64,000 nt of DNA, taken from Bacteroidota bacterium. GTDB taxonomy: Bacteria; Bacteroidota; Bacteroidia; NS11-12g; UBA9320. Positions 1-64,000 of the stretch are shown here, in pieces. The position numbers and the translations under genes are program-made. How positions within the stretch are numbered: position 1 is the stretch's first letter; each line of letters starts with the position of its first letter. The notes under the pieces are model-generated. The model was given only the letters and a program-made list of their open reading frames with translations. It had not been told where the DNA came from and made no database searches. The stretch spans positions 124,001 to 188,000 of the forward strand of contig CANIKO010000006.1 of assembly GCA_947468275.1 (NCBI GenBank). The letters run 5' to 3'.

Positions 1-52
1 AAGCGATTTAATAGAAACTAAATACTACGGATTTTTATTTGAGTAATACAAG

Positions 53-60
53 AAAGGAGG
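53..60 (+). promoter_or_regulatory. Unusually strong Shine-Dalgarno site
   Basis: AAAGGAGG lies 9 bases before the ATG at 70. Most genes in this window have A/T-rich leaders with no such site, so this start is well supported and translation of the DUF4476 gene may be high. Confidence 0.7.
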
Positions 61-69
61 AAACAAATT

Positions 70-990
70 ATGCAACTCATTACTCAAAACCCATTTAGTA
101 AGGCTAAAATAGTAGCCTTATTCGTAGTCATCTTTAGTGTGACAAGTGCCATTGCCGGTCCTAACCATAATCAGGGCTCATCGCTTCGGTTATTACTTCC
201 GCCAACAGGCGAACATACCATTTTGATTGACAACATACCTTACACCGGAGTTTATAATAATTTTAAACTCGACAATCTACATCAGGGGAACCACAGACTA
301 AAAATTGTTCAACTGATAATGAACCGCAGAGGTTATGTCGTGAACAAAATGGTGCTCTATCAAGGAATAGTTTTTATACCAAGAAATGCGAAAGTTTGGG
401 CATCAGTTAGTAACAACGGTTGTTTTACAATTGAAAGAACTTATTGCAGAGATAATTATAGCGGAGGGGGAAATAACCAAAACAGACGTTATGACAACCG
501 AGATTATCACAACAACAGCAACTATGACCAAAGAAGGGAAGACCAAGATGAACGACATGATGATTACTATGATGACGATTGGTATGGATACAATAACCAA
601 AACAGCGGAAACAGAGATGTAAACTATGGACACAATGATGACCAACAGTATTCAAATAACCGAAACAGTGACCAGCAGAATACAATAAACTATAACCAAC
701 GCAGTGATGAAACCTTAGCCCTTACTTTAAATGCTATAAAAAAACAATCCTTTGATACCGAACGATTGAAAATAGCAAAGAATACCATAGTTCAAGGAAA
801 CATGCTAAGTAGCGAAGTTTCTGAAATCACCAAACTATTCTCTTTTGAATCCACTCGATTGGAGTTTGCCAAATATGCCTATACTTATACTACCGATAAA
901 AAAAATTACGTTATAGTACAAGACGCCTTTCAGTTTAGTAGCAGCACATCCGAATTACAGGACTATATAACCCAAGTGGGTAAACGTTAA
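70..990 (+). CDS. Secreted DUF4476 domain protein
   Basis: 306 residues. A hydrophobic signal peptide covers about residues 10-29 and ends in Ala-Ile-Ala-Gly, so the product should be exported to the periplasm or cell surface. Residues about 30-125 form a globular part. Residues about 128-210 are a low-complexity linker rich in Asn, Arg, Asp, Tyr and Gln. Residues about 215-300 match the DUF4476 pattern (F-x-x-x-R-L-x-F-A-K-x-A-Y, then a D-A-F-x-F-x-S repeat), a helical domain of unknown function common in Bacteroidota. The start is fixed by a strong ribosome binding site; a terminator follows directly. Antisense and overlapping frames in the linker region are composition artefacts. The domain call is firm; function is unknown. 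Confidence 0.9.
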   Translation: MQLITQNPFSKAKIVALFVVIFSVTSAIAGPNHNQGSSLRLLLPPTGEHTILIDNIPYTGVYNNFKLDNLHQGNHRLKIVQLIMNRRGYVVNKMVLYQGIVFIPRNAKVWASVSNNGCFTIERTYCRDNYSGGGNNQNRRYDNRDYHNNSNYDQRREDQDERHDDYYDDDWYGYNNQNSGNRDVNYGHNDDQQYSNNRNSDQQNTINYNQRSDETLALTLNAIKKQSFDTERLKIAKNTIVQGNMLSSEVSEITKLFSFESTRLEFAKYAYTYTTDKKNYVIVQDAFQFSSSTSELQDYITQVGKR

Positions 991-994
991 AAAC

Positions 995-1027
995 AAAAAA
1001 GCCGTTCCTTGGAGGAGCGGCTTTTTT
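995..1027 (+). terminator. Rho-independent terminator after the DUF4476 gene
   Basis: The stem AAGCCG-T-TCCT pairs with AGGA-GCGGCTT around a short loop and is followed by a T-run. It begins 5 bases after the stop codon. The A-run before the stem would let it work in both directions. Confidence 0.9.
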
Positions 1028-1168
1028 ATGGTATTTTAACCTTGCTATAGCTCTCATCTTTCAATCCATTTTATATTATGCCTCCGGCAATTTTAGGCAA
1101 GATTCCATATTTTTCTCCATTGCAAGAGGCAAGCCAGAGCTGAAGATACTAATTTTAGAATATCTTAT

Positions 1169-1221
1169 TTTGCGATAAATTTATTAAACATATTTTTGCG
1201 ATATGCTTTATAAAACATATT
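1169..1221 (+). promoter_or_regulatory. Promoter with tandem 26-bp direct repeats before the ModE-like gene
   Basis: Two near-identical direct repeats lie head to tail at 1170-1194 and 1196-1221. Both begin TTGCGATA and end AAACATATT (second copy with one extra base in the middle). The first repeat plus the start of the second also makes a Bacteroidota promoter: TTTG at 1169-1172, 18 bases, then TATTTTTG at 1191-1198. The second repeat ends one base before the ATG at 1223. A dimeric regulator bound here would cover the promoter and the start codon, so autoregulation by the ModE-like protein is the simplest reading (inference). Confidence 0.6.
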
Positions 1222-1222
1222 G

Positions 1223-1570
1223 ATGGTAAAGAATATTAAATACAATGTAAGTTTTAGGGTTTGGATTTATTCAGGAGAAAACAAGTTTCTTGGCATCGGT
1301 CGTGTTGAATTGCTTGAAAGAATAAAAGCTACCGGTTCTATTTCTAACGCAGCTAAAGAAATGAAAATGTCGTATCGCCAAGCATGGCAAATGGTTACTG
1401 AAATGAATCAGCGTTCGAACTATCCTTTAGTTGAGAAACAGCTTGGAGGGAAAGGTGGCGGGGGCACAATCATTACCCCTGCGGGTATAAAAGCCATTGA
1501 AACATTCCATGAATTGGAAAATAAAGTTAGACTTTTCATAGAAAATGAAACTGAAAAATTTAATCTATAA
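1223..1570 (+). CDS. ModE-type winged helix-turn-helix protein
   Basis: 115 residues from the ATG at 1223; a TTG one codon upstream is unlikely because it lies in the operator repeat. The whole protein matches the N-terminal DNA-binding domain of ModE: an LLERI-x-x-x-G-S-I-S-N-A-A-K helix-turn-helix near residues 28-45, the Y-R-x-A-W recognition helix, and the glycine-rich wing GGKGGGG followed by T-P-A-G. It lacks the C-terminal TOBE/Mop domains that bind molybdate in full-length ModE, so its ligand is unclear. It is 39 bases upstream of a TonB-dependent receptor on the same strand and may control it. No molybdate ABC transporter genes are nearby. Family call firm; target and effector inferred. 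Confidence 0.88.
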   Translation: MVKNIKYNVSFRVWIYSGENKFLGIGRVELLERIKATGSISNAAKEMKMSYRQAWQMVTEMNQRSNYPLVEKQLGGKGGGGTIITPAGIKAIETFHELENKVRLFIENETEKFNL

Positions 1571-1609
1571 TATTTTTTACTACCGCTATACATTTACAAA
1601 CCCATCGAA

Positions 1610-4183
1610 ATGCTAAATAACAGGAAACCATTACTTATTTTTAGCGCCGCACTATTTACTATCAATAGTTTTGCGCAAGTAAAAAGTGATAACCTACTTG
1701 TAACCTCTGATAGCTTGAAACACCGCATACTCACTGAAATTGTTATTTCATCTTCACGTAATCCGGAAACAATTTTACGTTCATCTATCAGTATCGTACA
1801 ATTAAATTGCATCGATGCAAGAAATATGGGTTCACCAACCTGCTTTGATGCAATTGAAAACATGAAAGGAGTACAAATTATTACCCCCAGCTTGGGGTTT
1901 AAAGTAATAAACACAAGAGGTTTTGCAAATACAACCAATGTTCGCTTTACGCAATTGATTGATGGAGTAGATAATCAGGCCCCTCACATTGGCGCCCCTA
2001 TTGGCAATGCACTTGGAGCTAACGACCTTGATATAGACAAAATAGAAATTATACTAGGAACAGCTTCTGCACTATATGGAATGAATGCCATAAATGGGTT
2101 GGCTAACATTAGAACTAAAAATCCATTTACACATCAAGGACTGAGCTTTCAACAACTCACAGGCGTAAATCACGTTGGAAATATTGACAATGTTTCACCT
2201 CAGGTCTACAGTACAAGCAACATTCGTTATGCCAAAGCAATAAATAAAAAAATCGCCTTTAAAATTACAGGTTCGTATACAATGGCAAATGATTGGGTTG
2301 CTAACAATAAAACGGATCTAGCACCTACTCTTAACTCATCAACGGGGTTATTAGGTTCAAATAATCCTGCTTATGATGAAACCAACGGATATGGTAATGA
2401 ATCTTCTAACAGAAAGACATTAACCTTAAATGGTAAAAAATATATTGTTGCAAGAACAGGTTATAGAGAAACGGATATAGCCGATTATAATATTCAAAAC
2501 TGCAAAGGGGATGCAGGATTATATTATCGACCGCGGAAGGGTCATGAATTATATTTAACTTACAAAGGCGCTTTAATAAACAATATTTACCAACGCTCCA
2601 ATCGTTTTAGGTTAGAAGACTACACATTACATCAATTGGCCATTGATTATCATTCGGATATTTTTCAGATTCGCACTTACATTACACTGGAAAACACTGG
2701 AAAATCCTATAACATTCGTTCACTTGCAGAAAATATGGATCGAGCATTTAAATCTGATAATCAATGGTACGCAGACTACACAGCCGCTTTTAATAATGCA
2801 ATAACCGAGGGTAAAGGCATTGCAGATGCTCACAAAATAGCAAGAAAAGATTCAGACAATGGCAGATTTGAACCCGGGACAGATGCTTACAATCAAAAAA
2901 AAGATAAATTAACCAATATCAATAATTGGGATTACGGTGCTGCACTCAGAGTCAAATCAAGTTTAAGGCATTCAGAAGGATTGTTGAATTGGGATAAATT
3001 GTATCCTTCATTTTTCAAAAAAATTGGAGTACAACTGCAGAGCGGGTTTGATTATAGAACCTATAGTATTGTTCCAGACGGAAACTACTTTATTAACCCT
3101 ATTGATTCATTAAAAAATCTGACGTATAGCAAAGCCGGCGGATTCACACAGCTCAATAAAAATTTATTTACGAATAAATTACGAATAGGAACCACAATTC
3201 GTTTCGACAAATCTGACTATTTTAACTGGAAGATAAATCCACGGTTTACAGCAGTATGTAGTCCAAAAGAAGCTTACAATTTCAGGGCATCATATCAAAG
3301 TGGATATCGCTTTCCAAGTATATTTGAAGGGTTTTCAAATGTAAATAGCGGAGGAGTAAAAAGGGTTGGGGGTTTAAAAATAATGTCTGACGGAATTTTT
3401 GAAAACTCATATACTAAAGCATCAATTGACGCCTTTCAATCACAAGTTACAAGTGATATTAATACACTTGGATTGACACAATCACAGTCTATTGATAAAA
3501 ACAAAGGGATGCTCAATAAAAATCCATATACCTATTTACAACCTGAATTTATTCGCTCTCTGGAATTCGGGTTCAGAGGACTTGCGATTAAAAAGAGTTT
3601 GATTATTGATGTTGACTTTTATTATAATGCATACGATAATTTTATCGCACAGGTTGAGGCGAGTATTCCTAATACAACTAACTCCGATTCAATACCAACT
3701 TATTTATATTCCAAATCGAAACAAAGTCGTTACCGCTTATGGACTAATTCTAAAAGCAAAATTTACACTTATGGAACAAGCTTGGGGTTAAAATATCAGT
3801 ATAATGAAAAATTTTCTTGTATTGGCAACATGACTTATTCCAAACTTTACAGAACAGACAACAAAGACGGATTAGAAGACGGATTTAATACGCCTCTAAT
3901 CAACTTAAACGGAACCATTCTCACAGAAAATATTTGGAAAGATTTAGGCGCAAGCATCACCGGACGCTTTCAAACAAAATACAAATATGTTAGCTTCCTT
4001 GTAAGCGGCGAAGTACCTTCCTATTGGTCAATGGACGCTCAGGTAAATTATAAATTTAAAAAGGCGGGATTAACTACTAAAATAGGTGCGACAAATTTTC
4101 TCAACAAACCATTTTATACAATTCTTGGAGGTTCTTATATTGGGGGATTATATTATTTTTCGCTTACTTGGGAAATAAAATAA
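1610..4183 (+). CDS. TonB-dependent outer-membrane receptor
   Basis: 857 residues with a signal peptide ending near S-F-A-Q (about residue 23). The plug domain follows directly at about residues 40-170, with the hallmarks L-I-D-G-V-D and L-G-T-A-S-A-L-Y-G-M-N-A; a long beta-barrel occupies the rest. There is no N-terminal carboxypeptidase-like domain and no SusD partner, which argues against a polysaccharide system and for uptake of a small ligand such as a metal complex or vitamin. The gene follows the ModE-like regulator by 39 bases and is probably cotranscribed. Uptake of molybdate, tungstate or a metallophore would suit that neighbour, but nothing in the sequence shows the substrate. Confidence 0.9.
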   Translation: MLNNRKPLLIFSAALFTINSFAQVKSDNLLVTSDSLKHRILTEIVISSSRNPETILRSSISIVQLNCIDARNMGSPTCFDAIENMKGVQIITPSLGFKVINTRGFANTTNVRFTQLIDGVDNQAPHIGAPIGNALGANDLDIDKIEIILGTASALYGMNAINGLANIRTKNPFTHQGLSFQQLTGVNHVGNIDNVSPQVYSTSNIRYAKAINKKIAFKITGSYTMANDWVANNKTDLAPTLNSSTGLLGSNNPAYDETNGYGNESSNRKTLTLNGKKYIVARTGYRETDIADYNIQNCKGDAGLYYRPRKGHELYLTYKGALINNIYQRSNRFRLEDYTLHQLAIDYHSDIFQIRTYITLENTGKSYNIRSLAENMDRAFKSDNQWYADYTAAFNNAITEGKGIADAHKIARKDSDNGRFEPGTDAYNQKKDKLTNINNWDYGAALRVKSSLRHSEGLLNWDKLYPSFFKKIGVQLQSGFDYRTYSIVPDGNYFINPIDSLKNLTYSKAGGFTQLNKNLFTNKLRIGTTIRFDKSDYFNWKINPRFTAVCSPKEAYNFRASYQSGYRFPSIFEGFSNVNSGGVKRVGGLKIMSDGIFENSYTKASIDAFQSQVTSDINTLGLTQSQSIDKNKGMLNKNPYTYLQPEFIRSLEFGFRGLAIKKSLIIDVDFYYNAYDNFIAQVEASIPNTTNSDSIPTYLYSKSKQSRYRLWTNSKSKIYTYGTSLGLKYQYNEKFSCIGNMTYSKLYRTDNKDGLEDGFNTPLINLNGTILTENIWKDLGASITGRFQTKYKYVSFLVSGEVPSYWSMDAQVNYKFKKAGLTTKIGATNFLNKPFYTILGGSYIGGLYYFSLTWEIK

Positions 4184-4284
4184 TAAGTCAATAAACCCTA
4201 ATACAATTTAAAAGCTTGACATATGTATCTTTTTCGTCTAGAAGATGAAAGTGTAATTAGAAGAACTTCATAATTGGCTCATTT

Positions 4285-5931
4285 TTACAACCCCAAAACT
4301 CCTTTGCCTTGTTCAAAAATTATATCTACTGGGATTTTTTTAGTTTTTAGTTTGTCAAGGTCAGCTTGTAAATCAGGGCTTATACTTCCCATTTTCGCTA
4401 ATAAATCTTCAATACCTTTAGCATCACCATCACCTTGTAGTTTTAAAATTAAAGTCGATAGGGAATTGGTAGCTTCTTTCATTTTTTGAAGGTTTACCGA
4501 GTAGGTTCCATCGGCACTTTTAGTAAAGGCTCCCATTTCTTCAAAATAATTGAAGCGTACCATATTGGCCTGGCCATGGGCGCTGCTGGCTCCAAAGCGG
4601 ATGGAACGGAAAATCGATGCTAAAAAAGTAACGTAATAATCCATCAAAACCCCTTCTTTTATTTCGCCTTTGGCAAACAATTTATCAATCATGTAAAGCC
4701 CCAAAATATCGGCTTTGCCTTCTTCAAGGGCACTGCCTTTTTCACCCAAAGCTTCGCGAACAGTTCCTTTTCCGTTGATGGTATTTTTTATACCCAAACC
4801 GTGCGCCACTTCATGAAACATAGTGGTGGCAAAAAACGCATCAAACGTTATGTGCTTGCGCTGGTCGGGACTAATAAGTTCGTTGCTGATAGGAACCAAA
4901 ATTTTATCAAATTTGGCTTTCATCACATTTTTTAATTGGCTTCGGCGAGTACCTTTGGTTATTTGAACTTCCTCATCATTGGGTAAATTAACTGCAATGG
5001 TTTTACTGCCTGCATTGCAATCGCCAGCATAAAATACTACATCGTAAGCATTCAATTCACTATCCGTTCCGGGTTTTTCTTTTTTATATTTAGCTTCCAC
5101 TGGCAATCCGGTTTGCAGTTCTATTAAAAATGAAACGTAATGAGACAGTTTTTCACTCCAGTCCATATCCTTTATCAGCACATAACTTTCAAAGGCAGCA
5201 CGGGCATTAAAAACCTTGTCTTCATATACTTCTATAGGCCCTATAATGATATCAATACCATTGGTTTTCATATCCAACCATGCTAAATCGCTAGGTTTGT
5301 AATCGGATGTCACTAAAGCTTTAGCCCTGAGAGTTAAATAATTTTTTAAAGAAGCATCTTCACTTAATGCTGCCGCTTTTAGCAATAATTCGGAGGCTTT
5401 TGTAAGTTCGGCTTTGTATTCCTCTTGGTAAGGAACGGTATATAATTTTCCAACTTTGTCGCGTTTCACCACGCTGTACAAGCCTTTTTTATCCGCCAAA
5501 TCGCTTTTTTCAAGTTCATCTTTAGTAACATCCTTCGGATAAATATTGGCTCCATCTGGCTTTTTCCCAAAACCTTCTACAAACGGATTATCATCGTTTA
5601 ATCTATCCCAAGGGCCATAGTTTATTTCGGCAAACTTTCGGGTGGTAGCATTTTTAATGCTTTTGAGCAATGCATCTTTATCGCCATAAGCTTGTTTCCA
5701 AAATAGGCCGTCCATAATTTGCGCAGCCTCAATAAGCAAAGGCAACATTTGGCGTTCATACGGTTTCAATTTGCTTAAATCTGAGGTAAGTTTTACCGTT
5801 TCATAAATACCAATTCGTTCATTGGCAATACTATCAAACGAGTTCATTTTTTCGGATTTTGTTTCTTTAGTTTCTGTTTTTGGGGTGCATGATAAGGCTA
5901 ACAAACAACAGACTATGATTGTGTATTTCAT
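4285..5931 (-). CDS. M49-like (dipeptidyl-peptidase III family) zinc metallopeptidase lipoprotein
   Basis: 548 residues. The N-terminus carries a lipobox (L-A-L-S-C, Cys15), so this is a lipoprotein facing the periplasm or outer membrane. The likely zinc site is H373-E-V-A-H377, and E403-E-x-x-A-D downstream matches the second M49 motif (EExxAE/D). Classical dipeptidyl-peptidase III has HExxGH with six residues; here the motif reads as a plain HExxH followed by Gly-Leu-Gly, as in many Bacteroidota homologues. Expected role: cleavage of peptides in the periplasm. It lies 10 bases downstream of the M1 aminopeptidase gene, which suggests one operon for peptide breakdown. Family call is good; substrate unknown. 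Confidence 0.85.
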   Translation of the reverse strand: MKYTIIVCCLLALSCTPKTETKETKSEKMNSFDSIANERIGIYETVKLTSDLSKLKPYERQMLPLLIEAAQIMDGLFWKQAYGDKDALLKSIKNATTRKFAEINYGPWDRLNDDNPFVEGFGKKPDGANIYPKDVTKDELEKSDLADKKGLYSVVKRDKVGKLYTVPYQEEYKAELTKASELLLKAAALSEDASLKNYLTLRAKALVTSDYKPSDLAWLDMKTNGIDIIIGPIEVYEDKVFNARAAFESYVLIKDMDWSEKLSHYVSFLIELQTGLPVEAKYKKEKPGTDSELNAYDVVFYAGDCNAGSKTIAVNLPNDEEVQITKGTRRSQLKNVMKAKFDKILVPISNELISPDQRKHITFDAFFATTMFHEVAHGLGIKNTINGKGTVREALGEKGSALEEGKADILGLYMIDKLFAKGEIKEGVLMDYYVTFLASIFRSIRFGASSAHGQANMVRFNYFEEMGAFTKSADGTYSVNLQKMKEATNSLSTLILKLQGDGDAKGIEDLLAKMGSISPDLQADLDKLKTKKIPVDIIFEQGKGVLGL

Positions 5932-5941
5932 AAATGATTAT

Positions 5942-8380
5942 TTATTTTTTATATAATCCAGCTTCGGTAAATACTTTTAAATCGGCATCACTATAGCCAC
6001 CAAGTTTTATACCTCTTTCGATAAGTATTTTATAGTTGGATTGCTCCTGAAAATATTTAAGGATTGTTTTTGCAGGCCCAGCCAATCGTCCATTGGAACT
6101 CAAAGAAGCATTCAACATTTGGTAAATAGTACCCTCATCACAAATACCTAATTTTTTTAAAGCTTCCATCGCAGATACCCTTGCGCGAAACTCATACAAA
6201 TCAGTGGCTAACGATTTCAAGTCTGCAGTATAAGTAGGTTCGTTGATGTGATTTAGAATAGATAGTTCAAGGTATTTAATTCGGATATTCTGATTTTGCC
6301 CATATACTTTTGGTGTAATATAAAGCTTATCAATTGTATTTAAATACGATTCACTTTCTTTTGGAAACTCTTCACAAAGCCTTATTAAAGCTCGTTCTAC
6401 CAGCTCATAGGATGGATGTTCTAAAAGCTTTATAACTTTTGGTTTTAAAGGATCCTGAATTTTTGTCATAGCACTTAACAAAGATTTAAGTAATTCAGTA
6501 TTGTCGCTCGTAAATAGCAAGTCTAATCTTGGTATACTTCCCGCATCATTGGCTAATTGAGAAATAATTTCGGCTCTAATACCGTAAAATGTTTCCTTAT
6601 CAAACGCCCTGAACAAGGCCTCACGTTTTATATCCAAACTAATATTTTTTAAAGCAAGTAAGGCATCATAACGGTCAATCATATTATCAGCTAGAGCCAA
6701 TTGCGATAATAGTTCAGCATTGGTTTTATCAAAAGTTACTTTTTTTGTTATTTCCGAATTTTCATCAAACAAAATAAAAGAAACAGTTTTATTGGAAGGG
6801 TTGGAAATACTAACAGTTTGGGTTTGTTTATCAATCCAAAATTGTTGGCGACTTACACTTCCATCAATAAAATAAACCGCAAAATTTATTGGCATTTTAA
6901 ACGCTTTTACCAACTCATTAATACTATGAATTTGGTCAACAGTAATATTTACCGAGTTATTAGCTGATAAGTAATTCACTTTGTAATTAGGTTCGCCACC
7001 GCGATATAACCATTGATCAAAAAACCAATCAAAACTTTGTCCTGTAACATCTTGAACCGCCTGATAAAGGTCGTTGGTTTCCACATTTTTATAAAGGTGA
7101 TTGGTTAAGTAATATTTAATAACTTTTTTGAAGGCTTCATCGCCCAGAACATAGCGCAACATTTGAATAACAGTGCTTCCTTTTTGATAAACTCTTGCAG
7201 TTCCTGCTCCAGAAAAACGTATCGGATTATTATCGGTTTCAGAGGCTTTTAAAGCGGCATTTACTTCCTGACGTTGCGACCATTTCACTTTATCCTTACC
7301 TTCAATGGTTTCATAAAATATTTTGGCATAATATGTTGCATAGCTTTCCTGAAGCCATGTATCTCCGCCTCCGCGAGCTGTTATTAAATCCCCAAACCAT
7401 TGATGGGTTAATTCATGACAATTAACACCAACATAATTTCTATCTAAAAATCCACGGCTATCTACATTAAAAAAATCTCCAAAAATAGTGGCAGTTGTAT
7501 TTTCCATAGCGCCATACATAAAATCCTGAACCATTACTTGCGAATAGCCTTCCCATGGATAAGGAATACCGGTTTCTTCTTCCAAAAATTCAATCATTTT
7601 TTCGGTGTGCATGCTGGTTGGCTCTAATTTTTCAGGGGATTCAGGGTAATACCAAAAAGCCACGGGAACTCCGGTTTTTGTCTTCGATTTTTTGATAGCA
7701 TATTTATCAATGGCCAACATTAAGAGGTAACCCGCATGTGGTTTACCCATTGCATAATTCCAGGTTTTGGTTCCGTTGCTGTTGGAGGTAACCCCTTTTA
7801 AAGCTCCGTTTGATAATACATTGTAGTCCCTATCAAAAGTTACTACTGTTTCGGTAGTAAATTTATCATTCATATTATCATACATCGGTATCCAATGTCT
7901 ATTGTCTATGCCCTGCCCTTGAGTCCAAATCTGGTGGCGAGTTTGATTTTTAGGATCTGTTACGGTTGGGCTATTCCAACCAATAAAATAAATCCCTTTT
8001 TTTGGCGTAGCCTCATATTCAAAAGTTAAATTATAGGCTTTCTCCCAATTTAATGCAGGTGAAAAATAAACAATTACACCGTCAGAGTTAGTTTTAAATC
8101 TGCACGTTTTCCCATCCAAATTGGCTGACGAAATTTTGATTCCAGGTCCATCAAAAAACAAAGTATCAATGGTTTTACGTAAAGGAGAAAATGTATGGGT
8201 TACTTTTCCCCTAACCAAGCCTTTTGGGCAATCAAATGAAACTTCAACTTTCATATTAGTAATATCTGCCGAGTGTTCACGCGGTCGGTCGCCGGGATCG
8301 TTTTGGTAGGTTTTTACATTAGACTGCGCAAATACAACTTGGGTTAAAGCTACTAAAAAAAGGGTTTTTAAAAATTTCAT
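5942..8380 (-). CDS. M1 family aminopeptidase, exported
   Basis: 812 residues with a signal peptide ending V-F-A-Q near residue 19. The exopeptidase motif GAMEN is at 290-294, and the zinc site is H322-E-L-T-H326 with the third ligand at E345 inside L-Q-E-S-Y-A. This is the full M1 catalytic set, so it should remove N-terminal residues from peptides using zinc. The C-terminal third (about 560-810) is helical, HEAT-like, as in other M1 enzymes. The next gene downstream is the M49-like peptidase after 10 bases. Its promoter appears to sit inside the terminator of the upstream thioredoxin gene. Confidence 0.94.
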   Translation of the reverse strand: MKFLKTLFLVALTQVVFAQSNVKTYQNDPGDRPREHSADITNMKVEVSFDCPKGLVRGKVTHTFSPLRKTIDTLFFDGPGIKISSANLDGKTCRFKTNSDGVIVYFSPALNWEKAYNLTFEYEATPKKGIYFIGWNSPTVTDPKNQTRHQIWTQGQGIDNRHWIPMYDNMNDKFTTETVVTFDRDYNVLSNGALKGVTSNSNGTKTWNYAMGKPHAGYLLMLAIDKYAIKKSKTKTGVPVAFWYYPESPEKLEPTSMHTEKMIEFLEEETGIPYPWEGYSQVMVQDFMYGAMENTTATIFGDFFNVDSRGFLDRNYVGVNCHELTHQWFGDLITARGGGDTWLQESYATYYAKIFYETIEGKDKVKWSQRQEVNAALKASETDNNPIRFSGAGTARVYQKGSTVIQMLRYVLGDEAFKKVIKYYLTNHLYKNVETNDLYQAVQDVTGQSFDWFFDQWLYRGGEPNYKVNYLSANNSVNITVDQIHSINELVKAFKMPINFAVYFIDGSVSRQQFWIDKQTQTVSISNPSNKTVSFILFDENSEITKKVTFDKTNAELLSQLALADNMIDRYDALLALKNISLDIKREALFRAFDKETFYGIRAEIISQLANDAGSIPRLDLLFTSDNTELLKSLLSAMTKIQDPLKPKVIKLLEHPSYELVERALIRLCEEFPKESESYLNTIDKLYITPKVYGQNQNIRIKYLELSILNHINEPTYTADLKSLATDLYEFRARVSAMEALKKLGICDEGTIYQMLNASLSSNGRLAGPAKTILKYFQEQSNYKILIERGIKLGGYSDADLKVFTEAGLYKK

Positions 8381-8390
8381 ATGTAATAAA

Positions 8391-8419
8391 AAAGCCTACG
8401 AATTTAGTTCGCAGGCTTT
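8391..8419 (-). terminator. Terminator of the TlpA-like gene
   Basis: On the minus strand AAAGCCT-G-CGAA pairs with TTCG-T-AGGCTTT, followed by TTTTTATT. It lies 23 bases after the stop of the TlpA-like gene. Its loop and right arm also hold a -7 element for the next gene. Confidence 0.85.
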
Positions 8420-8428
8420 AAAATCAAA
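8399..8428 (-). promoter_or_regulatory. Promoter of the M1 peptidase gene, inside the terminator
   Basis: On the minus strand TTTG (8428-8425), 18 bases, then TAAATTCG (8406-8399). This is the TAnnTTCG form of the Bacteroidota -7 element. Transcription would begin about 12 bases before the ATG at 8380. The -7 element is part of the terminator hairpin. Confidence 0.5.
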
Positions 8429-8441
8429 TTATTTTTTTCTA

Positions 8442-9893
8442 TTAATTTTTTTTAACCTTTTTTGCTTCGGCATTATACTCTTTGCTAAGCAGTCCTAAAA
8501 CACTTGACAATTCCTCTATATCAATGTTTTTAATCTTAATGCGCTTGTCTTTATCCAAAATATACATTTGAGGAGTAGCAATAAAGAAATACTCTTTGCG
8601 GTAGTTACTTTTACCATACATATTACCAACATTCGTATATTTCAGTCTTTTTTCTTTCAAATATTTTTTCCAGCCTTCCCAATCATCCTGCGTGTATACA
8701 GCATATACTTCAAACTTAATTCCTGCTTTGTTTAATGAATCGTAAAGAATATTTAAACGTGGCATCGTTTTTTGACAATGACCGCACTGATGATCCCAAA
8801 AAATAACTACCGTAAAAGGTGAATTAATAGAATATAAATCAATTTGTTTCAGATACGTTGAATCAAAAAGATTAACAATTGGAGGCGCTTGAGCCTCGCA
8901 AAGTGTTGGACCAATTTTTACAACATGTTCACATATTTTGCGTATAGTAGCCGTGTCGGCCCAGGGTGTTTTTCCGGCACAATAATAGGTCGTTCCCATA
9001 TAATGGAGAACTTTATCCATACACACAATTTTAGATTCTTCGTAGTGATTGGTAATCCACATGACTGTATATCTGAACAATTCTTTACCTCCAGCTGCCT
9101 CAATTTTTTTAATTAATTTATCGGCCTCTTTAACAATGCTGTCTGGAATTTGCATAAAAGTACGAGTCATAAAAACTTTTAATTTAGTATGAAATACAGG
9201 TGTTCTTATAAGTCCGTCTTCACCTAAATCGATATTATCCCAGTAATGATCTTTGTAATAAGTATAACGATAGTTAGAATCTTGCAACGAACCATCAGGA
9301 TTTCTTAAAGGAACAGGCTCATCTAATTCTTTAAAACTTCTGAATACCTTAGAAATAAATAATGAAGGATCACGAAGTGCTATTTCTTGTCTTTTTATTT
9401 GAATTTGGCTGTCCAAAACCTGAAACTGTTTTTGAAAAGCTAAAGTATCGCTTTTGGTTTTTGCAAAAACAATTCGAGTTTTGATGGATTCATATTCAAT
9501 CGATTTTTTTCCTGCAAATATGTTAAACTCAAAGAAAGCGCTATTTTCTTTTGAATTTTTAATTACAAATTTATCAGGATCAAAAAGGGTATCGGTTTCC
9601 AGCGTAAAATTTTGGTCTTGCTGCGATATCACCATTTCAAAATAATTTCGTGTAGGAGTTACCACCAAATAGATCCCATTTGGCAATTTTTCATTTCCCG
9701 AAAAAATAATAGTTCCATTTTTATCAGATTTTGCTGAATCTTTAAGCTGGTTCTTGTCAGCGTAATAATTAGCAAGTAAATAGGTAGCGTTGGGCTTGGC
9801 CCCCTTAATTTTGATTGTAATTTTATAACTCTGAGCAAATGCATTGGTTATAAATAGTAATACCACTGACAGTAAAGTAATTCGTTTTGTCAT
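8442..9893 (-). CDS. TlpA-like thiol-disulfide protein with DUF4369 and DUF5106 domains
   Basis: 483 residues from the ATG at 9893. A longer frame reaches 10043 but would overlap the divergent gene, and the residues after 9893 form a clean signal peptide (cleavage near N-A-F-A-Q). The N-terminal part (about 20-130) is DUF4369-like, the middle is DUF5106-like, and a thioredoxin fold follows with the active site C370-G-H-C373 in F-W-D-H-Q-C. Such proteins reduce or shuffle disulfides in the periplasm. A -7 element TACATTTG at 9913-9906 gives a leader of only a few bases and supports this start. The neighbouring peptidases suggest a periplasmic protein turnover theme, but that link is only positional. 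Confidence 0.88.
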   Translation of the reverse strand: MTKRITLLSVVLLFITNAFAQSYKITIKIKGAKPNATYLLANYYADKNQLKDSAKSDKNGTIIFSGNEKLPNGIYLVVTPTRNYFEMVISQQDQNFTLETDTLFDPDKFVIKNSKENSAFFEFNIFAGKKSIEYESIKTRIVFAKTKSDTLAFQKQFQVLDSQIQIKRQEIALRDPSLFISKVFRSFKELDEPVPLRNPDGSLQDSNYRYTYYKDHYWDNIDLGEDGLIRTPVFHTKLKVFMTRTFMQIPDSIVKEADKLIKKIEAAGGKELFRYTVMWITNHYEESKIVCMDKVLHYMGTTYYCAGKTPWADTATIRKICEHVVKIGPTLCEAQAPPIVNLFDSTYLKQIDLYSINSPFTVVIFWDHQCGHCQKTMPRLNILYDSLNKAGIKFEVYAVYTQDDWEGWKKYLKEKRLKYTNVGNMYGKSNYRKEYFFIATPQMYILDKDKRIKIKNIDIEELSSVLGLLSKEYNAEAKKVKKN

Positions 9894-9905
9894 AATCTTA
9901 ATGTG

Positions 9906-9938
9906 CAAATGTAAATAAATTGAGATAATATAAATTTG
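9906..9938. promoter_or_regulatory. Divergent promoters between the TlpA-like and ATL genes
   Basis: On the minus strand TACATTTG (9913-9906) points at the TlpA-like gene. On the plus strand TAAATTTG (9931-9938) points at the alkyltransferase-like gene. Both match TAnnTTTG exactly. I do not find a good -33 TTG for either. The plus-strand site overlaps the ATG at 9940, which argues for the ATG at 9967 as the real start. Confidence 0.55.
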
Positions 9939-9966
9939 TATGAATTTTAAGTTTTGTTCAAATTTT

Positions 9967-10311
9967 ATGCCAAAAGGAAATAACGACGGTTTTTTTAATT
10001 TAGTATTTGATGTGGTTGAGCATATTCCAATGGGCAGAGTCACGAGTTATGGCGCTATTGCCAAGTACTTAGGTTCAGCTAAATCAAGCCGAATGGTGGG
10101 CTGGGCCATGAATTCGGCCCATAATTTACCTCATAAAATTCCGGCTCATAGGGTGGTAAATCGCAATGGACTATTGACCGGCAAAGCTCATTTTAGCCAT
10201 ATAGAAATGATGCAAAAATTACTTGAAGCCGAGGGTTTGATTATCGAAAATGACCAAATTAAGGATTTTAAGACTTTTTTTTGGGATCCGGCAAAAGAAT
10301 TATCAATTTAA
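9967..10311 (+). CDS. Alkyltransferase-like protein (ATL), MGMT family without active cysteine
   Basis: 114 residues from the ATG at 9967; an ATG at 9940 would lie upstream of the predicted transcript start. The sequence is the DNA-binding and active-site domain of O6-alkylguanine-DNA alkyltransferase: I-P-x-G-R-V-T-S-Y-G-A-I-A, then R-M-V-G-W-A-M-N. Where true transferases have P-C-H-R this protein has P59-A-H-R62, so it cannot accept an alkyl group. Known ATL proteins (for example with P-W-H-R) bind O6-alkylguanine and hand the lesion to nucleotide excision repair. That role is inferred here. The 3' end overlaps the convergent rlmD gene by 4 bases. Confidence 0.9.
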   Translation: MPKGNNDGFFNLVFDVVEHIPMGRVTSYGAIAKYLGSAKSSRMVGWAMNSAHNLPHKIPAHRVVNRNGLLTGKAHFSHIEMMQKLLEAEGLIIENDQIKDFKTFFWDPAKELSI

Positions 10312-11711
10312 ATACGCTTTAATAAAGTCACATTTTCTACATGATGAGTATGAGGAAACATATCTACGGGACAGGTTTTAATGATTTGATACTTTTCTGC
10401 AAGCATGGATAAATCTCTTGCCTGAGTAGCCGGATTACAACTCACATACACAATTTTTTCGGGCTCCATTTTCAATAATTGAGCCACCACATCGGGATGC
10501 ATTCCTACTCGTGGCGGGTCTGTTATCACCACATCGGGTTTCCCCGTTTTGTGTATAAAAGTGTCATTCAATTCAAACCGCATATCCCCAACCGTAAATT
10601 CCACATTAGTGATTCCGTTATTTTCGGCATTTTCTTTGGCATCTTCAATGGCTTGCGGAACACTTTCAATCCCAAAAACCTTGGCCGCATTGCGGGCCAC
10701 AAATAATGAAATACTTCCAGTGCCGCAGTATAAATCATAAACCAATTCCGTTCCTGTTAGCCCTGCAAAATCTCTGGTAATTTTATAAAGATTCATGGCC
10801 TGTGCTGAGTTAGTTTGAAAAAAAGATTTAGGTCTAATTCTATACGTAATATCTTCTAATTTCTCTTCAATATAATCCTGCCCTTTAAAGGTTACCAATT
10901 CAACATCATATATAGTGTCGTTTACTTTAGTATTTACCCCATAAATTAAAGACGTAATCTGAGGAAAATTATCTCCCAAGGCCTGCATTAATCCTGAAAT
11001 GGCCTCTTCATTATTTTCTCCGACAATCATCACCACCATCCATTGCCCCAAAGTGGTATTACGAATTATTACGTTGCGCAAAAAACCGCTCTGTCCTTTT
11101 ATATCATAAAAACTAAGGATATTTTTTAATCCATAATCTTTTATAAAAAGTCTAATTTTATTTCCAAAATCATCTTGTAAATAACAGGTATCAATATCCA
11201 AAATCTTATCAAAACGTCCGGCAATATGGAATCCTGCAGCATTTAATTCACTTCCTGGATCTATCTGTTCGTTGTGCATCAACCATCGTTTGTTACTAAA
11301 TGCATATTCTAGCTTATTGCGATAATTCTTTTGATTTGGGGCACCAACTATTGGCATCCATTCTTCACATTCCACTTTCCCCAACCGCTCAAAGGCATCC
11401 TTAACTTGTTGGTTTTTCCAAAACAGCTGAGTGGCATAATCCATCTGTTGCCATTTGCAGCCACCACACGTTCCAAAATGAGAGCAAAATGGCTCAACCC
11501 GATTTACACTCGGAGTTATGATTTTATCAATTTCAGCAAACAGCACTTTTTTCTTTTTTGCAAAAAGCCTAATATCTGCTACATCTCCCGGCACTCCATA
11601 CTTTACAAAAATAACTTGACCCTCTACACGAGTAAGACTTAGCCCTTCAGAACCAGCACTTTCTATGATAACATTTGGCAAAATCTTGCCATATAATTTC
11701 CCTATTGACAC
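10308..11711 (-). CDS. rlmD: 23S rRNA (uracil-5-)-methyltransferase RlmD/RumA family
   Basis: 467 residues from a GTG at 11711. The frame stays open to an ATG at 11834, but the extra 41 residues do not look like the family, and a -7 element TACATTTG at 11757-11750 places the transcript start below it. Order: TRAM-like N-terminal beta domain, [4Fe-4S] cysteines in C-S-H-F-G-T-C-G-G-C, the SAM site D-L-Y-C-G-T-G-S, D-P-P-R, and the catalytic cysteine in S-C-N-P-A-T. It should methylate C5 of a uridine in 23S rRNA. RlmC- or TrmA-like specificity cannot be excluded from sequence alone. Confidence 0.9.
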   Translation of the reverse strand: MSIGKLYGKILPNVIIESAGSEGLSLTRVEGQVIFVKYGVPGDVADIRLFAKKKKVLFAEIDKIITPSVNRVEPFCSHFGTCGGCKWQQMDYATQLFWKNQQVKDAFERLGKVECEEWMPIVGAPNQKNYRNKLEYAFSNKRWLMHNEQIDPGSELNAAGFHIAGRFDKILDIDTCYLQDDFGNKIRLFIKDYGLKNILSFYDIKGQSGFLRNVIIRNTTLGQWMVVMIVGENNEEAISGLMQALGDNFPQITSLIYGVNTKVNDTIYDVELVTFKGQDYIEEKLEDITYRIRPKSFFQTNSAQAMNLYKITRDFAGLTGTELVYDLYCGTGSISLFVARNAAKVFGIESVPQAIEDAKENAENNGITNVEFTVGDMRFELNDTFIHKTGKPDVVITDPPRVGMHPDVVAQLLKMEPEKIVYVSCNPATQARDLSMLAEKYQIIKTCPVDMFPHTHHVENVTLLKRI

Positions 11712-11749
11712 TTTTATTATATTATTATATATGTAATATTTTAAGATTG

Positions 11750-11757
11750 CAAATGTA
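11750..11757 (-). promoter_or_regulatory. -7 element for rlmD
   Basis: TACATTTG followed by CAATC on the minus strand, an exact TAnnTTTG match, about 40 bases before the GTG at 11711 and inside the longer alternative frame. It decides the start in favour of the GTG. Confidence 0.5.
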
Positions 11758-11904
11758 CTTATTTTAGTGGGATGGCTAAATTGGAAAGCATCCCAAAAAT
11801 CTAATTCAATAACTATACCATTTAAAGTATCCATAAAATATTAAAATCGAAACTTTACCTACTTACCTCTTATGAACTATTAAATTATTTAATAATATTG
11901 TACC

Positions 11905-13164
11905 ATGAAAAAAAGATGGAATATTTCATTATTAATTACTTTGGTAGTATTTAATTTAAATAGTAATGGCCAAATAAGCAGTTTTAATCCTGTAAATATT
12001 ATCGGCGGTATTAGTCAAAAAATCACTATAAACGGGAGTGGGTTTGGAAATCTTCAAGGAAAAAATTATGTCACGTTTCTTCAGGAATCCGGATCCTTTT
12101 TGGATACTTCAAACGCCAAAAAATTAAAATATACCAGTTGGTCTGACACAAAAATTGAAGTTGAAATGCCAGTAGCTTATTCTGGTAAAATAAAAGTCAA
12201 TATTAATGGTATTGATAAAATCTCCAACGATACATTAAAAGTAAAAGCCAATCAAGGTTATAGGTCAGCAAATCCACTTGTTTATGATTATTTAAATAAT
12301 ACAAACGGAAAAGGAGGCTATACTTGGTACATGCATCGTACCTATTGGGAAAATCCCGCGGCAAAAACTGCAATCGAAGATGTATTTAAAGAATTTAGAT
12401 GCAAAACAGGAGTAAATTATATTCTTGCAAATGCGCCATCAGATGCTGCATTTTCGCTAGGTGACGGTATTAATATTATTGGTCCAGACATAACACTCGG
12501 CGCAGTGGGCTTTACCGATCGATTATGGACATCTTGCTTCCTAGGATCAGAAATATTTTATACAACAAAAGCTATGGATATTAGGATGTCGACCACTCAA
12601 GATTGGTATTTTGGCGGTGGCACGGTTCCTTCAGGAAAATCAAAATTCAGATATGTTTTGTTGCATGAATTAGGGCACTCCTTAGGATTAGGTCATGTAA
12701 ATGAGATTGGGCAAACTATGTTTCCCTCGGTTACAAATCTTCCTTCAAATAATTGGAACAAGAGAGATAGTATAACCACTGACGAACAAATAGCAATTAC
12801 ATATTTGGTTAAATTATCTCAAACTTTTTCATTTAATGCCTGCGGAATTTCAACACTTAGCAAAATTTCGAATTGTAAGGACGTATATGGATTAACATCA
12901 GAAATTGACAGATTTAAAAAGAAAATCACCTACAGTTTCTATCCTAATCCGGCATTTGACAGAATTTACTTCAATGCGAACCAACAAACACTTAATGGTT
13001 CTACCATCCGATTAATGGATATTCTTGGTAGGCATATTTCAACTGAGAAGATAAACACGGACGGGATTGTAGAACTATCTCTTACCAATTTAAAACCAGG
13101 CTCTTATATTGTTGAAATTGAAAATAAAAATGAAATAAGTCGATTAAATTTGATTAAGAAATAA
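11905..13164 (+). CDS. T9SS-exported metzincin-type metalloprotease with IPT/TIG domain
   Basis: 419 residues. Signal peptide to about residue 22 (ends S-N-G-Q). Residues about 24-110 resemble an IPT/TIG immunoglobulin-like fold (N-P-V-N-I-I-G-G, S-G-x-G-F-G). The catalytic domain has H254-E-L-G-H258-S-L-G-L-G-H264, the metzincin zinc motif, with a Met-turn-like Q-T-M-F-P about ten residues later, as in matrixins. Residues about 340-419 are a type A T9SS sorting domain (Y-P-N-P, then L-x-D-I-L-G-R, and a closing L-x-P-G-S-Y-I-V). The product should cross the outer membrane and act outside the cell. It stands alone between divergent and convergent neighbours. Confidence 0.92.
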   Translation: MKKRWNISLLITLVVFNLNSNGQISSFNPVNIIGGISQKITINGSGFGNLQGKNYVTFLQESGSFLDTSNAKKLKYTSWSDTKIEVEMPVAYSGKIKVNINGIDKISNDTLKVKANQGYRSANPLVYDYLNNTNGKGGYTWYMHRTYWENPAAKTAIEDVFKEFRCKTGVNYILANAPSDAAFSLGDGINIIGPDITLGAVGFTDRLWTSCFLGSEIFYTTKAMDIRMSTTQDWYFGGGTVPSGKSKFRYVLLHELGHSLGLGHVNEIGQTMFPSVTNLPSNNWNKRDSITTDEQIAITYLVKLSQTFSFNACGISTLSKISNCKDVYGLTSEIDRFKKKITYSFYPNPAFDRIYFNANQQTLNGSTIRLMDILGRHISTEKINTDGIVELSLTNLKPGSYIVEIENKNEISRLNLIKK

Positions 13165-13356
13165 TTTATGATTGCACATAATAAATTCTGTTTCAAAACA
13201 CATTTTTTATACAACTTAAGTGATTGAAGTCATTTTTGATAATCTAAAGATTTTATTTTTTGAGGTTTATAAATTGTTCTACCATTTTATGTAAAAAAAA
13301 AACCTTCTAATAGATCCAATAAACTGCCCAACCATTTCAAAAAGGCTTTATTCCAC

Positions 13357-15204
13357 TTATAAAATAGTTAACTGAAGACCTACTTTAAACCACCTTCCTG
13401 GCATTTGTAAATACCCTGCTTCTATATAATTTGTGTTTGAAATGTTACTCACCTCCATAAAACAACCAGCATTGTGAGCTAATTTTAAATTAAGTTTTGA
13501 ATCCAATAGAAAATAAGGGGATAAGGCTATTCGCTCTATGTATCGCATATTTATATTAAGGTCGGCAACCTTAAAAAAATTCAGTTGAATGCGACCAATT
13601 ACCTGATGTTTTAAGGCTGATAAAGCATATCGCGATTCAACCGAAGTAACTTGTTGTACGTTGGCATTTATATAATTATAGCTAAGGCCAATATTCTTTA
13701 TCAATAAATTGTTACTACCTACATTAACTGCATAATTTATGGCCGTTTCAATACCCCAAAAAGTTACAGACCCAATGTTGCGAGGAGACCATTTATTAGG
13801 GTTTACTACAGAGTCAATTGCAGGACGGAAATAATCAATCATATTTGAACTGTTGCGATTGAATACCACAACTTCACCCGATATTTTTTTACTGTTGTAT
13901 TTGTATCCGGCCTCATAACTCAGCGATTCTTCAGGTTTTAAATCCGGGTTGCTTGAGTTGGATGGGTCTTTATAATACAATTCGGTATAAGTAGGTATTC
14001 GGTAGCTTTTCCCAAAGTTGGTATAAAACCGAGACTTAGCGCTAAACTGATACCCAAATTCAGCTCCAGGAAAATACTTCCAGCCATACTCGTTGTAATA
14101 ATTGGAATATAAGCCTGCACGCAAACTTGCCTTTTTGCAAAATTCAATGCGGTGCTCCAGAACTATACCCGATAATAACCGGCTTCTATCTCCAAGATTA
14201 GTGCTATTAATACGTTCTTTTCTATTTTCAACACCAAAACCTGTTTTACCAAATTTTGATATGTAGGTGGCGTTTACTTCCAACGCCATTACTTCTGTTT
14301 TATGAATATTGGTATAAAACGCTGGTTCATTTCGTTTCAGCCTAAATTCATCCTCATTTTTGCGCCAATAACTCCGTGTTTGAACATATAAATTTTTATG
14401 GGTATACGTGTGACTTACCGATGCAAGCAACGTTTTTGTAGCTTCCCATTGATCAGGGAAACGGTTGGAGTAAAACCCATTGGCTCCAAAATCGCGCAAG
14501 GTGTAACCAACCATTGTTCGTATTTGATGTTTTTTGTTGAAATTTAAACCACTCTCATAATACATATTGCTTACTTTAAAATCTGAATTGTGCCAATATC
14601 CCTTGGAGGCATCATGAGAAGCTGAAACCACCTGCTTGTATTTTCCCACAGGCAAGGCAGCATATACATTACCACCCAGCATGCCAAAATCACCACCAAA
14701 ACCTTGAACAACGATTGATTTTTTTTCAGGTAAAACAGTAATAATATTAATGGCTCCTGCATAGGCATTTTGGCCAAAGATGCGTGACCCAGGGCCTTTG
14801 AGCACATCTATTCGTTCAATGGCTTGCAATGGCACTGGAATATTCATCATATGATGCCCGGTTTGGGGGTCTGATAGCTTAATACCATTTACCAAAATTA
14901 AGGTTTGTTCAAAACTGCCGCCACGTATTCCAATATCAGCTTGAACACCACTGATACCACGTTGTCTCACGTCTATACCTGGTGTATAGGCCAAAACTTC
15001 TTGAATGCTGCGAGCTGGTGTTGCCTGAATATTTGCTTTGGATATAAGAGTTATATTTTGCGAAACCTTTAAAAAAGGAATTAGCATACGATTTTCTTTC
15101 ACTACCACTTCTATTAAATTATATTTCGAACTGTCAACCTGAGCAAAGAGGTTTGAAGGCATGGCAAAAGCTACTATTACTAGTATAGAAAAGAGTTTAA
15201 TCAT
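13357..15204 (-). CDS. BtuB-like TonB-dependent receptor
   Basis: 615 residues, the size of BtuB. Signal peptide ends near L-F-A-Q (residue 22). The plug (about 30-150) carries I-R-G-G-S-F-E-Q-T-L-I-L-V-N-G and L-K-G-P-G-S-R-I-F-G-x-N-A-Y-A-G-A-I-N-I, and a beta-barrel follows. The lack of a carboxypeptidase-like domain and the short length fit the BtuB/FepA class that takes up vitamins or siderophores. No cobalamin riboswitch is visible upstream, so a vitamin B12 role is not supported by regulation. A -7 element TATTTTTG lies at 15249-15242, so it can be expressed apart from the PhnA-like gene upstream. Confidence 0.88.
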   Translation of the reverse strand: MIKLFSILVIVAFAMPSNLFAQVDSSKYNLIEVVVKENRMLIPFLKVSQNITLISKANIQATPARSIQEVLAYTPGIDVRQRGISGVQADIGIRGGSFEQTLILVNGIKLSDPQTGHHMMNIPVPLQAIERIDVLKGPGSRIFGQNAYAGAINIITVLPEKKSIVVQGFGGDFGMLGGNVYAALPVGKYKQVVSASHDASKGYWHNSDFKVSNMYYESGLNFNKKHQIRTMVGYTLRDFGANGFYSNRFPDQWEATKTLLASVSHTYTHKNLYVQTRSYWRKNEDEFRLKRNEPAFYTNIHKTEVMALEVNATYISKFGKTGFGVENRKERINSTNLGDRSRLLSGIVLEHRIEFCKKASLRAGLYSNYYNEYGWKYFPGAEFGYQFSAKSRFYTNFGKSYRIPTYTELYYKDPSNSSNPDLKPEESLSYEAGYKYNSKKISGEVVVFNRNSSNMIDYFRPAIDSVVNPNKWSPRNIGSVTFWGIETAINYAVNVGSNNLLIKNIGLSYNYINANVQQVTSVESRYALSALKHQVIGRIQLNFFKVADLNINMRYIERIALSPYFLLDSKLNLKLAHNAGCFMEVSNISNTNYIEAGYLQMPGRWFKVGLQLTIL

Positions 15205-15241
15205 AAATGAATAGTTAAAATGAAATTTTAAATTAAGACGG

Positions 15242-15249
15242 CAAAAATA
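15242..15249 (-). promoter_or_regulatory. -7 element for the BtuB-like receptor gene
   Basis: TATTTTTG followed by CCGTC on the minus strand matches TAnnTTTG. The nearest TTG upstream is 23 bases away, longer than the usual 18-20, so the match is partial. Confidence 0.4.
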
Positions 15250-15288
15250 TTATTTTAGATACTTGTAGAAAGCAAAAATTGATGTTTC

Positions 15289-15627
15289 CTAGGCTTTTTT
15301 AACAAACTCCGATTTTAATGCCATGGACCCAAATCCGTCTATCTTGCAATCTATATTGTGGTCACCATCTGTAAGGCGAATATTTTTTACTTTGGTTCCC
15401 ATTTTTACAGGTTTTGGAAAACCTTTTACGGGCAAGTCTTTTATAACAATTACCGAATCGCCAGATTTTAGTTCATTGCCGTTTGCATCTAGTACTTTGG
15501 TATTTTCTGTTTGGTCATCAGTGTCATTCGGATTCCATTCATAAAAACAATCAGGACAAATGAGTAATTCATCATTAGGATAAACGTATTCACTATTACA
15601 TTTGGGGCAAGGGGGAAATTCAGGCAT
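15289..15627 (-). CDS. yjdM: PhnA/YjdM zinc-ribbon protein
   Basis: 112 residues, full family length. The N-terminus is a zinc ribbon with C7-P-K-C10 and C24-P-D-C27. The C-terminal domain carries D-A-N-G-N-x-L-x-x-G-D-S-V and K-G-T-K-V-x-x-I-R-L, the signature of the YjdM (old name PhnA) family. These small cytoplasmic proteins were once linked to phosphonate use, but E. coli YjdM is not part of the phosphonate pathway and its function is not settled. No phn genes are near. A -7 element sits about 17 bases before the ATG. Confidence 0.92.
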
Positions 15628-15643
15628 GTGATTTTTTAGGAGG

Positions 15644-15651
15644 CAAAGATA
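15644..15651 (-). promoter_or_regulatory. -7 element for the PhnA/YjdM gene
   Basis: TATCTTTG followed by CCTCC on the minus strand, an exact TAnnTTTG match 16 bases before the ATG at 15627. No clear -33 TTG. Confidence 0.5.
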
Positions 15652-15666
15652 ACCAAATTATTTGCC

Positions 15667-17520
15667 CTAATGCCCAACCAACGCCTCATCAAACGCAATC
15701 CCTTGTTTTTTTAAGATATTTTTGGCCGCTATGGCAAAAAAGGTAATGTATACAAAACAAACCAATGCCAAAAAATAGGATTGGTGTATACCTATAATAT
15801 CAGATAACTTGCCTTGCAGCGGTGGTATAATTCCACCTCCCAATATCATCATTACCAAAAAAGCAGAGCCTTGTGAAGTATATTTTCCAAGTCCCATAAG
15901 TGATAAACTAAATATGGCTGGCCACATAATGCTGCAAGCCAATCCACCGGCTAAAAAGGAATAAATGGCCACCGTTCCGGTGGTAAACAAGCCCATCAAC
16001 ATGGCGATAATTCCAAAGCTTCCAAAAATCATTAAGGTTCTGGTAGGTTTGTCTTTACTTAAAAAGAAGGCCACGATTTGCACAAATACGCACAATACAT
16101 AATAATACAAGGGTTGCATATCTTTACCTGTAATACTATTTACTCCAAGAATTACCCCAAAAGCAATAAGAGGAACTACAATTAAAGCCACCGTTTTGGA
16201 TGTGCCTTTTAATTTAAAAACACTGATGGCCCCGGCCCAGCGGCCAATCATAAGGCTTCCCCAATACATGGAAATGTAAGGAGCAATTTCCGACGATTGC
16301 AAATGCCCAAAATCTTTAAGCTTTAATAATTCACCCAAATTACTTCCTATAGCCACTTCCACACCTACATAAGTAAATATAGCCAGCATGCCCAACACCA
16401 ATTGAGGATATTGCATTGCTCCCCAGCCTTCGGGTTTCTTTTGCGCCGCATTATTAGAAAATAATAATCCGCCAATAACTACTACCAACGCTCCAAAAAG
16501 CCAATACATTCTGTATTTTTCTAAAGGCTGTTTGATGGTATTTATTTGTTTAATTTCTGGTGCTATTTTACTCACCAATCCTAAAATCGCCATTTCTACT
16601 TGTGCATTGTATTTTTCTTTATCGACCAAAGGAATGGTTTTGCTATGTTTTATAGTTACCAAGCTATCATTTAAAGCCTTAATTTTTGTAGTAGTTGGTG
16701 CTATTATGGTTTCTAGTTTTTCTATTTCTTTTGCTTCGTTAGAATTGTAACTGGCAAACACCGGGCTAAACATTACTATTAGCAAACCTGTCATGATGAC
16801 CAATGTTCGCAAGGCTTTTCCCGCTTTTTCGATTGGTTCATTGTTCGCAGTGTTAGGCACTTTTTTAGAAAAATAAAATAAGGCGGCGGCGGCCACAAAT
16901 AATAATCCTACGCCAACATACAGATAAATTACTTTGGTTAATTCCAGATGTTTTATTTGTTCATCACTTACCGAAGTAGCAGTACCAAACAACGCCAAAG
17001 CCACTATAATAGGCCCAATGGTGGTTCCAAAAGAATTTATTCCTCCTCCTAAATTTATGCGACTGTCGCCGGTTTTGGGGTCACCCAATAATATTGCAAA
17101 TGGATTAGCGGCGGTTTGTTGCAATGAAAAACCAAGAGCAACAATAAATAAGCCTAACAACATACCAGCGTATACGTTTGCTTGAACAGCTATTATCATT
17201 GCCACAGCGCCAATAGCTGAAAACAAAAGCCCGTAAACAATGCTTTTTTTATAGCCCCATTTACCAATAATATCTTTGCTTCTTAAATCACTAAATGCAA
17301 ACAGCGTTAGGGCTCCAACATAATAGGCTGTATAAAAAGCAAAGTCAACCAACTGAGATTGAAACTGGTCTAATGAAAAATAGCTTTTACAAAAAGGTAT
17401 AAAAATACTATTGCCGGCGGCTATAAATCCCCAAAAAAAGAATACAGTGATTAAGGTGCTTAATGCCCCATAATTAGTGGGTTTTTCGGTTTCTATTGGA
17501 GTTGGTATCTTTTTATTCAT
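15667..17520 (-). CDS. FucP-type sugar MFS transporter with a large central insertion
   Basis: 617 residues from the ATG at 17520; the ATG at 17541 falls inside the -7 element. The N-terminal half has the FucP/GluP pattern ([11 protein letters not shown], later [10 protein letters not shown]). Family members are usually about 400-450 residues with 12 membrane helices. Here a segment near residues 230-350 is extra: a hydrophobic helix, about 70 soluble residues with coiled-coil character (I-E-K-L-E-T-I onward), and another hydrophobic helix. Likely role: proton-driven uptake of a hexose such as fucose, glucose or galactose; substrate not shown. It stands alone, with no sugar catabolic gene beside it. 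Confidence 0.85.
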
Positions 17521-17538
17521 GCTATTTGTTTTAGGCAA

Positions 17539-17546
17539 CAAATGTA
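17539..17546 (-). promoter_or_regulatory. -7 element for the MFS gene
   Basis: TACATTTG followed by TTGCC on the minus strand, exact TAnnTTTG, 19 bases before the ATG at 17520. It overlaps the earlier ATG and so decides the start. Confidence 0.55.
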
Positions 17547-17605
17547 TAAATTTAATTAGTTAAACCTTAGAGGTCTGTATTGCAATAAAATCATTTGCTT
17601 GCATT

Positions 17606-17662
17606 AGGGGCTGTCAGCCCCTATAACCCTGACCTTCTTTTTTGCTTGACAAAAAAAGAAGG
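17606..17662. repeat. Two adjacent inverted repeats upstream of repeat copy A
   Basis: The first is an 8-bp perfect stem (AGGGGCTG / CAGCCCCT) around a single base. The second is an 11-bp stem (CCTTCTTTTTT / AAAAAAGAAGG) with loop GCTTGAC. Similar A/T-rich palindromes are scattered between genes in many Bacteroidota; neither is placed like a terminator here. Confidence 0.65.
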
Positions 17663-17717
17663 CAAAAAGTCAATTTTATATTTAGAGAAAATATAGTCCG
17701 AATGGCATCAATCGAAT

Positions 17718-17848
17718 GGGTGCGGTTGGGATCCAACAAAGGACCGAACTGCAAAATTTTCAAAAGTAAATTTATACCTTACGGACGATTTATGTAAAAA
17801 TTTTGAAGTTGGTTTTGTTGGTGCCTTTTTTTGCTCCTTTTTTGGGCA
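17718..17848 (+). repeat. Dispersed 130-bp palindromic repeat, copy A
   Basis: Shares its two ends with copy B at 55548-55675. Both begin GGGTGCGGTTGGGATCCAAC and both end with GAAGTTGGTTTTGTTGGTGC, a pyrimidine tract and TTTTTTGGGCA. The middle 30 bases differ. The ends can pair: CCAACAAA with TTTGTTGG, AACT with AGTT, AAAATTTT with AAAATTTT, giving one long imperfect hairpin. It looks like a non-coding mobile repeat (MITE- or REP-like) or a structured RNA. Confidence 0.75.
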
Positions 17849-18110
17849 TGCAAACCGAGGAACGAGGTTCATGAACACCTATAAAAAATAAACAGCAAAT
17901 CAGTGAACTAAAAAAGGAGAGAGATGAAAAAGAACCAAAAAATCAAGACAAAAATATACTCCAACCGCACAATCTAACACACACCCGTATTTTTGTCAAC
18001 CCCACCGCACCCTAACCCGATAATTTTGTTGTTAAACAATATTTTTTTAACAGATCTTTAACTTTCCAAAAAAATCGCAAAACAAATATTTAAATTTTTT
18101 CTAAAGTATA

Positions 18111-18139
18111 ATAGCCCACGTTAATGAACCGTGGGCTAT
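18111..18139 (-). terminator. Hairpin after ricT, probable terminator
   Basis: ATAGCCCACG pairs perfectly with CGTGGGCTAT around a 9-base loop, 20 bases after the ricT stop. The following minus-strand bases TATACTTTAG are only weakly T-rich. Confidence 0.65.
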
Positions 18140-18159
18140 GTTTTATAGAGAAGTACTAA

Positions 18160-19644
18160 TTAATCCTTCTTTTCGGCAGTAGGATTGGGATTGTTGGTTG
18201 GATTTTCCGGTGGCCTGTTGGGGCGATTTGGATTATTAGGACGGGGTGGATTGTTATTATTTGGGTTTGGGTTTCTCGGCCTGTCGTTATTAAACTTAGG
18301 TTTTTGTTGGTTAGGATTATTTGGACGATTTGGCTGATTTGTATTTACAGGTCGTTCGTTATTGGGTCGGTTTGGATTATTTACGTTTGGATTATTAGGT
18401 CGGTTTGCACTAGGATTATTTGGGTTTGGATTTCTCGGCCTGTCGTTATTGGGTTTGTTTCTATTATCTGGTCGATTATTATTCCTATTATCAGGTCTGT
18501 TTCTATCTCTAAAATTTCGTTCGCCTTGTTTACGTTCCTTATTTTTATCCTCCATTCGGGTGATGCTTGAATCTTCAAGCATATCATCCACTTTATAGGA
18601 AGTTTTTGACATGATTTCGGCTCCCAACGGACGGTCTACCAAGGTTTCAGGAATTTCGCCCCTTTTATTTTTTTCAATAATTTCAGTTACTTTATCCGCC
18701 GGAATCGGAATCCAATCGCCAGGTTTATCTTGATAGGAAAACCACATCATTTTCTTCAAAATATCAATTTTTTGAAGATTAGCTGTTCCAATTTTTGTAT
18801 TAACTGTTACTTTTTCAGTTCCGGGAAACTGACCTAATGATTCCATATAGGTATCCAATTCATAATTCAAACAACACTTTAATCGACCACATTGACCTGA
18901 AAGTTTAAGCATGTTAATACTTAAATTTTGAAAACGGGCGGCTGAAATATTAACAATTTTATAATCAGTAAGCCAAGTGCTGCAACATAATTCTCTGCCG
19001 CAAGACCCAATACCTCCAAGGCGGCTAGCTTCTTCGCGGTAACTGATTTGACGCATTTCAATACGGGTCTTAAAATCCGTGGCATAGCGTTTTATCAGTT
19101 CTCTAAAATCAACCCGCTCTTCAGCAGTATAAAAGAAAATCACTTTTTTTCCGTCGGCCTGAAACTCAATATCACTCAATTTCATTTCCAATTTCAGTTC
19201 CAAAGCAATTGTTCTTGCTTTTTCAAGAGTTGAAGGTTCTTTAGCTTTAAAATCAGTATATTTTTCCTTGTCGGATTCAGTAGCTACCCGATATATTTTC
19301 TTAATATTCGGACTATTTTCTGTAAGTTCTGCCTTGCGAAGCTGAAGTCTTACTAATTCACCTGTTAACGACACATGGCCTATATCATGGCCTAGGTCAC
19401 TCTCCAATACTACGGCATCACCGGTATAAAGTTCAAGGTTATTTACATTTTTAAAAAACTCTTTTCTACTTCCTTTAAACCGTATTTCAATAATATCAAA
19501 GGGAGTATAATTTTCAGGTAAATCTATATCTTTAAACCAGTCGTAAGTATTTAATTTATTGCAACTTGAAGTGCCGCAGGATCCATTGCTTTTGCATCCT
19601 GAGGGACTACTGCCAGTTGTTGTTCCGCATGATCCGCATCCCAT
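18160..19644 (-). CDS. ricT: PSP1 domain protein RicT (YaaT) with Asn/Pro-rich tail
   Basis: 494 residues. The N-terminal 30 residues are rich in Gly, Ser and Cys (M-G-C-G-S-C-G). The conserved PSP1 C-terminal domain spans about 55-310 with the cysteine pairs G-S-C-G-R-E-L-C-C and G-Q-C-G-R-L-K-C-C that hold an Fe-S cluster in the B. subtilis RicAFT complex, which affects mRNA maturation by RNase Y. From about residue 365 to the end the chain is almost only Asn, Pro and Arg in short repeats. Neighbour holB lies upstream, as next to yaaT in Firmicutes. A -7 element TATCTTCG at 19684-19677 gives it its own promoter. No gldH follows, unlike in many Flavobacteria. Confidence 0.92.
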   Translation of the reverse strand: MGCGSCGTTTGSSPSGCKSNGSCGTSSCNKLNTYDWFKDIDLPENYTPFDIIEIRFKGSRKEFFKNVNNLELYTGDAVVLESDLGHDIGHVSLTGELVRLQLRKAELTENSPNIKKIYRVATESDKEKYTDFKAKEPSTLEKARTIALELKLEMKLSDIEFQADGKKVIFFYTAEERVDFRELIKRYATDFKTRIEMRQISYREEASRLGGIGSCGRELCCSTWLTDYKIVNISAARFQNLSINMLKLSGQCGRLKCCLNYELDTYMESLGQFPGTEKVTVNTKIGTANLQKIDILKKMMWFSYQDKPGDWIPIPADKVTEIIEKNKRGEIPETLVDRPLGAEIMSKTSYKVDDMLEDSSITRMEDKNKERKQGERNFRDRNRPDNRNNNRPDNRNKPNNDRPRNPNPNNPSANRPNNPNVNNPNRPNNERPVNTNQPNRPNNPNQQKPKFNNDRPRNPNPNNNNPPRPNNPNRPNRPPENPTNNPNPTAEKKD

Positions 19645-19676
19645 ATTTGTGTTCAGTTATCTTAAATTTTAATCGG

Positions 19677-19684
19677 CGAAGATA
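19677..19684 (-). promoter_or_regulatory. -7 element for ricT
   Basis: TATCTTCG followed by CCG on the minus strand, of the TAnnTTCG form, about 32 bases before the ATG. No clear -33. Confidence 0.45.
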
Positions 19685-19766
19685 GGTTAAAAAGTTTTTA
19701 GAAATCAGGAGAGGTTTTTAAGTTTTTAATTTACCCGTTCATTAAAGTGAACTTCAATGGAAAGTT

Positions 19767-19796
19767 TGTGGCAGGATTTCTTGCCGTTGCGCCACA
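19767..19796 (-). other. Hairpin after holB
   Basis: TGTGGC pairs with GCCACA across about 18 bases, and an inner GGCA / TGCC pair is possible instead. It begins 16 bases after the holB stop on the minus strand. There is no T-run, so it may be an RNA end or processing structure more than an intrinsic terminator. Confidence 0.35.
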
Positions 19797-19812
19797 TCCA
19801 ATAGGCCGAGTA

Positions 19813-20934
19813 TTATTTCTCTAATAATATATTCCTCAAATTCAAAGATAGATTGAACAAAGAAATTTTAGCATTTGCATTTCGTTCAATATGAAATATG
19901 GTATTATTAATTTGCTTATAAATTCGTTCAATCTTTTGCTCTGTGAGGATTTTACTAATGTCCATTACAAATTTTGCATTGGCTGCCGGCACACGTGGGT
20001 TGTGATTTTCTAAAAAGCGGCAGTGGAGGCATTCACCAAAAACATAAAGACTGTTTTCCAAAAACTGTTTAATTTTTTCCCGACCCAAAGTTGCCGTAGA
20101 ATTAACCCATTCATTCATTTTTACTGTATTACGCGTATAACAATACTGCAACCAAAGCTGCATATTTTCTGTATACTCAGCGTCCTCTTCGTGCATTAAA
20201 TGTTGCGCCAAACTCAAATTCCCTTTGCTTAAAAACGAAACTACCAACGCATCCTTTTCTTCTAAATCATGATTTTTTTGAAGGTATTGGTTTATTGTTT
20301 CGGGCGAAAAAGCCGGAATATTAAATAACTGAGTTCGAGAAACAATAGTTGGCAACATTTGATTTATATCCTCGGCCACCAATATAAAATGGGTTTCTTC
20401 AGGCGGTTCTTCTAGCAATTTTAAAAGAATATTTCCAGATTGCCCTAAAAATTCAGGCAACCAAATAAGCATAAACTTTTTACCACCTTCATAAGACTTG
20501 AGGCTAAGTTTTTTTAATATTTCACGGCATTCTTCAGCAGTAATATTCCCTTGTTTGTTTTGTTCATCCCTGCCTTTAATGGCTTCCATCCAGTCTTCAT
20601 AACTCATAAAAGGATTGGCAGACAAGGCTTTTCGCCATTCTTTTATAAATTGATCACTTAGTTTGGTTCCATCCGAATTTATAATGGGGAAACTAAAGTG
20701 CACATCGGGATGAATGAATGATTTGGTTTTGGAACAGGAGTCACATTCACCACAGGCATCAGTTTCGGTTTTGTTTTCACAAAGCAAATAACTAATTACA
20801 GCCAAAGCCAAGGCTAAGGCTCCGTTTCCCTCGGGTCCATGAAGTAATATTGCATGAGGTAAACGCCCCCGGTTACAGGCATTGAGTAGTCGGGTTTTTA
20901 TAGCCTGTTGGCCGGGTATTTTAGTAAATAGCAT
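19813..20934 (-). CDS. holB: DNA polymerase III delta-prime subunit (clamp loader)
   Basis: 373 residues. The N-terminus is an AAA+ module with G-P-E-G-N-G-A in the P-loop position; the invariant Lys is missing, as in delta-prime subunits that do not bind ATP. Zinc-binding cysteines follow (A-C-G-E-C-D-S-C-S-K), then K-F-M-L-I-W-L-P-E and the L-L-K-L-L-E-E-P-P-E-E-T-H-F-I-L sensor region typical of the family. It acts in the clamp loader with DnaX and HolA. It starts 6 bases after the stop of the upstream yfhO gene, so the two are probably one transcript. Confidence 0.93.
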   Translation of the reverse strand: MLFTKIPGQQAIKTRLLNACNRGRLPHAILLHGPEGNGALALALAVISYLLCENKTETDACGECDSCSKTKSFIHPDVHFSFPIINSDGTKLSDQFIKEWRKALSANPFMSYEDWMEAIKGRDEQNKQGNITAEECREILKKLSLKSYEGGKKFMLIWLPEFLGQSGNILLKLLEEPPEETHFILVAEDINQMLPTIVSRTQLFNIPAFSPETINQYLQKNHDLEEKDALVVSFLSKGNLSLAQHLMHEEDAEYTENMQLWLQYCYTRNTVKMNEWVNSTATLGREKIKQFLENSLYVFGECLHCRFLENHNPRVPAANAKFVMDISKILTEQKIERIYKQINNTIFHIERNANAKISLFNLSLNLRNILLEK

Positions 20935-20940
20935 TGGCCT

Positions 20941-23394
20941 TTATTTTGAAGGCTTCTGTTCTATTTCTAATTTTTTTCTCACAAACAATGACCCCAATCC
21001 AACTAGCAACAACAAATACATTCCGGCATTGCTTACCAATGCAATTGTTGAAGCTTTTTCTAAAGTAGCGGGCTCAAAACGGAATTCAATTTTGTGGCTT
21101 CCGGCAGGAATTACCATACCGCGTAAGATGTAATCGCAACGGAAATGAGACACTTTTTTACCATCAATATAAGCATTCCAGCCTTTTTTATCGTTGTAAT
21201 ACATTTCTGAAAAAACTGCCAATTGTGGAGTTTTTGCATTTGAGCTATAGGTTAATCTATCAGGGTGGTAAGTGTCAAAAGTGATGGCACTAGCTGAGTC
21301 AAATGACGGGGCAAATCCTTTGAGTTGGTCGGCATAGCGTTTGTCAACAATAACTGTATTTTTAGGATTAATAGTGCCCAAGGTTTTTATTTCCTCATTG
21401 GCATTTTCCATCATTTTCAAGTCCTTCACAAACCAAGCATTACCGCAAGCTTCGGCATTTGGAATGGCTAATAATTTTCCGGTTTGCTGGTCTTGCTGAA
21501 TGAAATATTTTGCGTTCAACATATTCAAAACACTCATGTTATTTTTAGCAATATACCATTCCACCACTTCCTGAAAACGGCGAAGTTTGGCTGCATGATA
21601 GCCACCAATTGAATGATGGAAATAGGATGCTTTTGCACTTGTGAATGGATTTTGAGTCACATCATAAACGCGATAGTAGCTTTTATCTTTTAGTATTTCA
21701 ATATCGGCTTCGTTAGGCGTTGTATTAGCCGTTTCATACGTTTTTGCTTTTTCCCAACTTTTATCGTTTAAATACCTGCGATCTACCGACCATAAATCCA
21801 CTAATACCAACACCCCTATAATTGCTATGATATAATTTTTAGGTAACTTTCCTTTTAGGTAATACCAAAAAGCAGCGAATCCCGCACCAATAAAGAATAA
21901 TGATCTTAAGGCATCCATTCTTAAATAAGTAGCTCTGTCAGTAATAGCCTCCGCTGGCACTTTTGTTGGATCGCCTAATTCAGCACCACCCGAATAAAGA
22001 ATCATTAACACACAAAACCCTCCAATTATATAAAAAGCTCTCATCAAGGCTTTTTTAACAGCAGCTTTATCAACGTTTTCTTTTAAAAGTTCATTAAGCG
22101 AAATAATAGAAAAAATAGCAACTGCAATTTGACCAATAACCAAGGACATATTTACAGACCTAAACTTATTATAAAAAGGTAAATTATGGAATAATATACT
22201 GTTAAACCACATTAAATTTTTACCCATTGATAGAAATAATGACAGCACTAAAGCCGCCAACCACCACCATTTAGTAGGGTTTTTGCTAAGAAACATACCA
22301 GTAGCAAAAAGGAATAATACCAATGCACCAAAATATACGGGACCTGAGGTGAAAGGCAATGAACCCCAATAGGCCCATGGATTTGTTTTTTGACTTAAAT
22401 AATATTGGGCCTGTTGCACTTGCTGTGGGTCTTGACTTTGGGCCATTTGCTGTAAATATTTTTTTGAAGCATCATTGTTTCCTAGTTCGGTTCCACTGCC
22501 CCCTCCGGCAAAATTTGGAATCAAAATAGTAGGTAAATCTTCCCATCCTTGACTCCAGTCAAAAGCGTAGTCGATGTCTAAACCTGTGCTTGCTACAGCC
22601 TTTGTGGTGCTGTCAGGTAATACTGTTAGTTCCGATTTTCCACGGATAGTTTCTTTAGAGTATTCTTCTGTTAGTAATAATGAAACGCTATTGGTTCCTA
22701 ATCCGATTAACGAAGCTCCGCCAAATATTACACACGCAATAAGGAAAGGCTTTAAAGTTTTATTTTTAATAGCCATTATAAATTCAGCAATCATCCATAA
22801 ACCAATTATTAAACCAAGATAATAGGTTATTTGAAAGTGATTGGCTTGCAATTGCAACGCCATAGCTGCTGCCGTTACCCCTGCCCCTAAGAGATATTTT
22901 TTTGTTAATATCAAATTTAAACCTGCCAGCAAAATCGGAGCATAGGCAATAGCATACAATTTTGTGTTGTGCCCGGCCTCAATTAATATTAAATTGTAAC
23001 TCGAAAAACCATAAGCTACACCGCCAATAGCCGCAATCCAAGGATTTACGCCAAAGGTGAGCAGCAGAATAAATGCGAACACCATACCTATAAACAGCAT
23101 ATTTACAGGGTGTTTAAAAATGGTAATATTTCTTAAATATTTAGCATAATTATTTGGGGCTTCATACGAAATTTGATAGCTGGGCATACCGCCAAACATG
23201 GAATTGGTCCACAACGGACCTTTGCCCTCTTTGGCTTTGTAGTCCAAAATTTCTTTAGATGCTCCGCTGTATTGCTGAATATCACCTTGTCGAACAACTT
23301 TACCATTGAAGGCTGGAGCCATATAAACCATTGTAAGAACTGCGAACATGGCCAATGGAACAATGTACTGTAAATATTTTTTGTAGGATTGCAT
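20941..23394 (-). CDS. YfhO family multi-pass membrane protein
   Basis: 817 residues with about 12 hydrophobic helices spread over residues 10-560 and a soluble region from about 575 to 775, then a last helix near the C-terminus. Motifs P-A-F-N-G-K-x-x-x-x-G-D and M-F-G-G-M-P-S-Y are typical of the YfhO family. YfhO of Gram-positive bacteria takes part in glycosylating cell-surface polymers (GT-C-like fold); in Bacteroidota the role is not established. A -7 element TATGTTTG sits 20 bases before the ATG. holB follows after 6 bases. Confidence 0.9.
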   Translation of the reverse strand: MQSYKKYLQYIVPLAMFAVLTMVYMAPAFNGKVVRQGDIQQYSGASKEILDYKAKEGKGPLWTNSMFGGMPSYQISYEAPNNYAKYLRNITIFKHPVNMLFIGMVFAFILLLTFGVNPWIAAIGGVAYGFSSYNLILIEAGHNTKLYAIAYAPILLAGLNLILTKKYLLGAGVTAAAMALQLQANHFQITYYLGLIIGLWMIAEFIMAIKNKTLKPFLIACVIFGGASLIGLGTNSVSLLLTEEYSKETIRGKSELTVLPDSTTKAVASTGLDIDYAFDWSQGWEDLPTILIPNFAGGGSGTELGNNDASKKYLQQMAQSQDPQQVQQAQYYLSQKTNPWAYWGSLPFTSGPVYFGALVLFLFATGMFLSKNPTKWWWLAALVLSLFLSMGKNLMWFNSILFHNLPFYNKFRSVNMSLVIGQIAVAIFSIISLNELLKENVDKAAVKKALMRAFYIIGGFCVLMILYSGGAELGDPTKVPAEAITDRATYLRMDALRSLFFIGAGFAAFWYYLKGKLPKNYIIAIIGVLVLVDLWSVDRRYLNDKSWEKAKTYETANTTPNEADIEILKDKSYYRVYDVTQNPFTSAKASYFHHSIGGYHAAKLRRFQEVVEWYIAKNNMSVLNMLNAKYFIQQDQQTGKLLAIPNAEACGNAWFVKDLKMMENANEEIKTLGTINPKNTVIVDKRYADQLKGFAPSFDSASAITFDTYHPDRLTYSSNAKTPQLAVFSEMYYNDKKGWNAYIDGKKVSHFRCDYILRGMVIPAGSHKIEFRFEPATLEKASTIALVSNAGMYLLLLVGLGSLFVRKKLEIEQKPSK

Positions 23395-23413
23395 ATTAAA
23401 TTAAGAATAGCTA

Positions 23414-23421
23414 CAAACATA
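23414..23421 (-). promoter_or_regulatory. -7 element for yfhO-holB
   Basis: TATGTTTG followed by TAGC on the minus strand, exact TAnnTTTG, 19 bases before the ATG at 23394. Confidence 0.5.
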
Positions 23422-23657
23422 TATCAAATAAGAAGAATGGGCAAAAGGTTTTGTAAATTCAAAACTTCAAATAATAAATTTCAAATTCTAGAGATTGATT
23501 TTATAACGAATGCACTTGCACCTTTTTTATAAATTGACACTAAAAACAAAAATTTAATTGTTTGATGGAATTTGAAGTTCAGAACAAGAATTTAACTTTT
23601 GTGCAAAACCGGTTAAGAATTATTCATTTAAAAAATGGCTAAATAAATTGCTTACCC

Positions 23658-23665
23658 TATCTTCG
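23658..23665 (+). promoter_or_regulatory. -7 element for glnN
   Basis: TATCTTCG followed by CGAC, of the TAnnTTCG form, with the predicted start of transcription about 8 bases before the ATG at 23681. It lies inside a longer frame that begins with TTG at 23648 and so decides against that start. Confidence 0.5.
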
Positions 23666-23680
23666 CGACACTTCTTAATT

Positions 23681-25852
23681 ATGCGTTTTCAAGCCATCCA
23701 AACCGCCCAGTCGCGAAAAATTTGTAAAGTAAAAACCGACATTTCCGACATTCCTGCTCTTTTTGGTTCTAATGTTTTTGGCCATGATGCCATGAAAGAA
23801 TATTTAGGCAAAGAAGCTTTTAAAGCTGTTAATGAAGCCGTTAAAACTGGCTTGCCAATTCAGCGCGATGTGGCCCAAAAAATTGCCGATGGCATGAAAC
23901 AATGGGCCCTTGAAAAAGGAGCAACTTCTTTTAGTCATTGGTTTCAGCCATTAACAGGTTTAACTGCTGAAAAGCACGATTCTTTTTATGAAGTTTGGGA
24001 TGGAAAAGCTATTGAAAAATTTTCAGCAGGTTCATTAGTACAGCAAGAACCTGATGCCAGCAGCTTGCCAAGTGGAGGCTTGCGCAATACATTTGAAGCG
24101 AGAGGTTATACAGCTTGGGATCCTTCTTCTCCTGCTTTTATAATGGAAAAAGCCTCCGGAAAAACGCTTTGTATTCCAACAATTTTCGTTTCCTACCACG
24201 GGGAAGCTTTAGATTATAAAGCGCCATTATTAAAAACCATGGCATTGCTTAATAAAGCAGCCACTCAGGTTTGTAATTATTTCGATAAAAATGTTAAACA
24301 TGTTGGAGCTAGTTTAGGAATTGAGCAAGAATATTTTTTAGTTGATAAAGCCATTTACGATGCTCGCCCTGATTTAATAATGACCGGCAGAACGGTATTT
24401 GGGCACGCTCCTGCGCGAGGACAGCAAATGGATGATCATTATTTTGGCGCTATTCCATCTAGAGTTTTCAATTTTATGTATGATTTGGAGTTGGAATCAA
24501 TGAAATTAGGAATTCCATTAAGAACACGACATAATGAAGTAGCCCCTGGACAATATGAATGCGCTCCAATGTTTGAGGAAATAAATTTGGCTGTAGATCA
24601 CAACCAATTATTGATGGATTTGATGGAAGAGCTAGGCCGTAAACATGGATTTAAAGCATTACTTCACGAAAAACCTTTTGCCGGAATTAACGGTTCAGGA
24701 AAACACAATAACTGGAGTTTAATTACAGATACAGGTGTTAATTTACTTTCACCGGGAAGTAATCCAAACGCAAACCTTCAATTTTTAACCTTCTTTATCA
24801 ATACCATTAAAGCGTTTCATGATAGTGCACCTGTACTAAGGGCAAGTATTGCCAGTGCCAGTAATGATCACAGATTGGGAGCCAACGAAGCACCTCCGGC
24901 TATTATGTCGGCCTTTATTGGCAGCACACTTACCAAGGTTTTAAACGACTTTAAAAGCAATAAAAAAATATCTGATAAATCAACAGATAATGAGGTTATC
25001 AATATCCATAACCTCCCTGAAATATTAAAAGATAATACAGACAGAAACCGTACTTCGCCTTTTGCCTTTACTGGCAATAAATTTGAGTTTAGAGCGGTAG
25101 GTTCAAGTGAAAATTGTGGACGCCCGATGATTACCTTAAATGCCGCTGTTGCCTGCCAATTAATTCAATTCAAAAAGGATGTGGATGCTTTGGTTGCAAA
25201 AAAGAAAAAAACTGAAGATGCTATTCACGAAGTATTGAAAGGCTATTTAAAAGCTTCAGAAAAAGTATTGTTTGAAGGCAATGGCTATAGCGAAGAATGG
25301 GCTGTTGAAGCCGAAAAACGCGGATTACAAAATATTAAAAATTCAGTGGATTCTTTGGATTCCTATTTAGGAAAAAATGCAGATGAAATTTTTGTTAAGA
25401 CAGGAATTTTCACAAAAGAAGAATTACATGCTAGATATGAAATTAAGCTTGAAGATTATATCAAAAAAATCCAAATCGAAGGTCGTATCATGGATGAGTT
25501 GGTATATACTCATATTCTTCCGGCTGCCCTTCAATATCAAAAACGACTAGCTGACACTATTAATTCTATGATTTCATCGGGATCTACCAAAACTTCTATA
25601 AAAGGATTAGCAGATTTACTAAATGAAATTGCAGGTCATACCAATAACTTAAAAACCTCTACGGACAATATGGTGGATGAACGAAAAGCTGCAAATAACA
25701 TTAGTGATACTAAACAAAAAGCCCAAGCTTATTGCAATAAAGTAAAGGTTTCATTTGATTTAATACGCCGGCATGCAGATAAATTAGAACATCTTATTGA
25801 TGATGATCTTTGGAAATTGCCTAAATACAGAGAAATTCTGTTTGTGAGATAA
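23681..25852 (+). CDS. glnN: Type III glutamine synthetase
   Basis: 723 residues from the ATG at 23681, the usual length of GSIII (about 700-730, against 470 for GSI). The sequence runs from the N-terminal F-G-x-x-V-F-G through H-W-F-Q-P-L-T-G-L-T-A-E-K-H-D, then G-I-E-Q-E-Y-F, R-H-N-E-V-A-P-G-Q-Y-E, N-G-S-G-K-H-N-N-W-S and E-F-R-A-V-G-S-S-E-N. These are the glutamate, ammonium and ATP binding segments of the family. It makes glutamine from glutamate and ammonia with ATP in the cytoplasm and is a main ammonium-assimilating enzyme of Bacteroidota. It has its own promoter and terminator; no PII or glutamate synthase gene is adjacent. Confidence 0.97.
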   Translation: MRFQAIQTAQSRKICKVKTDISDIPALFGSNVFGHDAMKEYLGKEAFKAVNEAVKTGLPIQRDVAQKIADGMKQWALEKGATSFSHWFQPLTGLTAEKHDSFYEVWDGKAIEKFSAGSLVQQEPDASSLPSGGLRNTFEARGYTAWDPSSPAFIMEKASGKTLCIPTIFVSYHGEALDYKAPLLKTMALLNKAATQVCNYFDKNVKHVGASLGIEQEYFLVDKAIYDARPDLIMTGRTVFGHAPARGQQMDDHYFGAIPSRVFNFMYDLELESMKLGIPLRTRHNEVAPGQYECAPMFEEINLAVDHNQLLMDLMEELGRKHGFKALLHEKPFAGINGSGKHNNWSLITDTGVNLLSPGSNPNANLQFLTFFINTIKAFHDSAPVLRASIASASNDHRLGANEAPPAIMSAFIGSTLTKVLNDFKSNKKISDKSTDNEVINIHNLPEILKDNTDRNRTSPFAFTGNKFEFRAVGSSENCGRPMITLNAAVACQLIQFKKDVDALVAKKKKTEDAIHEVLKGYLKASEKVLFEGNGYSEEWAVEAEKRGLQNIKNSVDSLDSYLGKNADEIFVKTGIFTKEELHARYEIKLEDYIKKIQIEGRIMDELVYTHILPAALQYQKRLADTINSMISSGSTKTSIKGLADLLNEIAGHTNNLKTSTDNMVDERKAANNISDTKQKAQAYCNKVKVSFDLIRRHADKLEHLIDDDLWKLPKYREILFVR

Positions 25853-25872
25853 ACTTAATAATTTCTAATCAT

Positions 25873-25907
25873 AAAAAACCTCGGACTTTTTTTCGGGGTT
25901 TTTTTTT
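25873..25907 (+). terminator. Terminator after glnN
   Basis: AAAAAACC-T-CG pairs with CG-G-GGTTTTTT around a loop, followed by a T-run, 20 bases after the stop. The A-rich left arm lets it also end the convergent gene at 25920. Confidence 0.88.
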
Positions 25908-25919
25908 GAGGTAAATTTA

Positions 25920-26771
25920 TTAAAACCTAAAACCAGTTGATAGACTGAGTGTCTTTATATCAATTGCTTGATAATATTCAGATACCATTACATGCAACCC
26001 AACAACAAATTGCTTGTTGTTTTTTTGCCATAAGGCATAATTTATTTGGGTTGAGGCTTCTTGCCTAACAATTCCATGATTGGTAGCCATTCTTCCTTCA
26101 ATTCCCATATCTATTTTTTTACTAATTCTCCATTTAAAGTTAGTGGTAAATTCAAAATTGAGCTGGTCTGTAGTAGTTACACCCATAGCACCAATTCCAG
26201 CTTTAAACAAAAAATCAGGACGATTTACAAAACTAATTTGCAGAGGTTGAACATCAAATGTTGAAAAATATTCTATTTCACCCAACCGTCTTTCAGCTAT
26301 GGTAAGAAACCTTACTGAATAAGCAAAATGGCCTTTACCTCCTGAAATTTCAGGGACAAATACATGATAAGTTCCGGGGACAAAACTTCCCCTTAAAGAA
26401 ATATTCATTGTTTCAAAGGGTAAATCTTCTACATTTTTATTGTCTCCATTTGATGAATTTGAACTTTTTCTTTCATCCCTTTTTTGGGTTCTATCATCTC
26501 GCCTTGCTTGTGATCTTGCAGCTTGTCGTTCTTGACGTGCAGGTCTGTTAATATCAAATAAACCGGTAAGACACCCTGATAAACAATCAGACATGCAGGC
26601 ATCATTTGAAGAATTGTTACTATAATTATTATTACCAGAACTTTGGTTGCCTGAATTATTTCCTGAACCTCTGCTATGCTCTTCCGACTTTTTTTTAAGT
26701 TGTTCTACAGTTTGTGAATATGCAGAAATACTAATAAGCAAGGTGGTTAAGGCCAAAGTTATTCGTTTCAT
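25920..26771 (-). CDS. Exported protein of unknown function, Cys cluster plus beta-barrel-like C-terminus
   Basis: I do not recognise a family. 283 residues. Signal peptide to about residue 19 (A-Y-S-Q). Then a Gly/Ser/Asn-rich stretch (about 33-55), a compact cysteine cluster A-C-M-S-D-C-L-S-G-C (about 58-67), and an Arg-rich charged segment to about 110. From about 120 the chain alternates hydrophobic and polar residues, has Gly turns, and ends G-F-R-F, as small outer-membrane barrels do. The Cys cluster could bind a metal or form disulfides. No operon partner; it converges with glnN and diverges from plsC. Confidence 0.75.
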   Translation of the reverse strand: MKRITLALTTLLISISAYSQTVEQLKKKSEEHSRGSGNNSGNQSSGNNNYSNNSSNDACMSDCLSGCLTGLFDINRPARQERQAARSQARRDDRTQKRDERKSSNSSNGDNKNVEDLPFETMNISLRGSFVPGTYHVFVPEISGGKGHFAYSVRFLTIAERRLGEIEYFSTFDVQPLQISFVNRPDFLFKAGIGAMGVTTTDQLNFEFTTNFKWRISKKIDMGIEGRMATNHGIVRQEASTQINYALWQKNNKQFVVGLHVMVSEYYQAIDIKTLSLSTGFRF

Positions 26772-26982
26772 AAGTTAATTTTAAAATATGCTAGACAAAA
26801 TAAAGACCAAAAGGTAATTGACTTGTTAAAGTTTGATTTTAACAAAAAAAATGTAGAGAAACCTAAACATAATTTTTTATTATGGGACACCTTTTTGTAA
26901 ATTTCAATAAATCAATATTTTACAATACATACATATTGCCTCAAATTTTGATTAGTTTGCGCATCGTTTTAAAAAACTTAGA

Positions 26983-28344
26983 ATGCTGTATCGTTTTCTT
27001 AAATTTATTGTTGGCTATGCTGTGAGGCAATATTTTAGAGAGGTGCAGCTACACAACGAAGATTTGGTTCCGCAAAAAGGACCTGTTATCTTTCTACCCA
27101 ACCATAGAAGCGGCTTTATGGACCCCATTGTTGTTGCTATTTTTTTAAAAAGAAATGTTCATTTTTTAGCCAGAGGCGAATCGTTTAAAAATCCGTTAAT
27201 GGCCAAGTTATTGGGAAAATTAAGTGTTATACCCATTTACCGAAAAGAATATTCGCCGGATGAAGTTCATAAAAATGATGAAATTTTTAATTACTGCTTT
27301 AAATTACTTGAACAAAATGGAGCATTGGTTATTTTTCCGGAAGGGGCCAGCCAAACCAAGCCGGTATTGCTTCCATTAAAAACAGGAGCCGCACGAATTG
27401 CGCTTGGAGCTGAGGCAAAAAGCAATTTCAATTTGGGTGTGACCTTAATTCCCGTTGGGATTAATTATACCAATCCGCATCATTTTCAGGGTAAATTATT
27501 TCTAAATTTTGGCCAACCAATACTTGCTTCAGATTATAAGGACGAATACTCAATTGATTCTTTTAAAGCTGTTAATAATCTTACAAAACGCGTTGAAGAT
27601 GAACTTAAAAAAAGGATTGTGGTGGTGGATGAAAGTCGTTGGTTTGACCTAACACACAAAGTTGAAAAAATCATTCAAACGGATTATGCCCGCTTTGGTA
27701 TTGGAAAAAATGAGGAGCATATTGGATGGTTTATAGCCAGAAAAGATATTGCCGCAGCTATTGAATATTTTAGCGATGAAAAGAAAGAAATTTTAGAAAG
27801 TTTGGAACTCAAAGTGCAGCAATATTTTTCTATTATCGATTTGTTAAATCTTAAAGAAGGAACGCTTAATCCAATCAGGAATAAAGAAACTAGTCGATTG
27901 AAATTTTTTACACTATTATTCTACTTTATAATAGGATTGCCATTTTTTGTTATTGGATTCGCATTGCATTTTTTACCCTATTTCTTTACTAATTTATTAG
28001 CAAAACTGGTTGTAAAACGTTCTGATTTTTATGGTTCCATTATTTTGGTAATTGGATTATTGCTTTTTTCAATAAACGCTTTTTGTATGACTTGGTTCAT
28101 TTTTAAAGCACTTCAAAACGGATTATTAGCAATTGCTTTCTTTTTGCTATTGGCACCTGTTGGGATTTTTACTTTCCAATACTATGTAGGTTTAAAAAGA
28201 TGGTTGTATAAAATGAGACTATGGATCATTGGCAATCGTAAAACAACACTAATAAAAGAGTTAAGTCAACAAAGAGAAACCTTGTTAGCCTCATTTAAAG
28301 AAGCTCATGAAGATTATTTGAACTTTGAAAAACGGAAAAGATAA
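26983..28344 (+). CDS. PlsC-type acyltransferase with C-terminal membrane helices
   Basis: 453 residues. The acyltransferase domain has N-H41-R-S-G-F-M-D47 (an H-x5-D form of the usual H-x4-D), F-L-A-R-G-E-S-F in block II, and V-I-F-P-E-G-A-S in block III, so it should move an acyl chain to lysophosphatidate or a related lipid at the inner membrane. Residues about 305-400 contain two to four hydrophobic helices, and a basic coiled tail ends the chain. This long form with extra helices is common in Bacteroidota. A TTAGTTTGCGC element (one mismatch to TAnnTTTG) lies 24 bases before the ATG. Confidence 0.88.
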   Translation: MLYRFLKFIVGYAVRQYFREVQLHNEDLVPQKGPVIFLPNHRSGFMDPIVVAIFLKRNVHFLARGESFKNPLMAKLLGKLSVIPIYRKEYSPDEVHKNDEIFNYCFKLLEQNGALVIFPEGASQTKPVLLPLKTGAARIALGAEAKSNFNLGVTLIPVGINYTNPHHFQGKLFLNFGQPILASDYKDEYSIDSFKAVNNLTKRVEDELKKRIVVVDESRWFDLTHKVEKIIQTDYARFGIGKNEEHIGWFIARKDIAAAIEYFSDEKKEILESLELKVQQYFSIIDLLNLKEGTLNPIRNKETSRLKFFTLLFYFIIGLPFFVIGFALHFLPYFFTNLLAKLVVKRSDFYGSIILVIGLLLFSINAFCMTWFIFKALQNGLLAIAFFLLLAPVGIFTFQYYVGLKRWLYKMRLWIIGNRKTTLIKELSQQRETLLASFKEAHEDYLNFEKRKR

Positions 28345-28350
28345 TTGCTC

Positions 28351-29115
28351 TTATTTTCTTCCAATATCCTTGGAAATTATTGAATAAAGTTCTTTCAGGT
28401 CAGGGTTTGATTCCAACATTTTCAAATGCTTTTGTATCGTGGTTTCATCATTTCTGATGGCCGGACCGGTTTGGCTATTTTCCGGCCCTAAATCAAATGC
28501 TTTTTTTACAGTTTCTTCCACCAAAGGTTTGAGCCAAACCAAAGGCAATTCTTCCATGCTCATAACTTTTTCGGCCTGAGCAAGCAAATGGTTCGTGAAA
28601 TTATTTGCCATAACTGCAGCTAAATGAAGATACAGTCTTTTTTCCGAATCCAAATGTTTAACAGAATTGGAAATACTATCCGCCAAATCCCAAATTTTTT
28701 GAAAGGTATTTTTATCACTTGCTTCTATAAAAATTGGAATTTCAAAATAATTAAGGTTTCGCTCTTTAGTAAAGGATTGTAAGGGATAAAATACTCCAGC
28801 ACTTTTTTTAAAATTAGCAATGGTTGCCAAAGAACTACTACCGGCACAATGCACAAAAATTGGGGAGTTGGCCTTTATTTTTTCAATAGTTGATTCAATG
28901 GCTTTGTCGGGAATGGTTAAAAAAATAAAATCGCTGTCGTCAAAAACGTTTTCCAGTTTTGAATCAAAAAAAGCGGCATATTTTTTAGCTAATTCATTAC
29001 CTGTAGTTTCATTTCGACTTACAATTTGATGTATTTGGTATCCTGCTAAATCAAAAGATTTAGCTAAATGCCAGGCTACATTGCCCGAGCCAACAAAAGT
29101 TATTTTACTTTTCAT
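28351..29115 (-). CDS. Rossmann-like DUF2520 protein
   Basis: 254 residues. The N-terminus is an NAD(P)-binding Rossmann fold (F-V-G-S-G-N-V-A-W-H-L-A) like F420-dependent or pyrroline-5-carboxylate reductase domains; the C-terminal half (about 125-250) is the helical DUF2520 domain with H-L-A-A-V-M-A-N-N-F-T-N-H. The fold predicts an oxidoreductase; the substrate is not known. It converges with plsC with only 6 bases between stops, and lies 39 bases downstream of ccmF. Confidence 0.9.
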   Translation of the reverse strand: MKSKITFVGSGNVAWHLAKSFDLAGYQIHQIVSRNETTGNELAKKYAAFFDSKLENVFDDSDFIFLTIPDKAIESTIEKIKANSPIFVHCAGSSSLATIANFKKSAGVFYPLQSFTKERNLNYFEIPIFIEASDKNTFQKIWDLADSISNSVKHLDSEKRLYLHLAAVMANNFTNHLLAQAEKVMSMEELPLVWLKPLVEETVKKAFDLGPENSQTGPAIRNDETTIQKHLKMLESNPDLKELYSIISKDIGRK

Positions 29116-29154
29116 CCTTTAATTTTTTTATTTATTTAAAGGTCGGATGGAATG

Positions 29155-31724
<2,570 letters not shown>

Positions 31725-31725
<1 letters not shown>

Positions 31726-32114
31726 TATTTAGCAGCAGATTCAGCCTCGTACTTAGAAGGACATTTTAAAAGAATTTTTTTAGCTATAAAATCGCCGTTT
31801 GGGTTATCAAATTTACCAATTACCACCACTTTATTACTTCGATCAAAATCTGCAGGTTTAGGTTCGCTGTAAATTACCTTGGCCTCGTTACCTAATGAAT
31901 CCTTTAAAAAGAATTCAAAGCGATTGGCATTTTTCATGGGTTCATATACCATTGGCTTTTCTTTGTTCAACTCGCCGACAATATGATATTCTTGTCCCGG
32001 ATTTTCTTTGGCAGTTTTAAAATCAGCATACGTGCTACTATCTGCATAAGCCCCCGCAAATATGGCAATAGCGGCTGCTATTACTACTAAAATTATAATG
32101 TTTATTGTTTTCAT
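31725..32114 (-). CDS. ccmE: Haem chaperone CcmE, Cys (CxxxY) type
   Basis: 129 residues: an N-terminal membrane anchor (5-24), then an OB-fold domain with the family core (G-x-x-x-E-Y-H-I-V-G-E, V-I-Y-S-E-P-K-P, V-V-V-I-G-K). At the haem attachment site E. coli CcmE has H-x-x-x-Y; this protein has C118-P-S-K-Y122. The CxxxY form is known from Desulfovibrio and archaea, where the Cys replaces the His. Stop and start overlap by one base with ccmF and by 4 bases with ccmD, so translation is probably coupled. Confidence 0.93.
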
Positions 32115-32320
32115 TTGTTATCTTTTAATTCTCTTTCCGTTTTTTTCAATCGTCTGTCAATCCTTACCAAATATATAATGATTCCTGTAAAAATAATAGA
32201 CATTACGGTTACCACTACGTAGATTTTGCCATTGCTGTAAAACGGATTTTGCTGCGTTTGGGCAAATAAACTATTGGTTATAAAACTTAAAAGAAAAAGG
32301 AATATGAGTTTGATTTTCAT
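32111..32320 (-). CDS. ccmD: CcmD-like small membrane protein
   Basis: 69 residues with a cleavable-looking N-terminal hydrophobic segment (S-L-F-A-Q near 21), one membrane helix (about 33-51) and a basic R-I-D-R-R-L-K-K tail in the cytoplasm, the topology of CcmD. CcmD helps release haem-loaded CcmE from CcmC. It lies 15 bases after ccmC and overlaps ccmE by 4 bases. Sequence identity is too low to call alone; position decides it. Confidence 0.85.
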   Translation of the reverse strand: MKIKLIFLFLLSFITNSLFAQTQQNPFYSNGKIYVVVTVMSIIFTGIIIYLVRIDRRLKKTERELKDNK

Positions 32321-32335
32321 GTGTATTTATATTAA

Positions 32336-33019
32336 TTAATCGGGTATTTCATTAGATTGTTTGTCGTGAATTAAAAATTCATTGCGAATAAGCAAAGTGG
32401 CCAACCACCAACCCATAGCTATCCATCCCATAACTGCAGGATAAAAGGTCATTCGCAAATTATTATTTAAAGGATATTTGTTAAACCCAACCGTATCACC
32501 ACTTCCAGGATGCATGGAGTTGGCCGCCATTTTGGGCAGCACCCAAGCAAAAACTATAAACAACGGGAAAGCAAAAATGCTATATACCGATGATACTCTG
32601 GCTTTTTTTGAAGCATCTTCCAACGAATTGCGCAATATTAAATAGGCCAAATACATGAGTACCCCAATGGCAGCTCCGTTTAATTTTGCATCGGTAGTCC
32701 ACCAATCGCCCCAGCTAAACCGAGCCCAAACCGAGCCGGTAGCCAAGCCCATTAACCCAAACACCACCCCAACTCCGGCACATTTTGAAGCAATTATATC
32801 ATACCGCATATCAAAGGTTTTAAGGTATTTGATACTATTGGCCACCGATACTGAAAGCAATGCTATCATGGTGAACCACATGGGAACGTGATAATTGAGA
32901 TTGCGAACGGTTTCGTCCAAAAATAAGAGGTTATTGGGATTAACAAAAAGCAGCCCGCCAATAATGGAATACAGCACTAACACTGCTCCTGCATATTTCC
33001 ACCAGTTAGAATATATCAA
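32336..33019 (-). CDS. ccmC: Haem exporter subunit CcmC
   Basis: 227 residues starting with a TTG; no in-frame ATG precedes the first helix. Six membrane helices. The WWD motif W-G-D-W-W-T-T-D-A-K-L (about 109-119) is that of CcmC, with histidines at H44 (N-Y-H-V-P-M-W) and H172 (N-S-M-H-P-G) placed as haem ligands on either side. It loads haem onto CcmE. It is the first gene of ccmCDEF. A TAAATTCG -7 element at 33044-33037 fits the TTG start. ccmA and ccmB are absent from the cluster. Confidence 0.92.
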   Translation of the reverse strand: MIYSNWWKYAGAVLVLYSIIGGLLFVNPNNLLFLDETVRNLNYHVPMWFTMIALLSVSVANSIKYLKTFDMRYDIIASKCAGVGVVFGLMGLATGSVWARFSWGDWWTTDAKLNGAAIGVLMYLAYLILRNSLEDASKKARVSSVYSIFAFPLFIVFAWVLPKMAANSMHPGSGDTVGFNKYPLNNNLRMTFYPAVMGWIAMGWWLATLLIRNEFLIHDKQSNEIPD

Positions 33020-33036
33020 GGTTTTGAAATTTGATG

Positions 33037-33044
33037 CGAATTTA
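33037..33044 (-). promoter_or_regulatory. -7 element for the ccm operon
   Basis: TAAATTCG followed by CATC on the minus strand, TAnnTTCG form, 18 bases before the TTG start. No clear -33. Confidence 0.4.
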
Positions 33045-33391
33045 GGGTAAATTGAGGGATAATTAAATCCATATTAAGTGATTTTTCTCATCCATTGCCG
33101 TTGGCTTTAGCCAACGGATAAAGAAAGAATTTGGTCTTATTGGCTAAAGTCTATTTAGCATAGTTATTGATAACCTAATTATCAAAGAAATACTCTCAAA
33201 TATGATTTTTTTCATGTCTTTAATAAAAACAAAATTAGAAGATTTGAATGTAATGTAGAAAAGGAGGCAGTTTGAGCATGAAAAAACTGAATACGCTAAA
33301 ATGATTTATCGGGTATCATATTCTTAAAACCTGAGATGCGCCAAGCCGCTAGAGTGCCGTAATCAATAAAATCACCTTTTAAAATAAGATT
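33045..33391. other. Palindrome-rich spacer
   Basis: No gene of normal size. It contains CCGTTGGCT-TT-AGCCAACGG (33098-33117), followed at 33140 by a partial inverted copy TTGGCTAAAG; TTGATAA-CCTAA-TTATCAA (33167-33185); and an 8-codon frame M-K-K-L-N-T-L-K at 33278-33304 with AAGGAGG ten bases before its ATG. Confidence 0.6.
33098..33117. repeat. Perfect 9-bp inverted repeat
   Basis: CCGTTGGCT and AGCCAACGG flank TT. No T-run follows, and it is 80 bases upstream of ccmC, so it is not an obvious terminator. The GGCTTTAGCC-type core recurs in spacers of many Bacteroidota genomes. Confidence 0.7.
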
Positions 33392-34096
33392 ATGATAAAA
33401 AAAATTATTATTTTAGTTATTCCATTATTTCTTACATTTACAATGTGTAAAAAAGAAATGAAAGTAAATCCAATTGTTCAAAAAACACCAACAAGTGTTT
33501 CTTCGGTAGCTTTAACATTTACAGAATATGAAAACCTTTATGATTCGGTTTTAATGGCTGCCCAATGGGGATTATTGGATATTTCAAAATCAGCTACATT
33601 CAAAGCTCTTGTAAATACTGAAGTAGGTTATGAGTTTGATGGAGACGTTAATGTTTTATTAAAAAAATTGGCAGAAAATTACACAACTTTAGAAGCCGAT
33701 ATGGAAACTTCCATATCACTACATTATGCAAATCCTAGTTTATTGACCAAATTTGTTTCTCAAGCAGTCAACGGCTTTACATATTTTGATAAGTTTGTTT
33801 ATCCTCAAATCTACATACCATTTGATGACCAAGTAACGCTAACCGATAATCCGGTAGTAACATTAAACCTAAATGACTCAACTGTGCTTCCTGGAGTATA
33901 CATAACTGGTTCAAATATACTTGTAAATCAAGTGGTAGATGAAGATTTTGCTGGAGAAAATCTAGTTTGGGTTATTTCTGTCAACGAAACAGTTTTATCA
34001 GAAGCTGATTATAACAATATTGATGAACTAAATATTAATACGGATACTATTGAAAATCCGTTAGCATATGATACAGCTGTAATTAAGTATAACTGA
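33392..34096 (+). CDS. Unrecognised lipoprotein
   Basis: 234 residues. Signal peptide with a lipobox-like L-T-F-T-M-C (Cys about 19), so probably a lipoprotein. I do not recognise a domain. The chain is acidic, with a hydrophobic patch L-V-W-V-I-S-V-N-E near residue 190 and many Asn/Asp/Thr in the last 40 residues. The frame stops with TGA at 34094, but the +1 frame stays open from 34083 through to the next ATG at 34170 and reads like protein. This may be the N-terminal part of a gene broken by a frameshift. Alone it is full and starts well; function unknown. Confidence 0.65.
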   Translation: MIKKIIILVIPLFLTFTMCKKEMKVNPIVQKTPTSVSSVALTFTEYENLYDSVLMAAQWGLLDISKSATFKALVNTEVGYEFDGDVNVLLKKLAENYTTLEADMETSISLHYANPSLLTKFVSQAVNGFTYFDKFVYPQIYIPFDDQVTLTDNPVVTLNLNDSTVLPGVYITGSNILVNQVVDEDFAGENLVWVISVNETVLSEADYNNIDELNINTDTIENPLAYDTAVIKYN

Positions 34097-34169
34097 AGGT
34101 GAATTTAAAACAAAACCTCTACCATCACAAAAATTATTTAAACTTGGCCGCTATGTATGTTTAACTTTA

Positions 34170-34658
34170 ATGGAATTCAAACCCACTGAAAGAAAAGAAA
34201 ATTTTGGAAATGGACGTGATGAGATATCGATGACTGGAGGCCAATGGAACGGAACTTGTGTTAGCACCCTAAGATTATCGTCTAGTGGAATGTGCAAAGT
34301 GAAGCGAAGTGGAATTGGTCAATATCATGCATTGGGTAACTATACATTATCGGATTTTACTAATGATGATAGAAAATATTTCGATGCTGAAAATGCTTGG
34401 TGTTTAATTTATGAAGAAGATATTCGAAAAAAATTCAGTAAATCATTTAACCCTTCGTCATTTGATGGGGTCTCAGATTGCAGTGATATTTTTACTTTTA
34501 CTTCAAAACAAAGTCAATATGGAGATATGAATTGTCATTGGGCTTGGTGGAATGATCATTATTGGAAAAATGAAATGCTACACAATTCCTGGGTGATTGA
34601 ATGCAATTTGAATGGCGGTGGAAACAAACTTAAATTTGCAGTTCATAGAGAGGAATGA
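34170..34658 (+). CDS. Unrecognised protein, possibly the C-terminal part of the preceding gene
   Basis: 162 residues, no signal peptide and no family I know. It is rich in aromatic residues (C-H-W-A-W-W-N-D-H-Y-W-K-N) and has six cysteines. The frame is open for 25 codons upstream of the ATG, and those codons (for example K-L-F-K-L-G-R-Y-V-C-L-T-L) look coding, although they contain no ATG, GTG or TTG start in a good place. Joining it to the lipoprotein by a +1 shift at AAC-TGA would give about 421 residues. Its stop overlaps the next ATG (ATGA), so translation is coupled to the barrel-like gene. Confidence 0.6.
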   Translation: MEFKPTERKENFGNGRDEISMTGGQWNGTCVSTLRLSSSGMCKVKRSGIGQYHALGNYTLSDFTNDDRKYFDAENAWCLIYEEDIRKKFSKSFNPSSFDGVSDCSDIFTFTSKQSQYGDMNCHWAWWNDHYWKNEMLHNSWVIECNLNGGGNKLKFAVHREE

Positions 34659-35524
34659 AATTTATTTTTATAATCGTAGGATTTATTTTAATAAATAAAT
34701 CGTACCCTTTTTCCCCGTCAATAAAAAAGATGTTTCCTAGTGAAATAGGAATGGATTGTTTTACACAAAGGACGCAAACTATAATGCATTCTCGTTTGAT
34801 TACACCTTATTATAACGTTTATGGATACAACAATGGCTTAGGAATTAATGCACGATATAGGCTTAATAATAAATGGTCGTTAAAATTATTTTATCATTAT
34901 GCGAAACTTATAAACACTTATGATATAGCCTTAGAAGATCCTGTCTTTTTTCGAAGAGATAGAAATCAATACAAGCCTTTTAGCTATTATTGGATTAGCA
35001 ATGAAATAGGAATTGGTTTTAAATATAAATTTTATTCAAAAAATAATTCGGAACTTTTCTTCGAGCAATCATTGTGCACCAATTATGGTCAACTATTATA
35101 TGAGCATTTCCCTTTTAATGGTTTATATTCTGATTCTATGACAAGGGATATTACTTATCAAAATGGAATACCAGCTAAATTAACTTATAATATATTGCAA
35201 GTATCTGTTAGAAATATGGGGTTAAATTTATTAAACGGAATCACCTATCAAAGAAAACTATCTTCAAATCTTAAAATCAATTTAAATTTTACTTTTAATT
35301 CTGGATTTATTCCACTTATTGGCACCAGAATAGATTATACTATAACCTCAGACCAAAGAAAGGGATCTGTGATTGGACAGCATTATGCTACCTCCAGCAA
35401 CTCGGGTCTCCGCTTAGGTTTTGGTATTAACTATGTTATCAAAAAAGACAAACCCAAATTGCAACAATATTCCCAACAAAAAAAAGGCACGAAGCCATTC
35501 TGCTCCGTGCCTTTTGCTTTATAA
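34655..35524 (+). CDS. Outer-membrane barrel-like protein of unknown function
   Basis: 289 residues. N-terminal hydrophobic segment (2-20) could be a signal peptide. The rest alternates polar and aromatic residues with turns (I-G-I-G-F-K-Y-K-F-Y, L-R-L-G-F-G-I-N-Y-V-I), as in small outer-membrane barrels. The natural end of such a barrel is near residue 265 (F-G-I-N-Y); the last 24 residues are basic and Gln-rich and then read through the terminator hairpin, so the original stop has probably been lost. It overlaps the upstream gene by 4 bases. A surface-exposed lipoprotein plus barrel pair is possible. Confidence 0.65.
   Translation: MKFIFIIVGFILINKSYPFSPSIKKMFPSEIGMDCFTQRTQTIMHSRLITPYYNVYGYNNGLGINARYRLNNKWSLKLFYHYAKLINTYDIALEDPVFFRRDRNQYKPFSYYWISNEIGIGFKYKFYSKNNSELFFEQSLCTNYGQLLYEHFPFNGLYSDSMTRDITYQNGIPAKLTYNILQVSVRNMGLNLLNGITYQRKLSSNLKINLNFTFNSGFIPLIGTRIDYTITSDQRKGSVIGQHYATSSNSGLRLGFGINYVIKKDKPKLQQYSQQKKGTKPFCSVPFAL
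35486..35511. terminator. Bidirectional terminator between convergent genes
   Basis: GGCACG-A-AGC pairs with GCT-C-CGTGCC, with an A-run before and TTTTGCTTT after, so it can stop transcripts from both sides. It lies inside the last codons of the plus-strand frame. Confidence 0.85.
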
Positions 35525-35537
35525 AGCTTTAAAATTT

Positions 35538-36173
35538 TTAGTGAGTGGCTAAATATCCGGCTATTCCTTCGGCCGTATCTACCAATCCATCTTTGCCTTC
35601 ATTAAAATCAGCCGGGCATACTTCGCCGTTTTCTTCATGAAACTGAAGTGCGGTAACCATCCGCAAGGCTTCGTCAATGCTGCGGCCCAATGGCAAATCG
35701 TTTACCACGCAATGCCTTACTATTCCTTCCTTATCAATTAAAAACAAACCGCGGTAGGCCACAGCATTTTCTCCGCCATTTCCTACCCATATTTCATTGC
35801 CTTCCTCGTCCATATCATAATGGCCGGCCAATACTTCATAGTTTAATGAAATAGTTTTGTTGATGTCGGATACCAAAGGGTATTCAACTCCTTCAATCCC
35901 ACCGTTTTTTTGCGGGGTATTAACCCACGCCCAATGGCTAAATTTTGAATCAACCGAGCAACCAACTACTGCACAATTTTTAGCTTCAAATTCTTTAAGC
36001 CGTCTTTGAAAAGCTATAATTTCGGTAGGACACACAAACGTGAAATCCAAGGGATAAAAGTAAAAAATAACGTGCTTTTTGCCAATGTATTGGTCTAGCG
36101 AAAAATCTTCAACAAACTGGCCTTTTACAACGGCATCAGCTTTAAAATGGGGAGCTTTTTTTCCTATTAACAT
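35538..36173 (-). CDS. 2-Cys peroxiredoxin (AhpC/Prx1 type)
   Basis: 211 residues. Peroxidatic Cys48 sits in F-T-F-V-C-P-T-E, and resolving Cys186 in E-V-C-P-A-D-F. The Y-P-L-D-F-T motif and the long C-terminus are those of typical two-cysteine peroxiredoxins, which reduce hydrogen peroxide and organic peroxides in the cytoplasm using thioredoxin or AhpF. No ahpF or thioredoxin gene is adjacent. An exact TAnnTTTG -7 element lies at 36212-36205. No OxyR-like operator is obvious. Confidence 0.96.
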   Translation of the reverse strand: MLIGKKAPHFKADAVVKGQFVEDFSLDQYIGKKHVIFYFYPLDFTFVCPTEIIAFQRRLKEFEAKNCAVVGCSVDSKFSHWAWVNTPQKNGGIEGVEYPLVSDINKTISLNYEVLAGHYDMDEEGNEIWVGNGGENAVAYRGLFLIDKEGIVRHCVVNDLPLGRSIDEALRMVTALQFHEENGEVCPADFNEGKDGLVDTAEGIAGYLATH

Positions 36174-36204
36174 GATTTATATATTAGAGTTTTAAATATT
36201 AATG

Positions 36205-36212
36205 CAAAGGTA
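36205..36212 (-). promoter_or_regulatory. -7 element for the peroxiredoxin gene
   Basis: TACCTTTG followed by CATT on the minus strand, 31 bases before the ATG at 36173. Confidence 0.5.
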
Positions 36213-36265
36213 ATTTATAATTAAATAAACATCCGTAATTGTGAAAATGTTTAATAATCAATAAA

Positions 36266-36294
36266 CTTTTCCAAACTTTGGAAGTTTGGAAAAG
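36266..36294. repeat. Perfect 13-bp inverted repeat in the peroxiredoxin/radical SAM spacer
   Basis: CTTTTCCAAACTT and AAGTTTGGAAAAG flank TGG. It lies 10 bases before a TATTTTTG -7 element (36304-36311) of the radical SAM gene, so it is in the place of an operator. With no T-run it is not a simple terminator. Confidence 0.75.
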
Positions 36295-36303
36295 TTAAGC
36301 CCG

Positions 36304-36311
36304 TATTTTTG
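36304..36311 (+). promoter_or_regulatory. -7 element for the radical SAM gene
   Basis: TATTTTTG followed by TTGCCG, exact TAnnTTTG. The start of transcription would be 4-5 bases before the ATG at 36322, which rules out the TTG frame start at 36286. Confidence 0.5.
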
Positions 36312-36321
36312 TTGCCGTAAA

Positions 36322-37341
36322 ATGCTTGCCAAAACCAAAGACGGTCTTAATTATATTTCAAAACTAAATGCCAAGCGGGTTTGGAATATGCTTGAAATTT
36401 TGGGAAGCTATTATATTTCTAAACTAACCAAAAAAAACTACCACCGCGGAATGCCGGTTTCGGTAAGTATTGAGCCTACAACATCCTGCAATTTACGCTG
36501 CCCGCAATGTCCTAGCGGGCTTCGTGAGTTTTCGCGACCCACAGGAATGTTGGATATGGAAATTTATACCAAAGCCATCGACCAATTGGGTGATAAACTC
36601 ACTTATCTTACTTTATATTTTCAAGGCGAGCCTTATTTAAATAAGTCGTTTTTGGATATGGTGGGTTATGCTTCGGCAAAGAAAATTTATACTGCCACCA
36701 GCACCAATGCCCATTATCTGGATGATGAAAATTGCAAACGAACGATTGAATCGGGCTTGGATAGATTAATAATTTCGATAGATGGTGTAACGGAAGAAAC
36801 CTATAAAAAATACAGAATTGGCGGTCAGTTGGAAAAAGTGATGGAAGGAACCCGAAACTTAGTGGCTTGGAAACGCAAGATGAAAAGCCAAACGCCTTAT
36901 ATTATTTGGCAATTTATTGTGTTTGGGCACAACGAGCATGAAATAGACGATGTAAAAAAACTAGCCAAAGAAACAGGTGTGGACCATTTGGCAATGAAAA
37001 GTGCTCAGGTATATGATTTTGAAACCGGAAGTGATTTGATACCCAATAATCCCAAATATTCCAGATACAGCAAGGAAACTTCAAAATTTTCGATAAAAAA
37101 TAAATTATTAAACCATTGCTGGCGCATGTGGCAAGGCTGTGTAATTACTTGGGATGGCAAGGTAGTTCCGTGTTGTTTTGATAAAGATGCTTCTTACCGA
37201 TTGGGCGAACTTGGTGATAAATCATTTACCGAAATTTGGCAAGGACCATTTTACAAGGCATTTAGACAATCCCTACTTAAATCCCGTAAAAACATTGAGA
37301 TATGTAAAAATTGCACCGAAGGTACCAAAGTGTGGGTTTAG
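36322..37341 (+). CDS. Radical SAM protein with SPASM domain
   Basis: 339 residues from the ATG at 36322. The first Fe-S cluster uses C56-N-L-R-C60-P-Q-C63. The core reads F-Q-G-E-P-Y-L-N for SAM binding. The C-terminal SPASM region has C-W-R-M-W-Q-G-C, V-V-P-C-C-F-D and the final I-C-K-N-C, enough for auxiliary clusters. Such enzymes modify peptides or proteins or act in cofactor pathways. No precursor peptide or maturase partner is adjacent, so the substrate is unknown. A perfect palindrome lies in front of its promoter. Confidence 0.92.
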   Translation: MLAKTKDGLNYISKLNAKRVWNMLEILGSYYISKLTKKNYHRGMPVSVSIEPTTSCNLRCPQCPSGLREFSRPTGMLDMEIYTKAIDQLGDKLTYLTLYFQGEPYLNKSFLDMVGYASAKKIYTATSTNAHYLDDENCKRTIESGLDRLIISIDGVTEETYKKYRIGGQLEKVMEGTRNLVAWKRKMKSQTPYIIWQFIVFGHNEHEIDDVKKLAKETGVDHLAMKSAQVYDFETGSDLIPNNPKYSRYSKETSKFSIKNKLLNHCWRMWQGCVITWDGKVVPCCFDKDASYRLGELGDKSFTEIWQGPFYKAFRQSLLKSRKNIEICKNCTEGTKVWV

Positions 37342-37398
37342 GGTAAATTTATCTCAAACATCCCTTTTCTACCAATTTGTTTTTTATCATTGTAGTGC

Positions 37399-40300
37399 AT
37401 GTTCAGGCTTTTAACATTAGCTTTATTTATTTTATCACAGTTTTTAACTGTTGCTCAAACATGTTCTATTGTGTCTTCTGATATTGTTTGTAAAGAAGAA
37501 TTGATAAGTTTTGATATTACCTCAAGTATTGGAATTAGTTCTGTTGCTTGGGATATGGGTGATGGTAATACATCTACCCAAAAAAGCTTTAGTCATAAAT
37601 ACTCTATAGCAGGCACAAAAACCGTAAAGGCAATTTTAAAGCTAAATGGGGGAGGAACATGCACAGCTTCCAAGCAAATTACCGTTTATGAAATACCACA
37701 ATTCAAAACCCGTTTAAAACCGGATAACATTTATTGTTTATCCCAAAATAGGGTTTGTTTTATTGATAGTTCAACCGGCGGTGATATTGGAATTAATTTG
37801 AAAAAACGCATTGTTTTGTGGGATGATGGCAATCAAACAACCACCCCAAATCCTACAATTGGTAATGAAGTTTGCCATACCTACAATAAAGTGGGTACAT
37901 TCAAAATTACAATAGAACTAACTAATGATAAAGACTGTAAAGCAAAAAAAGAATTTGAGGTAAGAATATTGCCAGATGTAATCCCTGTTATTGGGTTTAG
38001 TTCTCTACCTAGTTGTGATTCGTCAATGGCATTTTTTCAAGATTTAACCAAGAAAGATACTTCAGAAATTATTGGTAGAATTTATGACTGGGGTGATGGT
38101 ATTACTGCAGCAACCAAAAGTTCCAATGGGTACCATTATTATAAAAATCCCGGTGAACATAAGGTAGCCTTAACTTTAGTTCAAAAAAATGGTTGCCGAA
38201 CAACAAAAGACACTTTGGTGACTATCAATATTAATCAAATTAAATTTGACATTTATAAAGATGGCTACAAAAAATGCTATGGCGAGATGTTCAGATTTGA
38301 ACAATATGATTCACTAAAGGATGCCTATTACCAATGGAAAATTGGTCCATTGGGAAGAGAAGGAAAAACGGTAGAACTTATTCCTGAACTTGGGAAAAAC
38401 TTGGTTCAACTCACCATCAATTTTGCAGGATGTGTCAAAACATTTAAATACGATTCGATAGAAGTAGTTGGGATTATACCCGAGCTTACCCTTTTAAATA
38501 CAGTCCAATGTCAAAATAAAGACACCGTGTATTTTTGTGAAAGGGACATACGGTATGGAACTAAGCGTGTTTCATTTATATGGGACTTTGGAGATGATGA
38601 CGCACCGCAATGCACCACAAGTTATAAGAATAATGCTAATATTAAAAGTAATTGCAATTATTCAACAGATTCTGTAGGAAAGCATTTGTATGTAAATGGT
38701 ATTTGCAGAACATGGAAACTTAAAATTATAGATCATAATAATGGTTGCAATATAGAACGAGAAGGAATTATAAATGTTAAAAGACTTGATAACATTCAAT
38801 TTTCATATACAGTAGACAGAAAATGCAGTGGAAATAAATACGATTATGCCGTTAATTTTTCCAGTTCACTTTGCAGTGCTAGCGAAATTAAAATAAATCT
38901 TGATTCAGCTTGTGGACGCAATGCATTTGGATATTTTTCGCCAGTTAATACCTATTTGAAAACATGTAATAAAGATGGCTGGGTTACAGTAGGCTTTGCC
39001 ATTAGGCACGGGAATAAAAAAGTATACCGCAGCATTTGCGATACCAGTGATTATTATATTGACCCAAGCCGCGAGTGCTTTGATACTATTTGGTATCACA
39101 ATTGGTTTCAATTAATGACAGAACCATTGGCTAACTTTAAAATAAAAGGCAAATGTCCCAACTCTTTGATTAAACCAGTTATTAAAGATTCCGTTCAAGA
39201 AAATATTTTATTCGCTTTTTGGAAATGGGGAGATGACTCAAAAGTAGATACAGTTTTAGTAAAATCGGGCGACTCATTAATCAATCCACCTGAACATAGG
39301 TATAAAAAATCGGGTATTTATTATGCGTCGTTTTACATTGAAAATAAAAACCGATGTTATGACAAATATGATTATCCCGTTATGATAGGTTTTGAAAATA
39401 GCATGGAATTTGATTCCATGATTTGCCCCGGAGAAAAAATAAAGTTTAAAGAAAAACTAAACTACCTGTATAGTGGCACTGATTACTGGCACAATGCACA
39501 GCGAAAGCAGGATAATAAAGAAACATTTAAATGGGATTTTGATGATGGCAGGGGATTTATGAATGATACCGCTTTGCCCACAATCAAATTTCCGTTAAGC
39601 GGAATTTATAACATACGATTGGCTGCCAAAGATTCATCCAATTGCACCGATACAATAACCAAAAAATTATATGTTAGTGGCGTAAATGCTGGCATTAAAG
39701 CCATTACCAAAAAGATAATTTGCAACGATATCCTACAGTTTTTTGATTCATCTTCTATTGATTTTACAGCCAATAGTATTATTAAATACTATTGGGAATT
39801 TGGTGACCAACGAAACCCAAGCTACCTGATAGACCCTTATCATTATTATAAATCCTATGGCAAGTTTACAGTTTTTCATAGGGTTGAGAATACAATGGGA
39901 TGCAAAGACAGTGTTTATTTAACCATAAAAATAGACGGGCCCGAACCTAAATTTGATATCATAAGCGATACCGTAGGCTGTGTTCCGTTTACAGGTGTTT
40001 TTAAAAATATATCCTTTAAAACCAAGGATTATATCTGGTATTTTGGTGATTCAGCTAAATCGGTGCTTTCTACCACAAAAGATACAAATGTGAAATTCAC
40101 CTACACCAAACCCGGCATCTACTATATTTATCTATTTGGTAGTGATAGTGTGGTAAATCCTAATACCGGTAATTCCATCCACTTTTGCAGTACCACATTT
40201 CCAGATACGTCATCCTTAAAACCAGCAATAAGGCGTGTGGTAGTTTTGCCTATTCCAAAGGCTGATTTTATTGTAGATTCTGTGTTTTGTGCTGGCCAAC

Positions 40301-41073
40301 CTCTCTTGGTTAGCGATAATTCAGATTCTATTTATACACGATACAAATGGGTTATAAACAATAAAGACAGTATGGAAACTACCAATAAATATGCCAAACT
40401 AAATATGAATGATACCGGCAACTATGCCATAAAATACACCCCATATTATACCCCAAAAGGACCTTATCAGCGGTATTGTTTTGATACTACTAGTAAGTTG
40501 GTAAAAGTAACACGTGTTAATGCTGCACTTGATTTTGTAAAAGATAATTTGTGCCCTGTGTACACATTTACCAATAAATCTTTAGGTTACAGTGCCATTA
40601 AATGGGATTTAGGACACCCGGCTTCTGGTATTGAAAATAACATTCGATATGAAAATAGTGTAACACATAATTATTTGCCTGATACAGGAACATTTTTTCC
40701 ATGTCTTTTTGTTGAGAGTAAATATGGATGCCGCGACTCGGTGTGTGCTGCATTTAAAATCAACTTTACTATTAAAGCTGTTTTTTCAAATGTTATTACG
40801 CCAGACAATGACGATAACTTAAACGATGCCTTTGATATAGTGTTGGAAAATGCAGAAGAATACAACTTATCCATTTACAATCGCTGGGGGCAATTGGTTT
40901 ATTTTTCTGATAAAGACGGAATAAGGAACGATGGGATAAATTGGACCGGTAAAGCTATTAATACAAAACTAAACTGCCCCGAAGGAACTTACTTTTATTT
41001 GTTTAAGTACAAATTTAAATGCGAGAATAAAAAACGAGAAGCTCACGGAACGGTAACACTTATTAGAGATTAG
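37399..41073 (+). CDS. Large PKD-repeat protein with gliding-motility (type B) T9SS sorting domain
   Basis: 1224 residues. Signal peptide to about residue 19 (T-V-A-Q). Many PKD-like repeats run through the protein, recognisable by W-D-x-G-D-G or W-x-F-G-D and the closing Y-x-x-x-G-x-Y-x-V (near 50-75, 150-175, 230-260, 400-420, 620-655, 715-740, 800-830, 880-915). There are about 40 cysteines, often in pairs. The last 85 residues are the gliding-motility-associated C-terminal domain: V-I-T-P-D-N-D-x-x-N-D, then Y-N-R-W-G-Q-L-V-Y, W-x-G and P-E-G-T-Y-F-Y. It should be exported by T9SS and stay on the cell surface, perhaps as an adhesin. It overlaps the next convergent gene by 4 bases. Confidence 0.94.
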   Translation: MFRLLTLALFILSQFLTVAQTCSIVSSDIVCKEELISFDITSSIGISSVAWDMGDGNTSTQKSFSHKYSIAGTKTVKAILKLNGGGTCTASKQITVYEIPQFKTRLKPDNIYCLSQNRVCFIDSSTGGDIGINLKKRIVLWDDGNQTTTPNPTIGNEVCHTYNKVGTFKITIELTNDKDCKAKKEFEVRILPDVIPVIGFSSLPSCDSSMAFFQDLTKKDTSEIIGRIYDWGDGITAATKSSNGYHYYKNPGEHKVALTLVQKNGCRTTKDTLVTININQIKFDIYKDGYKKCYGEMFRFEQYDSLKDAYYQWKIGPLGREGKTVELIPELGKNLVQLTINFAGCVKTFKYDSIEVVGIIPELTLLNTVQCQNKDTVYFCERDIRYGTKRVSFIWDFGDDDAPQCTTSYKNNANIKSNCNYSTDSVGKHLYVNGICRTWKLKIIDHNNGCNIEREGIINVKRLDNIQFSYTVDRKCSGNKYDYAVNFSSSLCSASEIKINLDSACGRNAFGYFSPVNTYLKTCNKDGWVTVGFAIRHGNKKVYRSICDTSDYYIDPSRECFDTIWYHNWFQLMTEPLANFKIKGKCPNSLIKPVIKDSVQENILFAFWKWGDDSKVDTVLVKSGDSLINPPEHRYKKSGIYYASFYIENKNRCYDKYDYPVMIGFENSMEFDSMICPGEKIKFKEKLNYLYSGTDYWHNAQRKQDNKETFKWDFDDGRGFMNDTALPTIKFPLSGIYNIRLAAKDSSNCTDTITKKLYVSGVNAGIKAITKKIICNDILQFFDSSSIDFTANSIIKYYWEFGDQRNPSYLIDPYHYYKSYGKFTVFHRVENTMGCKDSVYLTIKIDGPEPKFDIISDTVGCVPFTGVFKNISFKTKDYIWYFGDSAKSVLSTTKDTNVKFTYTKPGIYYIYLFGSDSVVNPNTGNSIHFCSTTFPDTSSLKPAIRRVVVLPIPKADFIVDSVFCAGQPLLVSDNSDSIYTRYKWVINNKDSMETTNKYAKLNMNDTGNYAIKYTPYYTPKGPYQRYCFDTTSKLVKVTRVNAALDFVKDNLCPVYTFTNKSLGYSAIKWDLGHPASGIENNIRYENSVTHNYLPDTGTFFPCLFVESKYGCRDSVCAAFKINFTIKAVFSNVITPDNDDNLNDAFDIVLENAEEYNLSIYNRWGQLVYFSDKDGIRNDGINWTGKAINTKLNCPEGTYFYLFKYKFKCENKKREAHGTVTLIRD

Positions 41074-41327
41074 ATAATATAGGCATCTATGTCTTTAAAT
41101 ATAAAATATACAATCACAAAAATAACAGTAATGGCCACCATAGCTAAGGATACAGCATATCCTTTTTTATTGCCTGCCAGTAATACCAGGCCCGAATAAA
41201 CCAGCAACAAAGGCCAAAATTTTATCATTTCACGAATATTGATTTGCAACAAATCAAAATTATTAAGCAATAGCAGTGCTCCTGCTAGTATTAATATAAA
41301 ACCTAAGATGTTATTTGGATTCTTCAT
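41070..41327 (-). CDS. Small membrane protein, LiaF-TM/DUF5668-like
   Basis: 85 residues from the ATG at 41327; an earlier ATG at 41360 would overlap the upstream gene by 50 bases. Two pairs of short hydrophobic helices (about 6-25 and 33-80) with N-P-x-x-I-L-G-F-I-L-I-L-A-G-A-L-L-L-L. This resembles the transmembrane domain found in LiaF and in the C-terminal part of the neighbouring PspC protein. It probably shares the envelope-stress role of that neighbour, overlapping it by 17 bases. Confidence 0.75.
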   Translation of the reverse strand: MKNPNNILGFILILAGALLLLNNFDLLQINIREMIKFWPLLLVYSGLVLLAGNKKGYAVSLAMVAITVIFVIVYFIFKDIDAYII

Positions 41328-41778
41328 GATTTGATTCGTTAATGTTTTCTTCAGATACATTTAATTTTCTGTGGCCAAATATTAATCCGCTGCCAACTAC
41401 AATAAGAATTACGGGCCAATATTTTTTAAAATCAAAATCGGGAATGAGATTATTTACAAGCAACAAAATTCCTGCCGAAAGCAGCAATAAACCCATCATA
41501 ATATTTGCCTTTCCAGAGTTTGGTTTTCTTTTTTCTTCCTCCGCCGGGTTAAATTCTTCCTTATAAAAACTACTGCTATTGGTAGTATAAGGCTGATTTT
41601 TTTCTGGTAATACAATCCATAAAATCGCATATAACAAAACTCCACCACCACCTACAAATAGCAGCACCAAAAATATTGCTCTGAAAATTATGGGGTCCGA
41701 ATCGAAATAGTTTCCCAACCCGCTGCAAACCCCTCCTATTACTTTATTACTTCGATCGCGTTGCAATAATTTTTTCAT
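41311..41778 (-). CDS. PspC domain protein with LiaF-like C-terminal helices
   Basis: 155 residues. Residues 1-62 are a PspC domain (R-S-N-K-V-I-G-G-V-C-S-G-L-G-N-Y-F, then L-L-Y-A-I-L-W-I-V-L-P). A charged linker follows, then a DUF5668-like pair of helices (about 90-140). PspC proteins sense or resist membrane stress. It is cotranscribed with the small membrane gene downstream. A weak -7 element TATCTTTT lies 30-40 bases upstream. No pspA or sigma factor gene is beside it. Confidence 0.9.
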   Translation of the reverse strand: MKKLLQRDRSNKVIGGVCSGLGNYFDSDPIIFRAIFLVLLFVGGGGVLLYAILWIVLPEKNQPYTTNSSSFYKEEFNPAEEEKRKPNSGKANIMMGLLLLSAGILLLVNNLIPDFDFKKYWPVILIVVGSGLIFGHRKLNVSEENINESNHEESK

Positions 41779-41872
41779 ACTAATTGGTTTTTAAAATTTC
41801 ATCAAAGGAAAAAGATATTGGTCAAATTAACTATTGCTAAATTGACGAATGATTTAAAAATTCAGATAGGGT

Positions 41873-42589
41873 TTAAATTTTTATTCCTACCCCAAACCGC
41901 AGGCTAAATTGCTTTGGCATAAAATTAAAAGAACTTGATAATACGCGTTGCGAACTGACTGGTATTGCAGGATTTTTAACTTTTAAAAAATCTTGATTTG
42001 CATCAAAAATTGCTAACGGAATATTCAAGTCAAAAAAGCATCGGGATGAATACTTACAAATTAAACGTGGAATTATGAATCCTTTGGCACCAATGTTAAA
42101 ATCGGATGATGGAAAAGATAATGTGGTATGCGGTTTTATATTATAACTACTGTAATATGGATTAATAGACAAACCCACAGAAGGTGCAAACTTGCAAGTG
42201 GAGGATTTAATTAAATTGATGATGTATTCGTAGCGCAATGAAATAGAGGAAGAAAACACTTTTTCACCAGAAGTGGACATGTTCATTCCATTCGAAATTT
42301 TGGTAGAAGTTTTAAGGTCATCGGAGTTATTCATAAATAAAGTTTTTAATTCCAACTCATTTATGTTTTGGTTTTTTCCTTTCCATCCAAAGGCAATTGT
42401 TGGGTGAACTATTTTTAAAGAAGTGTGTGATGAAGTATAACTATTAGTGCTATCCAACCAACTTTCCGTGTTTTTTTGATAACTCAATAGGTTATAAATT
42501 TTTAGGTAGCGATTGTATTCCAAACTTTTGTTTTGTGCAAAACTTAAGGAAGAAAATAAGAAACAATATATATATAGATAAAATTTCAT
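41873..42589 (-). CDS. Exported protein of unknown function, barrel-like
   Basis: 238 residues with a signal peptide ending S-F-A-Q (residue 19). I do not recognise a family. The pattern of alternating residues and the ending F-S-L-R-F-G-V-G-I-K-I suggest a small outer-membrane beta-barrel. It follows the porin gene on the same strand, separated by a strong terminator, so it may be expressed only by read-through or from a promoter I cannot see. Any link to phosphate uptake is by position only. Confidence 0.7.
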   Translation of the reverse strand: MKFYLYIYCFLFSSLSFAQNKSLEYNRYLKIYNLLSYQKNTESWLDSTNSYTSSHTSLKIVHPTIAFGWKGKNQNINELELKTLFMNNSDDLKTSTKISNGMNMSTSGEKVFSSSISLRYEYIINLIKSSTCKFAPSVGLSINPYYSSYNIKPHTTLSFPSSDFNIGAKGFIIPRLICKYSSRCFFDLNIPLAIFDANQDFLKVKNPAIPVSSQRVLSSSFNFMPKQFSLRFGVGIKI

Positions 42590-42600
42590 AATTCCATTAA

Positions 42601-42642
42601 CGCAAAAAAGGATTCCTAAATTGCTTTAAGAATCCTTTTGCG
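42601..42642. terminator. Terminator after the porin gene
   Basis: CGCAAAA-(AA)-GGATTC pairs with GAATCC-TTTTGCG, with further TAAA/TTTA pairing inside. It lies 20 bases after the porin stop on the minus strand and 12 bases before the next ATG. Confidence 0.85.
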
Positions 42643-42662
42643 GTAAATTTTAACCTTTCTAA

Positions 42663-43991
42663 TTAAAATCTGTATTGCATTCTTACTGTAAAAATATTGT
42701 CTTTCAAATCGCGTGTATATCCTTTGATTTTGGTAACTTCATTCGATACCATATTATAATGAACCAAAAACTTAACATTTTGGGTTAAGTATAAATTATA
42801 CCCTACGTCTATCATTGTGTATTTTATTTCACCTTCTTTCATTCCATTAATTCCGTTCAACTGAGCAGCTGCAATTTTTGTGTTGGGGTCATACCATTCG
42901 TATTTAACCGCTATTTCATGCTTTGTTTCCATAATACGTTGAATGAAATATACATACCCGGCACTAAATTTTCTTTCATATAATGGAGAATTTACCGCAG
43001 CAACGGGACTTTTAGAATCTTTTATTTTTCCTGTTTGGGTTCCGGTAAAGTATTCACCTCTAAGGGTTGTTGTTCCAATAGGACTTTTGATACTGAAAAA
43101 ACCTTCAAATCCATAATATACCCTAGGGGCTATTTTGTTGCTAAACCCTTTTTCCATTGACCACACTTTATTGCCTGCCGTATCCGTTTTGATAGATTTA
43201 AAAATAGTATCATTTTGAGCAAGGAAACCACCGTTGTAATGTGACATTCCTCCGCCTACTTTAATTTTATCATTTTTAAGGGTTTTGTAATATACTAGAT
43301 GACCCATAAAATCTTTTTTACTGTCAAAATCTGTTAAACCGTTAATCCCAGTTGTTCCAGCAGCGGCACCTGCAGGAGTAGAAGTTCCCGGTACTGCAAT
43401 ACCTAAACCATTATAAAATCCTGCATCCAATTTTAAGCCATGTAGTTTTTTTCCGGCATGGGGCTGAAATGTAAGCATTGCTCCCAAATCACGCTCATTT
43501 GGCATCAAGGTTTGGGTAAATCTTGAGCGCTCTGGGCTTTCTCTATCAGCAGAAGACTGTTGTATTTCAAATCCAAATGGACGATTCATTACCCCTGCTG
43601 TAAATGAAATTGAATTCGTCCAAGGATCAGTATATTTTGCAAAGATCTCAACAAGGTTAACACCTCGTTCTGTAGCATTTAATTGCAATACGTATTGTGA
43701 GTTTTTCTGATTATAGGTAAATTTTATGCGACCCCTTCTGATCATGAAACGATTATTAGAACCTGGCATAAAATCACCTCCATCATAATTTTTTGCTCCG
43801 GCGGTATCGGCTATTTGAAATTGAGCCTGAACCCAACCGGTTATTTTTAAATTCTTAATATTGTCGACATCTTTTCTTAACGCGTTTATGCTCTTGTTTA
43901 AACTGTCGTTAGATACCGAAGAAGGAGTCTTAACCTGCGCAAAAGCTATGCTGCTGCTACAAAAACTGAGTATTAGTATAATTTTTTTCAT
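42663..43991 (-). CDS. Phosphate-selective-type outer-membrane porin
   Basis: 442 residues from the ATG at 43991 (a second ATG 3 codons upstream is possible). Signal peptide ends I-A-F-A-Q. A short coiled stretch (S-L-N-K-S-I-N-A-L-R-K-D-V) precedes a 16-strand-like barrel that starts G-W-V-Q-A-Q-F and has R-R-G-R-I-K-F-T-Y and G-V-M-N-R-P-F-G-F-E, the signature of the OprO/OprP porin group. The protein ends F-T-V-R-M-Q-Y-R-F with the usual terminal Phe. Three 11-bp repeats like a Pho box lie just upstream, which supports a phosphate role. Confidence 0.88.
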   Translation of the reverse strand: MKKIILILSFCSSSIAFAQVKTPSSVSNDSLNKSINALRKDVDNIKNLKITGWVQAQFQIADTAGAKNYDGGDFMPGSNNRFMIRRGRIKFTYNQKNSQYVLQLNATERGVNLVEIFAKYTDPWTNSISFTAGVMNRPFGFEIQQSSADRESPERSRFTQTLMPNERDLGAMLTFQPHAGKKLHGLKLDAGFYNGLGIAVPGTSTPAGAAAGTTGINGLTDFDSKKDFMGHLVYYKTLKNDKIKVGGGMSHYNGGFLAQNDTIFKSIKTDTAGNKVWSMEKGFSNKIAPRVYYGFEGFFSIKSPIGTTTLRGEYFTGTQTGKIKDSKSPVAAVNSPLYERKFSAGYVYFIQRIMETKHEIAVKYEWYDPNTKIAAAQLNGINGMKEGEIKYTMIDVGYNLYLTQNVKFLVHYNMVSNEVTKIKGYTRDLKDNIFTVRMQYRF

Positions 43992-44043
43992 GCACTGCAA
44001 ACTAATACCTATATTTCTTTAACAATGTTATTGAAATATTATG

Positions 44044-44076
44044 AATGTTATTTCAATGTTAAGAGAACGTTAATTT
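44044..44076 (-). promoter_or_regulatory. Candidate Pho box before the porin gene
   Basis: Three head-to-tail 11-bp units. In the direction of the gene they read TTAACGTTCTC, TTAACATTGAA and ATAACATTCAT. PhoB sites are built of 11-bp direct repeats, and the same unit occurs before DUF47-pit and pstS. A TTAGTTTGC element (one mismatch to TAnnTTTG) lies about 35 bases further downstream near 44003-44010. Confidence 0.6.
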
Positions 44077-44101
44077 TTGACCTATCTTTCATTGGTAAAG
44101 T

Positions 44102-45151
44102 TCAATTTGTGAGTTCAGATTTTGATAACGAAAAGCTAAAAACAGTTCCAACCCCTGGTGTGCTCAACACCTCAATAGTTTCACCGTGTGCTTCAATAAT
44201 ATGCTTCACAATGGCCAAACCTAAACCTGAACCCCCTTTTTCACGGCTGCGGGATGAATCAACACGGTAAAATCTTTCAAAAATTCGAGCCAGATGACGT
44301 TGGTCTATTCCAATTCCGTTATCCGATATCTCAACCTTTATTGAATTTTCCAAATCATAAATTCGTATGCTTGTTTCACCACCAATTGGTTTGCTATATT
44401 TTATCGAATTCACCAAAAGATTGGTCAAAACTTGACGTATTCTAAATTTATCAGCGTATACCATTATTTCTTTTCCGCCAAATAATTCAAATGAAATATG
44501 ACTTTTAGCTGCAGTTTCTTTTTCTGTTTCCACTACATCCTCAATAAGTTGATAAATCCCGAAAGGTTCCTTTTGAAGTCCCAATTCTCTTGCCTCAAAA
44601 CGACTTATAGTTTGTAAATCCTCAACAATATTTATCATTCTATCTACATTTTTATCGGCCTTCTCTAAAAAGTTGCGATTTACATTTTTATCTTCTAATC
44701 CACCATCCAATAAAGCCTCTACATAACCTTGAATATTGAAAATTGGAGTTTTTAACTCGTGAGAAACATTACCAATATATTCTCGTCGGTACTGCTCTAA
44801 TGTGTTTAATTTTTCCAATTCTGCATTGCTTTTATCATTGTTCTTTTTTATTGCTTTTTTTATAGAAACAAACGGATTAAAACTATTAGTATAAATGGAA
44901 TATACCTCACTAAATGGGTTTTCGGATAGTAATTTCTTAACATCAATAAACTGCCTATAAAAGACCACGTAAAGACATATAAATAAAATGCTGGCAATAC
45001 TTAATAAAATAAAAATCACATCTTGGGTTTGTAATTCAAAATCAATTTGTTGACGACCAAATAAAACCCATACAGTTATAATAATAATAGTTGTAATAAA
45101 TCCTGCCAGTAAAGTGGCCAAGGTGAAAATCCAAAGAATTAATTTTTTCAT
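44102..45151 (-). CDS. PhoR-like sensor histidine kinase
   Basis: 349 residues. Two membrane helices (about 5-31 and 44-66) with almost no periplasmic loop, then a linker, the HisKA domain with phospho-acceptor H131 in N-V-S-H-E-L-K-T-P, and HATPase_c with N-L-L-V-N-S-I-K-Y-S, D-N-G-I-G-I and G-G-S-G-L-G-L-A-I. The missing sensor domain resembles PhoR, which reads phosphate through PstSCAB-PhoU rather than directly. Its location between a phosphate porin and Pit supports that. No response regulator is next to it; phoB must be elsewhere. Confidence 0.88.
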   Translation of the reverse strand: MKKLILWIFTLATLLAGFITTIIIITVWVLFGRQQIDFELQTQDVIFILLSIASILFICLYVVFYRQFIDVKKLLSENPFSEVYSIYTNSFNPFVSIKKAIKKNNDKSNAELEKLNTLEQYRREYIGNVSHELKTPIFNIQGYVEALLDGGLEDKNVNRNFLEKADKNVDRMINIVEDLQTISRFEARELGLQKEPFGIYQLIEDVVETEKETAAKSHISFELFGGKEIMVYADKFRIRQVLTNLLVNSIKYSKPIGGETSIRIYDLENSIKVEISDNGIGIDQRHLARIFERFYRVDSSRSREKGGSGLGLAIVKHIIEAHGETIEVLSTPGVGTVFSFSLSKSELTN

Positions 45152-45194
45152 TTTTTGTTTATAGTCTTATATAATTCATTTCACTTTAAAACAA

Positions 45195-45229
45195 AAATTG
45201 GATGATTAAAAATATTAATCATCCAATTT
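45195..45229. terminator. Terminator after pit
   Basis: AAATTGGATGATTAA pairs perfectly with TTAATCATCCAATTT around AAATA, a 15-bp stem flanked by A- and T-rich bases. It follows the pit stop by 27 bases on the minus strand. Confidence 0.88.
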
Positions 45230-45255
45230 AAAATATGATATTGATATAAAAAATA

Positions 45256-46908
45256 TTAAATAAAGAAGTGAACTAAATAATAAACCAACGCGGCCAAGGC
45301 GGCAGAAACAGGTATTGTTAATACCCACGCCCACAGCAAACTTATGGTTACACCCCATTTTACAGAGGAAACACCTTTTACCAAACCTACCCCAACAATA
45401 GAACCTGTGATGGTATGTGTGGTACTTACAGGAATACCCATTTGTTCAGTTAGGAACAAGGTGGTAGCACCTGCGGTTTCAGCACACACCCCTTCCAATG
45501 GTGTTACCTTAGTTATTTTAGTACCCATGGTTTTTACAATTTTCCAACCTCCGCTCAACGTTCCTATGCCTATGGCAAGGTAACAGCTTAGAGGCACCCA
45601 ATCCGGCATAGATTTTATATCAACAATATTGCCATTGGCAATTAAGGCCGCCGCAATGATTCCCATTACTTTTTGCGCATCATTACCACCATGACCAATA
45701 CTAAATGCCGCGGAGGAAAGAAGTTGTAATTTTTTAAATGAATTGGAGGTTCTACGAGCATTGGGTTCTTTTATTTTTTCGGTATAAATAAAAGTTAGTG
45801 AAAATATTAATAATGCACCAACAAGTGCCCACCTCAATAATTTATTATCTGCTTTTTCTATCTCCTTTTTTAAATCTTCTTTAATATCTACGTTTATTGA
45901 TTTTTTAAAATTGACAAGCATTTCAGGACTCATCGGATATTTGACATTCATTGCAGCAACCATGCCATCCAAACCTAATTCAAAATATTGTTTTGTAATC
46001 GGCTTCAAACTATCAATAATTCCCTGAGTAGCAAGAAATTCTTTTTTAAAGAAAGTATCTTGTTTGGCTTTATTTTTTAAAAGTTCTATTTTGAAAAATC
46101 TGCCTAATTTGTCTCCTATTTTACTAATAGTTATTTCTTTTAAATCAACATTTTTAATAATTTTATCAGCTACTACATTTGCCCCTTCAGTTTCATAATT
46201 GGTTAGGTAAGGAGTGCAGGCTTTTGCGCTAGCTTGGGCTTTTTCAAGTTTTTCAATTTTGGTGGAATCATGTTTTATATTTACCTCTATTGAATATTTA
46301 TCTACCTTGAAAAATTTATTCATATTCTCCTGCAGTTTATTTTCTTGGAAACCTATGAATACATAAAACAAAATGGCGGCAACTCCCATTAAAATCCCCA
46401 CCTTTAGCCATGTATTTCTTTGAATAAAAATAAGAGAAAATATTATTGAAATAATCATTCCCACAATAGGTGCCAGAAAAATAAATAAAGCCGTTTTCCC
46501 AATCTTTCCGCTGTCGATTATTTCATTTACTGGCATTATACCTTTTGAAATAAAGGCATGGCATATAGCGGCTCCAGCAAATCCTCCGATTAAAGTATGT
46601 GAAGAGGAGGATGGGATACCATACCACCAAGTCAATAAATTCCAGAAAATGGCGGCAATCAAACCACTTAAAATAACAGGAAGTGTTATAAAATCAGCAT
46701 ATACCGTTTTGCCAATAGTGTTAGCAACGGCATGATCTTTAAAAATCAGAAAAGCTACAAAGTTGAAAAAAGCAGCCCAAAGTACAGCCTGTAATGGAGA
46801 TAATACTTTAGTAGAAACAATGGTGGCTATGGAATTCGCTGCATCATGAAATCCATTGATAAAATCAAAAATTAATGCTAGGGCAATTACAACAATTATT
46901 AGTTCCAT
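45256..46908 (-). CDS. pit: Pit-family inorganic phosphate transporter
   Basis: 550 residues. The two inverted family repeats are present: G-F-H-D-A-A-N-S-I-A-T near the N-terminus and G-H-G-G-N-D-A-Q-K-V-M-G near residue 400, with P-x-S-S-S-H-T-L and P-V-S-T-T-H-T-I. About 160 soluble residues (about 205-365) separate the halves, a longer loop than in E. coli PitA. It should carry phosphate (as metal phosphate) into the cell with protons. It follows the DUF47 gene by 22 bases in one operon, and the operon has a Pho-box-like promoter, unusual for Pit, which is often constitutive. Confidence 0.95.
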   Translation of the reverse strand: MELIIVVIALALIFDFINGFHDAANSIATIVSTKVLSPLQAVLWAAFFNFVAFLIFKDHAVANTIGKTVYADFITLPVILSGLIAAIFWNLLTWWYGIPSSSSHTLIGGFAGAAICHAFISKGIMPVNEIIDSGKIGKTALFIFLAPIVGMIISIIFSLIFIQRNTWLKVGILMGVAAILFYVFIGFQENKLQENMNKFFKVDKYSIEVNIKHDSTKIEKLEKAQASAKACTPYLTNYETEGANVVADKIIKNVDLKEITISKIGDKLGRFFKIELLKNKAKQDTFFKKEFLATQGIIDSLKPITKQYFELGLDGMVAAMNVKYPMSPEMLVNFKKSINVDIKEDLKKEIEKADNKLLRWALVGALLIFSLTFIYTEKIKEPNARRTSNSFKKLQLLSSAAFSIGHGGNDAQKVMGIIAAALIANGNIVDIKSMPDWVPLSCYLAIGIGTLSGGWKIVKTMGTKITKVTPLEGVCAETAGATTLFLTEQMGIPVSTTHTITGSIVGVGLVKGVSSVKWGVTISLLWAWVLTIPVSAALAALVYYLVHFFI

Positions 46909-46930
46909 TTTTTAAGGGATTTAATAATTA

Positions 46931-47578
46931 CTAGGCATTTTTAACCTGGATAGACTTAATAATGTCGGCGGCATCTTCTGCTTTATCAGTAGCCGTTTCA
47001 AGCGTGGCATACAATTCCTTCATTTTTATTAAATGAATAGGATCCTTTTCTTCTTCAAAAAGCTGGCCTATGGCCATATCGAATATATCATCAGCATGAT
47101 TTTCTATACTGTTAATGCGAACATAGGCTTCATTGATTTTTTCAACATGCTTCAAGTCTCTTAGCTGACCAACGGCAATGTGCAACTCTTCAGTGCAACG
47201 CTGAATTAATTCAGCTAATTTTACTACTTCAGGAGTTATATCTTTTGGCTCAATTTTATATATAATTATTCGGCTAGAAACACCATTAATATAATCTGCT
47301 ATGTCATCAATGACAACCGCCAATTCATGGATATCTTCGCGGTCAAAAGGAGTAATAAAACTTAAACTTAATTGGTTTAAGATATCATGGGTAACATTGT
47401 CGCCAACATGTTCCAAATTTTCAATTTCATTGCGAAGCCTTTTTCTCTCCTCAGTAGAAGTGGCCTTTACCATTTCCACTAATAATTTAGAGATTTCCAC
47501 CAAATTACTGGTAGCTTGTTCAAACATTGTAAAGAACTTTCTTTCTTTAGGAATAAAAAAACTTAATAAATTACTCAT
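46931..47578 (-). CDS. DUF47 (PhoU-like) partner of Pit
   Basis: 215 residues, an all-helical PhoU-like fold. Family marks: F-F-I-P-K-E-R-K-F-F at the N-terminus, E-N-L-E-H-V-G-D near residue 50, F-D-R-E-D-I-H-E-L, D-D-I-A-D-Y-I and E-N-H-A-D-D-I near 160. DUF47 proteins sit next to Pit genes and are thought to control Pit activity. It is the first gene of the pair, with Pho-box-like repeats 40 bases upstream. Confidence 0.93.
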   Translation of the reverse strand: MSNLLSFFIPKERKFFTMFEQATSNLVEISKLLVEMVKATSTEERKRLRNEIENLEHVGDNVTHDILNQLSLSFITPFDREDIHELAVVIDDIADYINGVSSRIIIYKIEPKDITPEVVKLAELIQRCTEELHIAVGQLRDLKHVEKINEAYVRINSIENHADDIFDMAIGQLFEEEKDPIHLIKMKELYATLETATDKAEDAADIIKSIQVKNA

Positions 47579-47602
47579 ATTTTGCGTTATATAAATTTGT
47601 TA

Positions 47603-47649
47603 CAAAGATGTAATGGAATTGTCGCTTCAATGTTAAGGAATTGTTAAAT
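47603..47649 (-). promoter_or_regulatory. Pho-box-like repeats and -7 element before DUF47-pit
   Basis: Three tandem 11-bp units at 47617-47649; in the direction of the gene the cores read TTAACAATTCC, TTAACATTGAA and GCGACAATTCC. Six bases further lies CATCTTTG (47610-47603), one mismatch from TAnnTTTG. An activator box directly before a -7 element with no -33 is how PhoB promoters are built. Confidence 0.6.
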
Positions 47650-47663
47650 CATAATACCAAAAA

Positions 47664-49370
47664 ATGTTAGAATATAAATGGAAAGAAGCTGAATTGCCGT
47701 CAAATGATCAAATTGAGGCTTTGAAAAACTCTATTAATGTTAATAGAATTGTTGCTACATTGCTTTGTCAACGTGGATTTAGTGATTTTGAAAGTGCTAA
47801 GCAATTTTTTCGACCTTCTATTGAACAGCTTAACAATCCTTTTTTATTTAAGGATATGAAAAAAGCCGTGGAACGAATTAACATAGCTATTGAAAAAAAT
47901 CAAAAAATAATGGTTTATGGCGATTATGACGTAGACGGAACAACTTCGGTCGCTATAGTTTTTTCTTTTTTGAGTAAATTCACAAAGTATATTGAATATT
48001 ATATTCCTGACCGATATAAGGAAGGTTATGGTGTTTCAAAAGCAGGAATTGATTATGCTTCGCAAAATGATTTTTCATTAATCATTTCATTAGACTGTGG
48101 CATTCGCTCTGAGAAACTAGTCGAGTATTCTAACTCAAAAGGTATTGATTTTATTGTCTGCGACCATCACTTACCAGGCGAAACACTTCCTCCAGCTTTG
48201 GCTATTTTAGATGCAAAAGTTCCTGGCGAAAGTTATCCTTTCAAAGAATTGTCGGGATGTGGAGTTGGATTTAAATTAATTCACGCCCTTTGTATTTCTA
48301 AAAATTTGCCAGAAGATGAATATCTTCAATATTTGGATTTGGTGGCTGTGAGTACCTGTTGCGATATAGTTCCAATAGTAGATGAAAACAGAGTTATAGT
48401 TAAATATGGTTTAGAAAAATTAAACCAAAATCCATCCTTGGGATTAAAGGTTTTAAAAGAAAGTTGTATTAATAAAAAAGAACTCACCACATCCGATGTG
48501 GTTTTTTATATAGGTCCTCGAATAAATGCTGTTGGCAGATTATATGATGCCAAAACAGCTGTAAAATTATTAATTGTGCAAAATGAAGAAGAGGCTATTG
48601 ATTATACTGAAATTTTAAATTCCACCAATACCGAACGAAAAGGAATTGATGAAACCATTACAGCACAAGCTTTGGAGATGATAAGCAATGATGCACTCCA
48701 TACAAGTAAATTTACCAATGTTTTGTTTAACCCTGATTGGCATAAAGGCGTCATAGGAATAGTGGCGTCACGTATCATTGAAAACCATTACCGACCAACA
48801 ATTGTTCTTGGCTTTTCTGATGGAAAAATTTCTGGATCAGCCCGCTCTATCAAAGGATTTGATATACATGAAGCATTAATAGAGTGCAGCCATTTATTAT
48901 TGCAATTTGGTGGACATACCCATGCCGCAGGATTGAGTTTACTGCCCGAAAATTTGCCTTTATTTATTGATAAATTTGATGAAATAGCTAGTCGCAGATT
49001 ATCGCGCGATATGTTGCAGCCGGTTATTGATTTCGATTTAAAAATTACTGAGGATGAAATTACGCCTTCATTTATAAAATTATTAAAACAATTTGAGCCA
49101 TTTGGTCCAGGAAATATGACCCCCATTTTTTATACTTCGTCATTAAAAGATACAGGGTATGCAAGGCAAATGGGCGGTGGCAATATTCATTTGAGTCTGA
49201 ATTTTCAAAACCCAAATTTTGATACACCTATAAAAGGGGTAGCATTCAAACAAGGTGAAAAATATGAAAGGCTAAAAAACAATAAACCGTTCGAGGCTAT
49301 TTTTTCTATTCAGGAGGAGGAATTTAATGGGCGAACCAATGTTCAATTTAATATCAGGGATTTAAGATAA
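47664..49370 (+). CDS. recJ: Single-stranded-DNA-specific exonuclease RecJ
   Basis: 568 residues. DHH phosphoesterase motifs: V-Y-G-D87-Y-D89-V-D91-G, S-L-D144-C-G, C-D167-H-H169, and later D-x-x-x near residue 220. The DHHA1 domain has G-G-H-T-H-A-A-G-L near 415, and a C-terminal OB-like part follows. It degrades single-stranded DNA 5' to 3' in recombination and mismatch repair. It diverges from the DUF47 gene, so its promoter shares the spacer with the Pho-box-like repeats. It is a single gene. Confidence 0.96.
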   Translation: MLEYKWKEAELPSNDQIEALKNSINVNRIVATLLCQRGFSDFESAKQFFRPSIEQLNNPFLFKDMKKAVERINIAIEKNQKIMVYGDYDVDGTTSVAIVFSFLSKFTKYIEYYIPDRYKEGYGVSKAGIDYASQNDFSLIISLDCGIRSEKLVEYSNSKGIDFIVCDHHLPGETLPPALAILDAKVPGESYPFKELSGCGVGFKLIHALCISKNLPEDEYLQYLDLVAVSTCCDIVPIVDENRVIVKYGLEKLNQNPSLGLKVLKESCINKKELTTSDVVFYIGPRINAVGRLYDAKTAVKLLIVQNEEEAIDYTEILNSTNTERKGIDETITAQALEMISNDALHTSKFTNVLFNPDWHKGVIGIVASRIIENHYRPTIVLGFSDGKISGSARSIKGFDIHEALIECSHLLLQFGGHTHAAGLSLLPENLPLFIDKFDEIASRRLSRDMLQPVIDFDLKITEDEITPSFIKLLKQFEPFGPGNMTPIFYTSSLKDTGYARQMGGGNIHLSLNFQNPNFDTPIKGVAFKQGEKYERLKNNKPFEAIFSIQEEEFNGRTNVQFNIRDLR

Positions 49371-49411
49371 AAACCAAAATATTATGGGTGTTGATTCTAT
49401 TTGTTAATAAT

Positions 49412-49627
49412 TTAACATTCGCTTAATATACAATTCACCTAACACAATCTTAACTTTTTGATTTCAAAAAATAACAAGCAATTGTTTTAGCCATTGGCCT
49501 TGACTTAGTTTTTTAACAATTTCTTAGTTTGGTTGATTTTAAAAATTGATGAATGTTAATTTTGATTTATCACTAAACAGATTTAATGTTACCTTAACAT
49601 TGGCAAGTTAAATCAATAGTTATTTTG
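49412..49627 (+). promoter_or_regulatory. pstS promoter region with several Pho-box-like repeats
   Basis: Best pair: TTAATGTTACC-TTAACATTGGC at 49583-49604, two 11-bp units ending 15 bases before TTATTTTG (49620-49627), one mismatch from TAnnTTTG and with TTG at 49600-49602. Further pairs in the same 11-bp register lie at 49412-49433 (TTAACATTCGC-TTAATATACAA) and 49513-49534. AATGTTA-CCT-TAACATT at 49585-49601 is also a perfect palindrome. Nothing else is visible in the 278-base spacer. Confidence 0.6.
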
Positions 49628-49648
49628 CATTGTATTTAAAAAACGAAT

Positions 49649-50617
49649 ATGAAACTAATTAAAATAACAACATTATCAATTGGGCTTGCTTTAATGTTAA
49701 GTAATTGCGGAGGTTCAAAAGAACCAAAATCAACAGAAAAACTTTCCGGAGAAATTAAAATTGACGGATCAAGTACAGTTTATCCAATCTCAGAAGCAGT
49801 TGCTGAAGATTTCAAAGCATCTTATCCTGATATTAAAGTTACAGTAGGTTTATCAGGTACAGGCGGAGGGTTTAAGAAATTTGGTCGTGGCGAAATTGAT
49901 ATCAATGACGCTTCTCGTTCTATAAAATCATCTGAAGACAGCATTTGTATTGCTAATAAAATTTCTCATATAGAAATAAAAGTAGCTTTTGATGGATTAG
50001 CGGTAGTTGTAAATCCTCAAAATACCTGGGTTAAAGATATTACGGTAGCTGAACTTAAAAAAATGTGGGAACCTGAGGCTCAAGGTAAAATAAAATATTG
50101 GAACCAAATCCGCGCAGAATGGCCAAAAGAAGAAATTCACTTATTTGGGGCTGGTGTTGAATCAGGAACCTATGATTATTTCACTGAAGCAGTTGTAGGA
50201 AAAAGTCATTCAAGCCGCGGTGATTATACCGCTAGTGAAGATGATAACGTTTTAGTACAAGGAATATCTACTGATAAATTAGCTTTAGGATTTTTTGGAT
50301 TGGCTTATTTCTCAGAAAATAAAGACAAATTAAAATTAGTAGGTATAGATGATCAAAAGGATGAAAATGGCAAAGGTGCTATTTTACCATCTATTGAAAC
50401 TGTGAAAAACAAAACATACGCTCCATTGGGACGTCCTTTGTTTATTTATGTAAATAGTGCTGCTGCAGGTCGCAAGGAAGTTCAAACTTTTGTTGATTTT
50501 TATTTAACAAATGGCGGAAAACTTTCTGAAGAAGTTGGCTACATTCCTATGACAAACGAGGAATATAAATCTGAAAAAGCTAAATTTGATACCTTTATCA
50601 AAACCCTAGCAAAATAA
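49649..50617 (+). CDS. pstS: Phosphate-binding lipoprotein PstS
   Basis: 322 residues with a lipobox ending at Cys20 (L-S-N-C-G-G). The phosphate pocket motifs are present: [24 protein letters not shown] and the G-V-E-S-G-T-Y loop. It captures phosphate in the periplasm for PstCAB. It is the first gene of pstSCAB-phoU, separated from pstC by a hairpin that should lower expression of the membrane genes relative to pstS. Confidence 0.96.
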
Positions 50618-50655
50618 TTGTAGTGTTATCAGTTAATTATAAAATTTAAATATTT

Positions 50656-50676
50656 GGCTCCATTTTTAATGGAGCC
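50656..50676 (+). terminator. Intercistronic hairpin between pstS and pstC
   Basis: GGCTCCAT pairs perfectly with ATGGAGCC around TTTTA and is followed by TTTTGTTTT. It has the form of an intrinsic terminator, 39 bases after the pstS stop and 21 before the pstC ATG. Confidence 0.85.
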
Positions 50677-50697
50677 TTTTGTTTTGAAATATCCAGT

Positions 50698-51576
50698 ATG
50701 CCACGAACAAAAGAAAGGTTAATTGAAGTTGGTTTAGCCGCTGCAGCACTGGTTACAATACTAACTACAGTAGGAATTATTTGGGTTTTATTTTCTCAAA
50801 CATTTGAGTTTTTTTCCAATGTATCTATCATTAGTTTTTTAACGGATACTCAATGGACACCACTTTTTGCCGATAAGCACTTTGGTATTTTACCGTTAGT
50901 AGCGGGAACTTTTCTTACAACCCTAATTGCGATTTTAGTTGCTTTGCCCATTGGTTTAACAATTGCAATTTATTTAAATGAATATGCACCAAAAAGTTTC
51001 AGAAAAATAGTTAAACCATTATTAGAAATACTTGCTGCTGTTCCAACTGTAGTTTATGGATTTTTTGCTTTGGCAGTTATCACCCCTTTTCTACAAAATT
51101 TAATTCCCGGTATGGCAGGTTTTAATGCTTTATCTGCCGGTATTGTTATGGGTATAATGATAATTCCATTAATCACTTCAATGAGCGAGGATGCTTTGTT
51201 TGCAGTTCCCATGTCACTAAGGGAAGCCTCCTACGGAATGGGTTCAACTCGATTACAAACCGCTTTTAAGGTAATGGTTCCTGCAGCTTCATCAGGAATT
51301 ATTGTTTCCGTTATTCTTGGTATTTCACGAGCAGTTGGAGAAACTATGATAGTTGCCATTGCAGCCGGACAACAACCGCGTTTAACTCTAAATCCATTAG
51401 TCCCGATAGAAACAATAACTACCTACATTGTTCAGGTTAGTACTGGAGATGTAGCGCATGGTTCACTAGAATATCGAACCATATTTGCCGCTGGTATGGC
51501 ACTATTTGTATTTACATTTATATTAAACAATATAAGTTATTGGGTTAAAAAGAAATTCCAGGAGAAATATGAATAG
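50698..51576 (+). CDS. pstC: Phosphate ABC transporter permease PstC
   Basis: 292 residues with six membrane helices. The EAA loop is S-L-R-E-A-S-Y-G-M-G-S-T-R, and the E-x-x-A-A-V-P-T-V-V-Y-G-F segment is typical of PstC. It forms the inner-membrane channel with PstA. The stop overlaps the pstA start by 8 bases. The ATG is preceded by ATATCCAGT with no clear ribosome site. Confidence 0.95.
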   Translation: MPRTKERLIEVGLAAAALVTILTTVGIIWVLFSQTFEFFSNVSIISFLTDTQWTPLFADKHFGILPLVAGTFLTTLIAILVALPIGLTIAIYLNEYAPKSFRKIVKPLLEILAAVPTVVYGFFALAVITPFLQNLIPGMAGFNALSAGIVMGIMIIPLITSMSEDALFAVPMSLREASYGMGSTRLQTAFKVMVPAASSGIIVSVILGISRAVGETMIVAIAAGQQPRLTLNPLVPIETITTYIVQVSTGDVAHGSLEYRTIFAAGMALFVFTFILNNISYWVKKKFQEKYE

Positions 51577-52426
51577 CGCAGTAAAAAACAGAATAAAAGA
51601 CAATGCCTTTAAATATTTTGGCATAGCCTGCACATCTTTTGGTTTGCTTATGTTGGCTATTTTTATTGGCAATATATTGATAGAAGGAGTTGCCAGAATT
51701 GATTGGGATTTTATTACCAATTTTCCCTCCAGAAATCCTGAAAAGGCAGGAATATTGCCTGCATTGGTTGGCACCTTGTGGATTATGGGTTTGACGGCTA
51801 TTATAGCCATACCTCTGGGAGTTTCAGCGGGTGTATATCTTGAAGAATATGGTAAAAAAAGTCGTTTGGCCAATATTCTTGAAATAAACATTAGTAATCT
51901 AGCGGGAGTTCCTTCCATCATTTATGGTTTATTAGGTTTAGAAATATTTGGTAGAATTTTGGGCATGGGAGGAAGTTTATTAGCAGGAGCCTCCACTTTG
52001 TCTCTTCTAATATTGCCAATTATTATAGTTTCAACTCGTGAGGCACTTAAGGCCGTTCCAAAATCAATTAAGGAGGCATCTTTTGCTATGGGGGCTTCAA
52101 AATGGCAAACTATTTGGTATCAATTATTACCGGCCTCATTTGGAGGTGTAATTACTGGAATTATCTTAGCATTATCCCGAGCTATAGGTGAAACAGCTCC
52201 TTTAATAGTCATTGGAGCCTTGGCTTATGTTCCTTTTGTACCTGCCAGTCCAACCGATGAGTTTTCGGTGTTACCAATTCAAATTTTTAATTGGATATCA
52301 AGGCCGCAAAAAGGTTTTGCCATAAATGCGGCATCCGCTATTATCATATTGTTATTGGTTACTTTTGTTTTAAATGGAGTAGCCATGTATTTGAGAAACC
52401 GATGGCAGAAAAAAGTAAAATGGTAA
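51569..52426 (+). CDS. pstA: Phosphate ABC transporter permease PstA
   Basis: 285 residues with six membrane helices. Motifs: [15 protein letters not shown], then [14 protein letters not shown] as the EAA loop and A-I-G-E-T-A-P-L. The partner of PstC. Overlap with pstC by 8 bases points to coupled translation; pstB follows after 25 bases. Confidence 0.95.
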
Positions 52427-52451
52427 TTTTTTAATAAAAGAAATAATACGA

Positions 52452-53204
52452 ATGAATAAGTTAGAAGCACAAAATGTTAATGTTTATTACGGAGCAAATA
52501 AGGTAATTAACGACATTTCTATTTCCATAAAACCCAACTCAGTTACGGCATTTATAGGGCCTTCAGGTTGCGGCAAATCTACATTCCTTCGATTATTTAA
52601 TCGCATGAATGATTACATTGATATTTTTAAGATGGAGGGTAAAGTGGAAATTGATGGTAAAAATATTTATGATAAAAATATTAGAGTTGAGGAACTAAGA
52701 AAGCAAATTGGAATGGTCTTTCAAAAACCAAATCCTTTCCCAAAATCCATTTATGAAAACATTGTTTATGGGTTAAGAATTCAAGGGATTAAGGATAAAA
52801 ATATTCTAGATGAGACAGTAGAAAAATCATTGAAACAAGCCGCACTTTGGGAGGAAGTAAAAGATAAATTAAAGAACTCCGCATTGGCATTATCCGGAGG
52901 TCAGCAACAACGATTATGTATTGCCAGAACATTGGCGGTAGAACCAACTGTTATTCTTATGGATGAACCCGCATCAGCACTTGACCCTATTTCATCGGCC
53001 AAAGTGGAAGAGCTAATCTATGAGTTAAAAAATAATTATACCATTGTAATTGTAACTCACAATATGCAACAAGCCGCCAGAGTGAGCGATACAACTGCCT
53101 TTTTTTACATGGGCGAATTAATTGAGCATGACGCTACAAAACTTATTTTCACAAACCCCAAAAACGAACGTACCCAAAATTACGTTACCGGACGATTTGG
53201 GTAA
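52452..53204 (+). CDS. pstB: Phosphate ABC transporter ATPase PstB
   Basis: 250 residues, normal PstB length. Walker A is G-P-S-G-C-G-K-S-T, the Q-loop [10 protein letters not shown] is PstB-specific, the signature is L-S-G-G-Q-Q-Q-R, Walker B is V-I-L-M-D-E-P, and the switch histidine is V-T-H-N-M. It powers phosphate uptake by the PstCA channel and with PhoU takes part in signalling to PhoR. Confidence 0.97.
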
Positions 53205-53243
53205 TTGAATTAAAAAATATCAATTTTAAATTAACAAATTAAA

Positions 53244-53921
53244 ATGTCACATTTAGATATAGAATTAAAGCAACTAAAAGCGGATACCATAAAAATGTGG
53301 ACGCTTGTAAATTTACAATTAGTTAAGGCAAAAGAATCTTTATTAAACCTTGACAAAGATTTAGCTCGCCAAGTAATATTGAGTGAAAAAAGGGTGAATG
53401 CCAGCGAATTAAAACTTGATTTGGATTGCGAAAATATTTTTGCTCTCTTTAACCCCGTTGCAGTTGATTTGCGATTTGTATTAGCAGTTTTAAAAATAAA
53501 TAGTAACCTTGAGCGCACTGGCGATATTGCAGAAAGTATTGCCAAATTCGCAATAAACGTTAACAATAATTTCGATTTAAAACTTCTAGAAATTACTCGA
53601 ATTGTAGAAATGTTTGAAGCCGCCATCAAAATGATGGACGAGGTAATGGAGGCATTTGATAAAGAAAACACTTTAATCGCCAGAAAAATATTTCAACAAG
53701 ATGAATTATTGGACGAAATAAATAATAAAGCCAATACTATAGTAGCCGACTATATCCGCAATCACACTGAAAATATTGAGCCTGCACTTTACCTATTATC
53801 CGTTATTCGTAAACTTGAACGGGTTGGTGACCAATCCAAAAACATGGCTGAAGAAATAATTTTTTACATTGAAGCTAAAGTTTTAAAGCATCGCTCGGAT
53901 AGTATCAAAAATAAAAAATAG
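53244..53921 (+). CDS. phoU: Phosphate signalling protein PhoU
   Basis: 225 residues, two three-helix repeats. Metal-binding motif E-R-x-G-D-x-A (N-L-E-R-T-G-D-I-A-E near 93 and L-E-R-V-G-D-Q-S-K-N near 197) appears once per repeat, as in PhoU. It keeps the PhoR kinase quiet when phosphate is plentiful and restrains PstB. It ends the pst operon, 39 bases after pstB. The phoB-phoR pair that often follows is missing here; the kinase gene at 44.1-45.2 kb is the only candidate in the window. Confidence 0.95.
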   Translation: MSHLDIELKQLKADTIKMWTLVNLQLVKAKESLLNLDKDLARQVILSEKRVNASELKLDLDCENIFALFNPVAVDLRFVLAVLKINSNLERTGDIAESIAKFAINVNNNFDLKLLEITRIVEMFEAAIKMMDEVMEAFDKENTLIARKIFQQDELLDEINNKANTIVADYIRNHTENIEPALYLLSVIRKLERVGDQSKNMAEEIIFYIEAKVLKHRSDSIKNKK

Positions 53922-54009
53922 CCGTAAATCGGTTTTTTTAATATTGAAATAAATTTTCCTACAACTTATGATTCTTGACTTTTAATTTATTTGTCCTTTC
54001 TTTGGACTA

Positions 54010-55446
54010 ATGAAAAAGAGCGCATCATTTATTTTAATTTCATTATTTCTACTTGTTAATCCTGCAATTGCGCAAGATTATACCTCCAAACAATTTGGTT
54101 TACAAATCACCAAAACCAATATCGTTTATGGCACAGCTACAAATTATTTAGGAGCAACAGATACTCTGAAATTAGATATTTATAAACCATCAGGAAATAC
54201 AAATACCCAACGACCCATATTAATTTTAAACCACGGCGGGGCCTGGGTTGGTGGAGATAAAAGCGAGTCAAATATTGTTCTAATCGCGCAGGAATTTGCT
54301 AAGCGTGGTTATGTGGTAGCGTCCGTTAATTATCGTTTAGGAACACACAAAGCCAATTGGGCTATGACGCCGTTTCAAAAAGCAGTGAATGAAGGATTTC
54401 ACGCCGTTTATATTTCCGATTCGGCTGAGATATACCGGGCTATTTACAGAGCCATTCAAGATTTAAAAGGGGCCATTCGGTTTATTAAAGCCAGACATTC
54501 ATTGGATTCCACTTGCAGCGAAGCCGTTTTTATTGGAGGCGAAAGTGCCGGAGGTTTCAATTCTATGGGCGTTGCATTTTTAGATTTGAACTCAGAAAAA
54601 CCTGCAGCATGCACTGCTATTGCAGATGTGCCGATGCCACAAGCCAATTTATTAGATAATTATCCGGGAGGAACATTAACAACAACGCAACTTAAACGAC
54701 CTGATTTAGGAAATATTGATGGGTCTTTAAATATGAATGGCTACAATTCAAAGGTAAAAGGAGTAGTTAATTTATTCGGTGGGTTATTATCAGAGGGCAT
54801 TAGTAATAATTGGGTTTCTGGCAATGATTCAATGGCAGTGTATATGACTCACCAAAGCTGTGATGGCATAGTTCCTTGCAATGCAGCAGTTTGTCTTTCA
54901 CCCATGTCTATAAATTGCAATTTGGGATATACACCTTTTCATACCAAGTGGCCAATTTGTTATGGAAGCTGTGCCTTGCAAAGCAAGTTTAGCGTTGGAA
55001 CTTCAAAAATAAAGAAACTGAAAACAGAAATATTTAACTGTGATCCCATTGTTTTTCCATTAAATGACTGTGTTCGTTTTGCTAACAATGGCAGTTATCA
55101 TTATTTGGTCAATACTTCGGTAAGGTGCGATTCTATTGCAAAGTTTATTGCGTCAATCGCTGTGGGAGCCATTAAAAAATGTGCAACGGCAGGCATTAAA
55201 ACCTTTGATAAAAACAGAAGAATTACTACTTCTCCAAATCCATCGAATGGTGTTTTTTCTATAAATGGGTTTGCTGAAAACCATAAACCAACAATAGAAA
55301 TAACCGATGTTTTGGGAAGGGAATTGGATTTTGAATGGTTGGATGAAAATCAGATAAGGTTGACTGAAATTGAGCCGGGTTTTATATTTGTAAAAATAAA
55401 AACCGAGGAGGGTATTTTTGTAAAAAAAGTTTTTGTAAGGCTTTAA
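54010..55446 (+). CDS. T9SS-exported alpha/beta-hydrolase (esterase type)
   Basis: 478 residues. Signal peptide ends A-I-A-Q (residue 22). The catalytic domain has the oxyanion motif N-H-G-G-A-W near residue 76 and the nucleophile elbow G-G-E-S-A-G-G near 178, as in carboxylesterases of the hormone-sensitive-lipase and feruloyl-esterase-like groups. The His is probably in G-S-Y-H-Y-L near 375. Eight or more cysteines between 285 and 355 suggest disulfides. Residues about 405-478 form a type A sorting domain (S-P-N-P-S-N-G-V-F, I-T-D-V-L-G-R). It should act outside the cell on an ester, perhaps of polysaccharide; substrate unknown. Confidence 0.9.
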   Translation: MKKSASFILISLFLLVNPAIAQDYTSKQFGLQITKTNIVYGTATNYLGATDTLKLDIYKPSGNTNTQRPILILNHGGAWVGGDKSESNIVLIAQEFAKRGYVVASVNYRLGTHKANWAMTPFQKAVNEGFHAVYISDSAEIYRAIYRAIQDLKGAIRFIKARHSLDSTCSEAVFIGGESAGGFNSMGVAFLDLNSEKPAACTAIADVPMPQANLLDNYPGGTLTTTQLKRPDLGNIDGSLNMNGYNSKVKGVVNLFGGLLSEGISNNWVSGNDSMAVYMTHQSCDGIVPCNAAVCLSPMSINCNLGYTPFHTKWPICYGSCALQSKFSVGTSKIKKLKTEIFNCDPIVFPLNDCVRFANNGSYHYLVNTSVRCDSIAKFIASIAVGAIKKCATAGIKTFDKNRRITTSPNPSNGVFSINGFAENHKPTIEITDVLGRELDFEWLDENQIRLTEIEPGFIFVKIKTEEGIFVKKVFVRL

Positions 55447-55547
55447 AAATTTGCCACTAAGGCATGAAGGCTCAAATTTAGACTAAGCATAGCTTACCCT
55501 TAATAATCAAAAATTAATTTACAGACTCCGATAGGGAGCTTCCGTCT

Positions 55548-55675
55548 GGGTGCGGTTGGGATCCAACAAAAGAGCGAACTGGAAAATTTTCCTAAAATCA
55601 TTTTCCATAAATAGAGATTCTTGAAAATTTTGAAGTTGGTTTTGTTGGTGCCCTTTTTTGCTTCTTTTTTGGGCA
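55548..55675 (+). repeat. Dispersed 130-bp palindromic repeat, copy B
   Basis: Same orientation and same ends as copy A at 17718-17848. The inner pairing GAAAATTTTC / GAAAATTTT is stronger here. The final stem TGCCC / GGGCA is complete, where copy A has TGCC / GGCA. It lies between convergent genes, 100 bases after the esterase stop. The remaining spacer on either side shows no gene. Confidence 0.75.
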
Positions 55676-55722
55676 ATCAAAAAAGATGAGATAAAGATAT
55701 AAAACCTAAGTTATTTAAGGGA

Positions 55723-56223
55723 CTATACTAAGTTTTTACCTAAAATTATCTTCTCCCAATACCCAACATCAATCCATTTTTCAAATTTGTAACCCACTTC
55801 TTTAAACTGAGCAATTTTTTCAAATCCAAATTTTTCATGTAAGGCAACACTGCCTTCGTTTGGCAATGAAATACCTCCAATAACAGCATGGATGTTTGTT
55901 TGGTTTAACTCTTTTATTAAAAAATCATACAAATTCGAACCAATTCCTTTGCCAGAGAAACCATTTTTTAAATACACCGAACTTTCAACAGAAAACCGGT
56001 AGGAGCATCTCGATTTCCACTCGCTAGCATAAGCATAACCTAAAATTTCTCCCTCTTGTTCATATACCAACCAGACATATTTTTCTGAAACCATATTAAT
56101 CCGAATAGCCATGTCATCAGCCAATACGTTATCTTCCTCAAAGGTTACAATCGTATTCAGAACATAGTAATTGTATATATCACATATGGCTTGAGCATCT
56201 TCAGGTTTGGCATTTCGTATCAT
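55723..56223 (-). CDS. arsN1: GNAT acetyltransferase, ArsN1/PAT-like (arsinothricin N-acetyltransferase candidate)
   Basis: 166 residues from the ATG at 56223; a start at 56247 would overlap arsC. The fold is that of phosphinothricin acetyltransferase: I-Y-N-Y-Y-V-L-N-T-I-V-T-F-E near the N-terminus, G-Y-A-Y-A-S-E-W-K-S-R-x-x-Y-R-F-S-V-E in the middle, and the acetyl-CoA loop G-F-S-G-K-G-I-G. PAT-like enzymes inside ars operons (ArsN1) acetylate arsinothricin, an arsenic analogue of phosphinothricin, and so detoxify it. Position as the last gene of a full ars operon, 4 bases after arsC, makes that more likely than a herbicide or amino-acid substrate. The exact substrate is inferred. Confidence 0.82.
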   Translation of the reverse strand: MIRNAKPEDAQAICDIYNYYVLNTIVTFEEDNVLADDMAIRINMVSEKYVWLVYEQEGEILGYAYASEWKSRCSYRFSVESSVYLKNGFSGKGIGSNLYDFLIKELNQTNIHAVIGGISLPNEGSVALHEKFGFEKIAQFKEVGYKFEKWIDVGYWEKIILGKNLV

Positions 56224-56227
56224 ATAG

Positions 56228-56641
56228 TTATAGATTTTCGGTGACAAATATCCTACAATATTCCTTTATTATGTCTCTGACTTTTCTAAATTCATTCCTG
56301 ATGTCTTCCTCGCTTCCCTTGGATTTAGCCGGGTCCGGAAAGTTGTGATGAAATTTTTTAGATTTAGATGGAAAAACAGGACAGGCCTCATTGGCATGAT
56401 CGCAAACGGTGATTACAAAATCAAAATCTATGTTACGGTATTCATCCAAATTATTGGAGGTATGATGTGAAATATCAATTCCATCTTCTTTCATGGTGGC
56501 AATGGATTTAGGGTTTACACCGTGGGTTTCAATTCCGGCACTGTAAATCTCTGCTTTGTCTTTTGAAAAAATCCGTAAATATCCTTCTGCTATTTGGCTG
56601 CGGCAACTGTTTCCAGTACATAAAACCAGAATCTTATTCAT
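56228..56641 (-). CDS. arsC: Arsenate reductase ArsC, low-molecular-weight phosphatase type
   Basis: 137 residues. The P-loop is C8-T-G-N-S-C-R14-S, and the redox relay uses C80 and C87 (V-C-D-H-A-N-E-A-C-P), the same spacing as Cys82 and Cys89 of S. aureus ArsC. D-P-A near residue 104 is the general acid. It reduces arsenate to arsenite with thioredoxin as electron donor. It lies 8 bases after the acr3 gene and 4 bases before the acetyltransferase. Confidence 0.95.
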   Translation of the reverse strand: MNKILVLCTGNSCRSQIAEGYLRIFSKDKAEIYSAGIETHGVNPKSIATMKEDGIDISHHTSNNLDEYRNIDFDFVITVCDHANEACPVFPSKSKKFHHNFPDPAKSKGSEEDIRNEFRKVRDIIKEYCRIFVTENL

Positions 56642-56649
56642 TAGTAATT

Positions 56650-57711
56650 TTATTGAGCTGTTTGAAGTTTGTCTTTATATAATTTTTTTCTTAGCCAAAA
56701 AGCAAATTTTACCAATAGTATTAAAGCTGGAACCTCTACCAATGGACCAACAACTCCCGCAAAGGCTTGACCACTGTTGATGCCAAACACACCTATTGCT
56801 ATAGCAATAGCTAGCTCAAAGTTATTACCTGATGCCGTAAACGAAATGGCTGCATTTTCGGCATAATTGGCTCCTGCGAGTTTTCCAACAAAAAAAGTTA
56901 AGGTAAACATGATGACAAAAAATATAGCTAAAGGAATCGCTATCCTTATAACATCTTGCGGTATTTGAACAATGAGTTGACCTTTTAGACTAAACATTAC
57001 AACAATGGTGAACAGCAAAGCAATCAAGGTAATTGGCGAAATAAAAGGAATAAACTTGGTATTAAACCAATCGTTGCCTTTTATTTTGGTCAAAACGATA
57101 CGGCTTATTACCGCTGCAGCAAATGGAATTCCTAAATAAATACCAACAGTTTTTGCTATTTCAGAAATGGTTATGTCAATTGGCAAACCTGTTATTCCAA
57201 ATAAAGGCAGCATAATTTCAAGATAAAAATAAGCGTATATACTAAAAAAGAAAACTTGCAAAAGACTATTAATACCAACCAATCCTGCCACATATTCCCG
57301 GTTTCCTTCGGCCAATTCATTCCACACTATTACCATAGCGATGCATGGGGCTAGCCCAATTATTATTAACCCTGTCATGTAATCTGGGTAATCTCTTAAA
57401 AATAAAATAGCAAGGCTGAACATTAAAAATGGACCCACAATCCAAGTTATAAAAAAGGAAACAAAGAGCAATTTAAGGTTTCCTAAAACTTTGGGAATTT
57501 TCTCAAAACGCACCTTTGCTAATGGCGGATACATCATTAATATTAAACCTATGGCCAAAGGAATATTAGTAGTTCCTGCGGAAAATGAATTGATAACGCC
57601 CGATGATTCGGGTATGAAGTAACCAATTGCTACTCCAAACGCCATTGCTAAAAAAATCCACAGGGTAAGGTATTGGTCTAAAAAGCTCAGTTTTTGTTTG
57701 TTGTTTTTCAT
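56650..57711 (-). CDS. acr3: Arsenite efflux transporter Acr3
   Basis: 353 residues with ten membrane helices. The conserved cysteine is in L-A-P-C-I-A-M-V-I-V-W, and N-E-L-A-E-G-N-R-E-Y follows, both diagnostic of the Acr3 family and unlike ArsB. It exports arsenite produced by ArsC. Third gene of the ars operon, 30 bases after arsM. Confidence 0.96.
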   Translation of the reverse strand: MKNNKQKLSFLDQYLTLWIFLAMAFGVAIGYFIPESSGVINSFSAGTTNIPLAIGLILMMYPPLAKVRFEKIPKVLGNLKLLFVSFFITWIVGPFLMFSLAILFLRDYPDYMTGLIIIGLAPCIAMVIVWNELAEGNREYVAGLVGINSLLQVFFFSIYAYFYLEIMLPLFGITGLPIDITISEIAKTVGIYLGIPFAAAVISRIVLTKIKGNDWFNTKFIPFISPITLIALLFTIVVMFSLKGQLIVQIPQDVIRIAIPLAIFFVIMFTLTFFVGKLAGANYAENAAISFTASGNNFELAIAIAIGVFGINSGQAFAGVVGPLVEVPALILLVKFAFWLRKKLYKDKLQTAQ

Positions 57712-57741
57712 TATTCTATTGTTTTAAAAAAGTTTTTGTTT

Positions 57742-58587
57742 TTAGCAGCAACCCCCTCCAGGAGTGCAAACGTTTTCATCTTTTTTTTCTGCATACACAG
57801 TGACACTATAAATTCCTGAACCGCTTTGGTTGTATTCGTCAATTTCTGATTGCGACAGATAGTTTGACAAAATATCATTTGGAACAATGATTTGTTTTTC
57901 CTTTTGAATAGTAATTTTTGTAAAACCTGCTTTGTAGATATAATTAAGATATACATCTTTTTGCAAAGCCCCTGAAACACAGCCTGCATGCATTTCAGCA
58001 GCATTTCTTATTTTTTCTGGAAGTTCCCCTTTTAGTACAATATCCGAAATACTAAAATGGCCTCCAGGTTTTAATACACGGTAAATTTCTTTAATAGCGA
58101 CTTCTTTATCAGGAACTAAATTTAATACACAATTACTCACCACCACATCGGCAATATTTGAAGTAATCGGCATTTTTTCAATATCTCCCTGACGAAACTC
58201 TACATTGTTAAACCCAAGTTTTTCGGCATTTATTCTGGCCCGATTAATCATTTCTGGGGTGAAGTCAACACCAATAACTCTGCCGGTTTCTCCAGTTTCA
58301 GCACGAGCCACAAAACAATCGTTTCCTGCTCCCGAACCTAAGTCTATCACGGTATCTCCTTTTTTTATCTTAGCAAATTGAGTGGGCAATCCGCAACCTA
58401 AACTTAAATCCGCATCTGGATTGTAACCCTCCACAGCGGAATAATCGTCCGTCATAATGTTATACACCTCACTAGAACAACCGCCCGCGCCGCAGCATGA
58501 GGCAGCATTGGTTTCTTTGTCTTGTAAAGCAATTTCAGCATACTTCTGCTTTACCATTTCCTTGATTTCTTGATTTGTAGATTCCAT
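57742..58587 (-). CDS. arsM: Arsenite S-adenosylmethionine methyltransferase ArsM
   Basis: 281 residues. SAM motif D-L-G-S-G-A-G-N-D is at about 82-90. Cysteines that bind arsenite in ArsM are present at C65 (L-G-C-G-L-P), C153 (S-N-C-V-L-N-L) and C203 (A-G-C-V-S-G), with extra cysteines at 31, 32 and 37 and a C-terminal G-G-G-C-C. It methylates arsenite to methyl-arsenicals, some volatile. The frame overlapping it at 57711-58004 is a shadow. Second gene of the operon, 16 bases after arsR. Confidence 0.95.
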   Translation of the reverse strand: MESTNQEIKEMVKQKYAEIALQDKETNAASCCGAGGCSSEVYNIMTDDYSAVEGYNPDADLSLGCGLPTQFAKIKKGDTVIDLGSGAGNDCFVARAETGETGRVIGVDFTPEMINRARINAEKLGFNNVEFRQGDIEKMPITSNIADVVVSNCVLNLVPDKEVAIKEIYRVLKPGGHFSISDIVLKGELPEKIRNAAEMHAGCVSGALQKDVYLNYIYKAGFTKITIQKEKQIIVPNDILSNYLSQSEIDEYNQSGSGIYSVTVYAEKKDENVCTPGGGCC

Positions 58588-58603
58588 TTTTTATAAATTT
58601 AAA

Positions 58604-58933
58604 TTAACAACAATTATTTTTCAGGTTATACGTTTCAAAAAGGCTCTCTAAAAAAGCCTTAAATTTATTCCAGGTAGCTTCATTAATACAATAGCAAATT
58701 AAATTTCCTTCTATATTTCCTTTAATAATTCCCACACTTTTAAGTTCTTTTAAATGTTGGGATACAGTAGGTTGCGCCAAAGGCAATTCGTTTACAATAT
58801 CTCCGCAAATACAGCTTTCTGTTTTTAGTAAAAAATCAATAATGGCAATACGGGCAGGATGCCCTAAAGCCTTTGCCAGCGAGGCTAATTCGTTTTGCCT
58901 TTCCGTAAAATGTTCTGTTTTCGAAACCCCCAT
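58604..58933 (-). CDS. arsR: ArsR family repressor
   Basis: 109 residues from the ATG at 58933. The ATG at 58948 falls inside the promoter and operator and is unlikely. Winged helix-turn-helix with A-L-G-H-P-A-R-I-A-I-I and Q-P-T-V-S-Q-H-L-K-E-L. The arsenite site is probably C-I-C in the first of these helices (T-E-S-C-I-C-G-D), as in E. coli ArsR C-V-C, and the chain ends N-C-C. It should release the operon when arsenite binds. It is the first gene of arsR-arsM-acr3-arsC-arsN. Confidence 0.93.
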   Translation of the reverse strand: MGVSKTEHFTERQNELASLAKALGHPARIAIIDFLLKTESCICGDIVNELPLAQPTVSQHLKELKSVGIIKGNIEGNLICYCINEATWNKFKAFLESLFETYNLKNNCC

Positions 58934-58940
58934 ATTTGTA

Positions 58941-58977
58941 TATTGCAATATTACGATATTAATTTATTTATATGCAA
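58941..58977 (-). promoter_or_regulatory. ars promoter and ArsR operator
   Basis: On the minus strand TTG (58977-58975), 21 bases, then TAATATTG (58953-58946), one mismatch from TAnnTTTG. The -7 element lies in an imperfect palindrome TATCGTAATATTGCAATA (58958-58941) that also contains the perfect ATATTGCAATAT. Repressor binding there would block the promoter; the leader before the ATG at 58933 would be only a few bases. Confidence 0.6.
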
Positions 58978-59149
58978 CTTTATCTATTAAAAATTTAAGG
59001 TGAAGATGAATTTTAATACCTGCCAACTAATCCTTAATAGAAAAATAAAAATTGGCTTTATCTATGGTTTACATTTCGTTAATTTTTGCAAGCCGACTAA
59101 ACCCCCAAATATTTCCTTTAAAAGACCGTATTATTAATAGCTTTCACAA

Positions 59150-59157
59150 TAAATTTG
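59150..59157 (+). promoter_or_regulatory. -7 element for the DUF2911 gene
   Basis: TAAATTTG followed by CACC, exact TAnnTTTG, 22 bases before the ATG at 59180. No clear -33. Confidence 0.5.
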
Positions 59158-59179
59158 CACCCTAATTTAATTGAACGAT

Positions 59180-60034
59180 ATGAAGAAGCTAAAAATAGCT
59201 TTAATGGTAGTTTTAATTTACGGGTTAAGTCCTAATCTGACAGCCCAAATTACCACTCCCAAGTTAAGCCCACATTGTGTATTTACGCAAGAAGTAGGGT
59301 TTAATGAAATTACTGTTGACTACTGCCGTCCAAGCGTGAAAGGTCGTGTAATTTTTGGCGATTTGGTGCCTTTTGGCAAAATTTGGCGGACTGGCGCTAA
59401 TGCAAGTACTAGATTAAAATTTAAAGATGACGTAACAATGGAAGGCCACGAAGTGCCAGCTGGCGAATACACACTTTATACTATACCTGGCAAGGACGAA
59501 TGGACTATCATTATTCATACCGTTACCACATATTGGGGCGTTGGCAAGGATTATAAGGAGTCCGACGATTTAATTCGATTTAAAGTTAAGCCAACAACGC
59601 TTAATCATAAAATAGAAACCATGGCAATTGAATTTTCTGACATAACTGCCAACTATTGCAATCTAGAAATAAAATGGGATCTAACCCTAATTGCAATAAA
59701 AATCAAAACAGATACTGATAAAAAAGTATTGACCGAAATAGATGACAAAATGAAAGGAGTTACTCAAGCCACCTATTATCAAGCAGCTGTTTATTATCTT
59801 GAAAATGATAAGGACTTAAATAAAGCATTGGATTGGATAGACAAGGCATTGGTAAACAATGAGCAATTTTGGATTCTCCGCCAAAAGGCGATAATACTAG
59901 CTAAACTTGGTCGATATAAAGAAGCAATTACATTAGCTGAAAGCAGCATTAAACTAGCTTCCGAAGCGGATAATGATGATTTTAAAAAACAAGATGAAAA
60001 AGCAGTAGCCGAATGGCGCGCCTTAATTAAATAA
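59180..60034 (+). CDS. DUF2911 protein with C-terminal TPR-like helices
   Basis: 284 residues from the ATG at 59180 (a TTG at 59171 is less likely). Signal peptide ends L-T-A-Q. Residues about 25-165 are DUF2911: Y-C-R-P-S-V-K-G-R-x-I-F-G, V-P-F-G-x-I-W-R-T-G-A-N, V-P-A-G-x-Y-T-L-Y-T-I-P. Function of that domain is unknown; it is beta-rich and exported. Residues about 200-284 form two or three TPR-like helix pairs. The pairing of the two is common in Bacteroidota. Confidence 0.92.
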   Translation: MKKLKIALMVVLIYGLSPNLTAQITTPKLSPHCVFTQEVGFNEITVDYCRPSVKGRVIFGDLVPFGKIWRTGANASTRLKFKDDVTMEGHEVPAGEYTLYTIPGKDEWTIIIHTVTTYWGVGKDYKESDDLIRFKVKPTTLNHKIETMAIEFSDITANYCNLEIKWDLTLIAIKIKTDTDKKVLTEIDDKMKGVTQATYYQAAVYYLENDKDLNKALDWIDKALVNNEQFWILRQKAIILAKLGRYKEAITLAESSIKLASEADNDDFKKQDEKAVAEWRALIK

Positions 60035-60092
60035 TAGTTACCGCTTAAAAATTAAACCATACCTATACCCACCTAAGCCTTAATATTTGTGT

Positions 60093-61118
60093 ATGCAAAA
60101 AAAATATTTAATAATACTCATAGCTCTAATCGCCGGTTTGGCTTCTTGGTTTTATCTTAAACCAAAAGGAAGCGGCACAACCGATAAAAGCAAAACTGAC
60201 TTTGCCGTTGAAAACATCGAGGATATCACCAAAGTTTTCATCTCCAACAACATTGACGGTAATTTATTGTTGGAAAAGAAAAATGGAGTTTGGTATGTAA
60301 ATGGAAACTATGAGGTTTCAAAACCATTTATGGAGTTTTTTTTATTGGAAACCTTAAAGAAAATTCGAGTTCAAGGCCCTGTACCATTACCTGCCCGACA
60401 AAATGTGATATCGAGTATGGCCACCATGGCCACCAAAGTTGAAATTTATATAAACAACAAACTAGGTAAAGTATATTATGTAGGTAATCCTACAAGCGAT
60501 ATGAGTGGAACCTATATGTATCTTGAAGGCAGCAAAGATCCATATATAACTCATATTCCCGGATTCGATGGCTTTTTGAGCACCCGTTACCCAATTGCCG
60601 AAAGAGAATGGGTGAGTAAAGTAATTTTTGATTACAAACCCGAAGATGTAAAATCTGTGGACGTAAATTACCCTATGGATGTAAATACTTCTTTCACAGT
60701 AACTCGCAAAGGCAACACCAATGATTTTGACATTACAGCTGCTGAAACAGCCCCTAAGGGAACACTGAATTATGCCTCTGTAAAATCTTATTTTGGAATG
60801 TTCATTGATAAAACTTGTGAAGGGTACATCGATTTAAAGCCCTCTACAATAGATAGTATTAAAAAATCAGGGCCGGTATGCATTATTACTTTAACTGATA
60901 TTAAAAACAAAATTACTAAACTGAGCGTTTATAAGCGTTCATCGACAGACCGTGACCACGGCCTTTATGATAATAAAGGCAATCGATTGGCTTATGACCC
61001 CTCTCGATTTAATGCGATGGTTGAAAATGATAAACGCATATTTGTAATTCAAGATATAATGTTTGCATCTATTATGATCAAGTATTCCGATTTCTATTTA
61101 AAACAGTCTGGTGATTAA
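60093..61118 (+). CDS. DUF4340 protein, membrane anchored
   Basis: 341 residues from the ATG at 60093. One membrane helix (about 4-22), then a periplasmic chain with the DUF4340 pattern: I-S-N-N-I-D-G-N-L-L-L-E-K-K-N-G-V-W-Y-V and the repeated strand unit later. Such domains occur next to gliding or ABC-2 type systems in some genomes, but no such genes are nearby. The stop overlaps the start of the DjlA-like gene by 8 bases, so the two are one operon. Confidence 0.88.
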   Translation: MQKKYLIILIALIAGLASWFYLKPKGSGTTDKSKTDFAVENIEDITKVFISNNIDGNLLLEKKNGVWYVNGNYEVSKPFMEFFLLETLKKIRVQGPVPLPARQNVISSMATMATKVEIYINNKLGKVYYVGNPTSDMSGTYMYLEGSKDPYITHIPGFDGFLSTRYPIAEREWVSKVIFDYKPEDVKSVDVNYPMDVNTSFTVTRKGNTNDFDITAAETAPKGTLNYASVKSYFGMFIDKTCEGYIDLKPSTIDSIKKSGPVCIITLTDIKNKITKLSVYKRSSTDRDHGLYDNKGNRLAYDPSRFNAMVENDKRIFVIQDIMFASIMIKYSDFYLKQSGD

Positions 61119-61902
61119 GTTTATTTGTGCATTAATAGGGTTTGCTGTTTTTCGTTTTCCAGGGGCTTTTATCGGCTACCTTTTGGGTTCGTTATTCGAA
61201 AATATGAGTGTAACCACATCCGGAGATTCTGAGCCGGTATTTAGTTCGGGTACCCGAACCGGTGGCGATTTTAGTCAATCTTTTTTGGTATTAACCGCCG
61301 CCGTGCTGCGAGCTGACGGAACCGTAACCCGAAATGAGTTAGAGTTTGTAAAAGAACTGTATAAACAAAATTTTGGGATAGATAAAACCAAGGCAGATAT
61401 GTTGGTGTTGCGTGATATTTTGCAAGGCGAAATTATTCGCTGGGAAAATGCGTGCCTTAGTATTCGCCAAAATATGATTCAGACTGAACGGATAAAATTG
61501 ATTCATTATTTGTTTGGAATAGCCAAGGCGGATGGAAATATTACCCAAAACGAGCTGAATATTATTAAAAGTATTTCGCTAAACATTAATCTTACCCAAT
61601 GGGACTTTGAACACATAAAAACAAAATTTACGAGCACCTATAATCGTGAATATTGGGAGGAATATACAGGTGGCTCGCGCCAACAAACGACTTATTATAA
61701 GCGAGAAGAACATTATAAAACTTTAGGATTGGAAATTACAGCTACGGATGAAGTAATAAAAACCACTTACCGAAAACTAGCCCGTCAATACCATCCTGAC
61801 AAACATGCGACCAAAAGCCCTGAAGAAAGCAAAGCTGCTGAAGAAAAGTTTAAAAAAATTCAACAAGCTTATAATGAAATAAAGAAGGAAAAGGGGTTGT
61901 AA
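61111..61902 (+). CDS. djlA: DjlA-like co-chaperone (TerB and J domain)
   Basis: 263 residues starting with GTG at 61111, inside the end of the previous gene. An N-terminal Gly-rich membrane helix (about 5-30) is followed by a TerB-like helical domain (about 52-180; A-V-L-R-A-D-G, then I-A-K-A-D-G-x-I-T) and a C-terminal J domain (about 200-263) with H228-P-D230. This is the DjlA architecture: a membrane-bound J protein that stimulates DnaK. It is full length, and translation is coupled to the DUF4340 gene. Confidence 0.92.
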   Translation: MIKFICALIGFAVFRFPGAFIGYLLGSLFENMSVTTSGDSEPVFSSGTRTGGDFSQSFLVLTAAVLRADGTVTRNELEFVKELYKQNFGIDKTKADMLVLRDILQGEIIRWENACLSIRQNMIQTERIKLIHYLFGIAKADGNITQNELNIIKSISLNINLTQWDFEHIKTKFTSTYNREYWEEYTGGSRQQTTYYKREEHYKTLGLEITATDEVIKTTYRKLARQYHPDKHATKSPEESKAAEEKFKKIQQAYNEIKKEKGL

Positions 61903-61998
61903 TTATTTATTACATAAGGACCTTTACAAAGTCTATCATGAATCAATAAATTACAAGGTCATGGGTATCGTTACATATCTTGTTAGAAGTATAAACTT

Positions 61999-62631
61999 TT
62001 AAATCCTAAACTTCAAATATTTAATGGTTTTGCCAATTTGCAGCCATTTTTGTTCGTAATAGGTTTTTATTTTTAGCTCCTCAGTTATATCGTCCCAATT
62101 ATAAATATCGTTTTGGTTTTCTAAAAGCTCATAATTTTTTTCCGTAATCAAATCTAGGGTGTATTCATACAAATGGTCATCATCAGTTTTTAGATTTATA
62201 ATTCCATCTGGTTTTAAAAATTGCTTATAACGAGCCAAAAACATAGGATGCGTTAGTTTTTTACGATCCTTATTAGGTTGCGGGTCGGCAAAGGTTATCC
62301 AAATTTCATCCACTTCATTGGCTGAAAAATGTTCTGCACAGTGATCAATTTGAATCCGTATAAAAGCAGCATTGTCTAAATTTTCTTCAATGGCGGTTTT
62401 GGCTCCTTTCCACATTCGGGCGCCCTTGCGGTCGATACCAATAAAATTCCGTTCAGGAAATAATCGGGCTAATCCAACGGTATAAGCTCCGTGTCCGCAT
62501 GCTAATTCAAGTGTTATAAGTTTTGTGTTTTTAAAAAAATCATTCCATTTACCTGCCATACTTTCTGGCAGTTGCACCATATTTTTAAAGGTTAGATTTT
62601 GTTCAAATCGAGCCAGTTTGTTTTTTCCCAT
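61999..62631 (-). CDS. trmB: tRNA (guanine-N7-)-methyltransferase
   Basis: 210 residues from the ATG at 62631; the ATG at 62667 is upstream of the promoter. Motifs: L-E-L-A-C-G-H-G-A-Y-T for SAM, F-I-G-I-D-R-K-G-A-R-M, F-A-D-P-Q-P-N-K-D-R-K-K-L-T-H-P near 140 for tRNA binding, and L-K-T-D-D. It methylates G46 of tRNA. Its promoter is interlocked with that of the glycosyltransferase gene, and the mRNA could be leaderless. Confidence 0.95.
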   Translation of the reverse strand: MGKNKLARFEQNLTFKNMVQLPESMAGKWNDFFKNTKLITLELACGHGAYTVGLARLFPERNFIGIDRKGARMWKGAKTAIEENLDNAAFIRIQIDHCAEHFSANEVDEIWITFADPQPNKDRKKLTHPMFLARYKQFLKPDGIINLKTDDDHLYEYTLDLITEKNYELLENQNDIYNWDDITEELKIKTYYEQKWLQIGKTIKYLKFRI

Positions 62632-62666
62632 TGCGGCAAAGGTAAGTTTTGTAGTTTTGCGCTGCA
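62631..62666. promoter_or_regulatory. Interlocked face-to-face promoters of trmB and the glycosyltransferase gene
   Basis: Plus strand: TTG at 62631-62633, 18 bases, TAGTTTTG at 62652-62659. Minus strand: TTG at 62666-62664, 19 bases, TACCTTTG at 62644-62637. Both are canonical. Each -33 element sits at the predicted transcript start of the other promoter, so only one can be used at a time. Confidence 0.65.
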
Positions 62667-62670
62667 AAAA

Positions 62671-63429
62671 ATGAACGAAGTAAAACTTTCAGGTGTAGTA
62701 ATTACTTTTAACGAGGAGGAAAAAATAGCCCGATGCATTCGTTCGCTTTTACAGGTATGTGATGAAGTGGTAATTCTTGATTCTTTTTCTGCCGATAAAA
62801 CCTGTCAAATAGCTTCTGACATGGGTGCAAAGGTTTTTCAATACAAATTTGACGGACATATTCAACAAAAAAATCGAGCCATAACTTTTGCCTCATCGCC
62901 TTACATTTTATCCTTGGATGCAGATGAAGAATTAAGTCGGGAAATAATTGAATCCATTAAAAAAGCAAAGCACGATTGGAAATTTGAGGCTTATAGCATG
63001 AACCGTTTAAATAATTATGGCGGCCAATGGATACGCCATGGGGCTTGGTATCCTGATAAAAAATTTAGATTATGGGATAGCCGTCTTGGCCAATGGGGTG
63101 GAGAAAATCCACACGATAAGTTTATCTTAAATCAAGGCTGTAAGACATTTCAATTAAAAGGAAATTTGCTGCATTATACCATGAACGGGCTGGAAGATTT
63201 GAAAAATCAAACTGAAAAATTTTCAAGTATTGCAGCCAATGCAATGTTTGAAAAACAAAAGAAAATAAATTCAGCTCAAATCTGGATTAAAACTGCCTTT
63301 CGATTTATCAAAGAATATTTCTTTCTATTAGGATTTATGGATGGAAAAGCCGGATTTGATATAGCAAAAATGGACGCCAAATACGTTTGGTTGAAATACA
63401 CCAAACTTCAAAAGCTTTATAAAAAGTAA
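62671..63429 (+). CDS. Family 2 glycosyltransferase, WaaE/KdtX-like
   Basis: 252 residues from the ATG at 62671. GT-A fold: V-V-I-T-F-N-E-E-E-K-I-A-R-C near the N-terminus, V-I-L-D-S-F-S-A-D-K-T, and the D-x-D-like L-S-L-D-A-D-E-E-L near 85. The G-x-W-x-R-H-G-A-W-Y-P-D-x-K-x-R-L segment is typical of LPS-core glucosyltransferases such as WaaE. It probably adds a sugar to lipopolysaccharide at the inner face of the membrane; donor and acceptor are not shown. Confidence 0.92.
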   Translation: MNEVKLSGVVITFNEEEKIARCIRSLLQVCDEVVILDSFSADKTCQIASDMGAKVFQYKFDGHIQQKNRAITFASSPYILSLDADEELSREIIESIKKAKHDWKFEAYSMNRLNNYGGQWIRHGAWYPDKKFRLWDSRLGQWGGENPHDKFILNQGCKTFQLKGNLLHYTMNGLEDLKNQTEKFSSIAANAMFEKQKKINSAQIWIKTAFRFIKEYFFLLGFMDGKAGFDIAKMDAKYVWLKYTKLQKLYKK

Positions 63430-63432
63430 ATC

Positions 63433-64000
63433 TTATTTAACCTTTGATGTAAATGAGTTTTTCAATCCTTTATAACTTGTTAAATCTACCTTTAATGAAC
63501 CAACGGCTAATGAGGCTTCTACTCGCACAGGTATTTTGTTTTCATCATCACTTACCCAAAGTATAATAGATTCATCATCTTTAAACACACGATCAGCTAC
63601 AGCTTTAGGTTTTATTTTAATACATTTTATTTTACCAATATCACTTTTGATTGTCTCCTTCCCCATGTATTTAAATTCAAGATTATAAATTTCTTGATCC
63701 AAATAAATATCTATTGGAAATTTTTGACCTTTAGTGGCTGAGCTAAAATCAATTGTTCGTGCATAGTATAGTGCCCCAATAATATCCTGAACGTAAGCCG
63801 GGCAATCCATATTTTTCTTTTTACCTTTAATTTTCTTTTGGTCATGGTCAAAAAACACTAAGTCAACATCACTATAGCTGTCTTCTTTAACTGATTTAAA
63901 ATATTTTACAGGAGCCATATATTCCATGTCCATATACGACTCAAACCTATCTCTAACTTTAAACATCCAGTCAAAAGTACTTAGCGTTTTGCCATCAGCT
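63433..64000 (-). CDS. DUF3108 protein, 5' end outside the window
   Basis: The frame is open to the edge of the window. An ATG at 63966 gives 177 residues, but 11 further in-frame codons (A-D-G-K-T-L-S-T-F-D-W) precede it and fit the family, so the start is upstream of 64000. The visible part has the DUF3108 pattern F-F-x-V-R-D-R-x-E-S-Y and the later L-W-V-S-D-D-E-N-K-I-P-V-R-V-E near the C-terminus. Members are exported proteins of unknown function, probably beta-barrel or lipocalin-like. It converges with the glycosyltransferase gene, 3 bases between stops. Confidence 0.85.
   Translation of the reverse strand, partial: ADGKTLSTFDWMFKVRDRFESYMDMEYMAPVKYFKSVKEDSYSDVDLVFFDHDQKKIKGKKKNMDCPAYVQDIIGALYYARTIDFSSATKGQKFPIDIYLDQEIYNLEFKYMGKETIKSDIGKIKCIKIKPKAVADRVFKDDESIILWVSDDENKIPVRVEASLAVGSLKVDLTSYKGLKNSFTSKVK

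Follow-up and report, generated by a model that had tools for sequence, protein, structure and literature searches.

What kind of element is the repeat at positions 17718-17848 of the window, the 64,000-nucleotide stretch of a Bacteroidota genome analysed here? A sequence-only reading of this spacer had noted a partner at 55548-55675 and offered three identities: a MITE, a REP-like element or a structured RNA. Descriptions of bacterial MITEs and REPs usually present simple palindromes and guess at RNA roles from the energy of folding. The dispersed repeat considered here shows covariation between genera, has relatives in another family, carries a covarying pseudoknot and is under strong constraint at an orthologous site. 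On balance, we lean toward the view that it is a mobile structured-RNA element acting as RNA at gene 3' ends, with a U-A-U triplex, and kept for its closed 3' structure. Below, G000 denotes the window's own genome and g1 its genus (G004, G005 and so on being congeners), G013 represents another genus, and g14 is a genus in another family.

The two copies, A (17718-17848) and B (55548-55675), are 83% identical (E 1e-29), with the whole query aligned in one orientation. Their arms are conserved and their centres have diverged, which bears out the same-orientation repeat with conserved ends and a variable centre that had been described. On either strand, the two copies have a better fold than their shuffles (z -2.6 to -3.9). 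The sequence-only reading had also proposed a search of the genome and its relatives, and had named just two copies genome-wide with no compensating changes and no transcript as the result that would count against it. On the first two of these points the outcome is the opposite. The search found eight loci in G000 and copies in five of six congeners, and paired changes are present. The eight loci consist of seven near-complete copies and one right-half fragment. Over 147 genomes (own included), BLAST gave matches in the window's genome, the five congeners and one outgroup, counts that are lower bounds with five candidates scored per genome. The outgroup match (G127) was rejected, being by reading a piece of an Ala/Lys-rich repetitive gene. 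The congener G002 has no copy by BLAST or by the covariance models R1 and R2 described below, and the number of A copies per genome of the genus ranges from 0 to 13. An exact 22-base core was found as six stretches in three MAG assemblies among 84,980 species genomes, a collection that may omit records close to the window's own genome.

Where does the unit end? The right border had been placed at 17848, but beyond it come a T-run and a second stem, and the unit closes at 17919; a 58-bp insert splits this stem in copy A. Copy B, which has no inserts, closes at 55688, and the unit is about 140 bp long. It begins with a GGTGCGG-like leader, continues with a long hairpin (H1), in which an asymmetric internal loop is conserved and the apical loop is free to vary, and has an H-type pseudoknot on its 3' side. 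Here the final bases of H1 (stem S1) pair with the loop of a second stem (S2), the T-run bridges S1 to S2, and the inner half of S2 is T/A. The order 3' of the right arm is T6-7, a short stem strand, T6, GGGCAAGC, A6 and the complementary strand.

All parts of copy A lie on the plus strand. The 5' leader GGGTGCGGTTGG (17718-17729), whose GGTGCGG-like sequence is found again in related modules, is followed by the left arm of H1 (17730-17760) with the internal-loop core GACCGAAC; this core is GAGCGAAC in most g1 copies and G[AT]GCGAAC in G013. After the apical loop (17761-17796), which is variable in sequence, comes the right arm (17797-17825), the last bases of which, TGCC (17822-17825), form the 5' strand of S1. 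The T7G linker L1 (17826-17833) is the proposed third strand of a triple helix. Next are CTCCTTTTTT, the 5' strand of S2 (17834-17843), the outer pairs of which covary between copies, and GGCA, the 3' strand of S1 (17845-17848). The 58-bp hairpin-like insert, called M, occupies pseudoknot loop L3 (17852-17909, its border in the A-run uncertain by up to 3 bp), and AAAAAAGGAG, the 3' strand of S2 (17910-17919), ends the unit. Copy B (55548-55688, also plus strand) has its leader at 55548-55559, left arm at 55560-55591 and right arm at 55623-55653. Its S1 consists of TGCCC (55649-55653) and GGGCA (55671-55675), L1 starts at 55654, and S2 is formed by 55661-55670 and 55679-55688, with one outer pair mismatched.

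Is this fold maintained by paired changes? Among the 10 complete g1 copies, both sides have changed in 5 of 35 pairs (shuffled 2.2 +/- 0.8; 0 of 500), three of the five lying in S2; with copies that are related to one another, shuffle counts here and below are not strict probabilities. Further pair types within the genus are not unusual (7 versus 5.5 shuffled, 58 of 500). The S2 strands include CTCC/GGAG, CTTC/GAAG, CTTG/CAAG, TAAC/GTTA, TTTC/GAAA and TTAC/GTAA. All four outer S2 pairs are intact in 23 of the 28 parsed A copies, copy B (three pairs) being among the other 5; the S2 partner was taken as the best-scoring A-run within 75 bases, and pairing is thereby favored in copies with inserts. 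A double change that keeps the pair separates the G000 C2 copy from its G004 ortholog. The H1 arms, on the other hand, are nearly invariant in the genus, that is, conserved in sequence rather than covarying. Of 28 copies, 20 have an apical loop of 33-37 bases and the other 8 one of 69-72, and extra structure within it is not supported in these 28 (mean z -0.6; 2 of 28 beyond z -3).

Beyond the genus, covariance model R1 has matches in 7 of the 38 genomes of the family, including three full-length copies in G013 that BLAST had missed; their stems differ in sequence from those of g1, and the internal loop and leader persist. The covariance analysis that had been proposed at the outset was carried out on 17 copies (14 g1, 3 G013) in an alignment fitted to the covariance model. 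Both sides have changed in 20 of 35 pairs, against 8.0 +/- 2.0 in shuffles and 9 in the best slid control, and 47 cells were counted against 9.9 shuffled. A second model, R2, was run on 108 genomes of the order under stricter filters that make its counts lower bounds; at least 19 genomes, own genus included, have matches at E <= 1e-4. These comprise 6 g1 genomes, G013, 10 g14 genomes, and weak single matches in G008 and G080. The g14 genomes, although of another family, hold up to 9 copies each (best E 1e-18), with the same parts in the same order as copy A; these related units appear discrete by reading and lack the GTCGAACC transposon ends described below. The fold of a long hairpin plus pseudoknot is well supported. 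The structured-RNA proposal is thus borne out in part, by a strongly covarying fold that may act as RNA.

The pseudoknot was analysed in a larger sample. From 154 model matches, 119 were taken, the remainder being repeats of one place (L232 versus L267), antisense self-matches and the weakest matches. Ninety-four of the 119 could be parsed; the other 25 include 10 A copies with an L3 insert, three C-like copies with the same, decayed ends, and ends missed by the pattern. The g1 label in this sample includes L093 and one G008 row (L233). Because parsing demanded at least 4 bases in each of the T and A runs, the presence of the runs is given by construction; the pairing of S1 and the match in run length are not.

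In most types of each group, the bases just 5' of the T-run are complementary to the loop of S2. The pairing is TGCC(C) with (G)GGCA in A copies, GGGC with GCCC or GGTGCC with GGCACC in g14, and CTTGAT with ATCAAG or CTTGAC with GTCAAG in G013 and in the C-type modules (see below). At least four consecutive Watson-Crick pairs are possible in 27 of 40 distinct types (shuffled mean 9.2, maximum 19 in 10,000), the other 13 having fewer than four, and the mean run is 4.23, compared to 2.98 +/- 0.15 in shuffles. Sliding the window upstream abolishes the signal: the number of types with at least five pairs falls from 15 to 5, 2 and 0 at shifts of 0, 1, 2 and 3. The lengths of the T-run and A-run are also correlated (rho 0.46, p 1e-4, 63 distinct ends), with rho 0.65 in g14 and a non-significant 0.27 (p 0.14) in g1. 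The two runs differ by at most 1 in 60 of the 63 (shuffled 49.8 +/- 2.6), and exact equality is not enriched (21 versus 19.4). On this comparative evidence, the 3' end is a covarying H-type pseudoknot with stems S1 and S2.

What might the matched runs do? The H pseudoknot of the telomerase-RNA type, with its U-A-U triples, is reportedly the subject of a 2005 study by Theimer (cited in PMC5696562). We take it to have the same order of parts, namely S1, U-run, S2, S1', A-containing linker and A-run, with the U-run parallel to the A-run. In this comparison, the order S1, U-run, S2 (with its U part near the junction), S1', linker and A-run is that of a pseudoknot with U-A-U triples, and the repeat may be read by analogy as forming one. 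The differences are that the element here is bacterial and mobile and sits 3' of a long hairpin, and that its triple helix is only proposed. One G013 copy has the linker TTTTCTTT beside AAAAGAAA in S2, which would fit a C-G-C triple, in a single case. Triple-helix elements of the ENE type occur in eukaryotic and viral RNAs, including that of a plant retrotransposon, according to parts of one source (PMC12501189). The likeness is that the 3' region of a transposon RNA carries a U-rich structure for which a protective role is proposed, and the difference is that the ENE captures a poly(A) tail, whereas the A-run here is encoded and lies inside the pseudoknot.

If the element works as RNA, which strand is read, and from where? 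Mismatched H1 pairs are G-U more often than A-C, 97 to 40 at 90% clustering (54 to 12 in g14; 41 to 28 in g1, not significant), 64 to 24 at 80% and 23 to 13 at 70% (p 0.13), in copies that were selected and oriented with a strand-specific model. The excess of G-U favors a plus-strand RNA, most clearly in g14. Among the 29 A copies with ORFs on both sides (two further copies have no upstream ORF), 16 lie in convergent spacers and 1 in a divergent one, compared to 8 convergent and 9 divergent of 46 spacers in the window; these counts rest on crude ORF calls, with related loci counted separately. Within tandem spacers of the genus, the orientation of A does not follow that of the genes (8 antisense, 4 sense). 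There is a weak excess in g14, where 18 of the 26 copies with an upstream ORF share its orientation and 17 more have no such ORF. No clear sense-strand enrichment of Bacteroidota-type or sigma-70-type promoters was found in groups of 3, 31 and 47 copies, and in a group of 30 the signal was weak (TAnnTTTG 5 sense and 9 antisense, shuffled 1.8).

Could the repeats simply carry an ordinary intrinsic terminator, H1 plus the U-run stopping transcription between convergent genes and the rest being irrelevant? The stem is followed directly by 4-8 T residues, and convergent spacers are over-represented. However, a consensus terminator scan, covering loops of 3-8 only, found none at A or B, and by reading at least two copies already adjoin another hairpin terminator. 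Moreover, the sequence of the arms is conserved, although a terminator would have no need of this, and S2 and S1, which lie partly past the T-run, covary, so that the RNA must extend beyond that run. We consider this explanation improbable. A separate hairpin (ATAGCCCACG...CGTGGGCTAT) at 18110-18145, near the 3' end of the gene at 18160-19644, is likely an ordinary terminator beside copy A.

Another possibility is a genuine small RNA or riboregulator gene that is multicopy by chance, with transposon ends hitch-hiking. Its strong structure, sequence-conserved internal loop and strongly conserved arms are what such a gene would show. The copies scanned have no clear promoter, though, inserts interrupt copies often, and the genomes of one genus hold anywhere from none to 13 A copies. 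Nor does any one gene recur at most loci: ORFs near 45 loci fall into 18 similarity groups, of which the largest, an epimerase-like gene, accounts for five loci, at least 4 of them in one neighbourhood. We give a dedicated RNA gene very little credence. No Rfam family matches the window above its gathering threshold, and for five related loci the best score was 33.8 bits against a threshold of 110 (a plant miRNA hairpin). Candidate RNAs known from Bacteroidetes, in the part of Weinberg 2010 available to us (PMC2864571), include Flavo-1, Bacteroidales-1 and GUCCY-hairpin. These resemble the present element as predicted structured RNAs of the phylum; those with Rfam numbers are in the library that gave no match, and GUCCY-hairpin, which has none, lies outside the comparison.

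Constraint was judged from orthologous copies. Copy B and its G005 ortholog occupy the same spacer with the same neighbours. Over 95 positions they differ by no substitutions and a single 1-base indel; these positions are 34 from the leader and left arm (to GAACTG) and 61 from the right arm, T-run and S2 to the first base past the A-run. Divergence is 26% in the centre, 24.5% and 30% in the spacer and 19% in the adjacent gene, where the inner left stem is counted in the centre and the last S2' bases in the 30% spacer, both of which differ. The segment borders were set after viewing the sequences, and the clean test is one ortholog pair. Copy B and its ortholog share the variant GGGCAATC, which is not seen in the other listed g1 copies, making copying from paralogs unlikely for this pair. 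The C2/C15 pair (G000/G004) is alike throughout, with identical loops, and gives no contrast. The loop of copy A is closer to those of other G004 copies than to that of the G004 copy in the same spacer; orthology of copy A with that spacer-mate in G004 is therefore doubtful, and the pair was left out of the constraint claim.

Is the element mobile? The proposal of a MITE is borne out in part: MITE-like elements with terminal repeats, 6-bp target duplications and, for one of them, an empty site contain some of the A-type hairpins, but copy A lacks such ends. The carriers, non-autonomous elements of the window's genus, have GTCGAACC ends and 6-bp TAnnTA duplications and are bounded by GTCGAACCTCAAAAA...GAGGTTCGAC. 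Recognised ends flank at least 5 of the 31 listed A copies on both sides (L115, L116, L117, L123 and L126, with duplications matching at 6, 6, 4, 5 and 3 of 6 bases, respectively), and a sixth candidate, L073, has a doubtful right end. The end pattern TAGTCGAACCTCAAAAA / TTTTTGAGGTTCGACTA (up to 2 mismatches) occurs at 42 sites in the genus (G000 10, G004 19, G005 10, G006 2, G001 1, G002 0, G003 0), and the reversed pattern, as a control, at 3, 0, 2, 0, 2, 0 and 2 sites in the same genomes. Nine of 13 re-tested end sites have no module and, by reading, fall in ordinary genes as chance matches. For 20 pairs of ends (two sharing a left end), the duplication is perfect over 6 bp in 6 (shuffled mean 1.0, with 0 of 10,000 shuffles reaching 6) and matches at 5 or more of its 6 bases in 10 (shuffled mean 4.8, with 10 of 10,000 shuffles reaching 10); the perfect ones include TAACTA and TACTTA. 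The paired ends are 184-903 bp apart, and the longest internal ORF is 71 aa in 19 of them and 122 aa in L073. Reading of ORFs in the fetched stretches revealed no transposase gene between the 20 pairs of ends or beside the 9 module-free sites, and no autonomous element in those stretches; the family search for transposases covered Y1.

Some copies are absent from the corresponding site of a congener. An A-hairpin element of about 0.8 kb at G000 C1:74002 is absent from G005, where the flanks align within 7 bases, and copy B is absent from G004, where the aligned flanks are 133 bp apart versus 315. Copies also contain inserts: the left arm of H1 in 10 of 28 copies has inserts of 48-52 bp, which were taken out for the analysis, L3 carries inserts in copy A and others, and relatives of the M insert occur in other copies and modules. 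One ortholog pair (G000 C2 / G004 C15) has an insert in one member and not in the other. Judging from their positions, the left arm of H1 and L3 are places where the fold tolerates inserts. Two g14 copies (L268 and L271, G067 C34 and C58) have a common insert, around CTTAGCGGAGCGATCTCACGACCGGAGGGAGTAACTAACGC, in the left arm of H1, near the place used in g1. In G004, a 294-bp carrier element (L119, C11:5123-5417) with a perfect TATTTA duplication adjoins the S2 stem of an A hairpin and probably sits inside another carrier element. At L099 and L103 (G000 C4 and C22), the TAG of the transposon end coincides with or adjoins the neighbouring gene's stop codon.

Perhaps, then, the repeat is purely a DNA parasite, a MITE whose arms are kept complementary by a transposase or by replication-linked template switching on a DNA hairpin, with RNA playing no part. 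Terminal repeats, duplications, empty sites and apparent nesting (see below) all fit, as do the folding of H1 on both strands and the lack of a clear promoter in the copies scanned, and template switching between hairpin arms would, we presume, yield paired changes in both H1 and S2. This model does not predict S1, in which the 3' edge of H1 pairs with the loop of another stem, or the matching T and A runs, or the excess of G-U over A-C mismatches. Nor does it predict an old orthologous copy whose arms are unchanged next to a centre that has diverged, or units in another family that, by reading, look discrete without GTCGAACC ends. We regard it as unlikely, though the most serious of the competing models.

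The REP-like identity fares worse. A REP or BIME element mobilised by a RAYT, an IS200/IS605-like Y1 transposase, would be palindromic, intergenic and dispersed, as this repeat is, and the genome does contain six Y1-transposase matches, five of them above the family cut-off. Copy A does not match these loci beyond chance: A, C and M-type sequences align with them over only 15-30 bases at E 0.016 or worse, and no A-type palindromes lie within 1.5 kb either side of the six loci, where there are other palindromes, unrelated by reading. Furthermore, the unit is about 140 bp rather than the 20-40 bp of the REP definition, lacks a terminal GTAG or CGTC, and its carriers give 6-bp duplications. We find this origin barely credible. 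Five Y1 loci (L067-L071; G000 C1:166162, C9:104829, C1:253146, C7:111054 and C20:9250) have their transposase genes amid their own short palindromes, which by reading include GTCGCATAGCGAC, ACCCCGAAGGGGT and GAGTTTTTAACTCGT; the gene at C1:253146 has an in-frame TGA.

How does the element compare with known bacterial repeats? REP palindromes of the GTAG and CGTC families, as described in part of PMC3733652, are 20-40 bp long with a terminal tetranucleotide. That part records shared features, namely dispersal, complementary stem variants and a location mainly in unidirectional and convergent spacers; against these, the present unit has its greater length, two structural domains and no RAYT link. 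Prokaryotic MITEs in the available part of a review (PMC10969869) include QMITE2 of Coxiella and BOX, RUP and SPRITE of pneumococcus, and pneumococcal MITE-type elements are there reported to insert into one another. Common to those MITEs and the present repeats are short, non-coding units with terminal repeats, target duplications, AT-rich intergenic sites and predicted stem-loop transcripts. The difference is that here an internal unit covaries across genera and occurs also without terminal repeats, and that the T-run and A-run of its pseudoknot are similar in length; the word 'pseudoknot' is absent from that review. An integron attC site was considered in view of the conserved arms and varying loop; A copies are mostly single in ordinary spacers. 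No such element is described in those portions of the open-access literature that were covered, with GUCCY-hairpin (PMC2864571) outside the comparison.

Comparison of the copies thus establishes, at the level of sequence, a dispersed and partly transposon-borne element with a covarying hairpin and pseudoknot; we infer that it is transcribed, forms a triple helix and has a function. In the mobile structured-RNA model that we favor, the element would act as RNA produced mainly by read-through at gene 3' ends. Its U-run would occupy the S2 groove and form a U-A-U triple helix there, much like that of telomerase RNA, and transcripts could be protected or terminated by the closed 3' structure. Such a structure may make insertion at gene ends harmless or useful, and copies would be kept for that reason. 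A more specific version, argued by analogy and put forward tentatively as somewhat short of an even prospect, is a bacterial mobile element with an encoded triple-helix 3' end: the U-run would dock in the T/A stem and shield transcripts from 3' decay, and insertions would be tolerated or recruited as ready-made mRNA 3' ends. The element would represent a mobile family of structured RNA that is as yet undescribed and whose shape is better conserved than its sequence, and it would offer a way to test how mRNA 3' ends arise from selfish repeats. A genuine triple helix would mean that bacterial mobile DNA, too, contains a device known chiefly from telomerase and from eukaryotic viral and transposon RNAs.

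Finally, how did the spacer around copy A come about? It had been suggested that the left end of the repeat, recurring inverted as CCAACCGCAC at 17961-17970, marks a 250-bp unit with terminal inverted repeats. The inverted sequence (GTGCGGTTGG) belongs instead to a second hairpin module, of C-type, on the minus strand (17924-18020), which is cut short at the end of A and is intact in the G005 ortholog of the spacer, with no A alongside. The G004 spacer has A and no C-type module, and the G000 spacer has A, the cut-short module and a fragment of a third. Since the module occurs in G005 without A and A in G004 without the module, the spacer is not one 250-bp transposon, and that candidate was rejected. 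The third piece combines a 3' fragment from a further C-type module with the short palindrome TTAGGGGCTGTCAGCCCCTAT (17604-17673, minus strand). Copy A has no terminal repeats or duplication of its own around 17718-17919, by an end-pattern scan of the window region and by reading. The spacer is a mosaic of module pieces, and from its sequence looks to have been built up by nesting; more generally, units are found together in one spacer and abut truncated pieces of each other, copy A being an example, as nesting would produce. A spacer common to G000 C7, G004 C9 and G005 C17 (L143, L122, L150) has the A hairpin in one orientation in G000, in the other in G004, and half replaced in G005, and may be a recurrent insertion spot or have undergone an inversion. 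C-type modules also occur as back-to-back pairs (L130 in G000, L146 and L147 in G005, L165 in G004), their match starts separated by 15-21 bp and their pseudoknots facing outward. At L267 (G068 C7:35300-36900), four related modules lie head-to-tail with starts 335, 340 and 191 bp apart, two of the four having a different palindrome (ATCCCGATAGCAATCGGGAC) in the left arm.
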